A stretch of DNA of 64,000 nt from Cytophagales bacterium (lineage in GTDB: Bacteria; Bacteroidota; Bacteroidia; Cytophagales; Spirosomataceae). The notes beneath the pieces are model-generated. The model made no database searches. It was not told where the DNA came from and saw only the letters and a program-made list of their open reading frames with translations. The stretch is taken from contig JAAFJP010000003.1 of the NCBI GenBank assembly GCA_013298125.1, positions 124,001 to 188,000 on the forward strand. Reading direction: 5' to 3'. Positions 1 to 64,000 of this stretch are shown piece by piece. Positions within the stretch are counted from its first letter, which is position 1, and every line of letters starts with the position of its first letter. Both the position numbers and the translations under genes were made by a program.

Positions 1-1407
1 TGTCTTTGAAATCGTTATCCCTATGTACAGAAGCGTATTTACGAAAGCGAAAATCACATCGTCAATCATTTCTGAACCAAATTTATAAGTCATCAAAATA
101 CCGACGAGAACATACGCAGGTATTGCCCATTTGATGATAATTACCTTCAAACCACCCAGAAGTACATCTCCTGGTTTATTAATGGGTGAATTTCTAAAAA
201 TCCAAGCCGCTTTCCAATCGTCAGAATAGAAAATTTGTTGGCTCACTAAATAAATACAAAAACTGGTGTAGTACAAAACCATCCACCTATTAAATCCTGA
301 GTCCCCATTATTTGAGAACATCTGGAAAATATAATAGATTATTAATCCAAAAATGGGATAGGCTCTGATTTTAAACTTGCGGTCTCGATTGGTGATTTGC
401 CAAACGAAAGTAAAGGCAGCATTTTCAAGTGAACCTTTGGTAATTTTATTCGATAAAAAAGATAGAAAATTGCTATTTTGAGAGGGTTGAACTTGTTTTT
501 CTATTTTTTCGGGAGTTCCATATTCTGATAAACTTTTAGCAAACAGAGGGGCTAAATATTTATTCATCAAAAATAAACTCAAAAACGGGACGGTAAAAAT
601 TAAGGTAATGAATACTAAAAATGGCGTTTCAAAATGGTGATTTACAACGACTTCCATCAAACCTGCAAACCATGCAGGAGGTGTAAAATAATGCCACCAA
701 GTAATATGGATTTCTTGCGATTTAAAAATATTTGAAACAAATCTTATCCCAATTTGATAACCCACCATCAGAGAAATGGTAAAGAAGATTTGGGCATATC
801 CGATGATGTCTTTGAGCCTTTCGCCACTTACTATTTTTGTCAATAAAAGATACAAAATTCCAGTTAGAAAAATAGTAATCAGGCAAAGCAAAATCACACT
901 GATAAAATAGACTAAACCTGCCAAAAAGCCCAATTCAATGATGGTAAAGACAATCGACCCCAAAGAATTGGTTAAGGTAATAGTGATAATAAAAACTGAA
1001 ATATGAATCAAACGAGCCATCCAAATAACCTTACTTTCGACGGGGCGAGGAATGAGGATGATATTATCGGTTGTGTCAAAAAGCACTTCAATAAAATCTG
1101 AAATCATATTGAAGGCAATCATAAACATAATAAATGAGAAATTGTAGAGGTAGAGATTGTAGGCAGTTTTTTCAAAAAACAAAAGCATTGCCCCAAAAAG
1201 AAAGCTAAAAAAAACTTGAAATCCCAAGGATTTTACGAAGGTATTTTCTTCCTCTTTTTGCGTATTTTTTTGATGGAGAGAATGCGGTCTTCGATTTTCC
1301 ATCATCATTTTTACCTCTACGATAGAGCGAAGCGAAGGAAAATCAACTTTCAATAGCCTAAAAAGCCATTGAAGATTATCGACAAGAAATAATACAAATT
1401 TAGTCAT
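1..1407 (-). CDS. ABC-2 type transporter permease (partial, 3' end outside window)
   Basis: The frame is open from an ATG at 1407 to the left edge, giving at least 469 codons without a stop. The translation is a cytoplasmic N-terminus of about 70 charged residues followed by several hydrophobic segments, as expected for an ABC-2 exporter permease. Its start lies 14 bases after the stop of the ATPase gene at 1422-2210 on the same strand, so the two are very probably one operon and one transporter. The substrate cannot be read from the sequence. The C-terminus is missing, so the membrane-segment count is incomplete. Confidence 0.75.
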   Translation of the reverse strand, partial: MTKFVLFLVDNLQWLFRLLKVDFPSLRSIVEVKMMMENRRPHSLHQKNTQKEEENTFVKSLGFQVFFSFLFGAMLLFFEKTAYNLYLYNFSFIMFMIAFNMISDFIEVLFDTTDNIILIPRPVESKVIWMARLIHISVFIITITLTNSLGSIVFTIIELGFLAGLVYFISVILLCLITIFLTGILYLLLTKIVSGERLKDIIGYAQIFFTISLMVGYQIGIRFVSNIFKSQEIHITWWHYFTPPAWFAGLMEVVVNHHFETPFLVFITLIFTVPFLSLFLMNKYLAPLFAKSLSEYGTPEKIEKQVQPSQNSNFLSFLSNKITKGSLENAAFTFVWQITNRDRKFKIRAYPIFGLIIYYIFQMFSNNGDSGFNRWMVLYYTSFCIYLVSQQIFYSDDWKAAWIFRNSPINKPGDVLLGGLKVIIIKWAIPAYVLVGILMTYKFGSEMIDDVIFAFVNTLLYIGITISKT

Positions 1408-1421
1408 GATTCATAGGTGTT

Positions 1422-2210
1422 TTAATTGGAAGAAAGCACTGAAACAAATTCATTTGAAAGGGTTTGGTCTTCTTCGCTATTACCCGTCAAATTGCTAAAA
1501 ATACCTTCTAATGATAGTGAAGAGGCATTTTCTTTTAATTCTGTGAATGTTCCATCTGCCACGACTTGCCCTTTATTGATGATAACGATACGGTCTGAAA
1601 GTTTCTCAACGACTTCCATAATGTGTGAAGAATAAATGATAGTTTTGCCAGCCTCTTTAAGTTTTGCCAAAATTTCTTTTACCAAAATCACAGCATTAGC
1701 ATCTAAACCCGAAAGCGGTTCGTCCAAAAAAATGATTTCTGGATTGTGTATCATCCCCGCAACTAACAATACTTTTTGCCTCATTCCTTTTGAAAAAGTA
1801 TTCATCCGTTTATTCACGACTTCTTTTAAACCTAAGATTGAAAGTAATTCGATTGCACGTTTTTGGATGGTCAAATCGTCCATTTGATACAGCCTGCCTA
1901 TAAAAAGTAGGTATTCCATTGGAGTAAGCACTTCGTAAAGCATGGCATTTTCGGGTACGTAGCCAATCCTTTTTTTGATTTCCATGGCATCCTTCCGAAC
2001 GTCAAAACCCAACACGGAAACATCGCCTCCGAAGCCTTCTAACATTCCGATAAGTATTTTGAGTGTTGTGCTTTTACCAGCACCGTTCGGACCGATATAG
2101 CCTGTGATTTGTCCTGCGTAAAATTCTAAATTGATGTCATTCAAGACTACCGTAGAATCATAAACCTTTACAAGATTTTTGATGGTTATTACGGGTGTAA
2201 GATTTTCCAT
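1422..2210 (-). CDS. ABC transporter ATP-binding protein
   Basis: About 262 residues. It has a complete nucleotide-binding domain: Walker A GPNGAGKS, signature FSKGMRQK, Walker B IIFLDEPLSGLD and the switch histidine in YSSHIMEV. The layout matches the multidrug/Nod-type exporter ATPases (CcmA-like) that pair with ABC-2 permeases, and such a permease follows 14 bases downstream. The frame is open further upstream to 2306, but that extension encodes a hydrophobic stretch foreign to the family. The ATG at 2210 (MENLTPVITIKNLVK) puts the first beta strand where the family has it, so that start was chosen. The C-terminal 40 residues are poorly conserved. The cargo is unknown. Confidence 0.85.
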   Translation of the reverse strand: MENLTPVITIKNLVKVYDSTVVLNDINLEFYAGQITGYIGPNGAGKSTTLKILIGMLEGFGGDVSVLGFDVRKDAMEIKKRIGYVPENAMLYEVLTPMEYLLFIGRLYQMDDLTIQKRAIELLSILGLKEVVNKRMNTFSKGMRQKVLLVAGMIHNPEIIFLDEPLSGLDANAVILVKEILAKLKEAGKTIIYSSHIMEVVEKLSDRIVIINKGQVVADGTFTELKENASSLSLEGIFSNLTGNSEEDQTLSNEFVSVLSSN

Positions 2211-2321
2211 TTGTGTTTTGGGGTAAAATTGTAACGAGTTAATGTACAAACATAGAAAAACAAAAACGAATAAGCAAAAAATCTTATATAGAACAGTATA
2301 GAACAATTCATGAAAATCTTA

Positions 2322-2329
2322 TACTTTTG
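2322..2329 (+). promoter_or_regulatory. Candidate Bacteroidota -7 element for xylB
   Basis: TACTTTTG matches the Bacteroidota sigma consensus TAnnTTTG and lies 26 bases before the xylB ATG. No good TTG at the -33 position was found, so the call is tentative. Confidence 0.35.
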
Positions 2330-2354
2330 TCTAAAATAATCAAATCAAAACTTT

Positions 2355-3839
2355 ATGTTATTATTAGGCTTAGACTTAGGCACATCTTCAATCAAAGCAT
2401 CAGTTGTGGATGGCTCAACGGGCAAATTAGTTGCCTCGGCACAATATCCAGAAATTGAAAATACCATCTCGTCACCTCAATTGGGATGGGCAGAACAAGA
2501 CCCCGAAATGTGGTGGGATTGCATTCAGAAGGCTATTTTGAAGTGTAACGCTACTCAAAAATATAATCCAAAAGATATTCAAGCCATCGGTATTTCTTAC
2601 CAAATGCACGGTTCGGTGATGATTGACCGTGATTTGAGAGTGCTTCGCCCTTCTATCATTTGGTGTGATAGTCGTGCGGTGGAGATTGGCAAAAAAGCCT
2701 TTGAAGCTATCGGAGAAGAACAATGTCTTTCGCATTTATTAAACTCTCCTGGCAATTTTACTGCTTCAAAATTGGCTTGGGTCAAAGAAAATGAGCCAAG
2801 AATCTACGGTTCTGTCTATAAAATCATGTTGCCTGGGGATTATATCTCAATGCAAATGACAGGCGAAATCACTACCTCAAATTCAGCATTATCAGAAGGT
2901 ATTTTTTGGGATTTCAAGACCAACGCTGTGTCCGAAGATGTGATGAAATATTATGGATTTACTTCAAATATTCTTCCAGAAATTCGTCCTGTTTTCTCAA
3001 ATCATGGTGGATTGAAAAGCTCAATTGCTGATAGTTTAGGATTGAGTTCGGGCATACCCGTAACGTACAAGGCGGGTGACCAACCTAATAATGCACTGTC
3101 TCTAAATGTGTTAGACCCTGGGGAGTTTGCAGCTACGGCTGGAACTTCGGGTGTAATTTATTCAGTCTCCGACCAAGTGAGTTATGACCCAAAATCTCGG
3201 GTAAATACCTTTGCACACGTCAATCACCAAATGAATAATGAAAATCGTTTGGGAACTTTATTGTGCATCAACGGAACAGGGATTTTGAATCGGTGGGTGC
3301 GTGATAACATTGCGGGAGGTATGAATTACCAAACCATGAATAAAGTTGCCTCAAAAATTGCAGAAGGTTCAGAAGGATTTAAAGTTTTGCCTTTTGGAAA
3401 TGGTGCAGAGCGGGTTTTGGAGAATAAAACCGTAAGCTCAACTTTGCACGGCATAAATTTTAATATTCATACCAACGCCCACATTATTCGTGCGGCACAA
3501 GAGGGAATCGCTTTTTCTTTGAAATATGGCATGGATATTATGGCTGAAAACGGGACTTCGCCCTCGGTGATTCGTGCTGGAAAAGCCAATATGTTTTTGA
3601 GTGATATTTTCTCTCAAACTCTCGTGAATGTCACGGGCGTGAGTGTAGAGCTATACGACACTGACGGAGCAAAAGGGGCAGCATTAGGGGCTGGAATTGG
3701 AAATCAATATTTCAGTACACCAAAAGAGGCCTTTGTGAATATGGAAAAAATTGGACTTATCGAACCAAATGCTTCAAAATTAAGTAATTACCAAGAAATT
3801 TATGCCGAGTGGAAGGCGTATTTAATGACGAAATTGTAA
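2355..3839 (+). CDS. xylB: Xylulokinase
   Basis: 494 residues, the normal length for FGGY-family xylulokinases. It phosphorylates D-xylulose to xylulose 5-phosphate in the cytoplasm, feeding the pentose phosphate pathway. The N-terminal phosphate-binding loop GLDLGTSSIKASVVD is intact. The family's substrate-binding QMHGSV and the ATP-domain segments TAGTSGVIY and GAALGAGIG are visible, and the C-terminal actin-like fold is complete. No xylose isomerase or transporter lies nearby, so it stands alone between the divergent ABC exporter and uppP. A related FGGY kinase such as gluconokinase is less likely given the motif set. Confidence 0.9.
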   Translation: MLLLGLDLGTSSIKASVVDGSTGKLVASAQYPEIENTISSPQLGWAEQDPEMWWDCIQKAILKCNATQKYNPKDIQAIGISYQMHGSVMIDRDLRVLRPSIIWCDSRAVEIGKKAFEAIGEEQCLSHLLNSPGNFTASKLAWVKENEPRIYGSVYKIMLPGDYISMQMTGEITTSNSALSEGIFWDFKTNAVSEDVMKYYGFTSNILPEIRPVFSNHGGLKSSIADSLGLSSGIPVTYKAGDQPNNALSLNVLDPGEFAATAGTSGVIYSVSDQVSYDPKSRVNTFAHVNHQMNNENRLGTLLCINGTGILNRWVRDNIAGGMNYQTMNKVASKIAEGSEGFKVLPFGNGAERVLENKTVSSTLHGINFNIHTNAHIIRAAQEGIAFSLKYGMDIMAENGTSPSVIRAGKANMFLSDIFSQTLVNVTGVSVELYDTDGAKGAALGAGIGNQYFSTPKEAFVNMEKIGLIEPNASKLSNYQEIYAEWKAYLMTKL

Positions 3840-3842
3840 AAA

Positions 3843-3895
3843 GTACCACAGGCTTTAGTCTGTACTCCGACAAAACAGACTGAAGTCTGTGGTAC
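3843..3895. repeat. Palindromic intergenic element, ACTCC loop (copy A)
   Basis: Arms at 3843-3863 and 3875-3895 are 21 bases each and complementary except for two positions that would be G-U pairs in RNA. The 11-base loop contains ACTCC. There is no T-run directly after the stem, so it is not a typical terminator, although it could stop xylB transcripts. It resembles elements B (39069-39124) and C (54460-54529) in design but not in arm sequence. Confidence 0.8.
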
Positions 3896-3970
3896 AAAAA
3901 ATAGCCATTATTTAAAATAGTGGCTATTTTTGTGTTTCAAATAAAGTATTCAAGCAAATCTTACCCCAAA

Positions 3971-4768
3971 ATGACCATTATCCAAGCCATTCTCCTTGCC
4001 ATTATCGAAGGAATTACTGAGTTTTTACCTATTTCGTCCACAGGACATATGATTCTGTTTTCATCGTTTGCTGGCATTGCTTCTGATTCTTTTGTGAAAT
4101 TGTTTACGGTAGCCATTCAATTAGGAGCGATTTTGTCTGTGATTGTACTGTATTTCAAACGTTTCTTTAAGTCTTTGGATTTTTATTTCAAATTGTTAGC
4201 CGCATTCATCCCAGCAGTAATTTTCGGTTTGTTATTGAGTGACAAAATTGATGAATTATTAGAAAATCCAATGGGTGTAGCTATTTCTTTGGTTATTGGA
4301 GGTATCATTTTATTGTTTGTTGATAAATGGTTCGCTCAGAATAATGCTATTGATAATTCGGATGATATTCCATATCTGACAGCTATAAAAATAGGCTTGT
4401 TTCAATGTATCGCCATGATTCCAGGAGTTTCTCGTTCGGGTGCAAGTATTGTAGGGGGTATGACACAAGGCGTAAGTCGCAAGGCAGCGGCGGAATTTTC
4501 GTTCTTTTTGGCTGTTCCAACAATGTTTGCCGCAACAGCAAAAAAGTTGTATGATTTCTACAAAACAGGCGAAACGTTAAACTCAGAACAAATCAAATTG
4601 TTAGTAATTGGAAACGTAGTTGCCTTTATCGTAGCCATGTTAGCCATTAAATTTTTCATTGATTTCTTAGCAAAATATGGCTTTAAAGTCTTTGGTATTT
4701 ATAGAATTGTGGTTGGATTAATCATTATAGTTTTGTTGATGACAGGAACGAAAATGAGTATCGTTTAA
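3971..4768 (+). CDS. uppP: Undecaprenyl-diphosphatase (UppP/BacA)
   Basis: 265 residues with about eight hydrophobic segments. It removes one phosphate from undecaprenyl diphosphate at the inner membrane, recycling the lipid carrier used for peptidoglycan and surface polysaccharide. Both active-site signatures are present: [15 protein letters not shown] near the N-terminus and [14 protein letters not shown] in the middle. The frame is open to 3920, but the ATG at 3971 ([14 protein letters not shown]) is the family's usual start. It is followed by truB and ribF on the same strand. In many Bacteroidota this block directly follows ftsX and the DUF3098 gene, which here are 35 kb away. Confidence 0.93.
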
Positions 4769-4829
4769 CAAAATAGAAACACTTTTAATTCGCCGTTTGC
4801 CAGAAGCTAATAGCCAAAAGCCATAAAAT

Positions 4830-5516
4830 ATGGACCCAAACCAACCGCCACCAGACCTTGGCGAAGTTATATTGATTGATAAACCACTCACTTGGACTTC
4901 TTTTGACGTTACCAAGAAGTTAAAATTTGCAGGTAAATTCAAGAAAATTGGTCATGCAGGTACACTCGACCCGCTCGCAACAGGTTTGCTTATCTTGTGT
5001 ACAGGTAAAATGACCAAACAAATTGACCAATACCAAGCTCAAGAAAAAGAATATTCTGGAACATTAGTTCTTGGAAAAACAACACCTTCTGTCGATTTAG
5101 AAACCGAATTTGATGCAGAATTTCCAATTGAACATATTACGAACGAAGTCATTGAAAATGCTTTAAATACGCTAAGGGGCAATATTTTACAAATCCCACC
5201 GATTTATTCAGCGATTCAGGTCAATGGGAAAAGGTTGTATGAATTGGCTCGGAAAGGAATTAAAGATGCAGATATTGTGATAAAATCAAGAGAGGTTGAA
5301 ATCAAGAAATTTGAGGTTGATGCTACCAATTTTCCTGAACTTAGTTTCTCAATCATCTGTTCAAAAGGAACTTACATCAGAAGTTTAGTCCGAGATTTTG
5401 GAACTGCCTGCGGCTCAGGTGCATACATGAGTTCACTGAGAAGAGAGCGAATAGGAGAATTTAATGTAAAAAATGCCTTAACAATTGAACAGTTTATAGA
5501 AACAAGAAAAGTGTAG
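4830..5516 (+). CDS. truB: tRNA pseudouridine(55) synthase TruB
   Basis: 228 residues, the short form usual in Bacteroidota. It isomerises U55 in the T-loop of tRNAs. The catalytic aspartate sits in GHAGTLDPLATGLL near residue 43. The family segments PPIYSAIQVNGKRLYELAR and GTYIRSLVRDFG follow in the right order. The C-terminal PUA domain of enterobacterial TruB is absent, as expected for short forms. It lies 61 bases after uppP and 56 bases before ribF on the same strand, a common Bacteroidota order, so co-transcription is likely. Confidence 0.93.
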   Translation: MDPNQPPPDLGEVILIDKPLTWTSFDVTKKLKFAGKFKKIGHAGTLDPLATGLLILCTGKMTKQIDQYQAQEKEYSGTLVLGKTTPSVDLETEFDAEFPIEHITNEVIENALNTLRGNILQIPPIYSAIQVNGKRLYELARKGIKDADIVIKSREVEIKKFEVDATNFPELSFSIICSKGTYIRSLVRDFGTACGSGAYMSSLRRERIGEFNVKNALTIEQFIETRKV

Positions 5517-5572
5517 GTTTTAGAAGAAAAACTTGGTGTCTTTGTGCCTTCGTGGCAAAAATCAGAATTATA

Positions 5573-6496
5573 ATGAACGTATATTACGGAATACAAGAAT
5601 TTCAGAAATTAGAAAATGCAGTCGTAACCAGTGGAACTTTTGATGGTGTACATTTGGGACATCGTAAAATTCTAAACAGACTCAACGAAATAGCTCAACA
5701 AAATAAGGGCGAAAGTGTAGTTATCTCATTTTATCCACATCCCAGAAGTGTTATTTCTCCTGATAATCAGATAGTTAAATTACTTTCAACTCTTGATGAA
5801 AAGATAGAATTATTAGAAGATGCTGGGGTAAATAATCTTCTCATTATTCCTTTCACAAGAGAATTTTCAGAACTTTCTTCCGAAGATTTTATTCAAAAAA
5901 TACTAATTCAGACCATTGGCACTAAAACTTTGGTAATTGGCTATGACCACCGTTTTGGCAAAAACCGAGAAGGAGGCTTTGAGTATTTGAAGGAAAACCA
6001 ACAAAATTATGGATTTGAAGTTGAAGAAATTTCACGACAAGATATTGAAAATGTGGGAGTTAGCTCTTCAAAAATCAGAAAGGCTTTACAAGATGGAGAT
6101 GTTCCTTCGGCAGCACATTTTTTAGGACGAAATTACTCACTTTCAGGTGTTATTGTAAAAGGAAAGCAATTAGGTCGAACCATTGGATTTCCAACTGCCA
6201 ATATTCAAGTTCGTGAAATTGCGAAATTGATTCCTTCACAAGGCGTTTATGCGGTAAATGTTTATTACAAAAACGAAGCCTTTGGTGGAATGTTAAACAT
6301 CGGAAATCGCCCAACTGTTGACGGAACTTTTCAGACAATTGAAGTTAATATTTTTGATTTTGAGAAAGAAATTTATGGTGAAAACTTAACTGTAGAGTTT
6401 CTTCAAAAAATTCGTAATGAACAGAAATTCAATGGATTGGATGAGTTAAAGGGGCAAATTTTTAAAGATAAAGAGACTTGTTTAGGGATAATATAG
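5573..6496 (+). CDS. ribF: Bifunctional riboflavin kinase / FAD synthetase
   Basis: 307 residues. It phosphorylates riboflavin to FMN and adenylylates FMN to FAD. The N-terminal nucleotidyltransferase half carries GTFDGVHLGHRKIL and GYDHRFGKNREGG. The C-terminal flavokinase half carries GRTIGFPTANI and GMLNIGNRPTV. The frame is open from 5552, but the ATG at 5573 (MNVYYGIQEF) fits the family and avoids an upstream stretch, CTTTGTGCCTTCGTGGCAAA, that looks like a dispersed Bacteroidota repeat. It is the third gene of the uppP-truB-ribF run. Confidence 0.93.
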   Translation: MNVYYGIQEFQKLENAVVTSGTFDGVHLGHRKILNRLNEIAQQNKGESVVISFYPHPRSVISPDNQIVKLLSTLDEKIELLEDAGVNNLLIIPFTREFSELSSEDFIQKILIQTIGTKTLVIGYDHRFGKNREGGFEYLKENQQNYGFEVEEISRQDIENVGVSSSKIRKALQDGDVPSAAHFLGRNYSLSGVIVKGKQLGRTIGFPTANIQVREIAKLIPSQGVYAVNVYYKNEAFGGMLNIGNRPTVDGTFQTIEVNIFDFEKEIYGENLTVEFLQKIRNEQKFNGLDELKGQIFKDKETCLGII

Positions 6497-6546
6497 GTTA
6501 CAAAATCAAAAATATTATTTATCTTAGCATAAAAAACAATTAGAAT

Positions 6547-7100
6547 ATGCTAACAACAGTCCACAGTGGCATATGGACGTATCAAAGGCTCATCGAAGAA
6601 ACTCCTTCGGAGACCAGATATGAAATCCGCAATTATCATTTAATAGATATGCCGTCCCCCAATACTAAACATCAAAGAATCGTCGGTAAAGTTTATCGTT
6701 CATTATGTCTAATTTCACTCAAATTAGGGAAGTTTTTGTTTCTCCTTTAGACGTAGTTTTTGACGAAGGAAACGTTTGTGAGCCTGATGTACTATTTATT
6801 TCCAACGAAAATAAAGAAATTATTACGAAAAAGAACATCAAGGGAGTTCCAGATTTGATGGTTGAAGTTGTATCAAAAGGCTCAGTTGTAAGAGATTATG
6901 TTGAGAAAAAGAATGACTATGAAAACTTTGGTGTAAAAGAATACTGGTTGATAGACCCATTGAATGAAACGATTATTGTTCATGCTTTGGAAGATAAAAA
7001 ATACAAAATCTTCTCGTCAGTAGAAGAACAAGGAATTGCCAAATCTAAGATTTTAGAAGGATTTGAGCTGAGTTTTGAGGAAATGTTTGGAGAGGAATAA
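6547..7100 (+). pseudogene. Uma2 family (DUF820) nuclease-like gene, frameshifted
   Basis: Two overlapping frames together make one Uma2-type protein. The first (from 6547) gives TYQRLIEETPSETRYEIRN and KHQRIVGKVYRSL. The second (frame containing 6705) continues with REVFVSPLDVVFDE, CEPDVLFIS and PDLMVEVVSKGS, then EYWLIDP, to the stop at 7100. The switch falls near 6700-6725, where the first frame runs into a short unrelated tail and stops at 6750. The summed length of about 184 residues is normal for Uma2, so a small indel is the simplest reading. The second frame keeps the PD-(D/E)XK-like core (the aspartate of EPDVLFIS and the VEVVSKGS segment). Uma2 genes are multicopy in many bacteria and their function is poorly known. 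A sequencing error is possible. Confidence 0.75.
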
Positions 7101-7136
7101 TATTTTCTGATTAAATTTTGGGCAATGTCATAATAT

Positions 7137-7175
7137 AAAAAACGGGAACTTGATAAATCAAGTTCCCGTTTTTAT
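7137..7175. terminator. Bidirectional rho-independent terminator
   Basis: Perfect 14-base arms at 7141-7154 and 7157-7170 are flanked by an A-run on the left and a T-run on the right. The structure lies between the plus-strand Uma2 gene and the minus-strand pheA and can serve both. Confidence 0.9.
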
Positions 7176-7179
7176 GTCC

Positions 7180-8256
7180 CTAAACCGTCTTCACATAACT
7201 CCCCAACCATTTAATCTCCGAGGTATGTTTTGACATAATTTTCTGGACACTTTCATCTAAGAAATATCCATCAAATTCCATCAAAAACCAGAAGTTGAAT
7301 TGTTCACCTTCTTTCACGGGACGACTTTCTATTTTTAATAAGTTAATGCCTTGATTTTCAAATTCTTGCAAGAATCTTACGAGTGTTCCAGGTTTGCCAT
7401 CTTCGGGTAATTTTGCTATGATTGTAGTCTTATCATTCTCACTTTTCTGATTGACAAAATCTTTTCCAATAATAAAAAAACGAGTACGATTTTGAGCGGA
7501 ATCTTGGATATTATCAAACAATATGGGTACATCAAAAAGCTTTGCCGCAATGTGTGAGCAAATAGCCGCTGAATCAGTCTCCTGCCCAGCCAATTTAGCC
7601 GCTTTTGAGGTTGAATCTACTTGAATAAAAAAGTCATCTTCTTTTCCTCCAAAATAATCATTCAAAAACTTTTCACATTGTCCAAAAGCAATGTCTTTTG
7701 AATAAATCCGCTTGATGTCGGATAGTTTTTCTGCCTTTGTAGCAAAGGTAAAATGTACAGAAATAGCCACCTCAGCTACGATTTTGAGGTCGGTTTCATT
7801 CAGTAAATCAATTGTTTCTTTGACAATTCCTTCTAAATTATTCTCAATCGGAACAACGCCAAATCTTGCCCGACCAGTATCAATACTTTCAAAGACTGAA
7901 CGGATATTTGGCAGTGCCAAATAATCACTCATAGCCCCAAACCTACTTTCAGCGGCTTGATGCGTAAAACTGCCTTCTGGACCTAAATAGGCTATTCTTT
8001 CAGGTAATTCAAGGTTTCTTGAAACAGCAAAAATCTCTAAATAAATCGCCTCAATGGCTGCACGATTCATTAATCCATCGCTCATTGAAGCCAACCTGTC
8101 AACAATTTGTTTCTCTCTTTCAGGACGATAAATAACGGTTTTTGTACTCTTTTTTAGTTCTCCAACGTGTTTTACAACCTCCATACGCTTATTCAAAATT
8201 TCAAGCATTTGGTTGTCGAGGGAATCTATTTGATTTCTTAATTCTTCTAATGTCAT
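7180..8256 (-). CDS. pheA: Bifunctional chorismate mutase / prephenate dehydratase
   Basis: 358 residues in three parts. Residues 1-90 are an AroQ-type chorismate mutase (LRNQIDSLDNQMLEILNKR). Residues about 95-275 are prephenate dehydratase (RIAYLGPEGSFTHQAAE, ENNLEG, SKAAKLAG and the NRTRFFIIG end). Residues about 285-358 are an ACT domain with GTLVRFLQEFENQGINLLKI and ESRP, the usual phenylalanine-binding segment, so feedback inhibition by Phe is expected. It converts chorismate through prephenate to phenylpyruvate. The ATG at 8256 is the natural start. It lies downstream of parE on the same strand, separated by 246 bases of word-repeat DNA, so co-transcription is uncertain. Confidence 0.93.
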   Translation of the reverse strand: MTLEELRNQIDSLDNQMLEILNKRMEVVKHVGELKKSTKTVIYRPEREKQIVDRLASMSDGLMNRAAIEAIYLEIFAVSRNLELPERIAYLGPEGSFTHQAAESRFGAMSDYLALPNIRSVFESIDTGRARFGVVPIENNLEGIVKETIDLLNETDLKIVAEVAISVHFTFATKAEKLSDIKRIYSKDIAFGQCEKFLNDYFGGKEDDFFIQVDSTSKAAKLAGQETDSAAICSHIAAKLFDVPILFDNIQDSAQNRTRFFIIGKDFVNQKSENDKTTIIAKLPEDGKPGTLVRFLQEFENQGINLLKIESRPVKEGEQFNFWFLMEFDGYFLDESVQKIMSKHTSEIKWLGSYVKTV

Positions 8257-8261
8257 TTTAG

Positions 8262-8500
8262 GATATAGGGATTAGGGAGTGGGTAATTAGGGATTAGGGA
8301 ATTGGGTAATTGGGGATTAGGGATTGGGAATTGGGAATTGAAGATTAAAAATAAGAACTTGCTATTTAAAATGGGTTACTTAATTTCACCTTTCAAATCA
8401 TACAAATCATTATCACAAATTCTCAATCCCTAATCTCCAATCTCCCAATCCCCAATTACCCAATCCCACAATCCCTAATCCCCTAATCTCTAATCCCCCA
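8262..8500. repeat. Inverted scrambled word repeats (GGGATTAGGG-type)
   Basis: The block at 8262-8341 is built from variants of GGGATTAGGG, GGGTAATT and GGGAATTG. The block at 8421-8500 is built from the complementary words (CCCTAATC, CCCAATTACC, CCCAATC). The arms are not exact inverted copies: the words are shuffled. The G-rich strand has many runs of three or more G and could form quadruplexes. It fills the pheA-parE gap. Confidence 0.8.
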
Positions 8501-8502
8501 AA

Positions 8503-10383
8503 TTATGCCGCTAACTCAGCGGGGTCTTTTTCGATAATGAGATTTTCAATAATAAATTTCTGACGGTCAGGCGTATTTTTGCCCATGAAATAAGTCAGAA
8601 TTTTGGGAATGGTCGTGTCTTTGGTCAAAATCACTGGTTCGAGGCGAATATCGTCATTGATAAATTTCCCGAATTCTTCTGGTGAAATCTCTCCTAAACC
8701 TTTAAAACGAGTAATCTCAGGCTTTGGACTTAGTTTAGCAATGGCATTTTGACGTTCTTCGTCAGTATAACAGTAAATCGTTTCTTTTTTATTCCTCACC
8801 CTAAACAAAGGCGTTTCCAAAATATACAAATGACCATTTCTCACTAAATCAGGAAAAAATTGTAGGAAAAATGTCATCATCAATAAACGAATATGCATTC
8901 CATCGACATCAGCATCCGTTGCGATAATGATTTTATGATAACGCAAACCTTCCATGCCTTCTTCAATATTCAAAGCGTGCTGGAGGAGGTTAAATTCTTC
9001 GTTTTCGTAAACAATTTTTTTAGTTAAACCAAAGCAATTCAAAGGTTTACCTCTCAAACTAAACACCGCCTGAGTTTGCACATTACGAGATTTTGTAATT
9101 GAACCACTGGCAGAATCTCCTTCGGTGATAAATAACATTGTATCGTATCTATCATCCGATTTTTCATCCGCTAAATGAACTCGACAATCACGCAATTTTT
9201 TATTATGAAGATTCGCTTTCTTGGCTCTATCATTAGCAAGTTTTTTAATACCTGCCATATCCTTACGTTCCCTTTCAGATTGCTCAATTCTCTTTTTAAT
9301 CGCCTCCGCAGTTGCTGGGTTTTTATGTAAATAGTTGTCAAGGTTTATTTTAACAAAATCTCCAATGAACGTTCTCACTGACTGAGAATTTGGGTCTGGC
9401 GAAACGGTACTTGAACCTAATTTCGTCTTCGTTTGAGACTCAAAAACTGGTTCTTGTACACGTACAGCGATTGCCCCTACAATACTCGCACGAACATCCT
9501 CGGGAGCATAATCCTTTTTGTAAAATTCACGGACAGTACGAACTAACGCCTCACGGAAAGCTTGTAGATGCGTACCCCCTTGCGTAGTATTTTGCCCATT
9601 CACAAAAGAATAATACTCCTCTCCGTATTGATTACCGTGAGTAATTGCCATTTCAATATCATTTCCTTTGAGATGAATAATCGGATAACGGCGTTCGTCT
9701 TCGGCAGAATATTTACTCAATAAATCGAAAAGACCATTTTGAGAATAGAACTTCTGTCCATTGAAATTTATGGTCAATCCAGCATTTAGGTAGGCATAAT
9801 TCCAAATGAGATTCTCTAAAAACTGTGGAATGTAATGGTAGTTTTTGAAAATGGTATTGTCAGGTTCAAAAATCACGTGAGTGCCATTGCGAGCATTTGA
9901 TTCAGTTCCATCGGGAGATTCATTGGTCAATTCTCCTTGTTTGAACTCAGCCCATTTGGTTTTACCATCACGGTAAGATTGTACCTTAAAATAAGAAGCT
10001 AAGGCGTTGGTAGCTTTTGTACCCACACCATTCAAACCAACAGATTTTTGGAAAGCCCCAGAGTCATATTTACCACCCGTATTTATTTTAGAAACACAGT
10101 CGATAACTTTTCCAAGTGGAATCCCACGACCATAATCACGTACTTCTACACGATGGTCGGAGATTTTGATTTCGATGGTTTTGCCATTGCCCATCATGTG
10201 TTCGTCTATGGAGTTATCCATGATTTCTTTAACCAAAACATAGATACCATCATCAGCAGACGAACCATCGCCTAACTTACCAATGTACATACCTGGGCGA
10301 AGGCGGATATGTTCTTTCCAATCAAGTGACCGAATATTATCTTCGGTATATTTTACATTAACATTTTCAGGTATTGTGGACAT
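8503..10383 (-). CDS. parE: DNA topoisomerase IV subunit B (ParE, type IIA topoisomerase ATPase)
   Basis: About 626 residues. The GHKL ATPase domain shows [20 protein letters not shown] and [10 protein letters not shown]. The transducer domain follows. The TOPRIM domain shows [18 protein letters not shown] and [10 protein letters not shown], and RFKGLGEI is near the end. Length and the absence of a GyrB insert favour ParE, although GyrB/ParE naming is hard to settle by eye. The frame is open to 10425, but the ATG at 10383 ([17 protein letters not shown]) is family-like. With ParC it forms the heterotetramer that separates linked daughter chromosomes. No parC is adjacent in this window. Confidence 0.88.
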
Positions 10384-10687
10384 ACTCAAAGAAAGGAGTT
10401 TATAATTTGTACTATTTGAAATCAAAAATTGAAGTTAAAACAAATTTAAAATGGATGCAACCCTAGAGCGTTTTTTACCATCAATAAAGAACAAAACTAC
10501 AAAAAATAGTAAGATTTTATGAAATTAACAAGATTAAATTGTCCTCGAGGTAATTAATCTATCAAATGGTCGTGTGAATTAAGTAAAAGTTGATTTACTT
10601 TGTATTTTGAAATAGACTTGTTTTGCGATAGACAAACCAAACCTTTGAAAAACAATCCATAATTAACCGTAAGGCTAAGATTAAAAT
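10384..10687. other. Intergenic region upstream of the polysaccharide locus
   Basis: About 300 bases between the divergent parE and SLBB genes with no convincing ORF. The only structure seen is a small inverted repeat at 10581-10600 (AAGTAAA, 6-base gap, TTTACTT), a possible operator. No clear TAnnTTTG promoter with a matching TTG was found. The long AT-rich leader could hold the control region of the whole locus. Confidence 0.5.
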
Positions 10688-13228
10688 ATGTTTAAATATA
10701 ATCCATCAACTCGTTTTTGTAAAAAGTCAAACAAAGTTTTCTTTATTACGCCTTCAAATAGTCTTCTGAAATTATTTTTATTTTGCATTTTATTTTTTGC
10801 ATCAAGGTCATATTCGCAAACATTTCCTTTTGGAAACATTCCACAAATTACATTTCCGTCACAAGGACAACGACCTATTAATTCAACTACTTCAACTCCA
10901 TCAAACAATCCTCGGAGGTTAGTTGAAAGTAGCAAGGAAAAAGCTATGACCGATTCTATTAAAATTGTTCGGCGTTCAGAAGACATAGTGTCCTATCCAG
11001 ACTCGGCTGTTCTGGCTTTACGTAAAAAAATATATGGATTTAATATTTTTAATAACTCAAATATATCCTTTGAAACTTCACTGAAAATTCCAACACCTAA
11101 AAATTATATTCTTGGGGCTGATGATGAACTTTTGATTGATATTAATGGCTTTTCAGAAGAACATTATAATCTAAATGTAACACCAGAAGGATATATCAAA
11201 GTCCCCAAAGTTGGAAATATATTTGTTTCTGGAATTACCATTGAAGAAGCTAAAAAGAGAGTTATTGATAGGCTCTCTAAAATTTATGTCGGATTAAAGT
11301 CCTATAATGGCTCAGCTCCAAACACTACGGCAACCGTTTCACTTGGGAATATCAAAAGTATTAGAGTGACAGTTTTGGGAGAAGTTGTTGCTCCTGGCAC
11401 TTATTCAATGTCCTCACTGTCAAGAGTGTTAAACGCTTTGTACTTTTCAGGAGGTCCAAATGAAAATGGTACATTTAGAGAGATAAAAGTGATTCGAGAT
11501 AGAAAATTAATTGCACAGGTAGATTTGTATGATTTATTGACAACTGGAAATCTTAGACAAAATGTTTCACTTCAAGATCAAGATATCATTCAAGTAGGAG
11601 GTTACAAATCAAGAATTGAAATATCGGGGCAAATTAAAAAACCTGCCATATTTGAGAATCTTCCGAATGAAAATTTAGAACGAATAATTAATGAATATGG
11701 AAACGGCTTTTTGCCAGATGCTTACCGCCAATTACTTAAAGTTCAACGCTTTACTGACAAAGAACTCAAGCTAATTGATTTAAATAGCGAGATTCTTTCA
11801 TCCTTCTACCCAAAAGCTGGAGATATTATTACTGTTGAAAGGGTATTAGTAAATAGAACTGAAAATGCGATTTTATTAAACGGTGCTGTTTACAGACCTG
11901 GGAGGTATTCAGTCAATGATAATCCAACTTTAACAAAATTAATCAAACGAGCTGAGGGTTTCAGAGAAGATGCTTTTCTTGGGAGAATTTCAATTGTCAG
12001 ATTAAAAGAAGACCTTACAAAAGAGAACGTTTCGATAAATTATAACGATATTATTTCTGGAAAGATAAATGACATTTCTCTTCAACGAGAAGATATTGTG
12101 ACCGTATATTCTGGAATAGAACTAATGGAAACCTATACGGTCAGAATACAAGGAGAAATAAATCTCAAATTCTATACCGCTTTAACTTCTGCTCGAAGTA
12201 ATGGATCTACTGGTGTCTCAGATACGCCTAACAGCGAAACAATTGCTCCGACAATCGGAACATTCCCTTACATAAAAAATATGACCGTTGAAGACTTGAT
12301 TCAAAAGGCAGGAGGCTTGAAAGAATCCGCTGCAATAGGTCGTATTGAGGTAGTCCGAAGGAAAAAGAATATTGGGAAAGATGACCCTAATCAAATAACA
12401 TCTACTATCGGTGAAAAATATAATTTTTCAATAAATAGCGATTTATCTCTTAACACATCTGCTTCAAAATTTATCTTAGAACCATTTGATGAAGTTTTTG
12501 TGCGTTCTTCTCCTAATTATGAAAAACAACAATTTATTTCTGTTGAAGGACAAATTGTTTTTCCGGGAGTTTATGCTTTGGAAAGAAAAGATGAACGTCT
12601 GTCTGATATTATGAAACGAGTTGGAGGGGTAAATGCACAGGCTTACATGGAGGGTGCTACTCTTGTAAGGAAATTTAAAATTTCTAAACAAGAGGCTGAC
12701 CGAAAAAGATCTCAATTTAATGACTTAAGCGATAATAGTGCAGAGAGTACTGTCAAAATAAAAGAAATTAAAGAAGAAACCGAAGAATCTATTGGAATTC
12801 AGTTAAGAAAAGCTATCGAAAACCCTGGTAGTTCAGCGGATATGTACTTGCAAGATGGAGATATTATCAAAATCCCCAAAGAACCACAAACTGTTAGAAT
12901 GCAAGGAGAGGTCCTTTATCCAACATCCACTCGATTCATAAGTGGATTGCCTTTCAAGCATTATATCTCTGAATCAGGTGGCTTTACTGAATTATCAGCA
13001 AAAAAACGTGCATACATAATCTATGCCAATGGTTCTGTCGATAGAACTCGAAAACTTTTAGGGTTGTTTAACGTCTATCCAAAAGTAGAACCAGGTTCAG
13101 AAATAGTTGTACCTCGAATGAATGTTAAGGAGGCATTATCACAAAGAACATTGGCTTCAATTCAAATGATTACTGGAATTGTATCAAGTCTGAGCCTAAT
13201 GTTAGTAACCATTCGTCAATTCAAATAA
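10688..13228 (+). CDS. SLBB-domain polysaccharide export protein (Wza-like)
   Basis: 846 residues, much longer than enterobacterial Wza, as usual in Bacteroidota. A positively charged N-terminus and a hydrophobic stretch (residues about 28-41, ending FFASRSYSQ) look like a signal peptide. A polysaccharide export domain follows (LGADDELLIDI through VPKVGNIFVSGITIEEAKKRV, residues about 120-190). Next come repeated SLBB-type modules with recurring 'V.GEV..PG.Y' segments, for example VLGEVVAPGTYSM, INLKFYTALTS and VEGQIVFPGVYALE. A hydrophobic segment closes the protein. It should form the outer-membrane channel for an exported polysaccharide. First gene of the locus; the Wzz-like gene starts 8 bases later. 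Confidence 0.88.
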   Translation: MFKYNPSTRFCKKSNKVFFITPSNSLLKLFLFCILFFASRSYSQTFPFGNIPQITFPSQGQRPINSTTSTPSNNPRRLVESSKEKAMTDSIKIVRRSEDIVSYPDSAVLALRKKIYGFNIFNNSNISFETSLKIPTPKNYILGADDELLIDINGFSEEHYNLNVTPEGYIKVPKVGNIFVSGITIEEAKKRVIDRLSKIYVGLKSYNGSAPNTTATVSLGNIKSIRVTVLGEVVAPGTYSMSSLSRVLNALYFSGGPNENGTFREIKVIRDRKLIAQVDLYDLLTTGNLRQNVSLQDQDIIQVGGYKSRIEISGQIKKPAIFENLPNENLERIINEYGNGFLPDAYRQLLKVQRFTDKELKLIDLNSEILSSFYPKAGDIITVERVLVNRTENAILLNGAVYRPGRYSVNDNPTLTKLIKRAEGFREDAFLGRISIVRLKEDLTKENVSINYNDIISGKINDISLQREDIVTVYSGIELMETYTVRIQGEINLKFYTALTSARSNGSTGVSDTPNSETIAPTIGTFPYIKNMTVEDLIQKAGGLKESAAIGRIEVVRRKKNIGKDDPNQITSTIGEKYNFSINSDLSLNTSASKFILEPFDEVFVRSSPNYEKQQFISVEGQIVFPGVYALERKDERLSDIMKRVGGVNAQAYMEGATLVRKFKISKQEADRKRSQFNDLSDNSAESTVKIKEIKEETEESIGIQLRKAIENPGSSADMYLQDGDIIKIPKEPQTVRMQGEVLYPTSTRFISGLPFKHYISESGGFTELSAKKRAYIIYANGSVDRTRKLLGLFNVYPKVEPGSEIVVPRMNVKEALSQRTLASIQMITGIVSSLSLMLVTIRQFK

Positions 13229-13236
13229 TCAAATAA

Positions 13237-14322
13237 ATGTCAGATATACAAAATAATTTGTTGCCAGAAGACCAATTTTCATTTAAAGATATTATTATCA
13301 AAGTCGTTAATTTTAAAAACTTAATTGTAAAAAATTGGAAATTAATCTTGATTATGATGCTGGTGGGTTCAGCAATAGGATATGCCTATGAACTTTACAA
13401 CAAAGAAAAACCCGTCTATTTGGCAAAAATCATTTTCAATATGGAAAATGGTAGCCCAAGTGGGGGGGGTGGGGGTGGATTCTCGGATATTGCTAATGCT
13501 CTTGGCTTAGGCGGTGGAGCTGCTCAAAATGGAGGTCTGTTTAGTGGAGACAATTTTATTGAACTACTTAAAACTAAAAATATTTACAACAGAGCCATTC
13601 TTTCCAAAATAAAAATTAAAGGAAAAGATGTGATTTTTGGGAATTACTATTTAGAGAAAAGTGGTGTTTTGGAAGATGAGCTAAAAGATGATATTGACCT
13701 CAAAACATTCAAATTTAAGCATGATAAATATGAACAATGTACCCCAAAAGAAAAAAAGCAAGTAAGGTTGTTACAAAACATGCTAATGCCTATCACCATG
13801 TTGGGCAGTGAGGGTAAAAAAACCTCATTTATGTCATTAGGAGTTGCTACTCGAAACGACACACTTTCATATCATTGGGCATATTTATATTTAAAAATAG
13901 TTACAGATTTTTACAAGGAGACTAAAACACAAAAAACCCGTGAATTACAAATACTAATAAAAGATCGTGTTGATTCTCTAAAAAGAGAATTATACAGAAC
14001 TCAAGGTGCAGCAGCAAGATATGCTGACCAAAATCAACAAATAATTGTTCAAGAAGGATTGATCCAACAGCAAAGATTACAAGCAAATAGTGGTCAATTA
14101 CAAGCACTTTATTTTGATGCGGTTCGGCAATTAGATAATTTAAATTTTTCTGTTGCAAAAGAAACCCCGCTCTTTACCAAAATAGACGAACCAGAATTAC
14201 CAATAAGTCCAGAGAAAAAATCCAGCAAAAAAAGTTATATTTTAGGAGCCATAATAGGACTTATTTTAGCAATATTATATGTTTCCATTAAAAAGGTAAT
14301 CAAAGAAATTAAGTTAAGTTAG
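13237..14322 (+). CDS. Wzz/BexC-like polysaccharide chain-length or co-export protein
   Basis: 361 residues with the Wzz topology: an N-terminal membrane segment (about residues 37-54, LILIMMLVGSAIGYAYELY), a large periplasmic part with a coiled-coil-like stretch (about 225-305), then a proline-rich ELPISPEKKSS segment and a second membrane helix (about 333-352). No tyrosine kinase domain is fused. It probably sets chain length or bridges the ABC exporter and the SLBB channel. A glycine run near residues 75-81 is encoded by G8-T-G5 at 13462-13475, unusual in this AT-rich DNA and prone to slippage. Confidence 0.85.
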   Translation: MSDIQNNLLPEDQFSFKDIIIKVVNFKNLIVKNWKLILIMMLVGSAIGYAYELYNKEKPVYLAKIIFNMENGSPSGGGGGGFSDIANALGLGGGAAQNGGLFSGDNFIELLKTKNIYNRAILSKIKIKGKDVIFGNYYLEKSGVLEDELKDDIDLKTFKFKHDKYEQCTPKEKKQVRLLQNMLMPITMLGSEGKKTSFMSLGVATRNDTLSYHWAYLYLKIVTDFYKETKTQKTRELQILIKDRVDSLKRELYRTQGAAARYADQNQQIIVQEGLIQQQRLQANSGQLQALYFDAVRQLDNLNFSVAKETPLFTKIDEPELPISPEKKSSKKSYILGAIIGLILAILYVSIKKVIKEIKLS

Positions 14323-14337
14323 TTATAAGAAATTAAT

Positions 14338-15165
14338 ATGCAAAACACAATTATTGAGGCAGGCAGATCTGAAAAACATTACTGGAAAGATTTATGGAGA
14401 TTTAAAGAATTGCTTGTAATTTTAGCATTAAGGGATATTACTGTAAAGTATAAACAAACTTTTGTTGGAATAGCCTGGGCTATTTTCAGACCCGTCCTGA
14501 CAGTATCCGTATTTGTTTTTGCTTTTGACAAAGTCGCTAAAATTGAGAATAAATCGACAATACCATTACAGGTTATTATTTTTACAGGTGTCATTTTCTG
14601 GAATTTTTTTTCAATATCTTTTCAGCAAGTCAGTAACAGCATTACTAATAATGCCAACTTAGTATCAAAAGTATATTTTCCAAGATTGTTAATGCCAATA
14701 AGCTCGGTGGCTGTACCTTTATTAGATTTCATTGTTGGCTTTGCTGTTATGATTCCTTTTTTAATTTACAAAGGCTTCCCTCCTACCATTAATATTTTGT
14801 TTGTCCCTTTTTTCTTGATACTATCTTTTTTTGCATCAACGAGTTTGGGAATCATATTTGCTTCATTGAATGTCCAATATAGAGATTTTCAACAAATTGC
14901 ACCATTAATTGTTCAGTATGGTTTTTTTGTTTGCCCAATTGCTTATCCAATAGCTTCAATTCAAGAAAAGTCATGGTATCCTATATATCAATGGGTAAAC
15001 CCTCTGGCGGGTGTAATTGAAGGATTTAGATGGTGCTTAATACCTAATTACCAAGATTTCCACTGGAATACGATAATTCCATCTGTAATTTTTATATCAA
15101 TCACCACAGCAGCATCTGTAATATTTTTTAGAAAAAAAGAAAAATCTTTTGTTGATTACATATGA
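14338..15165 (+). CDS. wzm: ABC-2 polysaccharide/polyol-phosphate export permease (Wzm-like)
   Basis: 275 residues with about six hydrophobic segments. The family's N-terminal cytoplasmic part is present (YWKDLWRFKELLVILALRDI followed by KYKQTFVGIAWAI). This is the membrane half of the exporter that moves undecaprenyl-linked polysaccharide across the inner membrane. Its ATPase partner follows at 15238 on the same strand. The preceding Wzz-like gene ends 15 bases upstream. Together with the SLBB protein this indicates an ABC-dependent rather than a Wzx/Wzy export route. Confidence 0.9.
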   Translation: MQNTIIEAGRSEKHYWKDLWRFKELLVILALRDITVKYKQTFVGIAWAIFRPVLTVSVFVFAFDKVAKIENKSTIPLQVIIFTGVIFWNFFSISFQQVSNSITNNANLVSKVYFPRLLMPISSVAVPLLDFIVGFAVMIPFLIYKGFPPTINILFVPFFLILSFFASTSLGIIFASLNVQYRDFQQIAPLIVQYGFFVCPIAYPIASIQEKSWYPIYQWVNPLAGVIEGFRWCLIPNYQDFHWNTIIPSVIFISITTAASVIFFRKKEKSFVDYI

Positions 15166-15237
15166 TTTGAACCTTATTATTAAGGAGTAAATACATAAAA
15201 TAATTTACCATAAAAAGTGTAAATTTTCCAATTTAGA

Positions 15238-16485
15238 ATGACAGTAATTGAAGCCGAAAATATTAGTAAAAAATATATTATTGACCACAAAAGTGGTAAT
15301 GTTAAAGGTAATACTATCCGTGAAATTGTAACCGATAATTTTAAAAATTTTTTTAAGAAAAAAGTCGAAAATGAAATTAGCCATGAAGACTTTTGGGCTT
15401 TAAAAAATGTAAGTTTTAAGATAAATCAGGGCGATAGAGTTGGTATTATTGGTTCAAATGGTGCTGGTAAATCGACTATGTTGAAAGTATTAAGTAGAAT
15501 TACTGAACCAAGCGAAGGGAGAATAACAATAAAAGGGAGGGTTGCCAGTCTATTAGAGGTTGGTACAGGATTTCATCCCGAACTTTCTGGTAGAGAAAAT
15601 ATATTTCTGAATGGAGCAATTTTGGGTATGAAACGCCAAGAAATCAAAGACCATTTTGACGAAATTGTTGATTTTGCAGGTGTCGAAAAGTTTTTGGATA
15701 CCCCCGTAAAACGCTATTCATCCGGTATGTACGTACGTTTAGGATTTGCGATTTCTGCACACCTCGAACCTGAAATATTGATAGTTGATGAAGTTTTAGC
15801 AGTCGGAGATGCTGAATTTCAGAGAAAGTGTCTCGGAAAAATGAAGGATGCCTCAAATTCTGGTAGAACGATTCTTTTTGTTAGTCATAACCTTACAGCT
15901 GTTCAAGGACTTTGTAATAAAGCTATGTACTTACAAAAAGGCTCTTTACTTGAAATGGGCGAAACAAATTTAGTTTTAGCCAACTATTTAAGTAATATTC
16001 AAAAAACAGCTCTCGAGTCAAGTTGGGATAATCTTGAGAATGCTCCTGGTAACGATAAAGTCAGACTAAAAAAAATAAAGCTTTCTCCTGATTACCTTGA
16101 TAATTTAAAACATATTGACGTAAGAACTTCATTCAAAATTCAGATAGAATTTTGGAATATGATGGAGAATGACAATAATCTAAATGTGAGTCTTCATCTC
16201 AACGCTTTGACGGGTGAATGTATTTTTAATATTGGTACACCTTCTATTTCCTTAAAAAAGGGTATTATTAGTGCTGAATGTAAAATACCTGCTAATTTTA
16301 TGAATGATGGTTCTTATGCGATTTCATTAATGATTGTCAAAGATAAATCAACCGTAGTACACAATTTTGAAGAAGTTTTAATCTTTGAAATAGAAGATTA
16401 TCGTGAAGAAACTACTTGGTATGGAAAGTGGCCTGGCTATGTAAGACCAATGATAGATTTTCCAATTAATCAACTCGAATATTAA
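15238..16485 (+). CDS. wzt: Polysaccharide ABC exporter ATPase with C-terminal carbohydrate-binding domain (Wzt-like)
   Basis: 415 residues. The ATPase domain (residues about 1-250) has Walker A IIGSNGAGKST, signature YSSGMYVRLGFA and Walker B EILIVDEVLAVGD, all typical of the Wzt/TagH group. Residues about 270-415 form a beta-rich extension like the Wzt carbohydrate-binding domain, which in known systems recognises the capped end of the finished O-chain before export. That suggests the chain carries a terminal modification. The modifying enzymes could be among the genes that follow (inference). The gene is preceded by a 72-base AT-rich gap. Confidence 0.9.
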   Translation: MTVIEAENISKKYIIDHKSGNVKGNTIREIVTDNFKNFFKKKVENEISHEDFWALKNVSFKINQGDRVGIIGSNGAGKSTMLKVLSRITEPSEGRITIKGRVASLLEVGTGFHPELSGRENIFLNGAILGMKRQEIKDHFDEIVDFAGVEKFLDTPVKRYSSGMYVRLGFAISAHLEPEILIVDEVLAVGDAEFQRKCLGKMKDASNSGRTILFVSHNLTAVQGLCNKAMYLQKGSLLEMGETNLVLANYLSNIQKTALESSWDNLENAPGNDKVRLKKIKLSPDYLDNLKHIDVRTSFKIQIEFWNMMENDNNLNVSLHLNALTGECIFNIGTPSISLKKGIISAECKIPANFMNDGSYAISLMIVKDKSTVVHNFEEVLIFEIEDYREETTWYGKWPGYVRPMIDFPINQLEY

Positions 16486-16512
16486 ATAAATGATTTACTT
16501 TGACTTCTCTAA

Positions 16513-17586
16513 ATGATAAACGTTACAAAAACATATTTACCTCCGCTTAACGAGTTCCAAGGATATGTCGAGGGCATTTGGGAAAGAAATCAATTAACCA
16601 ATAATGGTCCTCTTGTTAAGGAATTAGAAGAAAAACTAAAAGAATTTTTAGGTGTTAAACACTGCCTTTTTGTAAGCAATGGTACAATTGCTATACAAAT
16701 CGCTTTAAAAATTCTGAATGTAACAAAAGAAGTTATTACTACACCCTTTTCGTATTGTGCTACTTCTCATTCCATCGTTTGGGAAAACTGTACTCCTGTT
16801 TTTGCTGATATTTCTCCTATCGATTTTTGTATTGACCCTAAAAAAGTAGAAGCCCTAATCACTCCAAATACTCAGGCAATACTCGCCACACACGTTTACG
16901 GAAACCCTTGTGCAGTTGATGAATTAGCTCAAATTGCTCAGAAACATAACATCAAATTAATTTATGATGCGGCTCATTGTTTTGGAGTCCAAGTAAATGG
17001 TACTTCCATTTTTAATTATGGAGATATAAGTACCTGCAGTTTTCATTCAACCAAAGTTTTTCATACAACTGAAGGTGGGGCAATTTTTACGGATAATGAC
17101 GATTATGCCTATTTGATTGATCGCTACCGTAGTTTTGGACACATGGGAGATAATTATTTGACAATTGGAATCAATGGTAAAAACTCAGAGTTTCATGCAG
17201 CTATGGGATTGTGTGTGCTACCAAAGGTATCTGATATTATTGTTGCAAGAAAGTCAATTTTTGAAATTTATGATAGACTCTTGAATTGGGATAAACTTAT
17301 TAAACCAACAGTAACATTACCAACTGTTTCAAATTATGCCTATTATCCTGTATTTTTGAAATCAGAAGAGATTTTACTCCAAGTTAGGGAGGCATTAGAA
17401 TCTAAAAATATTTTTCCCAGACGGTATTTTTACCCTTCTCTGAGTACTTTAAAATTCCTCGTTGAAACAAGTAATTGCCCGATTTCGGATGATTATTCTC
17501 CTCGTGCTTTGGCTTTGCCATTATATTATGATTTAGCCCACTCAGATGTTGAATTAATATGTCAAATAATTAATCGAACAATATGA
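16513..17586 (+). CDS. DegT/DnrJ/EryC1/StrS family PLP-dependent sugar aminotransferase
   Basis: 357 residues. It resembles the enzymes that aminate nucleotide-linked 3- or 4-keto sugars. Visible features are LTNNGPLVKELEEKLKEF, SNGTIAIQIALKI, the cofactor-contacting YDAAHCFGV, and the Schiff-base lysine in CSFHSTKVFHTTEGGAI. The region KNSEFHAAMGLCVLPKV is also typical. It probably makes an amino-dideoxy sugar nucleotide. The dehydratase that would supply the keto sugar is not in this window. Its stop overlaps the next start by 4 bases (ATGA), indicating translational coupling. Confidence 0.9.
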   Translation: MINVTKTYLPPLNEFQGYVEGIWERNQLTNNGPLVKELEEKLKEFLGVKHCLFVSNGTIAIQIALKILNVTKEVITTPFSYCATSHSIVWENCTPVFADISPIDFCIDPKKVEALITPNTQAILATHVYGNPCAVDELAQIAQKHNIKLIYDAAHCFGVQVNGTSIFNYGDISTCSFHSTKVFHTTEGGAIFTDNDDYAYLIDRYRSFGHMGDNYLTIGINGKNSEFHAAMGLCVLPKVSDIIVARKSIFEIYDRLLNWDKLIKPTVTLPTVSNYAYYPVFLKSEEILLQVREALESKNIFPRRYFYPSLSTLKFLVETSNCPISDDYSPRALALPLYYDLAHSDVELICQIINRTI

Positions 17587-19637
17587 CGTTTCTGTATCCC
17601 ATACTTTTCGCTGTATTTATTGGATTTGTTTTTAGAGTTTCAGCAAGAGTTTCTCAAAAATCACTTATCGATTTAATTCTGATCGCTTACATTGTTTTTT
17701 GTGGAAGTATCATCTTAGCTGGTTATGCCATTTCTGAAATTCATAAAATGAACGATAGAAGGTTTTGGGCTGTTGGAGTCTTTATCCCTGCCTTTATATT
17801 CTTTATACAGTTTACAAAATTCTTTGGGAATGATAGAAAAGAAAATTTTACTGTATTTCAAATTATTGGAAGTAGAATTCAGATGGTTTGGAATTGGTTT
17901 GGAGCGTTATCAGTCTTCACCAAAACCATCTTTGGTTCACTAATTTTGACATTAACGATTTGTGAGATTATCAATTTATTACTAATTTTTTACACGCCTC
18001 CTAATGAATGGGATAGTATGACTGGACACCTCAATAGACTCCTATACTACATCCAAAACGGAACAATGGAGCATTTTGGAGGTACTAATTGGAACATTGA
18101 TAGCTACCCTCGGAGTGCCTGTACTATTCAAATTTACTCTTACCTAATGTCTGGTAAAGTTGAAAATTGGTTCAAAGCAATTCATCACATTGCTTATTGG
18201 ATGATTGGCTTTGGAATGATTGGTATTGTCAGAAGTATTACTAAAAACATAACAGCGAGTCTTTTTTGTGCTTTGGTAGTTTTGTTGTTACCGAACGTAT
18301 TAAAGCAAGCTATCACAACAGAGTCTGACATCGTTTTAGCATCTTATTTAGCATCCCTTATTTATTTTTTGCTCAGTTTTAAAGAAAAAAGAAAAAGAAG
18401 ATATTTATACTTGGCTGGAATTGCCTTCGGAATAGCTCTTGGACATAAAATCACTTTTGTTTTCTCGCTTCCTCCTATTTTTTTATTAATTATCTATTCC
18501 GTTTTCAGAGACGAAAACAGTAACACTTTTTTACACTTAACTTTTAAACACTTAAAGCATCTGGTCACTGCTTTTGTACTGGGTTTTTGTTTATTTTCGC
18601 TTCCTACGGGTTACATAGATAATATTCAAGACTACAACCACCCAATTGGACCTCCAACTGCCCTGAGACATCAATCAATAGACAGAGCAGGCTCTAAAAA
18701 GAACCTTTTGAAACAGGGAACTCGAAATCTATTCAGATATTCAATTGATTTAGTTAGTCTTGATGGTCTAAGAAACTGGGCAACCGCAGATAGTCTGAAT
18801 AGTTACCTTCAAAAACCAATTATTTTTTTAGAAAAGAAAATACTTAAAGGTCGTTTAGAAGAAGAAACTAATTTTACTATTGTTCCTTTTTCCTATCATA
18901 GGAGATTTGAATTTTATAATGGCAGTCCGTTCTTAGGTATATTTGGTTTTGGAATGATAATCCCAATCATACTCTTAGTTTTAGTGCGTCTAATAAAAAG
19001 CAAAGAGGTTTTTGGTTTTTTAGGATTGGCATTTATTTTGCACATTATAGCCCTGTCTTTTACTGCACCATATGACCCCTGGAAAGGACGATATATGATA
19101 AGTACAGCAATCTATGGAATTCCATTCTTAGCACTATTATTTTTAGGAAAAAGAGCTTTGGAAAGAAAACCAAGGGCTATATTGAAGATTTACGTGGGTT
19201 TGGTGGTTTTAGTGGGTATAGCTTCCGCTTTATTAAGTGTAGTTTTAAATTATAGATGTCTCCCGATTGCCGCCTACGGAAGACCCTCTGCCTTTGAAAT
19301 GAGCAGAATAGAGGTTCAAACTGAGGCTCGTCCAGATATTACCAAGGCATACGAAAATTTCAATAAAATTGTTCCCCAAAATGCCACAGTGGCATTGGCA
19401 ACTATTAATGACGATTACGAATACCCACTTTGGGGAGATAAATTAACAAGGAAACTAATTGTTATAAATCCATTTGAGAAAGGCTTACAACCAATCCCTA
19501 AAAATGCACAATATCTATTTTTTGCTAAAAGTGTAATGACACCAGTAAAAGGAGATATAAGATTGGGGACGGATACATTAATGAAAAATGTTATTGTAAA
19601 GGGCGAAGATTATTACCTCAGAAAATTACAACCATAA
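17583..19637 (+). CDS. GT-C type membrane glycosyltransferase-like protein
   Basis: 684 residues with around a dozen hydrophobic segments and a soluble C-terminal part of about 120 residues. After the first helices there is PPNEWDSMTGHLNRLLYY, an acidic loop like the catalytic first loop of GT39/PMT-type enzymes, and further on TESDIVLASYL. These enzymes use polyprenyl-phosphate sugars on the periplasmic side, so it may add a side group or modify the polymer. The family assignment rests on architecture and those acidic residues. It overlaps the aminotransferase gene by 4 bases and is followed 3 bases later by the WbqC gene. Confidence 0.65.
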   Translation: MTFLYPILFAVFIGFVFRVSARVSQKSLIDLILIAYIVFCGSIILAGYAISEIHKMNDRRFWAVGVFIPAFIFFIQFTKFFGNDRKENFTVFQIIGSRIQMVWNWFGALSVFTKTIFGSLILTLTICEIINLLLIFYTPPNEWDSMTGHLNRLLYYIQNGTMEHFGGTNWNIDSYPRSACTIQIYSYLMSGKVENWFKAIHHIAYWMIGFGMIGIVRSITKNITASLFCALVVLLLPNVLKQAITTESDIVLASYLASLIYFLLSFKEKRKRRYLYLAGIAFGIALGHKITFVFSLPPIFLLIIYSVFRDENSNTFLHLTFKHLKHLVTAFVLGFCLFSLPTGYIDNIQDYNHPIGPPTALRHQSIDRAGSKKNLLKQGTRNLFRYSIDLVSLDGLRNWATADSLNSYLQKPIIFLEKKILKGRLEEETNFTIVPFSYHRRFEFYNGSPFLGIFGFGMIIPIILLVLVRLIKSKEVFGFLGLAFILHIIALSFTAPYDPWKGRYMISTAIYGIPFLALLFLGKRALERKPRAILKIYVGLVVLVGIASALLSVVLNYRCLPIAAYGRPSAFEMSRIEVQTEARPDITKAYENFNKIVPQNATVALATINDDYEYPLWGDKLTRKLIVINPFEKGLQPIPKNAQYLFFAKSVMTPVKGDIRLGTDTLMKNVIVKGEDYYLRKLQP

Positions 19638-19640
19638 GCT

Positions 19641-20339
19641 ATGAAAATTGCCATCATGCAACCCTACATATTTCCATATATTGGCTATTTTCAATTAATA
19701 AATTTAGTCGATACTTTTGTTTTTTATGATGATGTAAATTTTATTAATAAAGGTTGGATTAACCGAAACAATATTCTTGTCAATGGTAAGCCTAATTTAA
19801 TTACAATTCCACTCAAAGAAGCAAGTCAAAATAAACTTATTAATCAAATTGAAATATTAAATGATGGAAAATGGCAAAATAAATTTCTCAAAACTATTGA
19901 GCAAACTTACAAAAAATCCTCTCAGTTTCAGACAGTGTTTCCATTAATTGAAGAAATTATTACCCAAAAAGAGAGCAATATTTCAAAAAATATATTTCAC
20001 AGTACAAAGTTGATTTGTGATTATTTAAGCATTAAGACTAAGTTAATTCCGAGTTCGACTATTTACCAGAATACCCATCTGAAAGCACAAGAACGCATTT
20101 TGGATATTTGTATTCAAGAAAAAGCCAATCACTACATCAATCCACAAGGTGGAATAGAATTGTACGATAGGTCTTTTTTTGAGAACAAAAATATTCAATT
20201 AAGTTTCTTAAAATCCTCTCCTACTGAGTATCCACAATTTTCAAATACTTTCGTACCTTATCTATCAATTATTGATGTTTTGATGTTTAACGAAAAAACA
20301 ACCGTCCATAACCACTTAGTAAGTTTTGAATTGATATAA
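19641..20339 (+). CDS. WbqC family protein
   Basis: 232 residues. The N-terminus MKIAIMQPYIFPYIGYFQLI and the following FVFYDDVNFINKGWINRN are the hallmark of WbqC/WbmP-like proteins found in O-antigen loci. Members commonly lie beside sugar aminotransferase genes and have been proposed to act in modifying the amino sugar, but their chemistry is not settled. It begins 3 bases after the GT-C gene. The 80-base AT-rich gap that follows is the largest break in this part of the locus. Confidence 0.85.
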   Translation: MKIAIMQPYIFPYIGYFQLINLVDTFVFYDDVNFINKGWINRNNILVNGKPNLITIPLKEASQNKLINQIEILNDGKWQNKFLKTIEQTYKKSSQFQTVFPLIEEIITQKESNISKNIFHSTKLICDYLSIKTKLIPSSTIYQNTHLKAQERILDICIQEKANHYINPQGGIELYDRSFFENKNIQLSFLKSSPTEYPQFSNTFVPYLSIIDVLMFNEKTTVHNHLVSFELI

Positions 20340-20419
20340 TTGATAATATTCTTTCACAAACAAGGCAAATACTTTAAATTTGTAAATATCATTAGGGACA
20401 TTTTATAAATAAAAACAAA

Positions 20420-21187
20420 ATGGATTTTTATAAAAAATTACAATACAAAGACGCTAATCATGCGGTTAATGAACTCCAAAAAGATTTACAGAATTATCAA
20501 TTGATTCATCTTAGTGATTTTACTTTTGATTTACAACCCGAAGCTTTTTATCAATTGGCATCTGAAAAATTAGGAGAAGTACAAGCCATCGACGAAGATA
20601 AAGCAAGCGGTACTTTAACTGGTGAACGTTGGATTGATATTACTTTTGACCCTGCTGAACCCAACAAATATCGTTCAAGTAATACAAGACAACCATTTCA
20701 TACTGACGACTCTTACATTGAAATTGAAGGTGCGGAAGGACGTGTAACCTTCTTTTATTGCTCATCTCAGGCAAATTTAGGCGGTGCTACAACATTTGTA
20801 AGTACTGAAAATATCATCAATGCCCTTTTATTTGATGAGGAGTTTGAATTATTAAATGACCTTCAAAAAATACCCGTAAAGTTTTCAAAATCAGATAGTA
20901 ACAAAACCCGTCCAATCCTCAATGAAGACTCAGAAGGAAAAATTTGGACTTGGAACTGGCACTGTGTAGATTCAGAAAATACACCAGAAGCCCTTGATTT
21001 AGCGAAACGTTTTCATGAATTCTTAGAAAATAGAGTATTGATGGCGGGTTTAGGATTTGGAGTACAACTACAACCAGGGGAAGCCGTATTTTTCCACGAT
21101 CATCGTTTATTACACGGAAGAAACGCCTTTTTTACCAAAGAACTCGGGGGTAGAAAACTTATAAAAGGGGCATTTGTCTTGAAATAA
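20420..21187 (+). CDS. TauD/TfdA-type Fe(II)/2-oxoglutarate oxygenase
   Basis: 255 residues. The iron-binding facial triad is visible as HTDDSY (His and Asp, about residues 93-95) and the distal histidine in FFHDHRLLHGRNAF near residue 230. The arginine of HGRNAF is placed to bind 2-oxoglutarate. This group hydroxylates or desaturates small molecules. Inside a polysaccharide locus it may act on a sugar or on an acyl substituent (inference). A second oxygenase of the unrelated PhyH type is encoded 1.7 kb further on. The substrate cannot be read from the sequence. Confidence 0.85.
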   Translation: MDFYKKLQYKDANHAVNELQKDLQNYQLIHLSDFTFDLQPEAFYQLASEKLGEVQAIDEDKASGTLTGERWIDITFDPAEPNKYRSSNTRQPFHTDDSYIEIEGAEGRVTFFYCSSQANLGGATTFVSTENIINALLFDEEFELLNDLQKIPVKFSKSDSNKTRPILNEDSEGKIWTWNWHCVDSENTPEALDLAKRFHEFLENRVLMAGLGFGVQLQPGEAVFFHDHRLLHGRNAFFTKELGGRKLIKGAFVLK

Positions 21188-21230
21188 TACCTCTTTTTCA
21201 ATAAATCAGAATTGTCCCCGCTAAAATATC

Positions 21231-21899
21231 ATGGCAAAAGTAATCATATTTGGAAATACGCTAACAGCTGAATTAGCTCATTATTATTTAGTAAATGACT
21301 CCGAACATGAAGTTGTGGCGTTTACTATCAACGAACAATATTTAGAAGAATTAACTGATAAAACCTACTACAATCTTCCATTGGTATCTTTTGAAAAATT
21401 AGAGGAAATCTATTCTCCAAAAGAATATAAATTATTCATTCCTCTGACTGAGAAAAAGATGAATCGTGTTAGAGCGGAATTGTATCAACAAGGAAAAGAT
21501 AAAGGGTTTGAGTATATTTCGTACATCAGTTCTAAGGCAACAGTCTTAACAAACGATATTGGTGAAAATTGTTTTATTTTAGAAGACAACACAATTCAAC
21601 CTTTTGTAAGTATTGGCAATAACTGCGTGTTGTGGTCTGGAAATCATATTGGGCATCATAGCAAAATCGGAAATCACGTATTTTTTACCTCACAAGTTGT
21701 ATTGTCAGGTAGATGCGTTGTTGGTGATTTCTGTTTTTTTGGCGTTAATGCAACCATAAGAGACAAAGCAACTCTTGGTGATGGAACGTTGATTGCTATG
21801 GGAGCTAATTTAACAAAACAACTCACCGAAGCCTGGACAATATGGAAAGGTAATCCTGCGGTGGTGGCAAATATTTCAAGTAAAGACATCAAAATTTAG
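21231..21899 (+). CDS. NeuD-like acyltransferase (left-handed beta-helix)
   Basis: 222 residues. The N-terminal part looks like the Rossmann-like domain of NeuD/PglD proteins (MAKVIIFGNTLTAELAHYYL). From about residue 100 the hexapeptide repeats of a left-handed beta helix follow (IGENCFILEDNTIQPFVSIGNNC, then IGNHVFFTSQVVL). It ends with WKGNPA, where this family places the acetyl-CoA pocket. The probable catalytic histidine lies in GNHIGHHSKIG. It probably N- or O-acylates an amino sugar, which fits the DegT enzyme upstream. Confidence 0.85.
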   Translation: MAKVIIFGNTLTAELAHYYLVNDSEHEVVAFTINEQYLEELTDKTYYNLPLVSFEKLEEIYSPKEYKLFIPLTEKKMNRVRAELYQQGKDKGFEYISYISSKATVLTNDIGENCFILEDNTIQPFVSIGNNCVLWSGNHIGHHSKIGNHVFFTSQVVLSGRCVVGDFCFFGVNATIRDKATLGDGTLIAMGANLTKQLTEAWTIWKGNPAVVANISSKDIKI

Positions 21900-21934
21900 T
21901 TTACTAAACCAACTACCACAATAGTTTATCAATA

Positions 21935-22882
21935 ATGAATTGGATTAAAAAAGGTCATATATATTCACCTAATGGCTCAATTTCTTGGAGTCAAAGTCAT
22001 GCACAAGTACCTGTGTGTGATTATCTTGAAGATGAAAATAAAATAAAAATATATTTTTCAACACGGGATGAAAAGGGAAGAAGTCACCCAAATTTTATTA
22101 TAGTTGATGCAGATAATCCTAAAGAAATCCTCTTTGAAAACAAGACTCCAATTCTGGAATTAGGGAAGGCTGGAACCTTTGATGACAGCGGTGTAATGCC
22201 TTCTTGGATAGTCAATCACAATAAAAAAAAATATCTTTATTACATCGGCTGGAATGTTAGAAACACCATTCCATATCACAATTCGGTTGGTTTGGCAATC
22301 AGTGAAGATAATGGACAGTCTTTCCAGAAAATTTCAGAAGGACCACTTTGGGATAGGAATTATATAGAACCATACTTTTCAGGAACATCATGCGTAGTTA
22401 TTGACGAAAATGGAATTTGGAGAAACTGGTATTTGTCTTGCACTGAATGGAAAAATGTAAAAGGGATTATGGAACCCCGTTATCACTTAAAATATGCTGA
22501 ATCAAAAGATGGCATTGAGTGGATAAGAAAAGGAACTATTGCCATTGACTATAAAGACAACGAAGAGGCGGGGCTTGTAAAAGCCTCAGTAATTAAAGAA
22601 AATGGAATCTATAAAATGTGGTTTTCGTATCGAAACTTTACGGATTATCGAACTGACGCAACCCAGAGTTATAGAATCGGATATGCCGAGTCAAATGACG
22701 GAATTAGTTGGGATAGAAAGGACTACTTAATGACCATGGACATTAGTAATAACTCGAATGATTTTGACAGTCTCATGTTAGCTTACCCTCATGTTTTGCC
22801 CATAAAAAATCAATTATACTTATTTTATAATGGTAATGGTTTTGGAAAATCTGGTTTTGGATATGCTGTTTTAGAAAAATAG
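21935..22882 (+). CDS. Five-bladed beta-propeller glycosidase-like protein
   Basis: 315 residues without a signal peptide. Repeats of the type 'YAESKDGIEWIRKG', 'LAISEDNGQSFQK' and 'YAESNDGISWDRK' mark the blades of a GH43/GH130-like propeller. Similar cytoplasmic proteins of unknown role occur in polysaccharide loci. Whether it hydrolyses, phosphorolyses or only binds sugar is unclear. WNVRNTIPYHNSVGLAI and the EAGLVKASVIKENGIYKMWF region hold candidate acidic residues. It sits between the NeuD-like and PhyH genes in the same direction. Confidence 0.7.
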   Translation: MNWIKKGHIYSPNGSISWSQSHAQVPVCDYLEDENKIKIYFSTRDEKGRSHPNFIIVDADNPKEILFENKTPILELGKAGTFDDSGVMPSWIVNHNKKKYLYYIGWNVRNTIPYHNSVGLAISEDNGQSFQKISEGPLWDRNYIEPYFSGTSCVVIDENGIWRNWYLSCTEWKNVKGIMEPRYHLKYAESKDGIEWIRKGTIAIDYKDNEEAGLVKASVIKENGIYKMWFSYRNFTDYRTDATQSYRIGYAESNDGISWDRKDYLMTMDISNNSNDFDSLMLAYPHVLPIKNQLYLFYNGNGFGKSGFGYAVLEK

Positions 22883-22905
22883 TATTTTAAAATAATACAT
22901 TAAAA

Positions 22906-23730
22906 ATGATTGACAAAGAAAAATACAGAAAAACAGGCTTTCAACTTGTCAGAGGATTGTTTAATCCCGAAGAAATTGAAGATGTAAAAAATGATGCACA
23001 AGAAATTTTTTTGAATCAATTAAGATATTTGCAATATCCTACTGACGAGATCCAATCTGAATCTGACTTCAATAATTTATTATTTAGGCTTTTTGAAGAA
23101 CACCCCGAACGATTAGTAGCATCCGGGAAGCACATTCAGCATCTTATTTCGCTACATCGACTCGCATTGGATGAAAGAATTGTAAGTATAGTTAAAAAAT
23201 TAGGTATTCAATTTCCTAATATTTGTACACGCCCTGTCATGTTTTTTAATGCTCAAAAATTAGCAAAAAAACAGGTTTACTGGAAAATGGACCCTCATCA
23301 AGACTGGCGGAGTATGCAAGGGTCTATCAATTCAATTGTGGCGTGGGTAGCCTTGACAGACATAAATATATCACTTGGAGCGTTAGAAATAATCCCTGAA
23401 AGTCATAAATTAGGACTTCAAGCAAAAGCAATGGTGGATTCTTTTGGACTAATTCCTGCTGAGTTGCTTGAAAATTATAAGTTTACTCCGATTGAAGTTT
23501 CAAAAGGTGATGTTTTGTTTTTCTCTTCTTTCTTGATTCATCAATCTGGCAATAATTCAACCGAAGACGGCATTCGTTGGTCGTGTCATTTTAGGTATAA
23601 TGACATGAATGAAAGTGAATTCATCGAGCGTGGATATCCACATCCATACGTCTATTATCCCAATCCAGAACTCATAACTCCCGAATATCCCTCACAAAAG
23701 GACGTAAGCAACTATTTTGCAAATGAATAA
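22906..23730 (+). CDS. Phytanoyl-CoA dioxygenase (PhyH) family oxygenase
   Basis: 274 residues. The Fe(II) ligands are visible in DPHQDWRSM (HxD) and in FFSSFLIHQSGNN (distal His). The arginine in RWSCHFRY is the likely 2-oxoglutarate ligand. The central WVALTDINISLGALEIIPESHKLG segment is typical of PhyH proteins. Members in secondary-metabolite and polysaccharide loci hydroxylate small substrates, not necessarily phytanoyl-CoA. It overlaps the following glycosyltransferase start by 8 bases, so the two are translationally linked. Confidence 0.85.
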   Translation: MIDKEKYRKTGFQLVRGLFNPEEIEDVKNDAQEIFLNQLRYLQYPTDEIQSESDFNNLLFRLFEEHPERLVASGKHIQHLISLHRLALDERIVSIVKKLGIQFPNICTRPVMFFNAQKLAKKQVYWKMDPHQDWRSMQGSINSIVAWVALTDINISLGALEIIPESHKLGLQAKAMVDSFGLIPAELLENYKFTPIEVSKGDVLFFSSFLIHQSGNNSTEDGIRWSCHFRYNDMNESEFIERGYPHPYVYYPNPELITPEYPSQKDVSNYFANE

Positions 23731-24742
23731 CGATTTTCAGAAATCCATAATTGAAGTAAGTATTTTTATAACAGTATATAACCATGGTAAATATTTAAGT
23801 AAATGTTTAGATAGTTTAGTTACTCAAAATACCGATTTTACTTTTGAAATCCTTGTTGGTGAAGATTGTTCAACTGATAATTCAAGAGCTATTTTAGTTG
23901 ATTATGCTTCAAAATATCCAGATTTAATCAAACCCATTTTATGGGAAACTAATCAAGGAACTGCCGATTGTCCTGGGAAAGGGAATTTTACGCAAACATT
24001 TTATCAATGCAAAGGAAAGTATATTGTTTACATTGAAGGTGATGATTATTTAATTAGTAATGATAAATTACAAATCCAGTATAACTTTTTAGAAGAAAAT
24101 ACAGATGCTTCTGCCTGTTTTCATAACGCCATTATGTCCTATGAAGATGGTAGTGGAAAAGAAAATCACAATATCAATCCTGAAAATCAAAAAAGTAAGA
24201 TATATCCTGACGATTTTCTATCAAAAAGAGAGGTTTGGTTCATGGCTACGGCGGGAGTCATGTTTAGAAGAAATTTAATTGGAGAGAAGTTTCCTGACTG
24301 GTTTTTGAAGTCAAAAAGTGGAGATATACCTCTGTATTTAATACTTTCAAGCCAAGGGTACATTGGTTATATTGATAAAGTAATGTCAGTTTATAGAAGA
24401 CACAAAGCGGGTTTGAGTTATACAGATAGCGAATTTGATGAAAAATTTATCAAGAATCGAATAGAGATGTATTCTAATGTGAACAAAGCTTTAAATTATA
24501 AATACAATTCAAAAATCAAGTCAATTGTTGGAGAATATACCTACTTATTAGCAAATTTAGAAAACAAAAAAACATTCAATTTTTATAGAATCTATTTAGC
24601 GACCAAGGCTTTATTTTACATCAATAACCCCTCAGATATTGACAAAAAGTCTATTATCCAAAACTTAATTGTTCCAAGAAAAATAATGAAAATTTACGGT
24701 TTTTTAAAATTTAAGTTAGAATCTATATTTTCTTTCAAATAA
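23723..24742 (+). CDS. Glycosyltransferase family 2
   Basis: 339 residues. The GT-A fold N-terminus reads SIFITVYNHGKYLSKCLDSL, followed by EILVGEDCSTDNSR and the DxD-like EGDDYLI, all typical of GT2. It transfers a nucleotide-activated sugar to the growing glycan on the cytoplasmic face. The frame is open to a TTG at 23717, but the ATG at 23723, overlapping the PhyH stop, is preferred. It is the last gene of the locus; a strong terminator follows 4 bases later. It is the only clear soluble glycosyltransferase in this locus, so other transferases must be encoded elsewhere. Confidence 0.9.
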   Translation: MNNDFQKSIIEVSIFITVYNHGKYLSKCLDSLVTQNTDFTFEILVGEDCSTDNSRAILVDYASKYPDLIKPILWETNQGTADCPGKGNFTQTFYQCKGKYIVYIEGDDYLISNDKLQIQYNFLEENTDASACFHNAIMSYEDGSGKENHNINPENQKSKIYPDDFLSKREVWFMATAGVMFRRNLIGEKFPDWFLKSKSGDIPLYLILSSQGYIGYIDKVMSVYRRHKAGLSYTDSEFDEKFIKNRIEMYSNVNKALNYKYNSKIKSIVGEYTYLLANLENKKTFNFYRIYLATKALFYINNPSDIDKKSIIQNLIVPRKIMKIYGFLKFKLESIFSFK

Positions 24743-24746
24743 ACAT

Positions 24747-24786
24747 AAAAACGGGGTAGTCAAAGAAAATGACTACCCCGTTTTTA
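24747..24786. terminator. Bidirectional rho-independent terminator
   Basis: Perfect 16-base arms at 24747-24762 and 24770-24785, with A-run and T-run ends, lie between the convergent GT2 gene and the minus-strand gene at 24787. Confidence 0.92.
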
Positions 24787-26070
24787 TTAGGTCTTTTGCT
24801 TCTTCTTTTTTGCGGCTGGGAAAAGCACATTATTCAAAATCAAACGATAACCTGGCGAATTCGGATGAAGGTTTAAGTCAGTAGGTTCTTCTCCAACGTG
24901 ATGACGATAATCTTCTGGGTCATGTCCTGCATAAAAACTAAAAAATCCTTTCAAATACGTTCCATGAATATAACGAGCTTCGTTCAAAGAACGATTTTCG
25001 CCCAAAATGGTAACTTCTGGTTTAATTGTTGATTTTTTGAACGATGTAGTTTGCCCCATAAAACCATGAATCGTAGTTTCATGGTTTTGCGTTAGCATGG
25101 AAGGAATCGGGTCGTATTTTGCAGAAAATTGAAAAAGACTAAAAAAATCATTTTCTTCTTGCACTGGTCTTGATTCATTTGGATATGCTTCAATACTCGA
25201 AAACTCCATAACTTGCGGATGAAAAACCAATCCAAAATTTTGGAAAGCAAAACTTTTCGAGAAATCTAATTTAGTTTCTGCCTGATTGTCATAGCCATCT
25301 CCATCATAAAAAGCATCCACAATATCCATCCCATCAGCCGCCAATGCAATATCATAGGTGTCTGTAGCGGTACACATCGCAAACATATACCCTCCTCCTG
25401 CCACAAATTCTTGGATTTTTTTAGCAACCGCTAATTTCATTTTAGTTACTTTATCAAAACCGAATTTTGCTGCATTCTTCTTGTCCTCTCGTAATTGAGC
25501 CTGATACCAAGGTTGTCCGCTCGAATTCCAAAACTTGCCCATTTGCCCTGTAAAATCTTCGTGATGAAGGTGCAACCAATCATACTCAGGTAATTTTGTG
25601 TTTAGTACCTCTTCATCAAAAATCAAATCATAAGGTATTTCTGCATAAGTCATAGCCAAAGTAACGGCGTCGTCCCAAGGTTGAGCGGTTTTGGGTGAAT
25701 AAACTGCCACACGAGGAGGTTTTTGAAGTTTAACAACATCCATATTCGCATCTGGACTACTCACTTCAGCTCTAATTTGAGCCGCTTCACCTTCTGAAAT
25801 TACTTGATAACTTACTCCACGAATCGTTAATTCATTTTCAAATTTTTGAGTTTGTGGAAACATAAAAGACCCTCCATGATAATTCAAAAGCCATTCAACT
25901 TCGGTATCATGTGTTTTCAAAACCCAATAAGCTATTCCATAAGATTTTAGATGATTTTTTTGGGTTTCATCCATAGGAATTAATATCTGTGAAGCCCACA
26001 AACGTCCAGAAATCAATAAAAATATGATAAGCGGAAATATTAACCTTTTTATTGGAGTATTTTTTTTCAT
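24787..26070 (-). CDS. Conserved secreted protein (family often labelled 'asparagine synthetase B' in Bacteroidota)
   Basis: 427 residues. Residues 1-26 form a signal peptide (LIFPLIIFLLISGRLWA), so the protein is periplasmic or exported. The body starts SQILIPMDETQKNHLKSYG. It contains HLHHEDFTGQMGKFW and AGGGYMFAMCTATDTYDIALAAD, which look conserved. I see neither the N-terminal cysteine glutaminase nor the PP-loop of real asparagine synthetases, so that database name, which I recall for similar Bacteroidota proteins, is misleading. The glycine-rich middle resembles a glutamine-amidotransferase-like fold. Function unknown. It is divergent from the permease gene at 26190. Confidence 0.6.
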   Translation of the reverse strand: MKKNTPIKRLIFPLIIFLLISGRLWASQILIPMDETQKNHLKSYGIAYWVLKTHDTEVEWLLNYHGGSFMFPQTQKFENELTIRGVSYQVISEGEAAQIRAEVSSPDANMDVVKLQKPPRVAVYSPKTAQPWDDAVTLAMTYAEIPYDLIFDEEVLNTKLPEYDWLHLHHEDFTGQMGKFWNSSGQPWYQAQLREDKKNAAKFGFDKVTKMKLAVAKKIQEFVAGGGYMFAMCTATDTYDIALAADGMDIVDAFYDGDGYDNQAETKLDFSKSFAFQNFGLVFHPQVMEFSSIEAYPNESRPVQEENDFFSLFQFSAKYDPIPSMLTQNHETTIHGFMGQTTSFKKSTIKPEVTILGENRSLNEARYIHGTYLKGFFSFYAGHDPEDYRHHVGEEPTDLNLHPNSPGYRLILNNVLFPAAKKKKQKT

Positions 26071-26189
26071 TATCTCAATTAAATTTGTTCAACTATTTTT
26101 AATCATTTGAATCACTAACGATGTTAACACAAAAATAGTGCAAAACTTCTGGTATGAAAGATTTGCAAACCGTTTAAAATCAAATTAAT

Positions 26190-27431
26190 ATGAACTTATT
26201 AGAAAATATACGTGAGGCGTTAAGGTCAATCAAAGCAAATATGCTGAGAACCGTACTTACTTCCTTAATTATTGCGATTGGCGTAACAGCATTAGTAGGT
26301 TGTTTGACTGTTATTGACGGTATTCAAAGCTCGGTAAATGATAGTTTTGCGGGTCTTGGAGCAAATGCCTTTGATGTAAGAAACAGAGCGATTTATAAGA
26401 TGAGAAAACAAGGTGAGCAAGAAAAACGTTATTCTCCGATTGATTACCGTGAAGCAAAACTTTACAAAGAAAAGTTTGGACACGCTGCCATTACAGGTCT
26501 CAAAATAAATGTTACGTTTAATGCAGAAGTGAAATATGAATCTAAACAAACCAATCCAAATACTCGAATTATGGGTACAGATGAAAACTATTTGGATATA
26601 AAATCGTTTAAAGTAGCATCTGGAAGGGTTTTTTCAAGCAATGACCTCGAATTTGGAACAAATGTATGTATTTTGGGAGTAGATGTTGTGAATCAAATAT
26701 TTGAAAAAAATATAAGCCCATTAGATAAAGAAATTACAATCCTTGGGCAGAAAATGAAAGTGATTGGACTGTTGGAAAAAAAAGGGAGCATGATGGGTGG
26801 AGGCGATGATAGAGTAATCTTTGTTCCCTTAGAAACAGGCAGAAAAATGGCAGTGGGTAGAGGTTTAACTTTCGACATAGTAACTTCTGTTCCTAATATC
26901 AAAGATATTGAAAATGTAATAGAAGAAGCCAGAGGTGTAATGAGAACTGTTAGACAAGATGTAATTGGCTTTCCAGATTCTTTTTCGATAGAACGTTCTG
27001 ATTCATTAGTAAAACAATCCGAAGGTATAACGGATATGCTCAGAATAGGCGGATTTGGAATCGGTATTATTACCCTTTTAGGTGCAGCAATAGCCTTAAT
27101 GAACATCATGTTAGTATCTGTAACCGAAAGAACCCAAGAAATAGGTATTCGTAAGTCTTTGGGAGCAACTCCTTTCTTGATAAGGCTTCAATTTTTATTA
27201 GAGGCAGTTGTAATTTGTATTTTGGGCGGAATCGTAGGCGTAATTTTAGCCGTTATTTTTGGAAATTTAGCTACCCAAGTTATTACAAGCGGTTCTGGAA
27301 GTTTCATTTTCCCTTGGGTTTCAGTAATTATTGGTTTCAGTTTTTGTGTTTTCGTAGGTCTTTCCTCTGGAATCTACCCAGCATACAAGGCATCCAAACT
27401 TGATCCTATTGAATCATTACGTTACGAATAA
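26190..27431 (+). CDS. MacB/FtsX-type ABC transporter permease
   Basis: 413 residues with the four-helix MacB topology. The first helix comes after LRSIKANMLRTVLTSLIIAIGV, then a periplasmic domain of about 240 residues. Three C-terminal helices carry MNIMLVSVTERTQEIGIRKSLGA and SGIYPAYKASKLDPIESLRYE, both diagnostic. Such permeases act in lipoprotein release, peptide or drug efflux, or mechanotransmission. No ATPase is next to it in the same direction; a LolD-like ATPase lies 340 bases on but on the other strand. The partner is therefore uncertain. Confidence 0.9.
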   Translation: MNLLENIREALRSIKANMLRTVLTSLIIAIGVTALVGCLTVIDGIQSSVNDSFAGLGANAFDVRNRAIYKMRKQGEQEKRYSPIDYREAKLYKEKFGHAAITGLKINVTFNAEVKYESKQTNPNTRIMGTDENYLDIKSFKVASGRVFSSNDLEFGTNVCILGVDVVNQIFEKNISPLDKEITILGQKMKVIGLLEKKGSMMGGGDDRVIFVPLETGRKMAVGRGLTFDIVTSVPNIKDIENVIEEARGVMRTVRQDVIGFPDSFSIERSDSLVKQSEGITDMLRIGGFGIGIITLLGAAIALMNIMLVSVTERTQEIGIRKSLGATPFLIRLQFLLEAVVICILGGIVGVILAVIFGNLATQVITSGSGSFIFPWVSVIIGFSFCVFVGLSSGIYPAYKASKLDPIESLRYE

Positions 27432-27514
27432 AATTTATTTTGGATAGAACTCATTAGTATTCAGAAACTTACAAATCATTGATACTTTTTTTCAAATAAA
27501 TTTAAAACTGGAGG

Positions 27515-27545
27515 TTGTGAAGTCCAATTCTATCCTCTATCTTTG
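27515..27545 (+). promoter_or_regulatory. Promoter of tRNA-Leu
   Basis: TTG at 27515-27517, a 20-base spacer and TATCTTTG at 27538-27545 fit the Bacteroidota -33/-7 consensus (TTG, about 19, TAnnTTTG), 24 bases before the tRNA. Confidence 0.65.
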
Positions 27546-27569
27546 TGTTATGTTTGAGATGTATTCAAT

Positions 27570-27653
27570 GCCCGGATGGCGGAATTGGTAGACGCGCTGG
27601 TCTCAAACACCAGTGTCTTCACTGGCATGCCGGTTCGACTCCGGCTCCGGGTA
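27570..27653 (+). tRNA. tRNA-Leu (anticodon CAA)
   Basis: An 84-base cloverleaf. The acceptor stem GCCCGGA pairs with TCCGGGT (last pair G-T). The anticodon stem CTGGT/ACCAG encloses loop CTCAAAC, anticodon CAA. There is a long variable arm, as expected for a class II leucine tRNA, and T-loop TTCGACT. The 3' CCA is not encoded. It reads UUG codons. It has its own promoter and a terminator close behind, so it is a single-gene unit. Confidence 0.95.
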
Positions 27654-27664
27654 CTTAGAAATCT

Positions 27665-27704
27665 AAAACCCCTTCTCACATTAATTTGAGAAGGGGTTTT
27701 TAGT
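27665..27704 (+). terminator. Terminator after tRNA-Leu
   Basis: Arms AAAACCCCTTCTCA (27665-27678) and TGAGAAGGGGTTTT (27687-27700) are perfectly complementary and end in a T-run. It follows the tRNA by 11 bases. Confidence 0.9.
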
Positions 27705-27767
27705 TTTAAAGTAGTTGTTAGTATCCGAAATCCCCCTTTTACCTCCCCTAATTTATACAACTCTTTA

Positions 27768-28415
27768 TTACAATAACAACCCATCCTGCATCACCAATTT
27801 CCTATCTGCCATATTAGCTAATTCTTCATTATGTGTAACAATTACAAAAGTTTGATTGAATTTATCTCTTAAATCAAAGAAAAGTTGATGTAATTCTTGG
27901 GCATTTTTTGAATCTAAATTTCCAGAGGGTTCGTCTGCGAAAACAATGGAGGGAGAATTAATTAAAGCACGAGCCACGGCAGTTCGTTGTTGTTCCCCAC
28001 CTGACATTTGAGAGGGTAAATTATGGGTTCTATCTTGTAAACCAAGCAAAACTAAAAGTTCTTCCGCTCTCTCCTTAACTCCTTTCTCCTTTCCTCCGAT
28101 AAATGCAGGCATACAAACATTTTCCAACGCCGTAAACTCTCCCAAGAGATTATGAAATTGAAAAATAAAGCCTAATTTTTCGTTTCTAAATTTTGCTAAA
28201 TCATTGTTTTTCAATGAAGTAACTTCTTGATTGGCAATAAAAACTTGTCCCGTATCTGGTCTATCAAGCGTCCCTGCAATGTGTAAAAGCGTACTTTTAC
28301 CCGCACCCGAAGCACCTACGATAGAAACGATTTCACCTTGTTGAATGTGTAGGTCTATACCTTTCAAGACTGATAGGTTTCCGTATTTTTTTTGTATGTT
28401 TTTGACTATTAGCAT
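27768..28415 (-). CDS. lolD: LolD-like ABC transporter ATP-binding protein
   Basis: 215 residues. It has Walker A IVGASGAGKSTLLHIAG, the LolD/MacB-group signature MSGGEQQRTAVARALI, Walker B IVFADEPSGNLDS and the switch histidine in VTHNEELA. GTLDRPDTGQV is typical of lipoprotein-releasing ATPases. It would power a FtsX/MacB-type permease such as LolCE. The only such genes here are at 26190 (opposite strand) and ftsX at 39176. The assignment to LolD rather than FtsE or MacB is by similarity of motifs only. It lies 18 bases downstream of the nuclease gene on the same strand. Confidence 0.82.
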   Translation of the reverse strand: MLIVKNIQKKYGNLSVLKGIDLHIQQGEIVSIVGASGAGKSTLLHIAGTLDRPDTGQVFIANQEVTSLKNNDLAKFRNEKLGFIFQFHNLLGEFTALENVCMPAFIGGKEKGVKERAEELLVLLGLQDRTHNLPSQMSGGEQQRTAVARALINSPSIVFADEPSGNLDSKNAQELHQLFFDLRDKFNQTFVIVTHNEELANMADRKLVMQDGLLL

Positions 28416-28433
28416 TTTTTCTAATTTTTGTTT

Positions 28434-29444
28434 TCAATACCAATCCTCCACATTATTATTTACCTCAATTTTCTGTTCCAAACTATCAGGTAAATTAGCA
28501 AAAAAATCTATGCCCGTCATAGCTTCTAATTCATCAATGCTGATGGTAAAGGATTTTACTAATTCTACCGAACCCTCATTGGGAAACAAAAAAGCAATCG
28601 CTTCCTCACGGGCGGGGTCATAGATAACTTTATAAAACTTCTCGGGTACTGCAATTTGATTCATTCTACCAATCGTTGGTAGTCCTTTTTTCAAAATTGG
28701 ACCTGTTACGATAATCAATTCTCCCCTCTTTTTGACCCAAGAACGTACTTTATTTTCTAAATCATTCCAAATACCTCTGTTGAAATCAGCTACTTGTGGA
28801 GCCATGTTTGACATATAAAAAGTTTCGTCTTGCAATTCCTTGTCATGCCTAAAATCTCCCGCTGGACAAAGATGCCCTCGGTCATAACCCGACCTTGAAT
28901 AATCTTGTGTAACTGCCGAACCAGATTCTACTTTTGGGTCTGGTAAAAACTCATTAGAACGTGCCTCTTTTCCATAAGCCGCTTCTTTAACTAAACGATG
29001 TAAAACCCAAGAGGCAAGTTCATATTCATCTCGATAATTCAAAATAAATGCCTTGTGTTTAACGATTTCAGTGTTCGTTTTTGAAGAAGGAATATATTTT
29101 TCTAAATCAGAATGCCCTTCTGTACTCTCCTCATTATCAGACGATTCTCCTTTAAAAATATCAAAAATAGACTTTTCTTTTTCTTCTATTACTCCATCAA
29201 CTTTCTCCTTAATTTTCTCTTTTACTTTATTTTCAATGTCAGTTGCAATAGAACTTCCATCGTCAGTAGCAACGGTATCACCCCTTCCTGCACGAGTCCA
29301 GGGTTCAGATTTGTCTGATTTGGATTTACCACTAAATATTTTACCAACATCCTTTTTGAAAGACTGATAAGGATTGGGCTTGCCAAAATAAAAAAGGAAA
29401 ACGCCCAAAATGAGAAGAAAAAACAGAAACTTTATTTTACCCAT
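28434..29444 (-). CDS. Membrane-anchored DNA/RNA non-specific endonuclease
   Basis: 336 residues. An N-terminal hydrophobic segment (residues about 4-20) acts as anchor or signal. A low-complexity charged linker of about 90 residues follows. The catalytic domain has SRSGYDRGHLCPAGDF, the DRGH motif with the catalytic histidine, and FYMSNMAPQVADFNRGIWN with the metal-binding asparagine. It degrades nucleic acid outside the cytoplasm, probably for nutrition or defence. The linker has alternating Lys/Glu runs (ENKVKEKIKEKVDGVIEEKE) that could form a coiled coil. It is probably co-transcribed with the LolD-like gene. Confidence 0.9.
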   Translation of the reverse strand: MGKIKFLFFLLILGVFLFYFGKPNPYQSFKKDVGKIFSGKSKSDKSEPWTRAGRGDTVATDDGSSIATDIENKVKEKIKEKVDGVIEEKEKSIFDIFKGESSDNEESTEGHSDLEKYIPSSKTNTEIVKHKAFILNYRDEYELASWVLHRLVKEAAYGKEARSNEFLPDPKVESGSAVTQDYSRSGYDRGHLCPAGDFRHDKELQDETFYMSNMAPQVADFNRGIWNDLENKVRSWVKKRGELIIVTGPILKKGLPTIGRMNQIAVPEKFYKVIYDPAREEAIAFLFPNEGSVELVKSFTISIDELEAMTGIDFFANLPDSLEQKIEVNNNVEDWY

Positions 29445-29451
29445 TTTTATG

Positions 29452-29589
29452 AGGGATTAGGGGTTGGGGATTAGGTTTTAGTGAATAATTTAGTAAATCA
29501 ATTGTTTTCTTTTGATACTGGTTTTTAGGTTTCTATATTTATAACAAAATATCAAAATCCTAACACCTAACCCCAAAAACCTAACAACT
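29452..29589. repeat. Inverted scrambled word repeats (GATTAGGGG-type)
   Basis: 29452-29480 holds GGGATTAGGGGTTGGGGATTA-like words and 29556-29589 holds complementary CCTAACACCTAACCCC-like words. The arms share vocabulary but not order, as at 8262-8500. They fill the gap between the divergent nuclease and flavoprotein genes. Confidence 0.65.
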
Positions 29590-29592
29590 GAC

Positions 29593-30813
29593 ATGGACAA
29601 AAAACAAATAATCATCATTGGCGGAGGTGCTGCGGGCTTTTTTGGGGCAATTTCAGCCGCCGAAAATAACCCTGATGCAAAGGTAATACTTCTCGAAAAG
29701 AATCGAACAGTTTTGAATAAAGTTCGTATTTCGGGCGGTGGTCGATGCAATGTTACCCATGCCTGTTTTGACAATAAACAATTAGCGAAATTTTACCCAA
29801 GAGGAGGCTCTTTTTTACGACCATTGTTCAATCAATTCAATGCACAAGATACAGTCAAATGGTTTGAAAATCAAGGAGTTGAGTTAAAGAAAGAATCTGA
29901 TGGAAGAATATTCCCGATAACTGATAATTCTGAAACAATTGCTCAATGTTTAGAGCAAAAAGCAAAAAAGTTAGGTGTTTCAGTTATGACTTCTTTCGGA
30001 GTAAGTAAAATTGTCTTTGAAGAAAATAAAATTAAAGGAATAGAACTCCAAAATGGTGAATTTATGACCGCTGATGCAGTGCTGATAACCACAGGTGGAA
30101 ACCCTAATATTTCTGGTTATCAGTGGCTTATGGACACAGGACATACCATTGTTCCGCCCGTTCCGTCTTTATTTACTTTTAATGTTCCAAGCTCACATTT
30201 TCTTGACCTTGCGGGTGTGAGTGTACAAAAAGCCTTAGTAAAAGTGGCGGGTAAAAAATTAATTCAAGATGGAGCTTTATTAGTAACTCATTGGGGTTTT
30301 TCTGCCCCCGCCGTTTTGAAATTATCCTCATGGGGAGCGAGAGAATTAGCGGAATTAGCCTATGATTTTACCGCCATAATCAACTGGATTCCAGACGTTT
30401 CCGAGAATAAAATCAGACAAACTTTTGATGAAATAAAAAAGACCAACCCCAAGAAACTTATTCAGTCCAATCAGCAATTTGAATTGCCTTCTCGACTATG
30501 GAAACGTTTTTGTGAATTATCAGAAATTGACGAAAACCTCCGTTGGATAGATTTGACCGTAAAACATACCAATAAACTGATTGAAAATTTGATAAATTCC
30601 TCTCAAAAAGTACAAGGTAAAACTACTTTCAAAGAAGAATTTGTAACTTGTGGAGGCATAGATTTATCAGGAATTAATCCAGAAACAATGGAAAGTAAAA
30701 TCATCAAAGGTCTATTTTTTGCAGGAGAAGTACTTGACATTGATGCCGTTACGGGTGGATATAATTTTCAAGCGGCTTGGACAACGGGATTTGTAGCTGG
30801 TAAAAATATGTAA
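29593..30813 (+). CDS. HI0933/YhiN-type NAD(P)/FAD-dependent oxidoreductase
   Basis: 406 residues. It has the dinucleotide-binding IIIIGGGAAGFFGAISAAE, the family signature KVRISGGGRCNVTHA near residue 45, a middle ITTGGNPNISGYQW, and a C-terminal FFAGEVLDIDAVTGGYNFQAAWTTG that closes the FAD site. Members are sometimes called aminoacetone oxidase or BaiN-like; the true substrate is generally unknown. The ATG at 29593 is correct for the family. The zinc-ribbon/UVR gene follows 42 bases later. Confidence 0.9.
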   Translation: MDKKQIIIIGGGAAGFFGAISAAENNPDAKVILLEKNRTVLNKVRISGGGRCNVTHACFDNKQLAKFYPRGGSFLRPLFNQFNAQDTVKWFENQGVELKKESDGRIFPITDNSETIAQCLEQKAKKLGVSVMTSFGVSKIVFEENKIKGIELQNGEFMTADAVLITTGGNPNISGYQWLMDTGHTIVPPVPSLFTFNVPSSHFLDLAGVSVQKALVKVAGKKLIQDGALLVTHWGFSAPAVLKLSSWGARELAELAYDFTAIINWIPDVSENKIRQTFDEIKKTNPKKLIQSNQQFELPSRLWKRFCELSEIDENLRWIDLTVKHTNKLIENLINSSQKVQGKTTFKEEFVTCGGIDLSGINPETMESKIIKGLFFAGEVLDIDAVTGGYNFQAAWTTGFVAGKNM

Positions 30814-30814
30814 G

Positions 30815-30832
30815 CCGATGTTTCAACATCGG
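30815..30832. repeat. Short palindrome (CCGATGTT / AACATCGG)
   Basis: 8-base perfect arms with a 2-base centre, right after the flavoprotein stop. No T-run follows, so it is more like a dispersed palindrome or weak pause site than a terminator. Confidence 0.6.
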
Positions 30833-30855
30833 ACTAAAAATACATCAATTCAAAA

Positions 30856-31290
30856 ATGGAAAATTCTAACAAAAAAAAATGTTCAAAATGTGGACGTACT
30901 GACCTGACACTAACCATGTTTGCCAATATTTCAACGGGCGAAAAAGGGGCATTGTGTCCAATCTGTATGCGAAAAGATAATAAACGTAGTATCGAAGATT
31001 TGGATACAGAGTTGAAAGAATACGAAAAATTGGAAAAAATGTACGCTGAATTAATTGAGAGTAGTCCCGAAATGCCAGACGTTCCAGATGCCTTATCAGC
31101 TTTTGCCATGACCCCTTTGAGTGCGTATAGAGGCATTCAAGCCACAATCGCTCACCTGAAAACTCAAAGAATGGAGATGATGACACAAACTGGTAGCAAA
31201 GAAAGATTGGAATATGAACTGAAAAAAGCCGTAGAAAGTGAGGATTTTGTGAAGGCGGCTGAGGTTAAAAAACAATTGGAAGAGTTGTAG
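30856..31290 (+). CDS. Zinc-ribbon protein with UVR motif
   Basis: 144 residues. The N-terminus has two CxxC pairs (CSKCGRTD and CPICMRKD), a likely zinc site. The middle is charged and helical. The C-terminus ERLEYELKKAVESEDFVKAAEVKKQLEEL is a UVR (UvrB/UvrC) motif. The architecture recalls McsA, the activator of the McsB arginine kinase, but no McsB is nearby and I would not expect one in Bacteroidota. The role may be protein-protein contact in stress or repair. A second UVR-tailed protein is encoded at 38350. Confidence 0.7.
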   Translation: MENSNKKKCSKCGRTDLTLTMFANISTGEKGALCPICMRKDNKRSIEDLDTELKEYEKLEKMYAELIESSPEMPDVPDALSAFAMTPLSAYRGIQATIAHLKTQRMEMMTQTGSKERLEYELKKAVESEDFVKAAEVKKQLEEL

Positions 31291-31303
31291 CCTAAAAATA
31301 ATT

Positions 31304-31343
31304 ATCCCTTGCAAAGGTTCAAAACTCTTGCAAGGGATTTTTA
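31304..31343. terminator. Hairpin terminator between convergent genes
   Basis: Arms ATCCCTTGCAA (31304-31314) and TTGCAAGGGAT (31328-31338) are perfect and are followed by a T-run. It serves the plus-strand UVR gene and may also serve the minus-strand lipoprotein gene. Confidence 0.8.
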
Positions 31344-31358
31344 AAATATCTTAGAAAT

Positions 31359-31901
31359 TTACTTTATCTCTACCGTAAAAGTCCCTTCAAAATCCGTAGA
31401 ACCTATACTTGCCGTTCCATTCTTAGTAGGTTTTCCACCCACTTCTGGTTGGTGTCTTAAAGTTACCTTCAACGTACCATTTGCAGCCGCATTTGTTTTG
31501 GCTGATGCTTTTAAACCAACTTCAAAATTTCTTGAATCTTTGTCTGTACGTGTTACAGCTAATAAATTTGCCGAAGAAGACTCAAAAACTACCAAATGCT
31601 CCGCTGATTCAGCTTCGATTTCAGAAGTCAAATTTACCGCTGGACTTTTTGTTTCGTCCAAAAATTCTGTTGTTAAAACATAAGTTTTGTTGGGCAACAA
31701 CTTGATAACATCAATCACAGGAGGTTTTCCACCGTCTCCATCTAAGTCTTTGACGGAATAAACCAATTTATTTGCCCCTTCCGTAAATGTTAATTTCATC
31801 GTCGAAATAAACTCATTGTCTTGGGCTGGGGCGGGTTCGTCTTTTTTACATCCAGAAAAACAGATTCCTAATATGGCTACTAAAATGATTGATTTTTTCA
31901 T
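31359..31901 (-). CDS. Small lipoprotein of the metal-uptake module
   Basis: 180 residues. A lipoprotein signal peptide (IILVAILGICFSGCKK) puts the acylated cysteine at residue 18. The mature part is an unidentified domain of about 160 residues, probably beta-rich, with DGDGGKPPVID and LTSEIEAESAEHLVVFESS. It is transcribed with its own promoter (TATCTTTG, minus strand), which is covered by two 7-1-7 operators, and lies 72 bases downstream of the TonB receptor. It is therefore probably co-regulated with the receptor and the propeller lipoprotein, and may capture the imported metal or complex at the outer membrane (inference). Confidence 0.7.
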   Translation of the reverse strand: MKKSIILVAILGICFSGCKKDEPAPAQDNEFISTMKLTFTEGANKLVYSVKDLDGDGGKPPVIDVIKLLPNKTYVLTTEFLDETKSPAVNLTSEIEAESAEHLVVFESSSANLLAVTRTDKDSRNFEVGLKASAKTNAAANGTLKVTLRHQPEVGGKPTKNGTASIGSTDFEGTFTVEIK

Positions 31902-31918
31902 GAGCTTAAATTTTTAAA

Positions 31919-31933
31919 TGTAACAATGTTGCA
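31919..31933. promoter_or_regulatory. Fur-family-type 7-1-7 operator (lipoprotein gene, -7 region)
   Basis: TGTAACA-A-TGTTGCA is one mismatch per side from the perfect copy at 34356-34370. It overlaps the minus-strand -7 element TATCTTTG (31939-31932), 18 bases before the lipoprotein ATG. Confidence 0.65.
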
Positions 31934-31962
31934 AAGATATATATTCAGTATAGCTTCTGCAA
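31932..31962 (-). promoter_or_regulatory. Promoter of the lipoprotein gene
   Basis: On the minus strand TTG (31962-31960), a 20-base spacer and TATCTTTG (31939-31932) fit the Bacteroidota consensus. Operators cover both elements. Confidence 0.6.
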
Positions 31963-31972
31963 CACTATTGCA
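31958..31972. promoter_or_regulatory. Fur-family-type 7-1-7 operator (lipoprotein gene, -33 region)
   Basis: TGCAACA-C-TATTGCA, a near-perfect member of the same set, overlaps the -33 TTG of the lipoprotein promoter and ends 2 bases before the receptor stop codon. Confidence 0.6.
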
Positions 31973-31973
31973 A

Positions 31974-34286
31974 TTAAAATTTATAATTTACCCTTATAGA
32001 AATATTACGTCCCATGTCGTCAGTGAAATATCTAAATCGGTTTAGGTACTCTCTATACGATATATTGAAAAGATTTGAGACTGTCAATCCAAGCGATAAA
32101 TGCTTGAAAGTCAAGCCACTGCGGATTGAGAAAAGGTTGTAAGCATCAGGAGGGGCAAGGAAATCACAATTGGCTTCTACCCGATTTTGTTGGGCAATAA
32201 ATTGATGATTGAAAGAAATATAAGCGTTTCGTTTTTTAAAATTATACTGTAAACTATTATCAATCCTATCAGAAGGAATATTCACCATAAATAAATTATT
32301 CCGAGTATCCTTGGTACGCACGAAAGATAGTTTTGAAGTAAAATCTAAACGTTCTGAAATCCCATAAATTAAAGTCAAATCAACACCCCAAAACTGTGCA
32401 TCCACTTGGGTATAATCAAAGGCTGGAAAAGCTCCTCTCACGGTCAAAACACTTCTTAAAGTATCGTTTTGAATTCTTGGTTTTAGGTAAATGAAATTTT
32501 GTATGTTTTTAAGATAAGCGTTTATCTCAAAACTCAACTTTTTGCTTCGATAAGTTGAACCAATAGACACATTTTGAGCCACTTCTGGAACAAGGTTCAA
32601 ATCTCCTTTTTCATAAGAAGCCGACCCGTGATGAATGCCGTCCGTGAACAATTCATTAACCGATGGACTCCGCCAAACTAAGCCAAAATTCAGGTTCGAT
32701 TCCCAATTTTCAGTATGATGATATTTTGCCCCCAAAGCTCCCGAAAAATTACTAAAATCAAATCTATTCTGCTGAAGAATACCACCAATTTTAAGCGAAT
32801 AGGCTTCTAAATTTCTGAGGTCATATCGTAATCCAAATTCCCCTTCCCAATCGTGAGAGACATATCTTTCGTTTATAAATAATCCTAAGTTAAACGTCTG
32901 ATAATTAGGCAATAGAGTAGTAGAAATAAGGGGTTTAGTTAATTCAAAAGAAGAAGAAAGATTTTGTTGATATTGAATATTTAATCCCGCAGAACCATTC
33001 AATAATTGGGCAATTGGTAGATGGTCTAAAATAAGCTCTGCCGAATAAGTATCAAGTTTGAAATTCAAAGTATTCAAGCTACGATTTCCTCTCGGAATAT
33101 CATATTCTAATCGCCAATTATACTGATAAGCTCCCACAAAAGTTAGCTTCCCTAAACGTTCTGAATTAAGAAAAGTTTTTAATTTTAAGAGATGATGACT
33201 TACATCTTGATTGGGTCTGTCAATCACTTCACTATATTGAGTAGGCGTGTAAGCATCGGCGGGTTTTCCAATAGAAATAGCCCGTTGCAAATCTTGTATA
33301 TTTCCAATATGAGAACCCGTAAAAACGCCTATTTGTGTGTCGAAATAACTATAAAAAAGTTCCGTACCAAAATGGATTTTATTCAAACCAATTCCAACGG
33401 AAAAATTACGTTCTTGAATACCCGTATTGACCAAATTGTAGGTCGCAGTACTTACATTCCCCCCACGTTTGTACGTACCTTGCACACGCCAACCTAAACC
33501 TTGAATACCCTTCAATCCACCTTCAATAATGCCCGAACCCACTCTTTGTAATCCGTTAGAAAACCCTACCAAATTGATTTCACCGTGTATTTTGGCAGAA
33601 TCAGGCAAATTTTCTGGCTCAACCATCACCATTCCACCGATGGCATCAGAACCATATCTCAAACCCGCAACCCCTTTGATTACTGTCAATTTTTTAGCCA
33701 CAAAAGGGTCAATTTCGGGTGCGTGTTCGCTTCCCCATTGTTGCCCTTCTTGACGAATTCCATTATTCAAAATAATCACCCGATTGGAGTGCATTCCATT
33801 AATAACAGGTTTTTGAACAAAACTACCTGTCTGTAAAGTCGTTACGCCTGAAATATTTTTTAATGCTTCGCCAAGCGATTGTCCACGAGTTTCTTCCAAA
33901 TTTTTACCAGAAAGTACAGTTTTGTTGGCGATAGAAGTTTTCTGAGAACTTACCACAACTTCCTGCAAATGTTCATCGTCATTCAATAAGTCAATATCCT
34001 GATTATGAACATCTTGCAGATTTATTTTTAATTCTGTAACATCAAAACTCAACGCTTTACACACCAAAATATATTCACCCTGACAAAGTTTATCGAACTG
34101 ATAAACACCCTTGGCATCCGTAAAAGTTGAAATACTTGTACCCTTCAAATACAAAACCGCCCCTACAATTGGTAAATGTTTTTCTTGGTCATGCACAACC
34201 CCTTTGAGTGTGCAGGTACAATCCTTTTTCTGAGAATAAAGGCAAATAGGGATTAACAAAAAAATATAAATAATTAACGATTTCAA
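31974..34286 (-). CDS. TonB-dependent outer-membrane receptor, probably for metal uptake
   Basis: About 770 residues. After a signal peptide (LIIYIFLLIPICLYSQ) comes a carboxypeptidase-like beta domain (LKGVVHDQEKHLPIVGAVLYLKG). A plug domain follows (SLGEALKNISGVTTLQTGSFVQKPVINGMHSNRV), then GQQWGSEHAPEIDPF and a beta barrel ending in an aromatic C-terminus (SIRVNYKF). No SusD partner is present. The EHAPEIDP segment and small lipoprotein partners are seen in metal or cofactor receptors of the ZnuD/HmuR kind (family inference). The frame opens with a TTG at 34319, but that codon lies inside an operator next to the -7 element. The TTG at 34286, just before the signal peptide, is preferred; no early ATG exists in frame. 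Confidence 0.87.
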   Translation of the reverse strand: MKSLIIYIFLLIPICLYSQKKDCTCTLKGVVHDQEKHLPIVGAVLYLKGTSISTFTDAKGVYQFDKLCQGEYILVCKALSFDVTELKINLQDVHNQDIDLLNDDEHLQEVVVSSQKTSIANKTVLSGKNLEETRGQSLGEALKNISGVTTLQTGSFVQKPVINGMHSNRVIILNNGIRQEGQQWGSEHAPEIDPFVAKKLTVIKGVAGLRYGSDAIGGMVMVEPENLPDSAKIHGEINLVGFSNGLQRVGSGIIEGGLKGIQGLGWRVQGTYKRGGNVSTATYNLVNTGIQERNFSVGIGLNKIHFGTELFYSYFDTQIGVFTGSHIGNIQDLQRAISIGKPADAYTPTQYSEVIDRPNQDVSHHLLKLKTFLNSERLGKLTFVGAYQYNWRLEYDIPRGNRSLNTLNFKLDTYSAELILDHLPIAQLLNGSAGLNIQYQQNLSSSFELTKPLISTTLLPNYQTFNLGLFINERYVSHDWEGEFGLRYDLRNLEAYSLKIGGILQQNRFDFSNFSGALGAKYHHTENWESNLNFGLVWRSPSVNELFTDGIHHGSASYEKGDLNLVPEVAQNVSIGSTYRSKKLSFEINAYLKNIQNFIYLKPRIQNDTLRSVLTVRGAFPAFDYTQVDAQFWGVDLTLIYGISERLDFTSKLSFVRTKDTRNNLFMVNIPSDRIDNSLQYNFKKRNAYISFNHQFIAQQNRVEANCDFLAPPDAYNLFSIRSGLTFKHLSLGLTVSNLFNISYREYLNRFRYFTDDMGRNISIRVNYKF

Positions 34287-34303
34287 TGGTTCTGATGATT
34301 TTG

Positions 34304-34318
34304 TGCAATGCTGTTGCA
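34304..34318. promoter_or_regulatory. Fur-family-type 7-1-7 operator (TonB receptor side)
   Basis: TGCAATG-C-TGTTGCA, two mismatches from perfect symmetry, abuts the minus-strand -7 element at 34324-34317 and would block receptor transcription. Confidence 0.6.
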
Positions 34319-34324
34319 AAGGTA
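34317..34324 (-). promoter_or_regulatory. -7 element of the TonB receptor promoter
   Basis: TACCTTTG on the minus strand fits TAnnTTTG and lies about 31 bases before the chosen TTG start. No clear -33 TTG is seen 19 bases upstream. Confidence 0.45.
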
Positions 34325-34341
34325 GGAAGATTTTTTCTTGG

Positions 34342-34384
34342 ATAAAATTTATTTATGCAACATTGTTGCATAAATAAATTTTAT
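34342..34384. promoter_or_regulatory. 43-base perfect palindrome with central 7-1-7 operator
   Basis: 21-base arms are exactly complementary around a single base at 34363. The core 34356-34370 is TGCAACA-T-TGTTGCA, a 7-1-7 layout typical of Fur-family (Fur/Zur/Mur) boxes. It sits midway between the divergent receptor and propeller-lipoprotein genes. It contains the -33 TTG (34366-34368) of the plus-strand promoter, so binding should repress that gene directly. Confidence 0.8.
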
Positions 34385-34395
34385 TATTACTTTTG
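34366..34395 (+). promoter_or_regulatory. Promoter of the AztD-like lipoprotein gene
   Basis: TTG at 34366-34368, a spacer of exactly 19 bases and TACTTTTG at 34388-34395 match the Bacteroidota consensus fully. The -33 lies in the large palindrome and the -7 overlaps the operator at 34394. Confidence 0.75.
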
Positions 34396-34408
34396 CATCA
34401 TTGTTGCA
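34394..34408. promoter_or_regulatory. Fur-family-type 7-1-7 operator (AztD-like gene, start region)
   Basis: TGCATCA-T-TGTTGCA begins inside the -7 element and ends 17 bases before the ATG, a normal place for a repressor site. Confidence 0.65.
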
Positions 34409-34425
34409 CAAAAAACTCATAGAAC

Positions 34426-35637
34426 ATGAAAAAGAATTTTATTAAATCCTCACTGTTGATTTTATCAATAGCATTTATTTCTTCTTGTGAAAAGAAGCAA
34501 GATTTAGAACCAACCGATGACGGTAAGGAATTCAGATTTATCAATTTGATGGTAAGTGATGAGAAAACAAATCAAGTCTCAATCATCTCGCCAAAGGATG
34601 GAAAAGTTTTAAACTTTGAAGCTAAGTTTCCTAAATCAGCGGTTTATACTACGGAATCAGGTCGTTTTGGGGGATTGGTTCATCGTGATTTCAATTTTGT
34701 TGAGCATTTTGACACTGGTTTTGAAGGTCACGGCGACCACGTGGATGTAAAAGGAACGCCAAAGTGGGCGGCATTGATTGGTGATAGTAACAAGCCAACG
34801 CATTATGGTTCTCATGGAGACGAAATTGTGACTTTCAATGATGGTGATGGCTCAATGAGTATGGCAAGAGAGTCTGATTTGCACCAAAACGGGATGAAAA
34901 TGCAAACTATTCCAACGGGAAATGTGGCACATCATGGAGCAATGGCTCGTTTTAGTAATGGATATTATGCCGTTACGCACAAAGATGGTTCAATTGCAGG
35001 GACATTACCAGAGCGAGTAAAAATAATCAGTAAATCTGGAACTGTCATTGCTCAATCGACTATCCAAACCAAGGGAATTCATGGGAATAATTCTAACGGA
35101 AAAGTGGCTTTATTTGGTTCGGCGAGTGGCATTTTAGTAATTGAAGAATCTGGAAATCAACGACTTATTAAATATCCAGAAACTTACGGAGCTTCTTGGT
35201 TTGGAACAATTTTACACAGTGAACCCAACGATAAATTTTATGGATATTCGTCAGCATTGGGTGTATTTGAGATTGACGTTAAAGCCGATAAAATTATTCC
35301 AATCTTTGAAAGTAAAGATATTATGCAGTGCAAATTGGATAAATCGGGAAATAAAGTTGTGGTTTTATTGCACAATGGAGACTTGAAGGTTTTTGATTTG
35401 AAAACTCGAAATTTATTAAAAGAAGGAAATATTGGTACAAATACAACCAAAGAAGAAACACAAAAACCCACGATGGAAGCAACGGACAGATTTGCCTATA
35501 TCGTTCTTTCAAAGACTGGCGAAGTACAACAGTTTGACCTCAAAACCATGACTACGACCCAAAAAATCAAGGTTTCTTCAACGCCTTATCGAATTGCCGT
35601 TTTAGGTTCGGAATTGAACAAAAAAGGCGATGATTAA
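34426..35637 (+). CDS. AztD-like beta-propeller lipoprotein (probable metal chaperone)
   Basis: 403 residues. It has a lipoprotein signal peptide (SLLILSIAFISSCEKK, cysteine at about residue 21). The mature part has propeller-type repeats and histidine-rich segments: FEGHGDHVDVKGTPKW, PTHYGSHGDEIV, NVAHHGAMARF and TKGIHGNNSNGKVALFG. The spacing resembles AztD, the periplasmic zinc chaperone that passes zinc to a binding protein (family recalled from memory, not searched). It is divergent from the TonB receptor across a shared operator region. Together they suggest a zinc-starvation-induced uptake unit. Manganese, iron or copper cannot be excluded from sequence alone. Confidence 0.75.
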   Translation: MKKNFIKSSLLILSIAFISSCEKKQDLEPTDDGKEFRFINLMVSDEKTNQVSIISPKDGKVLNFEAKFPKSAVYTTESGRFGGLVHRDFNFVEHFDTGFEGHGDHVDVKGTPKWAALIGDSNKPTHYGSHGDEIVTFNDGDGSMSMARESDLHQNGMKMQTIPTGNVAHHGAMARFSNGYYAVTHKDGSIAGTLPERVKIISKSGTVIAQSTIQTKGIHGNNSNGKVALFGSASGILVIEESGNQRLIKYPETYGASWFGTILHSEPNDKFYGYSSALGVFEIDVKADKIIPIFESKDIMQCKLDKSGNKVVVLLHNGDLKVFDLKTRNLLKEGNIGTNTTKEETQKPTMEATDRFAYIVLSKTGEVQQFDLKTMTTTQKIKVSSTPYRIAVLGSELNKKGDD

Positions 35638-35666
35638 CATTTATAATTAAATTGTTGGTTTTTTTG

Positions 35667-35699
35667 AAAAGGTAGGGCTGAAAGCCTTACCTTTTTTTA
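35667..35699. terminator. Hairpin terminator between convergent genes
   Basis: Arms AAAAGGTAGGGCT and AGCCTTACCTTTT (one G-T position) with a 3-base loop and a T-run follow the AztD-like gene and face the minus-strand TPR gene. Confidence 0.85.
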
Positions 35700-35704
35700 T
35701 AAAA

Positions 35705-36028
35705 TCAATCCTCCAACTCATCCAAAAACATCTGATAAGCCCCCTTCAATTCCTTCAAAGTCTTATCATTTCGTAATTTATTGGCTAATTCTATGCCCAA
35801 TAAATAAGTTTTTTCTGCCAAATTGTTTTCTCCCAATTCCACATACAAAGCCCCCAAATGATAATAAATTGGCAAATAATCAGGGTGATTTTCTAATAAA
35901 AATTCAAAAATCTGTCTTGATTCTATCTTATCAGTTTTCAATAATTCTGTCGCCAAAGCGTAATGATTGAAGGGGTCTTGGGGTTCTTCTGCCACAAATT
36001 GTCTGAGTATTTCTAATCTGTTATTCAT
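35705..36028 (-). CDS. Small tetratricopeptide-repeat protein
   Basis: 107 residues made of about two TPR units (FNHYALATELLKTDKIESRQIFEFLLENHPDYLPIYYHLGALYVELGENNLAEKTYLLGIELA, seen as successive helical pairs) and a short acidic tail. No signal peptide, so cytoplasmic. It is probably a binding adaptor; the partner is unknown. The frame opens with a TTG at 36031, but the ATG two codons into the frame at 36028 is preferred. It is divergent from etfB. Confidence 0.75.
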   Translation of the reverse strand: MNNRLEILRQFVAEEPQDPFNHYALATELLKTDKIESRQIFEFLLENHPDYLPIYYHLGALYVELGENNLAEKTYLLGIELANKLRNDKTLKELKGAYQMFLDELED

Positions 36029-36046
36029 CAAAATAATTATTTTAGA

Positions 36047-36074
36047 AAAAATAGTATGCTTGCATACTATTTTT
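36047..36074. promoter_or_regulatory. Palindromic operator upstream of etfBA
   Basis: 13-base perfect arms (AAAAATAGTATGC-type, core ATAGTATGC / GCATACTAT) flank a TT centre. The element covers the -33 region of the candidate etfB promoter (TAAGTTTG at 36087). A TetR-like fatty-acid-responsive regulator is a plausible binder (inference from the regulated genes). Confidence 0.65.
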
Positions 36075-36086
36075 AAAACTTTTCGT

Positions 36087-36094
36087 TAAGTTTG
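36087..36094 (+). promoter_or_regulatory. Candidate -7 element of etfBA
   Basis: TAAGTTTG fits TAnnTTTG. It is 79 bases before the etfB ATG and directly downstream of the palindromic operator. Confidence 0.5.
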
Positions 36095-36172
36095 CAGTTA
36101 AATATTACAATTTCAAATATCAATTGTACAAAGTCAATATTGTCTCTAACAATTGTGAAAAAATAAAAAACA

Positions 36173-36907
36173 ATGAAAATTTTAGTTTGCGTAACGAGTG
36201 TCCCCGATACAACAGCGAAAATATCGTTTACTGACGGAGATACCAAATTTAATAAAGCGGGTGTTACTTACATCACAGGTCCTTATGACGATTATGCCCT
36301 CTCTCGTGCAGTCGAATTGAAGGAACAATTGGGTGGAACGGTTACAGTCTTGAACGTTGGAGAGGCTGATTCTGAGCAAGTTATCCGTAAATGTCTCGCC
36401 ATTGGTGCAGACGATGCTATCCGTGTAAATTGTGAACCAAAAGATTCTTATTTTACAGCGGTACAAATTGCAACGGTTGCCGCTTCTGAAAAATACGACT
36501 TGATTTTGATGGGTCGTGAGTCGATTGACTTCAATAGTGGTGTTGTTCACGGGTTAGTGGGTGAGATGCTTGGTATTCCGTCATTATCGCCCGTTATGAA
36601 ATTAGAAATTGATGGAACGACTGTCAAAATGACTCGTGAAATTGAAGGAGGAAAAGAAGATATTGAGGCATCTTTACCATTAGTTTTAGGTTGTCAAGAA
36701 CCCATCGCAGAATGGAAAATCCCAAATATGCGAGGAATTATGACGGCAAGAACGAAGCCTTTGAGAGTCATTGAACCAGTAGGTGAAGATATGACCATTA
36801 CAGAAAAATATACACTTCCAGCTCCAAAAGGTGCTTGCAAAATGATTGCAGCCGAAAATGCTGAGGATTTAATTGCTTTATTGAGAAGCGAAGCAAAAGT
36901 ATTGTAG
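36173..36907 (+). CDS. etfB: Electron transfer flavoprotein subunit beta
   Basis: 244 residues, the usual EtfB length. It opens MKILVCVTSVPDTTAKISF. It contains GPYDDYALSRAVELKEQLGG and VHGLVGEMLGIPSLSPV, which match the AMP-binding, FAD-contacting beta subunit. MGRESIDFNSG and the signature-like IPNMRGIMTARTKPL complete it. With EtfA it carries electrons from acyl-CoA dehydrogenases to the quinone pool through ETF dehydrogenase. EtfA follows after 160 bases of word repeats. A palindromic operator lies 99 bases upstream. Confidence 0.94.
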   Translation: MKILVCVTSVPDTTAKISFTDGDTKFNKAGVTYITGPYDDYALSRAVELKEQLGGTVTVLNVGEADSEQVIRKCLAIGADDAIRVNCEPKDSYFTAVQIATVAASEKYDLILMGRESIDFNSGVVHGLVGEMLGIPSLSPVMKLEIDGTTVKMTREIEGGKEDIEASLPLVLGCQEPIAEWKIPNMRGIMTARTKPLRVIEPVGEDMTITEKYTLPAPKGACKMIAAENAEDLIALLRSEAKVL

Positions 36908-37059
36908 TCGTAAGTCGTATGTCTTTAAGTTGTAAGAAAATGACACAAAGACATTGATTTATGCAAATATAAACTTTTTCATCTCGTAAAAAGTAAGAAA
37001 AATAATTTTGAGGTGTCGAGTACCTTTAAGACTTAAAGACTTACGACTTACGACTAACT
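36905..37059. repeat. Inverted scrambled word repeats (AGTCGTAAGTCGT-type)
   Basis: 36905-36936 has AGTCGTAAGTCGTATGTCTT-type words. 37022-37059 has complementary ACTTAAAGACTTACGACTTACGACT-type words in altered order. It separates etfB from etfA without an obvious T-run, and a large partial hairpin in the mRNA is likely. Confidence 0.65.
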
Positions 37060-37067
37060 TTAAAATC

Positions 37068-38030
37068 ATGTCAGTCTTAATATTCACAGAAATAGATAAT
37101 GGAGCGTTGAAGAAATCATCGCTCGAAGCCGTTTATTATGGTGCAGAAGTCGCCAAAATGAAAGGTACAACTGCAACAGTTTTAGCCATTGGCACAGCCT
37201 CAGAAGGCGAATTAGCCAAAGCGGGCAGTTTTGGAGCATCAAAAGTGCTTCATGCCAACGACTCACGCCTTGCTACGGGTAACATACAGGCATACGGAGA
37301 TGTACTCGCTTCGGCAGTTGCCCAAGAGGGTGCGGAAGTGATTATTTTAGCCATGTCTTCATTAGGAAATGCTGTTGCCGCTCGTGCAGCTGTAAAGTTA
37401 AAAGCCTCAATTGTTTCTAATGCTGTCGATTTACCAAACCTTTCAGGAGGGTTCAAAGTAAATCGTAGCATTTATACAGGTAAGGCTTTTGCAACCGTAG
37501 AAATGAAGGGCGAAAAGAAAATTATCGCTATCAAGAAAAATGCGGTTTCCGTAGTAGAAACAGGTAATTCTGCGAGTGTAGTTGCATTTACGCCAAGTTT
37601 AAAAGATTCAGATTTTGCCGTAAAAGTTACAGGAACACACAAAGCATCAAGTTCAATTTCATTACCAGAGGCTGATTTAGTTGTTTCGGCAGGACGTGGT
37701 TTGAAAGGACCTGAGAACTGGGCAATCGTTGAAGATTTAGCCAATGCTTTGGGTGCAGCTACGGCTTGTTCAAAACCAGTTTCAGATTTAGATTGGAGAC
37801 CCCACCACGAACACGTTGGACAAACAGGTATCAAGGTTTCTCCAAATTTATACATTGCCGCAGGTATTTCAGGAGCAATTCAGCACTTGGCGGGTGTCAA
37901 TTCTTCAAAGGTGATTGTGGTTATCAATAAAGACCCAGAAGCACCGTTCTTCAAAGCCGCTGATTATGGCATTGTAGGGGATGTTTTTGACGTTTTACCT
38001 CGATTGACGAAGGCGGTTAAGGCATTGTAA
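37068..38030 (+). CDS. etfA: Electron transfer flavoprotein subunit alpha
   Basis: 320 residues. The N-terminal half matches the beta-like fold (MSVLIFTEIDNGALKKSSLEAVYYG). The C-terminal FAD domain shows SAGRGLKGPENWAIVEDLA, VGQTGIKVSPNLYIAAGISGAIQH and INKDPEAPFFKAADYGIVGD, the canonical EtfA FAD-binding run. The frame is open back to 37008 through the repeat, but the ATG at 37068 is the family start. It forms the heterodimer with EtfB and probably shares its transcript. A terminator follows at 38053. Confidence 0.94.
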   Translation: MSVLIFTEIDNGALKKSSLEAVYYGAEVAKMKGTTATVLAIGTASEGELAKAGSFGASKVLHANDSRLATGNIQAYGDVLASAVAQEGAEVIILAMSSLGNAVAARAAVKLKASIVSNAVDLPNLSGGFKVNRSIYTGKAFATVEMKGEKKIIAIKKNAVSVVETGNSASVVAFTPSLKDSDFAVKVTGTHKASSSISLPEADLVVSAGRGLKGPENWAIVEDLANALGAATACSKPVSDLDWRPHHEHVGQTGIKVSPNLYIAAGISGAIQHLAGVNSSKVIVVINKDPEAPFFKAADYGIVGDVFDVLPRLTKAVKAL

Positions 38031-38052
38031 AAAAATAAAATATTTCTATTTT

Positions 38053-38090
38053 AACGCAGACAGAATTCAAAACCCTGCCTGCGTTTTTTG
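38053..38090 (+). terminator. Terminator after etfA
   Basis: Arms AACGCAGACAG (38053-38063) and CTGCCTGCGTT (38075-38085), one mismatch, are followed by a T-run. Confidence 0.8.
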
Positions 38091-38112
38091 TTTCTTTTAA
38101 GGAACTATTTAA

Positions 38113-38237
38113 TATTTGTCACATACTTAAAGTACCCCTATCCCAACCCTTTCCCCTTGAAGGGAAAGGGCTTTAAATCCTTGTGAGGAAAGTCCTTCCC
38201 TTCAAGGGGAAGGATTTAGGATGGGGTGCGACAAATA
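38113..38237. repeat. Long inverted element, CCCTTTCCCCTTGAAGGG type (copy 1)
   Basis: From ACCCCTATCCCAACCC at 38134 to GGATTTAGGATGGGGT at 38228 the two halves are imperfect inverted copies, each with an inner CCTTGAAGGG or CCCTTCAAGGGG palindrome. TATTTGTC and GACAAATA extend the stem outward. A second copy is at 55628-55723 with a different centre. Together with the etfA terminator it fills the 319-base gap before the BFN gene. Confidence 0.85.
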
Positions 38238-38306
38238 GTAAACAATTCTGTTCTTTTATTTACAATCAAAAGAAAGAGAAAACTTTTTTAAAAAAATTAA
38301 GGTTTA

Positions 38307-38314
38307 TATCTTTG
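38307..38314 (+). promoter_or_regulatory. Candidate -7 element of the BFN-domain gene
   Basis: TATCTTTG fits TAnnTTTG, 36 bases before the GTG start. No clear -33 TTG. Confidence 0.4.
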
Positions 38315-38349
38315 TAACTAACATTTAAAAACAGAGAATAACCAAACCA

Positions 38350-38940
38350 GTGGAGAAAATTAAATTAGAGATATTAGGACTTTCGCCCAGTTCCTCACAG
38401 ACAGGCTCATTTGCGTTAGTTCTTGGAGAAGAATACGGACCAAGACGTTTACCTATTATTATCGGAATGTTCGAGGCACAAGCCATTGCCATTGAAATTG
38501 AAAAAATTGAGCCTAATCGCCCAATGACACACGATTTATTCAAATCTTTTGCTCGCACTTTTCATTACACCGTTAGCGAAATTTCAATTACAGATATAAA
38601 AGAGGGTGTATTTTTTGCTAAAATTCATTGTTCAGATGGTATTAAAGACACATTCGTAGATGCTCGCCCGTCAGATGCAATTGCGATAGGTTTACGCTTT
38701 AATGTACCTATATATACGTATGAAAACGTACTTTCAGAGGCTGGTATTTCTATCAATGAAACAGGTAAAGATGATTTGTTAGATGATATTGATGAAGAAG
38801 TAAAACCACAAAAGTCTTTTGGCGAATTATTGAAAGAAAATCCAGTGGAGGTGCTTAACAATATGTTGAAAGATGCTTTGGCAAATGAAGAATATGAAAA
38901 AGCTGCCAAAATCAGAGATGAGATTGATAGAAGAAATTAA
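38350..38940 (+). CDS. Bifunctional nuclease (BFN/DUF151) domain protein with UVR motif
   Basis: 196 residues starting with GTG at 38350. Residues about 1-130 match the DUF151/BFN domain (EYGPRRLPIIIGMFEAQAIA, then RPMTHDLFKSF and VDARPSDAIAIGLRFNVPIY). Residues about 165-195 (MLKDALANEEYEKAAKIRDEIDRR) are a UVR motif. BFN proteins have been linked to RNase/DNase activity in plants, but the bacterial role is uncertain. The combination with a UVR tail is common in Bacteroidota. The alternative is a longer upstream start, but none is in frame with a family-like N-terminus. Confidence 0.88.
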   Translation: MEKIKLEILGLSPSSSQTGSFALVLGEEYGPRRLPIIIGMFEAQAIAIEIEKIEPNRPMTHDLFKSFARTFHYTVSEISITDIKEGVFFAKIHCSDGIKDTFVDARPSDAIAIGLRFNVPIYTYENVLSEAGISINETGKDDLLDDIDEEVKPQKSFGELLKENPVEVLNNMLKDALANEEYEKAAKIRDEIDRRN

Positions 38941-38953
38941 GATAAAAATACGA

Positions 38954-38980
38954 AGCCAACTTTTTTAGTTGGCTTTTTTG
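38954..38980 (+). terminator. Terminator after the BFN gene
   Basis: AGCCAACT / AGTTGGCT arms followed by a T-run, 14 bases after the stop. Confidence 0.85.
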
Positions 38981-39068
38981 TTAAAAAGCGTTAAGAAAGA
39001 TTTAGAAAGCATAAAAAAATACTATTTTTGTAAACAATAGCTTTCATTAGTATTGAGTAATTTAGAGC

Positions 39069-39124
39069 ATAACAGGTTTCCAACCTGTAAGTCAGACTCC
39101 ATAAAACAGGTTAGAAACCTGTTA
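39069..39124. repeat. Palindromic intergenic element, ACTCC loop (copy B)
   Basis: 20-base arms at 39069-39088 and 39105-39124 (AACAGGTTTC / GAAACCTGTT type) differ at one position, a G-U pair in RNA. The 16-base loop contains GACTCCATAAA. It lies in the ftsX leader, 51 bases before the ATG. Same design as elements A and C. Confidence 0.8.
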
Positions 39125-39175
39125 TACTTAATTCTACCAATAATCAGTAACCAATAAACTAATAACCGACTCCTC

Positions 39176-40057
39176 ATGTCAAAAATAAAGAAATTAGGAA
39201 GTACCCCAAACGCAATGGTCATTATCAGTTTGACGATTGCCCTTTTTTTGATAGGATTATGTGGTTTATTAACCCTCAATGCTCGCAAGTTGGCTGAGTT
39301 GGTAAAACAGAATGTTGAGGTTCAAGTGTATCTTGATAACGATTTGACAACGAGCAAATTAGATTCTATTTTTAAATTAATTGCTAAAAGAGAATTTGTA
39401 CTAAAAAAAGATAATTCGCCACAAATTAATTTTGTTTCAAAAGAAGTGGCGGCAAAACAATTTATTCAAGAATCAGGGGAGGATTATCGCAAATTGTTAG
39501 GAAATAATAATCCATTACACAATCTGTATTCTGTAAAAATTAAAGAAGAGTTTTTTAATGAAACAAAGTTGAAAAATATTAAGACTGATTTAGAAACCCT
39601 CTCGGGCGTACATGAAGTGGCGTATGTAGAAAATTTTGTGGATGAAGTAAATCGTAATATTTCAAAAATTTATATTGTGCTTTCGGTTTTTGTGATACTA
39701 TTATTAGCCATTATTATTTTATTGGTCAATAATACCATCAAATTAGCATTATATTCTCAACGTTTTTTGATAAGAAGTATGCAATTGGTGGGAGCTACAA
39801 ATGCCTTTATTCGTAAGCCATTTGTTGTAAAAGGAGCATTACAAGGTTTGATTAGTGGTTTAGTTGCTTGTACGCTTTTGATTTTAATTCAACAATTGGC
39901 GGTACAACAAATTGACGGTTTGGGTATTTTACAAGAAACAACTAAACTAATCATGTTGATTTTGGGAATCCTTGCCATTGGTACATTGATTGGCATTCTA
40001 AGCACTTTCCAGTCAGTGGAACGATATTTGAAGTTATCATTAGACGAACTATATTGA
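39176..40057 (+). CDS. ftsX: Cell division protein FtsX
   Basis: 293 residues. Topology: N-terminal helix (MVIISLTIALFLIGLCGLL), an extracytoplasmic domain (EVQVYLDNDLTTSKLDSIF, VSKEVAAKQFIQESGEDYRKLLGNNNPL), then three C-terminal helices with LYSQRFLIRSMQLVGATNAFIRKPFVVKGALQG, diagnostic of FtsX. With FtsE it signals to cell-wall hydrolases at the septum. No ftsE is adjacent, as is normal in Bacteroidota. The DUF3098 gene follows 48 bases later, a conserved pairing. Confidence 0.93.
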   Translation: MSKIKKLGSTPNAMVIISLTIALFLIGLCGLLTLNARKLAELVKQNVEVQVYLDNDLTTSKLDSIFKLIAKREFVLKKDNSPQINFVSKEVAAKQFIQESGEDYRKLLGNNNPLHNLYSVKIKEEFFNETKLKNIKTDLETLSGVHEVAYVENFVDEVNRNISKIYIVLSVFVILLLAIIILLVNNTIKLALYSQRFLIRSMQLVGATNAFIRKPFVVKGALQGLISGLVACTLLILIQQLAVQQIDGLGILQETTKLIMLILGILAIGTLIGILSTFQSVERYLKLSLDELY

Positions 40058-40105
40058 TTAATCACAATTTGGGTTTAGCCCAAATATAAATACATAAAAA
40101 ACATC

Positions 40106-40333
40106 ATGTCAGTAAAAGAAAAAGCATCAGTAGGCAACAAAGAAGCCCTACCTTTCGGAAAAACAAATTATTCACTCATGTTGGCAGGAATCGCTATAAT
40201 TTTGGTAGGATTCTTCGTTATGAGCCTTGATAAAACAGAATTTGGTTTCGGATTTTTAGGCTTAACATTAGGTCCAATTATCGTATTGGCAGGTTTTGGT
40301 TTAGAATTCTTTGCGATTTTGAAACGAAAATAA
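40106..40333 (+). CDS. DUF3098 family small membrane protein
   Basis: 75 residues with two hydrophobic helices (YSLMLAGIAIILVGFFVMSL and FLGLTLGPIIVLAGFGLEFFAIL) and a short polar N-terminus (LPFGKTNY). It matches the DUF3098 proteins that follow ftsX in Bacteroidota. Function unknown; the constant neighbourhood suggests a role near cell division or envelope synthesis. In relatives uppP and truB usually come next; here the lanthipeptide dehydratase is convergent with it instead. Confidence 0.88.
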   Translation: MSVKEKASVGNKEALPFGKTNYSLMLAGIAIILVGFFVMSLDKTEFGFGFLGLTLGPIIVLAGFGLEFFAILKRK

Positions 40334-40372
40334 TAAAGTTTCTAAAATATATAAGTTTGGAAGGAAGACTGA

Positions 40373-43300
40373 TTATGCAGCCTTCCTTTTTTTTGACTCC
40401 TCCGCCAAATAGTACCGATACAAAAAATCATACATCACCAACTCGTGCGTACGCTGATTATCCGCAATGATGCGGTTTACGGTCATGTGTATCGTGTCTG
40501 AAAGGTATTTACTTAATTCTATTTCAGATTTATGAGGTTTTATTTGTTCTATAATCTCTTTTGTATTTTCACTTTTAGACTTAATTGCCTGAAAAAGAGG
40601 AGCATACTCGTGCGTTTCGTTCAAATCATTATTCAAAATTCGTTCAATTGTCTGTCGATTGTCTCTAAATCTTTGGTCTAATTGAAGTTTTAGAGCCTTA
40701 TCCATGTTGTATTCATTGGCGAAACTGGTCTTCATCTTTTCCATTAAGTTCTTCTTTTCGGAAAGTTTCAATCCAAAACCTGAGAGGTAATTATCAATCA
40801 TTTTCAATCCCCATTGCCAACGGATTGGTTCACGTTCATCTCCCCAAGTTTGGTCAAGCATTTGGAGAACTGCCGTACTATCTTCACAAAATAAAGTCTC
40901 CGTCAATACCATTACTTCTGAGCTGTACCTCTCTATTTCTCTTTGATATGTTTCAACTTGTATTTTCCAGATGAGCCCTTCATTTTCAAATGATTGGATT
41001 GATTCTTTAATCATCAAAAAAACTTTCCCAAGATGCGATAAATCCTTGAAATGCACCCTGAATCGAAGATGCTTTTCAGGGTCAGCATAACGAATAAAAA
41101 ACCATTTATCAATTAGATTTTCCTCTAATAACCGCTCAATAAGTGGCTTGATGGCTTGTGATAGAATTGTGTCTGCAATCTTTGCTCCCGTATAAAGTTT
41201 AAAATAAAGCCATTCTGAACCTACCGAGAAATTCCTTTGGATTTCGATAGGTTTATTTTCAGAGCTCATACCTTGATAAACTTCCTCTTCATTAATCCAT
41301 GAGGCGATAAATTGATTGGTAAATCCTTGTCCTGTGGCATTTTTCATTGGAGTATTTTTTTCATCAAAGAAAAACTCTTTCAATTCTATTTTATCTCGGT
41401 TCTTAATAGCATCAACAAAGATTTGTACGCTCAATAAATTATCAATATTAACCAATAATTCATTGTCATAATCAGCTAAAACAAACTGATTAGGGATTTT
41501 CCATTCTTGACAAAATTTCTTTATTTCTGACAATAAAGTATCTGATTGACAGATAATTAGCTTTTCAAGATTTTCTTTTTTAAACTGCCAAGAAGCCAAA
41601 GAAAGTATGGCATTTTTGTATCTTAGTCTCGGAGAAAAAATAGTTTGTGGGGCAATATTTGACCATCCTAAATCAAAATTCCTTTGAATGCCCTGATACT
41701 GTAAATCGCAAAGAAAATTGTAAAGTGGTAGTGAATTTTGTGAGAAGTTATGAGCATTACTCAATCTTGGAATAATCTCTTTGTTCAATCGCTTTGAACG
41801 AAGAATTACCTTGTCTCTTTGCAAATCCACCGAAACCATCAAATCATCTAAGGAAATAATAAATTCCTCCGACAAAGAAGATTTGGCTAAATACGGAATT
41901 TCAAAATCTCTGAAAGGTGGATGTAATAAAATATTTCCAATTCGGTTTTCAGGTAAATGGACGATTTCTGCAAAGATTATATTTGGATTTTGGGCTTGTT
42001 CTTGTAGTGAAATATTTTGTATTATTTCAAGAACAGCTTTGTCCGCATGAGCGAATCTTCCTAATAAATTAACGGCACTCGAACCACTGATACCTTCGAT
42101 ATAAATTGGCACATTTTCATCACCTGTGAGCCTAAACATGATAGAACTCGAAGGGGCAGTTGGAAGATTATTTGTTACAAATTTTTGTAATTCTTTTTCG
42201 TCTAAAACTACTTCAAAATCTTTGTTTCCTACACTCTTTACCCAAAGATTGAACAAGTATTGTTGGAAAGAATTTTGAGATAATTTAACAATATTCTCTT
42301 TCTTTTCAGGTAAATTCAAACCATCAGCTATGGGTGTATTATTACTCTTTCCTGCATCTCCATATCCTATGCCTGTCTCCGTATCTAATGCCTTTAAAAT
42401 AGGCATTTCGAGGGTTTCGTAACGCTCAAAATATCGTTTTTTAAACTCTGTAAGTTTTTGATTTACAACGGGTTCAGCTATTTTTTTTGATAAATCAAAA
42501 ACCTCTCCCAAAATATCTTGGTGTGCTAAACTGAGTGAGTTTTTATTTAGCAATCTTACTAAATCCGTTTGAAATAACTTACCCTCCTCAAAAGGAATCC
42601 CAAAGGCATTTATTGTCTCAATTATCTCCTGATAGGCAAAAATATCGTTAGTATTCTTGCTATCAATGTTAGATAGATGGCTTTCGATTTTGTCCAAAAG
42701 TTTTGCTAAGTCTCCTTTTGGATTTAGTGTTTTTCGGATTTGCTGGGTAAATTCTTCCCCCGTAATGGCGGGTTCTAATTCATTTACTAAAAGCTGAGAA
42801 TCAATCAATTGCTCAATAAAACCCGTAGCATCTTCTTCTGAAATCTCGTCTTCCAATAGATGAGGAACAATCTCAGAAATCTTTGCCCCCGACTTTGTTA
42901 AGTCCAAAACTAATTGGATATATTCAGACCACGTGATTGCAGAAATTTGATGGTTTCGTTTTCCATCTACATACTTGTATTCGACATAGCGTATCTCCTC
43001 CCCTATCTGATAAACACTCGAATTTGTGTAATATTTCAAAGAGAATTTTATTTCAGGAATCTCTGATAATCGTTGTGCTAAAGCCCCTGCATAGTGCATG
43101 TCTAAGCGAGTATTTCTTGCGGTATTTTCAGCAATTTCAAGGTTTGTTTCTTCTCCCCATTCTACCACTCCTACCCCTGCAAATAGCCCAAAAGGTGTAC
43201 ATCTACTGCACATTCTTGAATAATATTTCCCCAAAGAAAATTGTACTTTTTTAATTTTCTTAATGTCAGTCAGTTTGCCCTCTTTCCAATTAGTTGCCTC

Positions 43301-43438
43301 TTGAAAAAGGACAGGTGAAGCCAAATAAACCGCCTCCGCAAAAGCTGGATTATCAAGAAACTGCAATAAAAACTCTTCGGAAATATTGTCAGAAAATGGC
43401 AAGGACGGAGTTCTGACGATGAGGTTTTTGTGGAACAT
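40373..43438 (-). CDS. Class I lanthipeptide dehydratase (LanB), full length, orphan
   Basis: 1021 residues, the length of full LanB enzymes. The N-terminal glutamylation domain has SRMCSRCTPFGLFAG at residues 74-88, the family's hallmark, then TRLDMHYAGALAQRL and GISGSSAVNLLGRFAHAD. Further on are ILLHPPFRDFEIPYLAKSS and PRLRYKNAILSLASW. From about residue 735 the C-terminal elimination (SpaB_C/thiopeptide-type) domain shows EWLYFKLYTGAKIAD and WFFIRYADPEKHLRFRVHF. LanBs use glutamyl-tRNA(Glu) to dehydrate Ser/Thr in a ribosomal peptide. No LanC, transporter, protease or precursor ORF lies beside it: the flanking gaps are 39 and 115 bases. The neighbours are convergent DUF3098 and an SDR gene. 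Confidence 0.93.
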   Translation of the reverse strand: MFHKNLIVRTPSLPFSDNISEEFLLQFLDNPAFAEAVYLASPVLFQEATNWKEGKLTDIKKIKKVQFSLGKYYSRMCSRCTPFGLFAGVGVVEWGEETNLEIAENTARNTRLDMHYAGALAQRLSEIPEIKFSLKYYTNSSVYQIGEEIRYVEYKYVDGKRNHQISAITWSEYIQLVLDLTKSGAKISEIVPHLLEDEISEEDATGFIEQLIDSQLLVNELEPAITGEEFTQQIRKTLNPKGDLAKLLDKIESHLSNIDSKNTNDIFAYQEIIETINAFGIPFEEGKLFQTDLVRLLNKNSLSLAHQDILGEVFDLSKKIAEPVVNQKLTEFKKRYFERYETLEMPILKALDTETGIGYGDAGKSNNTPIADGLNLPEKKENIVKLSQNSFQQYLFNLWVKSVGNKDFEVVLDEKELQKFVTNNLPTAPSSSIMFRLTGDENVPIYIEGISGSSAVNLLGRFAHADKAVLEIIQNISLQEQAQNPNIIFAEIVHLPENRIGNILLHPPFRDFEIPYLAKSSLSEEFIISLDDLMVSVDLQRDKVILRSKRLNKEIIPRLSNAHNFSQNSLPLYNFLCDLQYQGIQRNFDLGWSNIAPQTIFSPRLRYKNAILSLASWQFKKENLEKLIICQSDTLLSEIKKFCQEWKIPNQFVLADYDNELLVNIDNLLSVQIFVDAIKNRDKIELKEFFFDEKNTPMKNATGQGFTNQFIASWINEEEVYQGMSSENKPIEIQRNFSVGSEWLYFKLYTGAKIADTILSQAIKPLIERLLEENLIDKWFFIRYADPEKHLRFRVHFKDLSHLGKVFLMIKESIQSFENEGLIWKIQVETYQREIERYSSEVMVLTETLFCEDSTAVLQMLDQTWGDEREPIRWQWGLKMIDNYLSGFGLKLSEKKNLMEKMKTSFANEYNMDKALKLQLDQRFRDNRQTIERILNNDLNETHEYAPLFQAIKSKSENTKEIIEQIKPHKSEIELSKYLSDTIHMTVNRIIADNQRTHELVMYDFLYRYYLAEESKKRKAA

Positions 43439-43512
43439 TTTTATAGTTAGGGGTTTGAATTTTACTTTGGTTCTTTAAGAGAGAAATGGGGTATTCTAAG
43501 CAATTATCGTTC

Positions 43513-43545
43513 AACTTCCCGAAAGTTTTAAACTTTCGGGAAGTT
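43513..43545. repeat. Palindrome AACTTCCCGAAAGTTT type (copy 1, 3' of SDR gene)
   Basis: Perfect 16-base arms around one base. The arm shares AACTTCCCGAAAGT with copy 2 at 44362-44396, and both are preceded by TTC and followed by CC. It lies 8 bases from the SDR stop. No T-run in either direction. Confidence 0.85.
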
Positions 43546-43553
43546 CCTCCAAA

Positions 43554-44270
43554 CTAATAATCTTGGCTCATCGGATGAATCATCAACTCGTCGATTACTA
43601 CGTGTTTTGGTGCTTCCAAAATGTAGGAGATTGCGTTTGCCATGTCTTGCGAAGTCAAATATTCAGATTGGTGTGGGTCGCCTTCTACTTTACTGTGGAA
43701 ATACGTATCAACCAACCCAGAATAAACCACCGACACTTTTATACCATCTTTTCTGACCTCTTTTCGGAGTGCCATCGAGAAGGCATCTTGGGCGTATTTT
43801 GAAGAACAATACAACGAACCACCATCAAAAACACGCTTAGCTACGTCTGAGGCTACATTTATGATATGCCCCTCCCCTTCCAATTTCATGTGCGGGATAG
43901 CTTCACGACAAAAAAGGAATGTACCTTTTACGTTGGTTTCGTAAATTGAATCCCACTCTTCGGTGAGAATATCCGCCGCTTGTTTGAATACGCCAAAGCC
44001 AGCATTATTGACCACTGAATCAATTTTTCCAAAGGATTTTAAGGTTGATGCAACAGTTTCTTTGACAAAACTTTCATCACCGACTGAACCTACGAAAATC
44101 TCCGCTTTTGAACCCAAAACTTCAATCTCGGCTTTGAGACTTAATAATTCTATTTCACTTCGAGCAACTAAACTCAAATTTGCTCTTTTTGATGCCAATA
44201 ATAAGGCTAATGACCTTCCAATGCCTTTGCTGGCACCCGTTATGAGGATTGTTTTGTTTTGTACGGACAC
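43554..44270 (-). CDS. Short-chain dehydrogenase/reductase
   Basis: 238 residues, a classical SDR. TGASKGIGRSLALLL is the cofactor site, NNAGFGVF the structural NNAG, and the catalytic Ser is in INVASDVAKR with YCSSKYAQDAF supplying Tyr and Lys. NADP(H) use is likely from SLVARSE after beta strand 2. FabG or a general ketoreductase are possibilities; the substrate is unknown. It lies upstream of the lanB gene on the same strand but 115 bases away with a palindrome between, so a shared transcript is doubtful. Related palindromes bracket it on both sides. Confidence 0.9.
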   Translation of the reverse strand: MSVQNKTILITGASKGIGRSLALLLASKRANLSLVARSEIELLSLKAEIEVLGSKAEIFVGSVGDESFVKETVASTLKSFGKIDSVVNNAGFGVFKQAADILTEEWDSIYETNVKGTFLFCREAIPHMKLEGEGHIINVASDVAKRVFDGGSLYCSSKYAQDAFSMALRKEVRKDGIKVSVVYSGLVDTYFHSKVEGDPHQSEYLTSQDMANAISYILEAPKHVVIDELMIHPMSQDY

Positions 44271-44361
44271 TTTTTTGATGGTTTTAAGATTTATCTTGTG
44301 CCAAAAGTAATGATAAAATGGTTAATTCATATCTTTAACGCAGCGTTAATTTAGTTCCTTC

Positions 44362-44396
44362 AACTTCCCGAAAGTGGAAATAACTTTCGGGAAGTT
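44362..44396. repeat. Palindrome AACTTCCCGAAAGT type (copy 2, 5' of SDR gene)
   Basis: 14-base perfect arms (44362-44375, 44383-44396) with a 7-base loop, in the divergent gap between the SDR and hydrolase genes. Arm sequence is that of copy 1. No T-run. Confidence 0.85.
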
Positions 44397-44480
44397 CCAC
44401 AATCAAAGATTTTTTGCTAAAAACTACCTTAAAAGTGTTTTATTAGCAATATCTTTAAACTCAAAACAAATTCATTCATC

Positions 44481-45329
44481 ATGCAAACTATCAAATTTGA
44501 AATATCACCTAATTTTTTCATCGTTGCCGATACCTTTGGAAAACCCGAAGACAAACCTGTTTTGTTCCTACACGGAGGCGGACAAACTCATCATTCGTGG
44601 GGAGATTCCGCCAAAATCATTTCTGAAAATGGTTATTACGCCATTGCCTTAGATGCCCGTGGGCATGGTGACAGTAGTTGGTCGGAAACGGGAGATTATC
44701 ATGTGGAGGATTTGGGAAATGACCTCAAAGAAGTTATCAAACAATTAGGTAAATCTCCTGCCTTGGTGGGTGCTTCGATGGGTGGTTTAACGTCTCTGAT
44801 TGCTCAGGGAGAGTCAGACACAACTATTTCTTCGGCAATAATTTTAGTGGATATTGCCCCAAAAACTGAACAAAAAGGTATCGAAAGAATCTTCGCTTTT
44901 ATGTCTTCCAATAAACATGGTTTTGCCTCTATTGAAGAGGCTGCCGAATCGGTTGCGGCTTATTTACCCAACCGTACAAAACCAAAAGACCATTCGAGGT
45001 TAGAGAAAAATCTGCGTTTGCGGGCAGATGGGCGGTATTATTGGCATTGGGATATGAAAATGCTGGAACTCTGGAAAAGCATTACGCCCGACCAACAAAT
45101 CAAAAATGAAGAACGAATGTACAAAGCCGCCAAAAATCTGAAAGTGCCAACGATGATTGTGAGGGGCGGGATGTCGGACGTGGTTTCTGAAAAAGTCATG
45201 GCCGAATTTTTGGATGAAGTCCCTCATGTACGTAGCGTGAACGTTTCGGATGCGGGACACATGGTTGCTGGGGATTCAAACCATGCGTTTACGAATGCGG
45301 TTTTGGAGTTTTTGAGGGAGGTTTATTGA
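44481..45329 (+). CDS. Alpha/beta hydrolase
   Basis: 282 residues without a signal peptide. It has the oxyanion loop LFLHGGGQTHHSW, the nucleophile elbow LVGASMGGLTS (GxSxG, serine near residue 99), a cap region of about 90 residues, and the catalytic histidine in VSDAGHMVAGD. The acid is probably in RGGMSDVVS. It may act as an esterase, peroxidase-like or C-C hydrolase; the substrate is not evident. It is convergent with the gluconate-type permease gene, whose stop lies only 4 bases away. Confidence 0.88.
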   Translation: MQTIKFEISPNFFIVADTFGKPEDKPVLFLHGGGQTHHSWGDSAKIISENGYYAIALDARGHGDSSWSETGDYHVEDLGNDLKEVIKQLGKSPALVGASMGGLTSLIAQGESDTTISSAIILVDIAPKTEQKGIERIFAFMSSNKHGFASIEEAAESVAAYLPNRTKPKDHSRLEKNLRLRADGRYYWHWDMKMLELWKSITPDQQIKNEERMYKAAKNLKVPTMIVRGGMSDVVSEKVMAEFLDEVPHVRSVNVSDAGHMVAGDSNHAFTNAVLEFLREVY

Positions 45330-45333
45330 GATT

Positions 45334-46680
45334 TTACCCATGAAAATAATGCAAAACACAAACCATCAAAAAGGTAGTCAGTCCCATCAATACAGTCATA
45401 ATTGTATAAGATTTTAAGGCTAAATCTGTACTAAAATTCGCAAAACGAGAGACTACCCAAAAGTAGGCATCATTGGCGTGTGAGACCATCATCGAACCTG
45501 CCCCCATTGCCATCAACGTTATTTGTCTCCCCCATTCCGAATCTAAGCCTAATGAAGGCAACAATGGAAAAATAATGGAAGCCGAAGAGATGATTGCCAC
45601 CGTTGATGAGCCTTGGGCGGTTTTGAAAATAACGGTCAATAGAAAAGGAATCAATATGCCTACGTGATATTGGGTGAGTGTTTCTCCAAATACTTCCCCC
45701 AAATCCAACATTTTGATAATTTCGCCAAACGCCCCACCTATTGCGATGATTGCCAAAATTGGTCCTGCCTTTTCGATGGCATTTTCTAACAAGGAGTTCA
45801 ATTGATTCTTCTCAATTTTCTTGAATAAAGTCAATGACAACAGTATTCCGATAAATAACGCCGTGATGGGTTCACCGATGAATTTTATTAATCCCAATAA
45901 ACTTGTTGAAAAAATCGTTGGGTTCAATAACACCAAAGATTTAAGCGAAATCAAAGCAATGGGAATTATGATTGGCAAAAAAGAATGAAGTGGTTTTGGT
46001 AAAATCAAATCTGACAATTTAGGGCTATCAGTCTGTAAATCAGCCGTTTCTTGATACAAATATTGATATTTTTTACCCGCATATTTACCCCAAAAATAAG
46101 CAATCAATGTTGCAGGAATCGCTAAAAAAGCACCCAAAATCATCGTCTGACCCAATTCAACGTTCATTTGTCCTGCGGCAGCCGTAATGCCAGGGTGCGG
46201 AGGTACGAGACAATGTACCGCATACAGTGAACCCGCCAAACATACCGTAAAAAATACTTGCGAGTTCTTTACTTTTTTGCTCAATGAATATAGCAATCCA
46301 CTCAATACGATGAATCCAGAATCGCAAAAAATGGGCAAGCCGATGATAAAACCTATCAAAGTAATGGCTATTCCCGCATATTTATCGCCCGTTTTTTCGA
46401 GAATAAAATTGGCAATGCTTAATGTGGCGTTGGTTTTGTCCAAAATCACTCCCAAAGTTGTTCCCAAAATTATCAATAACCCAATTTTTTCAAGGGTGTG
46501 TCCAAAGCCCGCTTTAAGGTTTTTGATAACTTCTTCGCCAGAAAATTGTGCTGTCAGTCCAACCAAAATAGCCACAATAAACAATACGTAAAAGGTATTG
46601 AATTTGAATTTTGAACTTAAAAGAATTATCAATAAAATGCTGATAATTAATAAGATAGCTACGAATAAAGGTGAAAGCAT
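45334..46680 (-). CDS. GntP/GntT family gluconate:H+ symporter-type permease
   Basis: 448 residues with about 12 hydrophobic segments. Family signatures are LIILGTTLGVILDKTNATLSIA, GLPIFCDSGFIVLSGLLYSL, HCLVPPHPGITAAAGQM and the C-terminal TAQGSSTVAIISSASI and MAMGAGSMMVSHANDAYFWVV. It imports gluconate or a related sugar acid with protons. No gluconate kinase or dehydratase lies nearby; xylB is 42 kb away. The gene stands alone, with a long inverted repeat 60 bases upstream of its start. Confidence 0.9.
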   Translation of the reverse strand: MLSPLFVAILLIISILLIILLSSKFKFNTFYVLFIVAILVGLTAQFSGEEVIKNLKAGFGHTLEKIGLLIILGTTLGVILDKTNATLSIANFILEKTGDKYAGIAITLIGFIIGLPIFCDSGFIVLSGLLYSLSKKVKNSQVFFTVCLAGSLYAVHCLVPPHPGITAAAGQMNVELGQTMILGAFLAIPATLIAYFWGKYAGKKYQYLYQETADLQTDSPKLSDLILPKPLHSFLPIIIPIALISLKSLVLLNPTIFSTSLLGLIKFIGEPITALFIGILLSLTLFKKIEKNQLNSLLENAIEKAGPILAIIAIGGAFGEIIKMLDLGEVFGETLTQYHVGILIPFLLTVIFKTAQGSSTVAIISSASIIFPLLPSLGLDSEWGRQITLMAMGAGSMMVSHANDAYFWVVSRFANFSTDLALKSYTIMTVLMGLTTFLMVCVLHYFHG

Positions 46681-46725
46681 GGTGAATAAAAATAAAGTTT
46701 AGAAAATTTTTTTGGTCATACTGAA

Positions 46726-46848
46726 AAATATACGAAACAATGCCTCACCCCCAGCCCCTCTCCCGTGGAGAGGGGAGAACAAATCGGACAAATACTCCCC
46801 TCCCCACGGGAGAGGGGCTGGGGGTGAGGTTTGTTCCGTATATTTTAA
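46726..46848. repeat. Long inverted element, CCTCACCCCCAGCCCCTCTCCC type (copy 1)
   Basis: CCTCACCCCCAGCCCCTCTC at 46743 onward faces GAGAGGGGCTGGGGGTGAGG ending at 46829, with a 17-base centre. The stem extends outward with AAAATATACG.AACAA and its complement on the far side. Copy 2 is at 52802-52902. The GC-rich arms stand out against the AT-rich surroundings. Confidence 0.88.
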
Positions 46849-47891
46849 AAAAACTTCGACCCTTCAATCTCCAAAATCAATTCATGTCCAAATATTCCCG
46901 CAGGGGTTTGATAGCCTCCAAGTCCTTGATAATCAAGCATTTTTTGAGTTATTATCAAAGCCATTTCGGCTGTAAGTCGGTAGGTTTCGATGGTCTCTAA
47001 TTTGCCCTCTATTATTTCGCCTTTTGCATTGCTTACTTTTCCCCAAATGTAAGATTTACCATTTGCGAGTTGGTGTTCGGTAGGTCCTTCAATATTTTTA
47101 TCGACATAATTTTGAAGAATATTTTTAACAAAATTGGTCTGTAAAATAAAATTATACAGAAACTGAGCCTTCATTGACCAATACATAAATTTGGGAACGC
47201 CCCCAAAGTAGGTCTCGATATTGGGAATACCCGTAGTATGATGTGCCGTAGAAATATCCCCCCAAGGAATGGTCATGGCAAACTGTTTGATTGTACCAAA
47301 ATCAATTAATTTTCCTTTATAACCCGTTGGTTTAGAAACAATTACACCATTTTCTCGCACGAATCCAGTTTTCCCAAGCCCTTCAATTACTGTGGTCATT
47401 GTACCGTGCGAGATACTTCCATCAATACTCGTAAAAGCTAATTCTAAATGGGTTGCATCGGGTAGTTTAGTGTGTAAATATTTTGCCATACAATCCGTTG
47501 GGACAACATCAAAACCTACGCCTGGGAGTAAAATGATGTTGTTTTCAAGGGCTTTTTGATGATATGTTTTGACTAATTCAAACACTTCAATCTCGCCCGT
47601 GATGTCCAAATAATGTGTTTTTGAAGCCAAACAAGCCTCCACCATCGGTTTTGCGGTTCGGGTGAAAGGTCCTGCACAATTCAAAACCAAAGGAAATTTT
47701 GTGAGATTTTGGAGTAATTCGTCGTGATTTTCTAAGCTGAAAACTAAATAATCCAAGCCGTATTTCTGAGCTAAAGGCTTGACTTTGCTTTCGGTTCTTC
47801 CTGCCAAAACGGGTTTATAGCCCTTTTTGACTGATAATTCAACGATTAATTTACCTGTATAGCCATTGGCTCCATATATCAAAAACGACAT
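46845..47891 (-). CDS. Saccharopine dehydrogenase-like / trans-acting enoyl reductase family protein
   Basis: 348 residues. The Rossmann N-terminus MSFLIYGANGYTGKLIVELS, the LAGRTESKVKPLAQKYG that follows, and VLNCAGPFTRTAKPMVEACL are typical of this group, as is HYLDITGEIEVFE. The C-terminal half contains PGVGFDVVPTDCMAKYLH. Members include saccharopine reductases and mycobacterial enoyl reductases; the reaction here is unknown. Its stop lies within the outer stem of the long inverted repeat, so the repeat abuts the gene end. It is divergent from the helicase gene. Confidence 0.85.
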   Translation of the reverse strand: MSFLIYGANGYTGKLIVELSVKKGYKPVLAGRTESKVKPLAQKYGLDYLVFSLENHDELLQNLTKFPLVLNCAGPFTRTAKPMVEACLASKTHYLDITGEIEVFELVKTYHQKALENNIILLPGVGFDVVPTDCMAKYLHTKLPDATHLELAFTSIDGSISHGTMTTVIEGLGKTGFVRENGVIVSKPTGYKGKLIDFGTIKQFAMTIPWGDISTAHHTTGIPNIETYFGGVPKFMYWSMKAQFLYNFILQTNFVKNILQNYVDKNIEGPTEHQLANGKSYIWGKVSNAKGEIIEGKLETIETYRLTAEMALIITQKMLDYQGLGGYQTPAGIFGHELILEIEGSKFF

Positions 47892-47928
47892 GATGTTTAG
47901 TGATTTTTATTAAGGCAGGAAAATTCCG

Positions 47929-47936
47929 TACCTTTG
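47929..47936 (+). promoter_or_regulatory. Candidate -7 element of the helicase gene
   Basis: TACCTTTG fits TAnnTTTG and lies 21 bases before the chosen ATG at 47958, which also argues against the upstream TTG at 47934. Confidence 0.5.
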
Positions 47937-47957
47937 TGTTCAAATTACAACAAAGTT

Positions 47958-49286
47958 ATGACTTTCAGCGAATTAAATCTCAATCGACAACTACTAAATG
48001 CCCTCGAAGATTTGGGGCTTACTACACCCACCGCCATTCAGGAAAAGGTTTTTTCAACCGTGATGTCGGGCAAAGACGTTTGTGGAATTGCTCAAACGGG
48101 TACGGGCAAGACTTTTGCTTATTTGTTGCCTTGTTTGCGTCAATTTGTTTTTACGAAAGAAAAAAATCCTCAATTTTTGATTCTTGTGCCTACTCGTGAG
48201 TTGGTGGTTCAAGTGCTTGAAGAAGTCCAAAAGCTCACTAAATACATGAGTGTCAGGGCAGTAGGTGTATATGGGGGCGTGAATCTTCGTCCACAGGCTG
48301 CCGAGGTCGTGGAAGGAGTGGATTTATTGGTTGGAACGCCTGGAAGAATAGTTGATTTGTTATCTACGGGGGTTTTAAAACCAAAATCTATCAAGAAATT
48401 GGTCATTGATGAGTTTGATGAAATGCTGAATTTGGGTTTTAGGGCTCAGTTGAAAAATATTTTTGACCGTTTGCCCGAACGCCGTCAGAATTTGATGTTT
48501 TCTGCCACGCTGAATCAAGATGTTGAGGTTTTAATTAAAGCATATTTCAATGATTTGGAACGAATTGAGGCAACCCCAGTTGGCACGCCTTTGGAAAATA
48601 TTGCTCAATCGTATTACGAAGTTTTGAATTTTAATACGAAAGTAAACTTCTTGAAATTGCTTTTCAACGAAAATTCAGACATGAATAAGGTCTTAGTTTT
48701 TGTTTCGACCAAACATTTAGCGGACTTAGTTTTTGAGAATTTAGAAAATATTTATGGAGAATCTATCAAGGTAATTCACTCCAATAAGGCTCAAAACCAT
48801 CGTTTTGGGGCAGTTAATGATTTTGAATCTGGAAAATGCCGTATATTGATTGCTACGGATGTGATTGCGAGAGGATTAGACGTTGCGGAGGTTTCACACG
48901 TGATAAATTTTGATTTACCCATCGTTCCAGAAAGCTACGTGCATCGCATTGGTAGAACAGGTCGGGTTGAAAAAAAAGGTGTGGCGATTTCGTTCGTTAT
49001 AGAACGTGAAAAAGAATATTTATCTGAGATTGAAAAATTGATGAATTATGAAGTACCACGCATGGAATTGCCTGAGCATTTAGAAATTTCAACGCAAATG
49101 TTAATGGACGAAATTCCGAAGGTTTATACCAAAGCAACCGATGTGAAAGCTCCCAAAAAAGAAGGCGTAGGTCCTGCATTCCACGAAAAATCAGAGAAAA
49201 ATAGTAAAGTTAATGTGCGAAGAAGCCATGCGGCTGAGATGAAAGTTAAATACGGGAGGTCTTACAAGAAGCCTTTGTCGAAGTAG
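47958..49286 (+). CDS. DEAD-box family RNA helicase with DEFD motif II
   Basis: 442 residues. The Q motif (FSELNLNRQLLNALEDLGLT), AQTGTGKT, PTRELVVQV, TPGRIVDLL, SAT, IATDVIARGLDVAEV and HRIGRTGR are all present in order. Motif II reads DEFDEML rather than DEAD, a variant position that is usually alanine. The C-terminal 60 residues are basic (NVRRSHAAEMKVKYGRSYKKP), a likely RNA-binding tail. It probably helps ribosome assembly or cold-related RNA unwinding. The frame opens at a TTG (47934) that overlaps the promoter, so the ATG at 47958 is preferred. Confidence 0.92.
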   Translation: MTFSELNLNRQLLNALEDLGLTTPTAIQEKVFSTVMSGKDVCGIAQTGTGKTFAYLLPCLRQFVFTKEKNPQFLILVPTRELVVQVLEEVQKLTKYMSVRAVGVYGGVNLRPQAAEVVEGVDLLVGTPGRIVDLLSTGVLKPKSIKKLVIDEFDEMLNLGFRAQLKNIFDRLPERRQNLMFSATLNQDVEVLIKAYFNDLERIEATPVGTPLENIAQSYYEVLNFNTKVNFLKLLFNENSDMNKVLVFVSTKHLADLVFENLENIYGESIKVIHSNKAQNHRFGAVNDFESGKCRILIATDVIARGLDVAEVSHVINFDLPIVPESYVHRIGRTGRVEKKGVAISFVIEREKEYLSEIEKLMNYEVPRMELPEHLEISTQMLMDEIPKVYTKATDVKAPKKEGVGPAFHEKSEKNSKVNVRRSHAAEMKVKYGRSYKKPLSK

Positions 49287-49379
49287 AGTTTATGAGTTTA
49301 GAGTGGAAAGTTTAAGGTTTAGAGAAAAATATCATTTCGCAAGACACTTTAAACTTTTCACTCTAAACTTTCAACACAA
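49287..49379. repeat. Inverted scrambled word repeats (GAGTTTAGAGTGGAAAG-type)
   Basis: 49287-49325 (AGTTTAGAGTGGAAAGTTTA words) faces 49345-49379 (CTTTAAACTTTTCACTCTAAACTTT words). Words match as complements but in loose order. It lies between convergent genes and may double as a weak terminator. Confidence 0.65.
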
Positions 49380-49393
49380 ACGCATTTAATCAC

Positions 49394-51814
49394 CTATTTC
49401 CCACCATTAAAAAGCGTATAATCCCCGCATTCTTGCAATTCCTGTTTTTGGTATTTTGTATCTGAATATTTGGCGTATAGTTCTTTGAGATAGACGGAAT
49501 ATTTGTTGTCTCGAACCTTAGCCATTCTTGCTTGAAAATCCTCTGTTGTTTCGTTTGGTACGGATTCTTGTAAGGACAAAAACACGTTATACGCATCTCT
49601 TTCGCAAATTGCAGCCCCCAGACAAGCCTTTGCTGCCAATTCTTTATCGCTTGATTTCGTGGCAATTTTGAAAAACTCCTTTGCTTTATTGGCTTGATAG
49701 TAATCCGAATTAAAATCTCCTTTTGTATAAGTATTTATCTCCGCCCCTGACCAACCATGCCTTCTCAAAATCCAAGCATTGCCCCCATAAGTGGTGTGAT
49801 ATGTACCACAACCCAATAAATACGCACTTTCGGCATCATTTGGATTGGACTTTAAACGAGCCTCCAATTCTGCCATCTTTTTAACAAAAGTATAAGGCGT
49901 ATATTTACTATTAATCCTGTCTTCATTATAGTTGGCTGAAATATAAAATGGATCTTCATCAAAATACCTCCACTCGCCTCCCTGCAAAGCCTTTGGTGAT
50001 ACTTTACTAAATGCCTCAGCCGCTTTTGCATAATTGGCTTCATCGATGGCTCGCCTACCCATGAGTGTATAAAGGTGGTCGTTGCTAAAACCCACTAATT
50101 TTTGCAAACGCTTGTCAAAATCAGTCTTATTTTTATCTGAGAAATAAGAAATCACTTTCTCAATCGTAGCCAAAGACGTAGTATCTTCGATTTTAAACAT
50201 ATCTTTCTGAGATTCAAAACCACCGTATTCAGCACTACTATTGACTTGCTGAGTAGTAAGCATGGTCATTAAATATGCCTTTGCTGAGGCGTGGGGAATG
50301 TTTGAAGTCAAGTTTTCTGAATTTGACTTTTTATTACTACAACTCGAAAACCAACCACCTTTTTTCTCATTATTCTCACCATTACTCACTCCTCGGTAAG
50401 TTTTGGCGAGTAAGTTACAAGATTCTAAGATGGCATTGCTAACCCTAAAATCTTTGGGTTTGGCAAAACTTTCCAAAATTAGAATCACCTTAGCCTCAAC
50501 TTCTGGCGTGATTGATTTTGACCGTTTTGAAATCAACAAAAGCTCCTGAATCGAAATTTGGTTTTTGAGTCCTTCGTTTTGGGTATTTATGGCTTTTGCT
50601 TGGCTTAAAAATGCCTCAGATTTTTCAAAATCTCCTTCAATATAACTCATATACGAGGAAGCTATTTCCCAGAAACCAGTTTTTTCAAGTTGTTGATTTT
50701 CAGAGCATTTCTCAGAAAAATTCTTTAATTTTGACCAATAATCACCTGCCTCTACCCTCTTTACCTCTTCTGTTTTTTTAACTTCTCCCTCATTATAATC
50801 CGAATACATTTGTTTGTAGTAATCAAATTCATTTTTATTGATTTCTCTTGCCATAATCAACTCAATAAACTGATTTTTGGGGTCAAGTTCGACCATTTTT
50901 TCTAACATTGGCAAGGCATCTGTTGCTGGTTTTACACCCGCAAGAGCATATACCGATGCCTTTTCGTGGTCATTTTTACAAAATTTTAAAGCACCCTCTT
51001 GAAAACCTTGAATTCTCCATCTCGAAACTAATTCCGCTTGTTTGCGGTGTGATACACTTCTATCAAAAACCATCGCAAAATCATAATAGGCTTCATCAAC
51101 CTTGTTTAATGACGCTTCTGCCTCAGCTTTTCGCATCAAAGCCCAATCAGAAATGAAGGTTTTACTTTTTATGGGTACAATAAATTTATTAAAAGCATCA
51201 ATCGTTTCCTTAGATTTACCAGCCAATGCGTAAGTCTTAACTAACTGAAAAGCAATACGTTCCTTTAAAAAATCATGTTTTGCTCTGTTGAATAATTGAG
51301 TTAAAATTTTAATGTCCGAAATAGGATTTGTTGAGATAGTAGTATCTATTTCAACCTCTTCTGAGGCAGAAGCATTTTGTTCAGCCTCTTGTACAAAAAT
51401 CAAATAATCAATGGCAAGTTGGTTTTTGTAACTTTTGAAATAGGTTTCTAATTTTGAACCTATGATTTCTCCATAAACACCCGTTTCAATATCTTTTTTT
51501 GAGACTTTATTTTCACAATATTTCAACCAAGAGTCAATATTTTCAGGAGCTGAAACATCAAGTTGAATTTTGCCCTCACCCTCCTCTTCTTGAATCAAAT
51601 AAGAGTCTCCTTCATTTTCATTATCATTATAAAAAAACTGAGAAGTAAAATGATACCTTTGATTTTGGGTGGAATTACTGGCACTTTCAGGCTTAAAAAA
51701 ACTCATAAATTCGTCATAATCTGCCATACCCGCACCGCAAGCCAAGAAAGAAAATACCGCCAAGATTTTAGCTGAACGTTTAGTGAATGTGAAGTAGTTT
51801 TGAAATTTGTTCAT
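49394..51814 (-). CDS. Large exported lipoprotein-like protein with TPR-like repeats
   Basis: 806 residues. N-terminal residues 12-29 (KRSAKILAVFSFLACGAG) form a signal sequence with a possible lipobox cysteine at about residue 26. The rest is mostly helical, with repeated A/L/Y patterns resembling tetratricopeptide or Sel1-like units (for example AVEAFSKVSP-type pairs near residue 620 and AAKACLGAAICERDAYN near the end). I do not recognise a catalytic motif. It overlaps the preceding gene by 35 bases, so the two are coupled and may work together at the cell surface. Function unknown. Confidence 0.7.
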   Translation of the reverse strand: MNKFQNYFTFTKRSAKILAVFSFLACGAGMADYDEFMSFFKPESASNSTQNQRYHFTSQFFYNDNENEGDSYLIQEEEGEGKIQLDVSAPENIDSWLKYCENKVSKKDIETGVYGEIIGSKLETYFKSYKNQLAIDYLIFVQEAEQNASASEEVEIDTTISTNPISDIKILTQLFNRAKHDFLKERIAFQLVKTYALAGKSKETIDAFNKFIVPIKSKTFISDWALMRKAEAEASLNKVDEAYYDFAMVFDRSVSHRKQAELVSRWRIQGFQEGALKFCKNDHEKASVYALAGVKPATDALPMLEKMVELDPKNQFIELIMAREINKNEFDYYKQMYSDYNEGEVKKTEEVKRVEAGDYWSKLKNFSEKCSENQQLEKTGFWEIASSYMSYIEGDFEKSEAFLSQAKAINTQNEGLKNQISIQELLLISKRSKSITPEVEAKVILILESFAKPKDFRVSNAILESCNLLAKTYRGVSNGENNEKKGGWFSSCSNKKSNSENLTSNIPHASAKAYLMTMLTTQQVNSSAEYGGFESQKDMFKIEDTTSLATIEKVISYFSDKNKTDFDKRLQKLVGFSNDHLYTLMGRRAIDEANYAKAAEAFSKVSPKALQGGEWRYFDEDPFYISANYNEDRINSKYTPYTFVKKMAELEARLKSNPNDAESAYLLGCGTYHTTYGGNAWILRRHGWSGAEINTYTKGDFNSDYYQANKAKEFFKIATKSSDKELAAKACLGAAICERDAYNVFLSLQESVPNETTEDFQARMAKVRDNKYSVYLKELYAKYSDTKYQKQELQECGDYTLFNGGK

Positions 51815-52910
51815 CGGAGTAAAGGGAAAGCGTTTCTGTGTCTAAATGATATAAAGCAAATGTAAGTTTTTGATTTGATAATTTCTCCAAAATGATTTCA
51901 GAACCTTCTAAAACTTCTTCAAAAGGCGAACTTTCGCACCTAAAAACATCACCAGTACGGACGGAGAAATCATTAAAAATAGTATCTTTTTTAACTATAA
52001 ACCCATCAATTTCAGACATTTGCATAAAAATCGAGTTCTTTTTCAGAGAGTCGGCACTAAGGTTATTGATAAAATAATGAAACCGCTGATTTCTAAAAAC
52101 TACTGTCCAATGAAAGATGGGCATCACCACATCCAAGGGCTTCGGATAGGCTTCTAATCGTTGAATGTATTGATTCAAAACTTTGAGTGAATATATCGAA
52201 TTTCGGGTTTCGGGTTTTTGCCAATCGCTCATATTATAGCACATCAACATACCTCTATCCACAGGCGGAACACCCGTTTTTTCAAAGAATTTTACTTGGT
52301 GTAAACGAATGGTTGCGGAAAGTAAAATTTTGTCTCGTCTGATAGCTTTCAAGAATTGAAAATATTTTTGTTTGGTAGAAAGCGTCCAATCACAATCAAT
52401 CTGAAATTCTTGGATAGGCAACTTAGATAATTGCTTGATTTTTTCAAATACTAAATCCGCAAAAGCCTCAATTTCAGCATTTTGCAAATTCACAAAGGTC
52501 TGATTCATTATAAAAACCACTGGGACTATTTGCGTAGAATCAGATATTTTTTCAGAAAATCTTATCGGTGCAACGATTTGTGGTTGATGCAAATTTTGAT
52601 TCCATGAAACATCAAAAAATTTAAGGTAAATCTTTTGTACATGATTGTTTTTCAAAGTATTACGTTCAGAATCAGAAAGTTTAAAATGTGATTTCCAGAA
52701 ATAAAAGGCGGGGGAAATAGTATGTTTTTTATGCTCTGTGCAGGCATAAAGAGAAATGATGAGAAGGGGGCAGAGAAATAGTTTAATGATATTAACAAAA
52801 ACCTCACCCGAAGCGTCGGTCGCCCCAGCCCCTCTCCCGTAGAGAAGGGAGCTATTACTCCGAAGAACTCCCCTCTCCACGGGAGAGGGGTTGGGGGTGA
52901 GGTCAAGCAT
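51780..52910 (-). CDS. Lipoprotein of unknown function, 5' end formed by a repeat element
   Basis: About 376 residues if started at the ATG at 52910. Residues 1-40 (LTPNPSPVERG and GRGAGATDASGE) are the translation of the long inverted repeat. The true signal peptide, IIKLFLCPLLIISLYAC, begins only after it at about residue 42, and no ATG, GTG or TTG occurs in frame between repeat and signal. The mature part has a possible TIM-barrel look (FQIDCDWTLSTKQKY, LSATIRLHQ, PPVDRGMLMCYNM), faintly like DUF3142. Its stop overlaps the downstream gene start by 35 bases. Either the repeat-coded extension is translated or a non-standard start is used. Export may be impaired. Confidence 0.65.
   Translation of the reverse strand: MLDLTPNPSPVERGVLRSNSSLLYGRGAGATDASGEVFVNIIKLFLCPLLIISLYACTEHKKHTISPAFYFWKSHFKLSDSERNTLKNNHVQKIYLKFFDVSWNQNLHQPQIVAPIRFSEKISDSTQIVPVVFIMNQTFVNLQNAEIEAFADLVFEKIKQLSKLPIQEFQIDCDWTLSTKQKYFQFLKAIRRDKILLSATIRLHQVKFFEKTGVPPVDRGMLMCYNMSDWQKPETRNSIYSLKVLNQYIQRLEAYPKPLDVVMPIFHWTVVFRNQRFHYFINNLSADSLKKNSIFMQMSEIDGFIVKKDTIFNDFSVRTGDVFRCESSPFEEVLEGSEIILEKLSNQKLTFALYHLDTETLSLYSDEQISKLLHIH
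52802..52902. repeat. Long inverted element, CCTCACCC..CCCCAGCCCCTCTCCC type (copy 2)
   Basis: Same arms as 46726-46848 (CCAGCCCCTCTCCCGT / ACGGGAGAGGGG), but one arm carries an extra GAAGCGTCGGTCG. The centre contains TTACTCCGAAG, so the ACTCC loop word recurs. It lies inside the 5' part of the lipoprotein frame. Confidence 0.88.
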
Positions 52911-52995
52911 ATGCAATTTTTTGAAGATATTTTTTAGCTTTCATAATAAACAATAATGCCCTCAAACCATAATTTGAAGGCATTTTAGGTAAATG

Positions 52996-53070
52996 TGGGT
53001 CGTATTGGATTCGAACCAACGACCTCCGCCCTGTCAAGGCGGCGCTCTAAACCAACTGAGCTAACGACCC
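52996..53070 (-). tRNA. tRNA-Val (anticodon GAC)
   Basis: A 75-base cloverleaf on the minus strand. The acceptor GGGTCGT pairs with ACGACCC. D-arm GCTC..GAGC. Anticodon stem CCGCC/GGCGG with loop TTGACAG gives anticodon GAC (reads GUC/GUU, valine). T-loop TTCGAAT. CCA is not encoded. It is a single gene between the lipoprotein and MFS genes. Confidence 0.93.
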
Positions 53071-53119
53071 TTTGTTTTGCAAATATCTACATGAAACATG
53101 GCATTTGCAAAATGAAATA

Positions 53120-54406
53120 TTAATAAATTTTCTTAGAGGGAATTTGTCTAATAATTAAATACCCCACCGCAAAAATGAGTGTCAAAAATAACAGACTCAT
53201 CCGCATACTTCCCGTTGTCTGCGTAACCAATCCAAACATGAATGTTCCTATAACCGTTGAAAGCCGGTCACAAACATCATAAAAACTAAAATATGAGGCA
53301 GTGTCTTTGGTATCGGTTGGTAACATTTTCGCATACGTTGAGCGTGAAAGCGATTGAACTCCTCCCATCACAAAGCCAATTGCCGTAGCCAAAACGTAAA
53401 ATTCATTGCGAGTATAAACGAAGTATCCCGCTACCGAAACTGCAATCCAAATCAGAACTATGTAAGAAAGTGACTTAGTATTTCCTATTTTTTCTGATAA
53501 AATGGAGAAAATATACGCCCCAGGAATCGCTACCAATTGAATCAATAAAATCGTGATGATTAATGAATCTGTGGGTAATTTGAGTTCTTGACCACCAAAC
53601 AATGCCCCTAAGTACATAAATGTCTGAGCCCCCATATTGTAGAAGAAAAAAGCAAAAAGGAATTTCTTGGTATTTTGCAATTTTTGAAGTTCGCCAAATA
53701 CCTTCTTCAATTCTTTAAAACCATTAAATATCCACCCTCCTTCTTTCTTTTGTGGCTTTTGAGTTTCGGGTAAAATTGAGAAGGGAATTTGGGCAAAGAC
53801 AATCCACCAAATTCCAACGGTCAAAAACGAAACTCTTGAAGCATCTCCACTCGAAATCCCGCCGTACCACTCTGGTTTTAAGACCATTGTAAGATTTTGA
53901 ATTAATAAAATAACACTTCCTAAATAGCCCATCGTAAAGCCTCTTGCAGATAATGAATCGAACTTATCTTCGGTGGCAATCTCTGGGATGTAAGAGTTAT
54001 AAAACACTATACTCCCCCCCCATCCTACAATTGAAAACAAGAAAGCAAAAGTCCCTAAATAATAATTACCTTCCTTAAAAAAGTACAAAGCCATACAAGA
54101 AAAAGCACCAATATAACAATACATTTTCATGAATACTTTTTTCTTTCCTGTATAATCAGAAATGGCGGAGACCAAAGGAACGGAGAATGCCAATAACAAA
54201 AATCCCAAAGACACAGCATATGAATAAATAACGGTATTCTCGATTTGAAGACCTAAAAAATCGAGTTGTGTACTCTTGGATGGCATCATCACTGCCGCAA
54301 TTGGGTAATAAATCGGAAAAATAGCGGAGGTAATCGTGAGAGAATGAACAGAGTTTGCCCAATCGTACATTGTCCAAGCGGTTAGGGTTTTGGGGTTATT
54401 TTTCAT
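53120..54406 (-). CDS. MFS transporter, UMF1/Atg22-like
   Basis: 428 residues with about 12 hydrophobic segments. The N-terminus TLTAWTMYDWANSVHSL is the signature of the UMF1/Atg22-like MFS branch. VPLVSAISDYTGKKKVFM is the usual MFS loop 2-3 motif, and GFVMGGVQSLSRSTYAKMLP is a second family hallmark. Substrate unknown; eukaryotic Atg22 exports amino acids from the vacuole, so an amino-acid role is possible. A run of eight G (coding strand) at 54014-54021, within GWGGS, could allow slippage. An ACTCC-loop palindrome lies upstream. Confidence 0.9.
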   Translation of the reverse strand: MKNNPKTLTAWTMYDWANSVHSLTITSAIFPIYYPIAAVMMPSKSTQLDFLGLQIENTVIYSYAVSLGFLLLAFSVPLVSAISDYTGKKKVFMKMYCYIGAFSCMALYFFKEGNYYLGTFAFLFSIVGWGGSIVFYNSYIPEIATEDKFDSLSARGFTMGYLGSVILLIQNLTMVLKPEWYGGISSGDASRVSFLTVGIWWIVFAQIPFSILPETQKPQKKEGGWIFNGFKELKKVFGELQKLQNTKKFLFAFFFYNMGAQTFMYLGALFGGQELKLPTDSLIITILLIQLVAIPGAYIFSILSEKIGNTKSLSYIVLIWIAVSVAGYFVYTRNEFYVLATAIGFVMGGVQSLSRSTYAKMLPTDTKDTASYFSFYDVCDRLSTVIGTFMFGLVTQTTGSMRMSLLFLTLIFAVGYLIIRQIPSKKIY

Positions 54407-54459
54407 AATTTATGTCTTTGAAAAACAGTTTTTACTACAATTTACAACTATTACCGTGA

Positions 54460-54529
54460 TACTGTAGCTCGAAGTGGCACTTCGAGAATAGGACTCCAAT
54501 GTCTCGAAGTGCCACTTCGAGCTACAGTA
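54460..54529. repeat. Palindromic intergenic element, ACTCC loop (copy C)
   Basis: Perfect 28-base arms (54460-54487, 54502-54529), each itself nearly palindromic (TCGAAGTGGCACTTCGA). The loop is 14 bases and contains GGACTCCAATG. It lies between two minus-strand genes. No T-run follows the stem. Confidence 0.88.
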
Positions 54530-54554
54530 GTAGGACGAGTTTATTTTGACACAT

Positions 54555-55583
54555 TCAATTCTTTGAAAGTATTTTATTCACTTTCTCCAACCAAATATCT
54601 CGCCCCTGAGTATTCCAATGTGAATCACTTTTGAGATAATATTTCTGTGGGAATTTTGTAAATTCTGAATAAGTATCGATGACTGGTACTAATACCCTCT
54701 TGTCCTTTTGTATCCGTTCGATAAGGTGATTGTACTCTCCTAAATCGGGAGACATTACACTGGTTTTGTTGGGAATAATTGACAAATACACTTCATCAAA
54801 ACCAGCTTTCTGGTATTTTTCTTTGGTGGCATTTATTTGGCTAATAAAACTATCTATTTCGGCTTGACTTACTGGGTAAAAAGCGGATTGTTTTTCTCTA
54901 TAATCTGCCTCCTCATAGTAAAAAATGGCATCTTTTTTCTTTGAAATCACTACACTTTTACCAACTCTATCAAACAATTGAAGATTCAAACTGGCTTTCA
55001 TTTCCTTGAAAAAGAGAAAAAAGTCATAATTAAAAATAGTATGTTCCAAACGTAATTCTATTCCTTCTGAATTGGGAAAAATATAATTCAAGGTATTCAA
55101 AAACCAATCTTTAATTTTTCGTTTCCAAGATTTTTTTACTTCTAAATCTTCACTGTTTTTTTCTTTAAATGTAAAATTTTTGACCTCAACCGAAAAATGT
55201 TCTTTAAATGTACGCTCCACGGTTTCTAATATCAACACATTCCGATGATTCGTATCTAATTGAATATCAGCCTGTTTTGCCCAATGTACATTTGTGTAAG
55301 TATCAGCTACGAAATCATTAGGACTCACTCGTTCTTTTTCAGTAAAGCTATCTCCAATCACAAAAAGATTCGTATGATTGTTGAGTTTTGGTTTAGGAAT
55401 TCCTACATTTTCACGATTTTGAAACTCTTTGAACTGAGGTAAATATGACAATCTGTACAAATCACCATATCGATAATCATCGGGGAACAATTTAGAAAAT
55501 TTATAGACAATCGGCGAATAGGCTTGAATCCAAAGAAACAAACTCACTACTAATACTACGTATTTTAAAGTTTTTTTGAACAT
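54555..55583 (-). CDS. Membrane-anchored SGNH/AlgX-like protein
   Basis: 342 residues. One N-terminal hydrophobic segment (residues about 8-24) anchors it, leaving the rest periplasmic. LFVIGDSFTEKE (about residue 75) looks like the GDS nucleophile block of SGNH hydrolases, and YLKSDSHWNTQGRDIW near the C-terminus matches the DxxH block of AlgJ/AlgX/DHHW proteins, which O-acetylate polysaccharide. A surface-glycan acetylation role would fit the polysaccharide cluster 3 kb downstream (inference). Family assignment is from these two blocks. Confidence 0.7.
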   Translation of the reverse strand: MFKKTLKYVVLVVSLFLWIQAYSPIVYKFSKLFPDDYRYGDLYRLSYLPQFKEFQNRENVGIPKPKLNNHTNLFVIGDSFTEKERVSPNDFVADTYTNVHWAKQADIQLDTNHRNVLILETVERTFKEHFSVEVKNFTFKEKNSEDLEVKKSWKRKIKDWFLNTLNYIFPNSEGIELRLEHTIFNYDFFLFFKEMKASLNLQLFDRVGKSVVISKKKDAIFYYEEADYREKQSAFYPVSQAEIDSFISQINATKEKYQKAGFDEVYLSIIPNKTSVMSPDLGEYNHLIERIQKDKRVLVPVIDTYSEFTKFPQKYYLKSDSHWNTQGRDIWLEKVNKILSKN

Positions 55584-55627
55584 AAATGTATAAGATAATT
55601 AGAGACACAACATACCAACATCTAATT

Positions 55628-55723
55628 ACCCCTATCCCCAACCCTTTCCTCTTGAAGGGAAAGGGCTTTCCGCCCCCGTTAGGAAAGTCCTTCCCTTCAA
55701 GGGGAAGGATTTAGGATGGGGTG
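55628..55723. repeat. Long inverted element, CCCTTTCC..CTTGAAGGG type (copy 2)
   Basis: Nearly the same arms as 38134-38229 (ACCCCTATCCCCAACCC and GGATTTAGGATGGGGT), but the centre reads CCGCCCCCGTTAGG rather than AAATCCTTGTGAGG. It lies 13 bases after the end of the minus-strand gene at 55737 and 45 bases before the SGNH-like start. Confidence 0.85.
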
Positions 55724-55736
55724 CTTGCAACTTTTA

Positions 55737-58370
55737 TTATTTCAATTTCACCGACCAAGTGGCAATGCCTTGTGGGGTGGTTACATTCATAATTATTTTT
55801 CCGTAAGAATCTGCATAGGACAGACTCGGGCGATAGTCTGATTCGACGGGTAAATTCCCTAAAACCTTTCCATATTCATCATAAAAACGGTACGTTTCGT
55901 AGCCATTATTTACCGCAAAAAACTTTCCTGCAATACCCATATTATAGTAGAAAAGCACTTTTTTACCATAAATTGACGAATTTATTGAAAATATTTCTTT
56001 ATCATTTTTATCAATAACAACTACTTGTTTGCCGTCGGTTCTCATCAATACCCAATCCGAATTTCTCTCATCTGGACACATCGAAAATTTGACTTCATTA
56101 TTAGGTCTGTACAATTGTTTTTTCTCAATGATTTTTCCATCAAGGTTAATTTTATACAACTCCCCACTTTCGCTCACAACCCTAATAGAAATAAATTGCC
56201 CCTCTCCTTCTAAAATGGGAGGTGAGGTAAAAACTCCTTTAATACTAACAGGAAATCCATTTTGAGCCTTATTGTGCGAATCTTGAAGAACTAATTTACC
56301 CGTTTTTTCTAATAAAATAGCGTATTCAGTTCCTTTCACCATCACACTCGACATCGGAGATAAATATTCTGTCTTCTCTTTATGAGCAATTAAGCGAGTC
56401 ATTGACAACGTTTCTTTATCAATTTTATACGATTCTCCGATATTTGACATCAAAGTCAAAAACTTACTTTTGTCATTTTCATTTTCGAAAACGCTAAAAT
56501 TCTCAATCTCAAAACCCTTGAATGGCTTACCTTTTTTTACCTCAAAACCTTTTTCAGTTCTGGTTAAAACATTTACATTCGATTTTGTTACTACCAAAAG
56601 TTGTTGAGCATTCGATTTAGAAACCTGAACATTCTTGATTTGTCCTACTACTTTGCCCTCAATTAATGAAGTCCAAATTCGCTTACCTTTACTAAAAAGT
56701 ATCAATTGCTTGTTCTTATTTTGAACCAAAATCTCAGCATCTTTTGTCGTCGGGTTTATCAAATAAAGGGGTTCATTACTTGATTCAACTGGAAATCCAC
56801 CCAATTTAATCCATTTATTCGAGAATTTCTGAACATCTTTAACTGGTTCAATATCATTCAGTAATACAATTCGACCTTCTTGCTCATTTTGTTGGATGAT
56901 TTCAGCTTGGATATTTTCTAACTCCGATTGATGAAGCGAAACCACCTCATTCCAATTATTATTCAAAAGTTTTGTAAAACCATTCATTGCCTTGGAGGTC
57001 TCGACAATGAATGTCAAATTTGCAGGAATGCAATGCTTTATGATGGTTTTATGTTTAGGAGAATTATTCCAAACATTACCTTTACTGATATTGATTAGAT
57101 AATCCTGCATCATCAAAAGACTACTCGCCATAATTACATAACCATTATATTCTGTAAAATAACATTCCTCAAATCCAGCAAAATAACTCCCCAACATCAA
57201 TTTAGGAAACTCCCGAATGCCCAAAGATGTAATCAAAAAACTCCCATACTGAATGCTCAAAACATCGTTTTCTGTATCATCGGCTACATTTCGAGCAATT
57301 ACTTTCAAGGGTTTTAATAATTCTTTTTGCTTGATAATCAGGACTTTATTGTTTGGGGTCTGGTCAAAATTATCAAAACTGCATAAAGTAATTTCACCAT
57401 TAATTCGTTCAAATAGATCATCATAATCAAAATCAAATTTACTCGCCGCTTTGTCTCTCAGTCCCTCAATTTTAGCATCAAATTGTATCTTCTTAGCTAA
57501 ATCTTCTGATTTTGAAAATGAAAAATTCAAAACGTAAGAACTGGTTGTGGGTACAAGATGAAAACTACTAATTTTTGAGGGTAATTGGTTTTCAAAAAGA
57601 TCTGAATTATTTAGAGCATTTATACCTTCTATCGCATTTTTTTGTGGATTCAGCCATTGATAATCATTGGCTAAAAGATGAGATAACTGATTTTGAGATA
57701 ATTTATTTTCAGTAGAAATAGCACTTAGAAAGTCATCAACTGATTTCTGATTGATATACGTTTTGGTAAAAACTGAGTCCTTCGCATTCGATTTTAAATT
57801 AAGCGTTTTAACCCAATCTTTGGACGTTTTCAAAATAGATTCCTCCAAAACAAGCGTTGTGGCACTAAAAATAAACAAATTATCTTTGAGAAGATACGAA
57901 AAAATGGGTTTCGAGTTTTCATCAATTACTTCCGAAATCTTATAGCCGTTGGTAGTATGTGGAATAATTCTGTTACCTGAATTATTTTGATTTAAAGAAT
58001 TGATTTTTTCGATAAACACCTCATTTTCAGGAACTACTCTCAAATAATTAATGGTAGAAATACTATTATTACCATCAGGAACAACGGCAAAGTAGAGTTT
58101 TTTATGATCTAAAACATCTTTTATTTCAGCATCCGAAAAGCCGATTTTTTTAAAAACTTGATATTGAGACGTTATTTGAGAGAGAAAAGGAAGTCGTGCG
58201 AGAGATTTGTTTTTTTCAAGGGATATTTCGTTGGTTTCCAACAAAATCAAGGTGTTTTCAGAAATAAAATCTGTTAAATTTATCTGAGAAGTATCATTTT
58301 TTTTAAGATAAAAATACCCTCCAACACCAATAATAGCGGCAAATAGCGTTAATAAGAGTTTTTGTTTCAT
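55737..58370 (-). CDS. Large membrane-anchored protein of unknown function (DUF3352-like N-terminal part)
   Basis: 877 residues. An N-terminal helix (LLLTLFAAIIGVGGYFYL) anchors it, and the remainder should be periplasmic. The first half (FISENTLILLETNEISLEKN, then FSDAEIKDVLDHKKLYFAVV) faintly resembles DUF3352 proteins. The second half has repeated 'VVTKSNVNVLTRTEKGFEV', 'AILLEKTGKLVLQDSHNKAQNGFPVSI' and 'ISIRVVSESGELYKINLDGKII' units like PQQ/WD-type propeller blades. No catalytic residues were recognised. It may be a surface or envelope-assembly factor. Alone on its strand between repeat element and glf. Confidence 0.65.
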   Translation of the reverse strand: MKQKLLLTLFAAIIGVGGYFYLKKNDTSQINLTDFISENTLILLETNEISLEKNKSLARLPFLSQITSQYQVFKKIGFSDAEIKDVLDHKKLYFAVVPDGNNSISTINYLRVVPENEVFIEKINSLNQNNSGNRIIPHTTNGYKISEVIDENSKPIFSYLLKDNLFIFSATTLVLEESILKTSKDWVKTLNLKSNAKDSVFTKTYINQKSVDDFLSAISTENKLSQNQLSHLLANDYQWLNPQKNAIEGINALNNSDLFENQLPSKISSFHLVPTTSSYVLNFSFSKSEDLAKKIQFDAKIEGLRDKAASKFDFDYDDLFERINGEITLCSFDNFDQTPNNKVLIIKQKELLKPLKVIARNVADDTENDVLSIQYGSFLITSLGIREFPKLMLGSYFAGFEECYFTEYNGYVIMASSLLMMQDYLINISKGNVWNNSPKHKTIIKHCIPANLTFIVETSKAMNGFTKLLNNNWNEVVSLHQSELENIQAEIIQQNEQEGRIVLLNDIEPVKDVQKFSNKWIKLGGFPVESSNEPLYLINPTTKDAEILVQNKNKQLILFSKGKRIWTSLIEGKVVGQIKNVQVSKSNAQQLLVVTKSNVNVLTRTEKGFEVKKGKPFKGFEIENFSVFENENDKSKFLTLMSNIGESYKIDKETLSMTRLIAHKEKTEYLSPMSSVMVKGTEYAILLEKTGKLVLQDSHNKAQNGFPVSIKGVFTSPPILEGEGQFISIRVVSESGELYKINLDGKIIEKKQLYRPNNEVKFSMCPDERNSDWVLMRTDGKQVVVIDKNDKEIFSINSSIYGKKVLFYYNMGIAGKFFAVNNGYETYRFYDEYGKVLGNLPVESDYRPSLSYADSYGKIIMNVTTPQGIATWSVKLK

Positions 58371-58492
58371 GGGATGGCATTTAAAGGAATTGGCGGTTTT
58401 TGCACTAATACTTAATATTTGTAGTAATTCATCAGATAGACAATCAATCTGCTAACTGCCTACTGCAAACTAAATTTTACTGCCTACTTTCA

Positions 58493-59596
58493 TTAAGCAA
58501 GTTCGTTCTTTGAAATCACCAAAGCTGAGCCAATCACTTGGTGCATATCGTAATATTTGTATTCAGCCAAACGACCTCCAAAAATTATATTTTCTTCCTT
58601 GCGAGACAAATCACGATACTTTTTGAAAAGTTCATTGTTTTTGTCATCATTCACGGGGTAATATGCTTCCATTCCAGCCGACCATTCGCAAGGGTATTCT
58701 TTTGTGATTACCGTTTTGGCTTGTTTGCCAAATTCAAAATGTTTGTGTTCGAGTATGCGTGTGTAAGGAATATTCGCTTCGGTATAATTTACGACTGCAT
58801 TACCTTGAAAATTCTCTTGATTATGAATTTCATGCTCAAATTTAAGGCTTCTGTATTCTAATTTACCAAAACAATATCCGTAAAACTCATCAATATTTCC
58901 AGTAAAAACAGTCTTTTCAGCTAAATCCATAAGGCTTTCTTTATTCTCAAAGAAATCTATTTCGGTTCTGACCTCAATTCCTTGCAATAACCCTTCGGTT
59001 AGCTTATTATACCCTCCAATCGGAATACCTTGATACTTATCATTGAAATAATTATTGTCGAAAGTAAATCTCAAAGGTAATCTTTTGATGATAAAAGCTG
59101 GCAATTCAGTAGCCTTTCTCCCCCATTGTTTTTCAGTATAACCTTTAATTAATTTATGATAAATATCAGTTCCTACTAATGAAATAGCCTGTTCTTCTAA
59201 ATTTTGAGGGTCTTTTATGCCCAATGCTTCAACTTGCTCTTGAATTTTAGCCTGTGCTTCCTCAGGAGTTTTTACTTTCCAGAGTTGGTAAAAGGTATTC
59301 ATGTTAAAGGGCAAATTAAACAACTCTCCCTCAAAATTGGCTAAGGGCGAATTGGTATATCTATTAAATTCAACGAATGAATTTACATAATCCCAAATAC
59401 CTTTATCGTTCGTATGAAAAATATGAGCCCCGTATTTGTGGACATTTATTCCTTCAACCTCTTCTGAAAAAATATTTCCCCCAGTATGATTTCTACGATC
59501 AATTACTAAACACTTCTTCCCCTTTTTGTTGGCTTCATGTGCGAACACAGCCCCAAACAAACCAGCACCCACTATTAAGTAATCGTATTGTTTCAT
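58493..59596 (-). CDS. glf: UDP-galactopyranose mutase
   Basis: 367 residues, the normal Glf length. FAD-binding YLIVGAGLFGAVFAHEA, CLVIDRRNHTGGNIFSEEV and the active-site HKYGAHIFHTND are clear. Substrate-contact WGRKATELPAFIIKRLPLRFTFDNNYF and C-terminal GSALVISKNE fit. It interconverts UDP-galactopyranose and UDP-galactofuranose, so galactofuranose is expected in a surface glycan. It overlaps the GT2 gene upstream by 4 bases (ATGA), indicating translational coupling. Confidence 0.95.
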   Translation of the reverse strand: MKQYDYLIVGAGLFGAVFAHEANKKGKKCLVIDRRNHTGGNIFSEEVEGINVHKYGAHIFHTNDKGIWDYVNSFVEFNRYTNSPLANFEGELFNLPFNMNTFYQLWKVKTPEEAQAKIQEQVEALGIKDPQNLEEQAISLVGTDIYHKLIKGYTEKQWGRKATELPAFIIKRLPLRFTFDNNYFNDKYQGIPIGGYNKLTEGLLQGIEVRTEIDFFENKESLMDLAEKTVFTGNIDEFYGYCFGKLEYRSLKFEHEIHNQENFQGNAVVNYTEANIPYTRILEHKHFEFGKQAKTVITKEYPCEWSAGMEAYYPVNDDKNNELFKKYRDLSRKEENIIFGGRLAEYKYYDMHQVIGSALVISKNELA

Positions 59597-60333
59597 ATTA
59601 AATTTTTAATCTTATTATTCAATTCTAAACGAAAATTCAGTAACTCTTTAAATGACTGCCAACAAACCTTTAAAAGTTTCATTTTCTGAATAGAAACCTC
59701 CCCTGTTGCTCTTTCTTTATGGACAATGGGAATATTGAAAAGTTCTTGTCCAGACTTTTTTGCCATAATAGCCAAGAAAATATTGGGAGCAAAGGGTACT
59801 GGATTTGGCAATTGAGCCAAGAGTTTTTTCAAAAAAGTCCCTTTTATCAATCTGAATGGAATATTTGAGTCCATAATGTAAGTACCATAAACCAAAAACA
59901 TACTCCAACGAAGGATACGAGTAATCAATAGTCTGAAAACAGCATCATGTCTCGTGAGGCGATACCCTAAAATAAAATTTGACTCGGCTTTTTTATCCCA
60001 AAGTTTTTTTACGTCCTCTGGAATAAATTGGTCATCTGAATCTGTTTGAAAAATATACTCAGCCTCTAATTCTACGGCTTTGCGATAAGCATGTACGACT
60101 GCATTTCCATGTCCTCCATTGGGTTGATGCACAACTACAAGTTTAGGGTATTTTGGAATTAAAGAATCGAGAATTTTTCCTGTATTATCTTTTGAACCGT
60201 CATTTACCACTATCAATCGGGTATCTTCTCCCTTAAATTCAGTATCTAAGAGGTCAGACCAGATTTTCACTACATCTTCCATGCACTCTTGCTCATTATA
60301 GGCAGGCATGACGATTGCTAATTTAATGCTCAT
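59593..60333 (-). CDS. Family 2 glycosyltransferase, dolichol-phosphate-mannose-synthase-like
   Basis: 246 residues. LAIVMPAYNEQECMEDVVKIW, LIVVNDGSKDNTGKIL, the GHGNAV segment and the DxD in YIFQTDSDDQFIP are hallmarks of the DPM1-like GT2 branch. IFLAIMAKKSGQELFNIPI and VHKERATGEVS follow. It probably transfers a sugar onto polyprenyl phosphate or the growing glycan. The frame opens with an ATG at 60396, but MSIKLAIVMPAYNEQ at 60333 is family-typical. Co-transcribed with glf. Confidence 0.9.
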   Translation of the reverse strand: MSIKLAIVMPAYNEQECMEDVVKIWSDLLDTEFKGEDTRLIVVNDGSKDNTGKILDSLIPKYPKLVVVHQPNGGHGNAVVHAYRKAVELEAEYIFQTDSDDQFIPEDVKKLWDKKAESNFILGYRLTRHDAVFRLLITRILRWSMFLVYGTYIMDSNIPFRLIKGTFLKKLLAQLPNPVPFAPNIFLAIMAKKSGQELFNIPIVHKERATGEVSIQKMKLLKVCWQSFKELLNFRLELNNKIKNLI

Positions 60334-60434
60334 TAATAAAGGTTGTTGGTATCGGATTATTCTACAAAAATACCAAATTTGGTTTAGATTACTCAAAATC
60401 CGAAGGCAAACTTGGAATACTTTTTATCAAGTGG

Positions 60435-61547
60435 TCAATAAGTGAAATACTTTTTGAGATTATTGAGAGGCTTTTCTACTAAATACCAAGAGAAAGTAGC
60501 TACTATTACAGTGATAAAAAAGTAATAAAAGGCATCAAAAATATAGTTATCCGCAACAAAAGGAAGCATTCGCTGAATTTTGTGCAAACCTCTCACCACG
60601 TAGCTCGTTTCGGGGGTGTGATATACGTTATAGACAAAATTGTGGTACAAATAAAGTCCGTAACTGACTCTTCCTAAGTAACTTACAATTTTTTTCTCTA
60701 AAAACCACTTAGCAATTCCCGAGTAACCATCAACTGCCTTAGCAATCAGGAAAAAACAAAAAACAGAATCCACTAATCTCGAAACTACTACGTTTCCAAA
60801 ATGGTGAACTTGTTTTGAAGCCTGTTGGTATTGGTAAATAAAATAAATAGAGGAGAGAAGTAAAATCGAACTTGTTATCAGATATTTACTTGTGGTTAAT
60901 TCTTTAAAAAAAGTATCTCGCTGAAAAGTATAATAATAAGCCAAAAGCCCTCCCAAGCCAAAACTATCTAAGCAAGTGGGCATTAAAACGTACTGTACCA
61001 TCCATTCATTACCATTCATAAAAAAATATAATCGTAATAATACCGAGAAGGCAATCATCGAAATTAGTATTTTCTCGTAATTACTTTTTGCAAAAAACAG
61101 AATGAGATACGGGAAAAACAGGTAGTATTGTTCCTCGACAGCCAATGACCAGAGGTGGTCAATCGTTCCCATCCAATGTGAATTGATGGCAATATATAGG
61201 TTTGTCGAATAAGTAATACACCACCAAATCGTATCTCTCACTGGCGGCACATCAAAAAGATACAAAACAAATATTGCCAAAAAATAAATGGGGAAAATTC
61301 TGATACTTCTACGAATAATAAACTGTTTTACGGAAAACCAATGACTTCTTCCTTGTAAATCATCTTTGATTTTGCTTTGAATCAGAATTCGAGTAATCAA
61401 AAAGCCACTTAGTACAAAAAACATAGTTACACCCAAAGGTCCTAACGGAATGATTAACCTTTCTGCCATCCAATGGTCAATAAGCACTAAGCCAACCGCC
61501 AAAAAACGGACTCCATCAAGCTGAGAAAAATATGTTTCTTGTTTCAT
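60435..61547 (-). CDS. Acyltransferase family 3 (OatA/WecH-like) membrane protein
   Basis: 370 residues with about ten hydrophobic segments. Family features are QLDGVRFLAVGLVLIDHW (conserved Asp and His in the first helix), FFVLSGFLITRIL, the RRSIRIFPIYFL segment, and HLWSLAVEEQYYLFFP in the middle. It moves acyl groups, usually acetyl, onto membrane-linked or extracellular sugars. The frame opens with a TTG at 61556; the ATG at 61547 is preferred. The adjacent membrane protein gene ends 7 bases upstream of that TTG. It is placed in the second polysaccharide cluster. Confidence 0.9.
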   Translation of the reverse strand: MKQETYFSQLDGVRFLAVGLVLIDHWMAERLIIPLGPLGVTMFFVLSGFLITRILIQSKIKDDLQGRSHWFSVKQFIIRRSIRIFPIYFLAIFVLYLFDVPPVRDTIWWCITYSTNLYIAINSHWMGTIDHLWSLAVEEQYYLFFPYLILFFAKSNYEKILISMIAFSVLLRLYFFMNGNEWMVQYVLMPTCLDSFGLGGLLAYYYTFQRDTFFKELTTSKYLITSSILLLSSIYFIYQYQQASKQVHHFGNVVVSRLVDSVFCFFLIAKAVDGYSGIAKWFLEKKIVSYLGRVSYGLYLYHNFVYNVYHTPETSYVVRGLHKIQRMLPFVADNYIFDAFYYFFITVIVATFSWYLVEKPLNNLKKYFTY

Positions 61548-61563
61548 AAATATCAATTCAGGA

Positions 61564-63264
61564 TTACCAATTCGTCTTTATTACATCCTGTTTTTTATTT
61601 AAAATCGTAACAGAATCACTTGATTTATAATACTTTAAGTTACTTTTATTAATACTGATTAGTCCAACTTGATACTTTCCATTTTGAATTTCGTTTTTGG
61701 CAATATGACCCTCAAAATTTGGACTAAATATTGTTTGTTCTATCAATCCCCTTCTGATTCCATTTTTCTTGGTAATTGAAGGAAAAATATAAACTCTTTC
61801 AGTAGAACTAAATATTATAAAATAGCCCTCATTAGGTGAATTGTAGGAAAAATCACCAATTCCACTCACAATGATTTCACTTTCATTTTGTGTAATAGTC
61901 TTAAAACGAAAATCGGGCGATTTCATCAAAATATTGCTTATTTCCTGTGGACTTTGCTGATTAATTATTGTTTTGGGATTAAAATACTGATATTCATTTT
62001 TCTTAACAATAGCTTTTTTTACAATTTCATTATCCCAATTAAAGGCATTGGTTATCAAGGACTTATAATGATTGTCAATAACCCCAATGTTACTCCAAAC
62101 AGAAAATATAAATGTCAAAATCGCAATTATGCTCGTAGAAATAAACAAGATTTGTTTGAACTTATCTTTCAAAACCATCAAAAACCATACGTAAATTGTG
62201 ATTAAACCTAAAATACTATAAACTTTATATCTACTTGTCAAAATCGTTGGCATTCCGTAACCAATAATCCGAGACCAAGATACCAATAAAGCTGATAAGA
62301 CAATTAACATAAACGTTGAAATGATAAAAATCTGCCAGTTTGGAGGAGCAAATATTTTTTTTGTTTGAGTATTAAAAGGAATATTTTTTAGCAAACAGAT
62401 TCCAATAATTCCAATCATTAGTACGCCTAAAATAATAGATTTCAAAGTTCTAATTGAAATAGTAGATTCCATTGAATTGTCCGCAAAACTTCCTACAAAA
62501 GCCACAAAAGCTTTCATTAATTGCCCAAAATCAGAAAATAACTTTGGTGTTGGTGTGGCTGGTGGCGTGGTATAATTGAAAAAATAAAGGACTATTAATA
62601 AAATACTAATACCAACAATAGAAAGAATCACCTTAAAATTTCCACGAATGAAAGTAATTCCCAAAACCATCCCTAATCCTAAAAAACCATTGCCACTCGT
62701 AAAAACTGCCAATGAGATAAATAACATCGTGAGAACATTTTGTTGTTTTTCTAAGGCTAAAAAAGCCGATAAACACAAAAAGATGATTCCAAAATTTTGG
62801 ATTGATGCCATTCCCCAATAAGTATTTTCATTTTGTAGAAAAGAGAATAATAACCACGGTAGCGGAAGTAAATATTTAAGGTCAATTGAGCGTAATTTGA
62901 AGTATTTATAAAAAACATAAATAATTCCTAACAAGAAAAAATTGCCAATCCAAATCAACCATTCGTAATCAATTTCATTTTTAAGGTAGTAAACTATCAA
63001 CAATATAATTCTCGTCAATCCAATTCGATGTTCGTTGTGTTGAGCAAAAATTGCATTTATTTTATCTAAAAAAGTATTACTCGAAAAAAACTTAACAATA
63101 AATCCTTTCAAACCGTGGTCATCTACGTAGGGTATATTGATGGCATATACGTATATGAACCCAAAGTAAATTACTATCGGAATTAAAAAAATAATCCACC
63201 AGAGAGATTTAAAAAGTATGTTTTTAAGATTCAAAGAGAGTTGTATTTTTGGGTTAAAATCCAA
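61564..63264 (-). CDS. Polytopic membrane protein, GT-C-like
   Basis: 566 residues with about ten hydrophobic helices and a soluble C-terminal part of about 150 residues. The first loop reads NIPYVDDHGLKGFIVKFF and then QHNEHRIGLTRIIL, with paired acidic and histidine residues as in GT-C transferases. Further motifs are not specific. The start is a TTG at 63264; no early ATG exists, and a TTG 10 codons later is the alternative. It follows the partial gene at 63269 by 4 bases. Probably a sugar transferase or related protein of the second cluster. Confidence 0.6.
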   Translation of the reverse strand: MDFNPKIQLSLNLKNILFKSLWWIIFLIPIVIYFGFIYVYAINIPYVDDHGLKGFIVKFFSSNTFLDKINAIFAQHNEHRIGLTRIILLIVYYLKNEIDYEWLIWIGNFFLLGIIYVFYKYFKLRSIDLKYLLPLPWLLFSFLQNENTYWGMASIQNFGIIFLCLSAFLALEKQQNVLTMLFISLAVFTSGNGFLGLGMVLGITFIRGNFKVILSIVGISILLIVLYFFNYTTPPATPTPKLFSDFGQLMKAFVAFVGSFADNSMESTISIRTLKSIILGVLMIGIIGICLLKNIPFNTQTKKIFAPPNWQIFIISTFMLIVLSALLVSWSRIIGYGMPTILTSRYKVYSILGLITIYVWFLMVLKDKFKQILFISTSIIAILTFIFSVWSNIGVIDNHYKSLITNAFNWDNEIVKKAIVKKNEYQYFNPKTIINQQSPQEISNILMKSPDFRFKTITQNESEIIVSGIGDFSYNSPNEGYFIIFSSTERVYIFPSITKKNGIRRGLIEQTIFSPNFEGHIAKNEIQNGKYQVGLISINKSNLKYYKSSDSVTILNKKQDVIKTNW

Positions 63265-63268
63265 TTAG

Positions 63269-64000
63269 TTAATAGCGAAATTTAGCTCCTTCAAAATCAA
63301 ATAATTCAATGGTTTGATGATTTGATTTTCGGAGCAATACTTTATTTGGCTCATTTTTATTAATTCTTTGGATGTATTCAGCATCTTTGGGTAAATATAA
63401 ATTTATTAGCTGAGCATCTTTATTATCAAACTCTTCATCTTTACCATCTGACACCGCTGAAAAAACATTTGCATATTTTGAAGGATAAATTAATGTATCA
63501 CCTTTTTCATAACTTGACTTAATTTTTTCAGCAATAGAAATATACGGATTCTCAACCCGATTAATTGAGGCTGTATATTTTTGAGGTAAATCTTGATAAA
63601 AATTAATGAAAATTAATGAAAATTTATACAATTGAAATATCACTATCAGCGATAAAAACACACCTAATGGCTTAAAATACTGAAAAGATTTGAGTAATAT
63701 CCAAGAAACTAAAACTGAAATAAATGGAAGCCCAAAACTGGTATATCTAAAATAAAAACCAGTCATTACTCCCGCAGAGTAAGTGGAAATCAAGCTAAAC
63801 AAAAAAGGTAAAAAGGCAATAAGTCCACAAAAAGCAATTAGTTTTCTTTCGATTAAATTTGATTTTTTATAAACCAAAAAGCAAGCGAAAAGAATAACTA
63901 TCAAAACCGCCAAAACTGAAATCTTATACCCAAAATCGTTGTAAATATTATTCGTAAAAATAAAAAAATCTGACAAAATTGATATACTTCTTTTAAAAAG
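63269..64000 (-). CDS. Membrane protein of the second polysaccharide cluster (partial, 5' end outside window)
   Basis: The frame is open through the right edge, so the protein starts outside the window. At least 243 residues are seen. Three or four hydrophobic segments (VLAVLIVILFACFLVYK, LIAFCGLIAFLPFLFSLIS, VFLSLIVIFQLYKFSL) are followed by a soluble tail of about 90 residues. A TTG at 63976 looks like a start only because it is near the edge; the preceding codons (LFKRSISIL) are open. The tail-after-helices layout is like GT39-type transferases. Function unknown. Confidence 0.6.
   Translation of the reverse strand, partial: LFKRSISILSDFFIFTNNIYNDFGYKISVLAVLIVILFACFLVYKKSNLIERKLIAFCGLIAFLPFLFSLISTYSAGVMTGFYFRYTSFGLPFISVLVSWILLKSFQYFKPLGVFLSLIVIFQLYKFSLIFINFYQDLPQKYTASINRVENPYISIAEKIKSSYEKGDTLIYPSKYANVFSAVSDGKDEEFDNKDAQLINLYLPKDAEYIQRINKNEPNKVLLRKSNHQTIELFDFEGAKFRY

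Follow-up and report, generated by a model that had tools for sequence, protein, structure and literature searches.

We found that the 64-kb stretch of DNA analysed here (the window) very probably carries the part of a zinc-starvation regulon that works at the outer membrane and in the periplasm; a Fur-family repressor would control the regulon and a Mer-family protein would serve it at the inner membrane. We give this whole explanation a probability of roughly 0.8. The computed observations behind it are the operator boxes, their overlap with promoters, a common set of boxed genes, the fold and ligands of an AztD-family propeller, and the lack of a ZnuA, ZnuB or ZIP match in the source genome. 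The preliminary description had proposed a Zur-like zinc-starvation unit made of a receptor, a lipoprotein and an AztD-like propeller, and this proposal is supported by the box-linked gene set and the AztD evidence. That the metal is zinc is suggested by the kinds of genes that share the operator.

All five related 7-1-7 boxes of the preliminary description were recovered in the 31919-34425 region, with zero to two mismatches to TGCAACANTGTTGCA (table below), and these were the only boxes with ≤2 mismatches in the 64 kb. Their number was far above expectation: a 2.7-kb stretch held five, whereas 300 order-1 Markov resamples of it averaged 0.013 boxes and never had more than 1. In 20 resamples of the whole window, the average was 0.4, again with no more than 1 box. 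At ≤3 mismatches, the window held 10 sites (3.74 expected). The perfect box is the sole perfect copy in the source genome.

Table. Features of the module, in window coordinates; mismatches are counted against TGCAACANTGTTGCA.
Feature	Position	Strand	Evidence
Small lipoprotein LIPO180, 180 aa, lipobox Cys18	31359..31901	-	ORF; homologue cluster; model
Operator box, proximal, lipoprotein promoter, 1 mismatch	31919..31933		sequence scan
-7 element TATCTTTG, lipoprotein promoter, overlaps box	31932..31939	-	sequence
Operator box, distal (-33 region), lipoprotein promoter, 1 mismatch	31958..31972		sequence scan
TonB-dependent receptor, ZnuD-like	31974..34286	-	Plug and barrel domains; PDB; NCBIfam
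Operator box over -7 of receptor promoter, 2 mismatches	34304..34318		sequence scan
-7 element TACCTTTG, receptor promoter	34317..34324	-	sequence
Perfect operator box; distal for propeller promoter and (52 bp away) receptor promoter	34356..34370		sequence scan
-7 element TACTTTTG, propeller promoter	34388..34395	+	sequence
Operator box, proximal, propeller promoter, 1 mismatch	34394..34408		sequence scan
AztD-family zinc-binding beta-propeller lipoprotein, 403 aa, lipobox Cys21	34426..35637	+	profile, PDB, model, ligands

The Bacteroidota-type -7 consensus is TAnnTTTG, and the first TG of a box completes this element in front of the lipoprotein, receptor and propeller genes (3/3), with the start codon 17 bp past the box in each (3/3). 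A second box lies over the -33 region 39 bp upstream for the lipoprotein and 38 bp upstream for the propeller. At the receptor, the second box stands 52 bp upstream and also belongs to the propeller promoter; box cover is therefore limited here to the -7 element. Thus, the claim that boxes cover the -33 or -7 elements of all three promoters stood for every -7 and for the -33 of the lipoprotein and propeller genes, but not for the receptor -33. Among 85 promoters examined, 40 had a box with ≤2 mismatches within 170 bp, and TAnnTTTG was fused to the proximal box in 34 of those 40. A zinc-loaded Fur-family repressor would occupy the paired boxes over -33 and -7 and block RNA polymerase, and a drop in zinc would free them.

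Across the source genome, 14 sites with ≤2 mismatches were found against 13 matches of the reversed control; two-mismatch sites alone therefore carry little weight, and we rejected them as stand-alone evidence. Those on contigs C8, C34 and C37 were inside unrelated genes and one on C13 was in a ribosomal-protein operon. Seven sites had ≤1 mismatch, four in the module and three before two other operons. Convincing boxes also precede an operon of MerC, ZigA and Fur genes, an ABC/TonB operon and another MerC gene. Around 80 named AztD homologues (1.59 Mb in all), the operator gave 113 matches at ≤1 mismatch, 156 at ≤2 and 222 at ≤3 (0, 1 and 32 for the reversed control, respectively), and the genomes of 59 relatives held 48 exact boxes against 0. 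The boxed genes of the source genome and relatives were mostly AztD, MerC, the lipoprotein, TonB receptors, a ZigA-type GTPase, a Fur-family gene and ZIP. A box pair stood directly in front of 21 of 24 AztD genes; of the other three, one (L027) was third in a boxed MerC-ZigA-AztD row, one (L034) had the pair ~450 bp upstream and one (L036) ended at a contig edge. Seven of the 48 exact boxes stood before a thioredoxin-reductase-like gene, whose zinc role is not evident, and among the boxed genes that came up no ribosomal-protein paralogue of the zinc type was noticed.

The AztD-like identity of the propeller, for which the preliminary description had asked an HMM check, holds by profile, fold and ligands, and we regard the protein as a genuine AztD relative. 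It scored 82.8 bits (1.9e-23) with NCBIfam NF038015 AztD, short of the 400-bit cut-off, so by sequence it is a remote homologue that falls outside the narrow, curated family; a PDB sequence search also returned AztD (7.9e-11). In the structure model (pLDDT 89.9), the nine best PDB fold matches were all AztD chains (E values between 1e-21 and 1e-23; query-based TM about 0.77, target-based about 0.84), and the next match was at 1.7e-13. The site 1 ligands (Pd His124, His167 and His218) correspond to H126, H169/H170 and H219 and those of site 2 (His99, His102 and Asp104) to H102, H105 and D107; all six body ligands were without variation in 30/30 homologues. The C-terminal His of site 2 is missing from the window propeller, which ends in GDD, and a His was found within the last four residues in 27 of 30 rows; PMC6689063 gives this ligand for 68.1% of AztD. 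The only cysteines are Cys21 and Cys302, and the Cys214-Cys231 disulphide of AztD is absent.

The source genome has three Fur-family genes, one of them inside a boxed operon together with the ZigA-type GTPase. This 138-aa protein (G000:C23:241749-242165) is the best candidate for the repressor. It scored 28.6 bits with Zur NF008646 (cut-off 167) and 33.4 bits with the ferric regulator NF051892 (cut-off 220), and its best PDB match was a ferric uptake regulation protein (8.7e-5), followed by Zur/FurB (0.0035). The GTPase reached 563.7 bits (1.9e-169) with the ZigA (COG0523) model NF038288, whose cut-off is 600. A haem-type HmuY-like lipoprotein/TonB receptor pair adjoins the boxed MerC operon of the source genome, and receptors of the HmuY-partner class are boxed in two relatives (L055, 2 mismatches; L206, exact).

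The receptor most likely starts at the TTG at 34286; in the ORF list its frame runs on to 34319. Its best PDB sequence match was ZnuD (4rdr, E 2e-17). With a constant offset of 14 for the ZnuD residue numbers, Asp99-His100 aligned with Glu-His and His499 with His, and Glu340 was outside the aligned stretches; according to excerpts of PMC4557270, a two-His clamp is common to haem receptors too. The module could alternatively be an iron/haem unit, with Fur-type boxes and a receptor that imports haem and passes it to lipoproteins. The haem family TIGR01785 was indeed the top NCBIfam score of the receptor (180 bits, against 124 for the ZnuD model with its cut-off of 950; both under cut-off), the 138-aa regulator has top NCBIfam and PDB matches with ferric names, and the HmuY-like pair next to the MerC operon points the same way. 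Against it, the PDB search gave 65.9 bits for ZnuD and about 30 for haem receptors, the partners are a ZigA-type GTPase, AztD and, in two relatives (G013 and G088), ZIP, and ZnuD itself was initially misannotated as a haem receptor, as excerpts of PMC4557270 state. Moreover, when the zinc reading was tested against iron/haem as the preliminary description had suggested, the boxes of the source genome and relatives, exact ones included, were not mainly before iron or haem genes. We consider an iron/haem unit improbable.

LIPO180 clustered with 14 homologues from the named loci, and its structure model is beta-rich. No Pfam match exceeded the cut-off, and the PDB gave neither a sequence match (E ≤ 0.1) nor a fold match (E ≤ 0.001); assigning its function by profile or fold was thus abandoned. 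It may aid the receptor.

The inner-membrane step probably sits elsewhere, in the MerC operons, and the metal-uptake module is therefore, contrary to the earlier claim, not complete. The ABC-3 (ZnuB-type, PF00950) and ZnuA (PF01297) families had no match in any of 73 family genomes, source genome included, against 31 (three weakly) and 29 of 46 other genomes, respectively. The earlier remark that no ABC importer lies beside the module is thus true, for these two families, of the whole genome and of 73/73 family genomes. An exclusive tie of AztD to genomes lacking ABC-3 was rejected outside the family, where ABC-3 was present in 6 of the 20 AztD-carrying genomes to which the named loci led. The ZIP family had no match in the source genome and was matched in 47 genomes.

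MerC was present in 62 of the 73 family genomes. The protein matched PF03203 at 63.3 bits (cut-off 27.6), a box was found at 38 of 41 MerC genes examined (genomes G040-G072 left out), and CxxHC with a later N occurred in 41/41 MerC ORFs, which had been chosen by the CxxHC motif. Eight of the 11 MerC-less family genomes had a boxed gene for a protein with an HxxCC motif, which by sequence is MerT-like and no further: its best score with PF02411 was 23.5 bits (cut-off 32.9) and with NF033556 63.3 bits (cut-off 180), and one member of the group (L224) had no MerT match. In one of these eight (G013), a boxed ZIP (PF02535, 1.1e-48) also occupies the MerC slot of the operon, in the row ZIP-117aa-ZigA, with an exact box centred about 42 bp before the start. 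ZIP was under the operator in G013 and G088, and 12 of 14 ZIP loci checked were without a box of ≤2 mismatches; ZIP was rejected as a general regulon member (2/14). No replacing inner-membrane protein was found in the MerC-less G014, G040 and G042.

Gram-negative zinc uptake is usually ascribed to ZnuABC or ZIP. In a family where ZnuABC was not found, mercury-transporter-type proteins may take over the inner-membrane zinc step from the usual pump, and we hold the odds about even that MerC, or else the MerT-like protein, is a Zur-controlled zinc importer to which the AztD lipoprotein delivers zinc in the periplasm. A competing possibility, which we hold to be doubtful though not slight, keeps the same regulon but has a boxed ABC-2 (DUF3526) system or an unregulated low-affinity carrier as importer, with MerC as sensor, buffer or exporter. 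To our knowledge, MerC is so far known from mercury resistance only, and two ABC ATPase/DUF3526 systems stand in boxed operons of the source genome, one with a TonB receptor. This DUF3526 cluster, however, occurred in five loci, two of them in the source genome, against the wide and mostly boxed occurrence of MerC; MerT-like or ZIP proteins are under the operator in MerC-less genomes, and ABC-2 permeases are usually exporters.

Detoxification of mercury or another toxic metal, with the MerC, MerT-like and thioredoxin-reductase-like genes forming a metal-resistance regulon, is very unlikely. It would account for the Mer names and for the thioredoxin-reductase-like gene boxed in seven places, which matched the MerA model weakly (52 bits, cut-off 454; thioredoxin reductase model 97.9 bits, cut-off 343). 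Yet seven MerTP-type genes (L233-L239; the first MerTP at 291 bits, the other six judged alike by eye), in genomes other than those with boxed MerT-like genes, had no box at the gene, and AztD, the ZnuD-like receptor, ZIP and ZigA indicate uptake.

In the zinc-starvation regulon that we favour, the ZnuD-like receptor, with LIPO180, would let zinc itself or a zinc carrier in across the outer membrane, and the AztD lipoprotein would take up zinc at two sites and probably hand it to MerC. The co-regulated MerC-family protein (MerT-like or ZIP in some relatives) would then move zinc inward over the inner membrane, and the ZigA-type GTPase would hand it out. If this is true, such mercury transporters would either descend from nutritional zinc importers or be sisters to them. 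An environmental Bacteroidota family with no ZnuA/ZnuB match in 73/73 genomes has a sharp operator in front of its AztD, MerC and ZnuD-like receptor genes. It supplies a ready regulon definition with which zinc-starvation genes of related Bacteroidota could be annotated; the missing inner-membrane step gains a testable identity and MerC a possible zinc role. Among the matches listed, titles and abstract openings of the open-access literature contained no Bacteroidota Zur regulon, Bacteroidota AztD or MerC zinc importer.

We know of no MerC or AztD in the Zur regulon of Caulobacter crescentus. Its reported likeness to ours lies in Zur-controlled, zinc-linked TonB-dependent receptors (PMC4176598). 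ZnuD of Neisseria meningitidis is also a TonB-dependent receptor and the best PDB match of the window receptor, but overall similarity is low and the window receptor adds an N-terminal carboxypeptidase-regulatory-like domain. With AztABCD of Paracoccus denitrificans and Citrobacter koseri, the window propeller has in common the AztD fold and zinc-site residues, and we also count as a likeness the Fur-family and COG0523 neighbours of AztD genes reported in PMC6689063. It differs in its lipobox Cys and lack of the disulphide, in that AztC/AztB-type families were not found in the source genome or the 73 family genomes, and in its neighbours, the TonB receptor and LIPO180; AztD is here detached from its ABC partner, and MerC adjoins AztD or sits one gene away in 6 of 80 named loci. 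Finally, the MerC of the regulon belongs to the same Pfam family as the MerC mercury transporters and the replacing protein is weakly MerT-like, whereas the Mer-family genes here are boxed and linked to zinc-type genes.

All five boxes of the 7-1-7 operator TGCAACA-N-TGTTGCA that the preliminary description had reported were found where it placed them, and they were the only matches at up to two mismatches in the whole 64-kb window. In the 2.7-kb stretch that holds these five boxes, 300 order-1 resamples gave a mean of 0.013 boxes and a maximum of 1. The Bacteroidota-type -7 element has the consensus TAnnTTTG, and each of the three proximal boxes starts inside such an element (-7/box junctions TACTTTTG/CATCA, TACCTTTG/CAACA and TATCTTTG/CAACA), with the start codon 17 bp past the box. 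The second box lies on the -33 region of the propeller and lipoprotein (LIPO180) promoters, 38 and 39 bp upstream, respectively. The promoter overlap described earlier thus held for every proximal box and for these two distal ones, but not for the distal box of the receptor, which is 52 bp away.

We propose that these boxes belong to a Zur-type regulon that would control zinc entry. The whole genome (5.85 Mb in 72 contigs; the window is C23:124001-188000) contained seven boxes at up to one mismatch: four in the window module, two before an operon on contig C23 and one before an operon on C22, where the partner box has two mismatches. The second MerC gene of the genome also carries a box. The two-mismatch sites outside the module and these operons lie inside unrelated genes or a ribosomal-protein operon and look like chance. 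Family searches of the genome recovered three Fur-family genes and no match to ABC-3, ZnuA or ZIP. As a separate observation, both boxed operons include ABC-2/DUF3526-type transporter systems, one of them with a siderophore-type TonB receptor (TIGR01783 above cut-off). An HmuY-associated type receptor is boxed in relatives (L055, and L206 with an exact box).

Coordinates of the genes, boxes and neighbouring features
Feature	Location	Strand	Remark
Operator boxes of the module	window 31919, 31958, 34304, 34356, 34394		
LIPO180 lipoprotein	window 31359..31901	-	
TonB-dependent receptor	window 31974..34286	-	
AztD-family propeller	window 34426..35637	+	
1021-aa protein	window 40373-43438	-	presumably akin to a lantibiotic-type dehydratase
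Boxed operon, C23	box pair C23:240010/240046		MerC - COG0523 GTPase - Fur-family gene - ABC ATPase - two ABC-2/DUF3526 permeases
Boxed operon, C22	box pair C22:9271/9309		ABC ATPase - TonB receptor - third gene clustering with DUF3526 permeases
Regulator candidate, 138 aa	C23:241749-242165		
Box of second MerC gene	C29:26241		2 mismatches, at gene start
ABC-2/DUF3526-type system	C22:9342-14096		locus L015
ABC-2/DUF3526-type system	C23:242178-245660		locus L016
TonB receptor and HmuY-like lipoprotein	L016:4438-7487		adjoins the boxed MerC operon
145-160 aa protein	L016:7537-7974	-	no Pfam/NCBIfam match
HmuY-associated type receptor	L055:14336-17116		box with 2 mismatches

The AztD-like nature of the propeller was borne out by profile, fold and conserved zinc-site residues. 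Its score against the NCBIfam AztD profile was 82.8 bits (1.9e-23), short of that family's narrow cut-off of 400, and it matched the PDB AztD sequence at 7.9e-11. Nine AztD chains were the top fold matches of its model (pLDDT 89.9; E 1e-21 to 1e-23), the first non-AztD match following far behind (1.7e-13). According to PMC6689063, AztD site 1 consists of His124/His167/His218 and site 2 of His99/His102/Asp104 with the C-terminal His408. The counterparts H126, H169/H170 and H219 (site 1) and H102, H105 and D107 (site 2) were identical in all 30 aligned homologues. A His among the four C-terminal residues was present in 27 of these 30 and absent from the window propeller and its two nearest relatives; the AztD disulphide cysteines were also absent from the window propeller in the alignment.

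AztD homologues occurred in 24 of the 119 relatives searched, all within the family of the window (f1; 73 genomes, G000-G072), and 21 of the 24 AztD genes had a box pair directly in front. We also kept 80 of the 185 named AztD loci found, including Dyadobacter, Runella, Algoriphagus, Pedobacter and Flavobacterium; one of them (L063, Arcicella sp. Prado083) is identical over 2 kb to L132, from a genome (G002) of the window's genus, and the window therefore probably derives from Arcicella or a close relative of it. These loci (1.59 Mb) held 113 boxes against 0 matches to the reversed pattern at up to one mismatch, 156 against 1 at up to two and 222 against 32 at up to three. In 39 of the 80, the distance between the AztD start and a box with at most one mismatch did not exceed 300 bp; in others such a box stood at another gene of the cluster. 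AztD neighbours included ZigA-type GTPase, MerC and Fur-family genes, LIPO180 and receptors. Receptor, LIPO180 and AztD stood together on one strand in seven loci (L056, L066, L090, L095, L097, L114, L124); MerC adjoined AztD or was one gene off in six (L050, L054, L055, L063, L065, L087), and MerC of that cluster was present anywhere in the locus in 11. In L093-L128, mainly Flavobacterium, boxed AztD clusters hold lipoproteins of the DUF4625 family together with a 115-aa protein rich in His and Cys, which perhaps stand in LIPO180's place.

Exact boxes in 59 relatives numbered 48 places in 29 genomes, with no control matches. By hand tally, 35 of the 48 precede AztD, MerC, LIPO180, TonB receptor, GTPase, ZIP or Fur/145-aa/MerT-like genes, and six lack a clear target. 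The other seven lie before a thioredoxin-reductase-like gene, a target that speaks against the Zur-type zinc reading. The gene encodes a FAD protein of roughly 302 aa (Pyr_redox_2; one member scanned), and in seven genomes (L169, L175, L179, L181, L188, L192, L203) the exact box lies no more than about 70 bp from its start.

At the inner membrane, family searches detected ABC-3 permeases in 0 of 73 f1 genomes vs 31 of 46 others (three of the 31 weakly), and ZnuA in 0 of 73 vs 29 of 46. ABC-3 in some AztD-bearing genomes also counts against the zinc reading. ZIP was present in 19 of the 73, the window's own genome not among them, and MerC in 62. We fetched 40 MerC regions from G000-G039, picked by MerC rather than by box and leaving out G040-G072; four MerC places of G000-G039 fell outside the sample (the boxed C23 MerC of the window's genome, the two that immediately follow AztD in G018 and G031, and one below cut-off in G015). 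Because start sites are uncertain, boxes were accepted from 200 bp upstream to 110 bp inside the 41 MerC ORFs chosen by motif. A box with at most two mismatches was found in 38 of the 41; two others (L151, L167) lie behind LIPO180 with a boxed promoter, and the last one (L131) has three-mismatch boxes only. Overall, the regions (142 kb) contained 70 boxes vs 0 control matches, with LIPO180 or a Fur-family gene beside MerC in 17 of 40.

Boxed candidate replacements were found in MerC-less genomes, 3 of 11 of which are under 90% complete (G032, G040, G042). In MerC-less G013 a ZIP gene (PF02535, 1.1e-48) starts about 42 bp downstream of the centre of an exact box and stands in the row ZIP - 117 aa - ZigA; this locus shares a divergent 145-aa-type gene with the MerC - ZigA operon of the window's genome. 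In G088, of another family, a ZIP gene adjacent to a Fur-family gene has a one-mismatch box about 27 bp upstream; the other 12 ZIP loci fetched had no box at up to two mismatches. A boxed gene in locus L180 (G034) encodes a protein of 119 aa that carries the motif HLLCCGLP. Homologues of at least 40 bits occurred in ten f1 genomes, 8 of 11 without MerC (including G013) vs 2 of 62 with it (Fisher p 5e-7, uncorrected for kinship), or by genus 4 of 7 vs 1 of 29. Read by eye, all ten genes have a box with at most two mismatches, fused to TAnnTTTG, in the 90 bp upstream. The proteins are weakly MerT-like (best NF033556, 2.2e-17, under cut-off). Seven MerTP-type genes from the same search and the further weak homologue L240 had no box at the gene. 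Boxed MerT-like membrane proteins of 116-185 aa with an HxxCC motif (L180, L221-L230) occur mostly in f1 members without MerC. The 145-160 aa protein (L016, L180, L205, L221-L223) is repeatedly divergent from or adjoining MerC, ZIP or MerT-like genes, with the same boxes.

The gene set and operator of the proposed regulon are shown by the sequence analysis; we infer its metal, its repressor, the direction of MerC transport and the AztD-MerC hand-over. The candidate regulator belongs to the Fur family (PF01475); its weak NCBIfam and PDB matches do not favour Zur over Fur, and the want of a Zur-specific score tells against the zinc reading, as do haem-type neighbours. A Bacteroidota Zur regulon of such kind is not named in the parts consulted of PMC6103462, PMC2770081, PMC11960050 and PMC6689063, nor did the literature matches listed include one. 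For LIPO180, no known family scored above cut-off and the PDB fold search gave no match at E <= 0.001; the GTPase scored 563.7 bits against ZigA (cut-off 600). In NCBIfam the receptor scored higher with a haem family (180 bits) than with ZnuD (124 bits), both under cut-off. Its best PDB sequence match is ZnuD (65.9 bits, 2e-17), copper/haem receptors reaching about 30-35 bits, and in this alignment Asp99-His100 and His499 of ZnuD stand opposite Glu-His and His of the window receptor (residue numbers mapped by constant offset; PMC4557270). Under the Zur-type zinc reading, zinc would pass from this ZnuD-like receptor to the AztD lipoprotein and on to a Mer-family permease, with the ZigA-type GTPase acting inside the cell.
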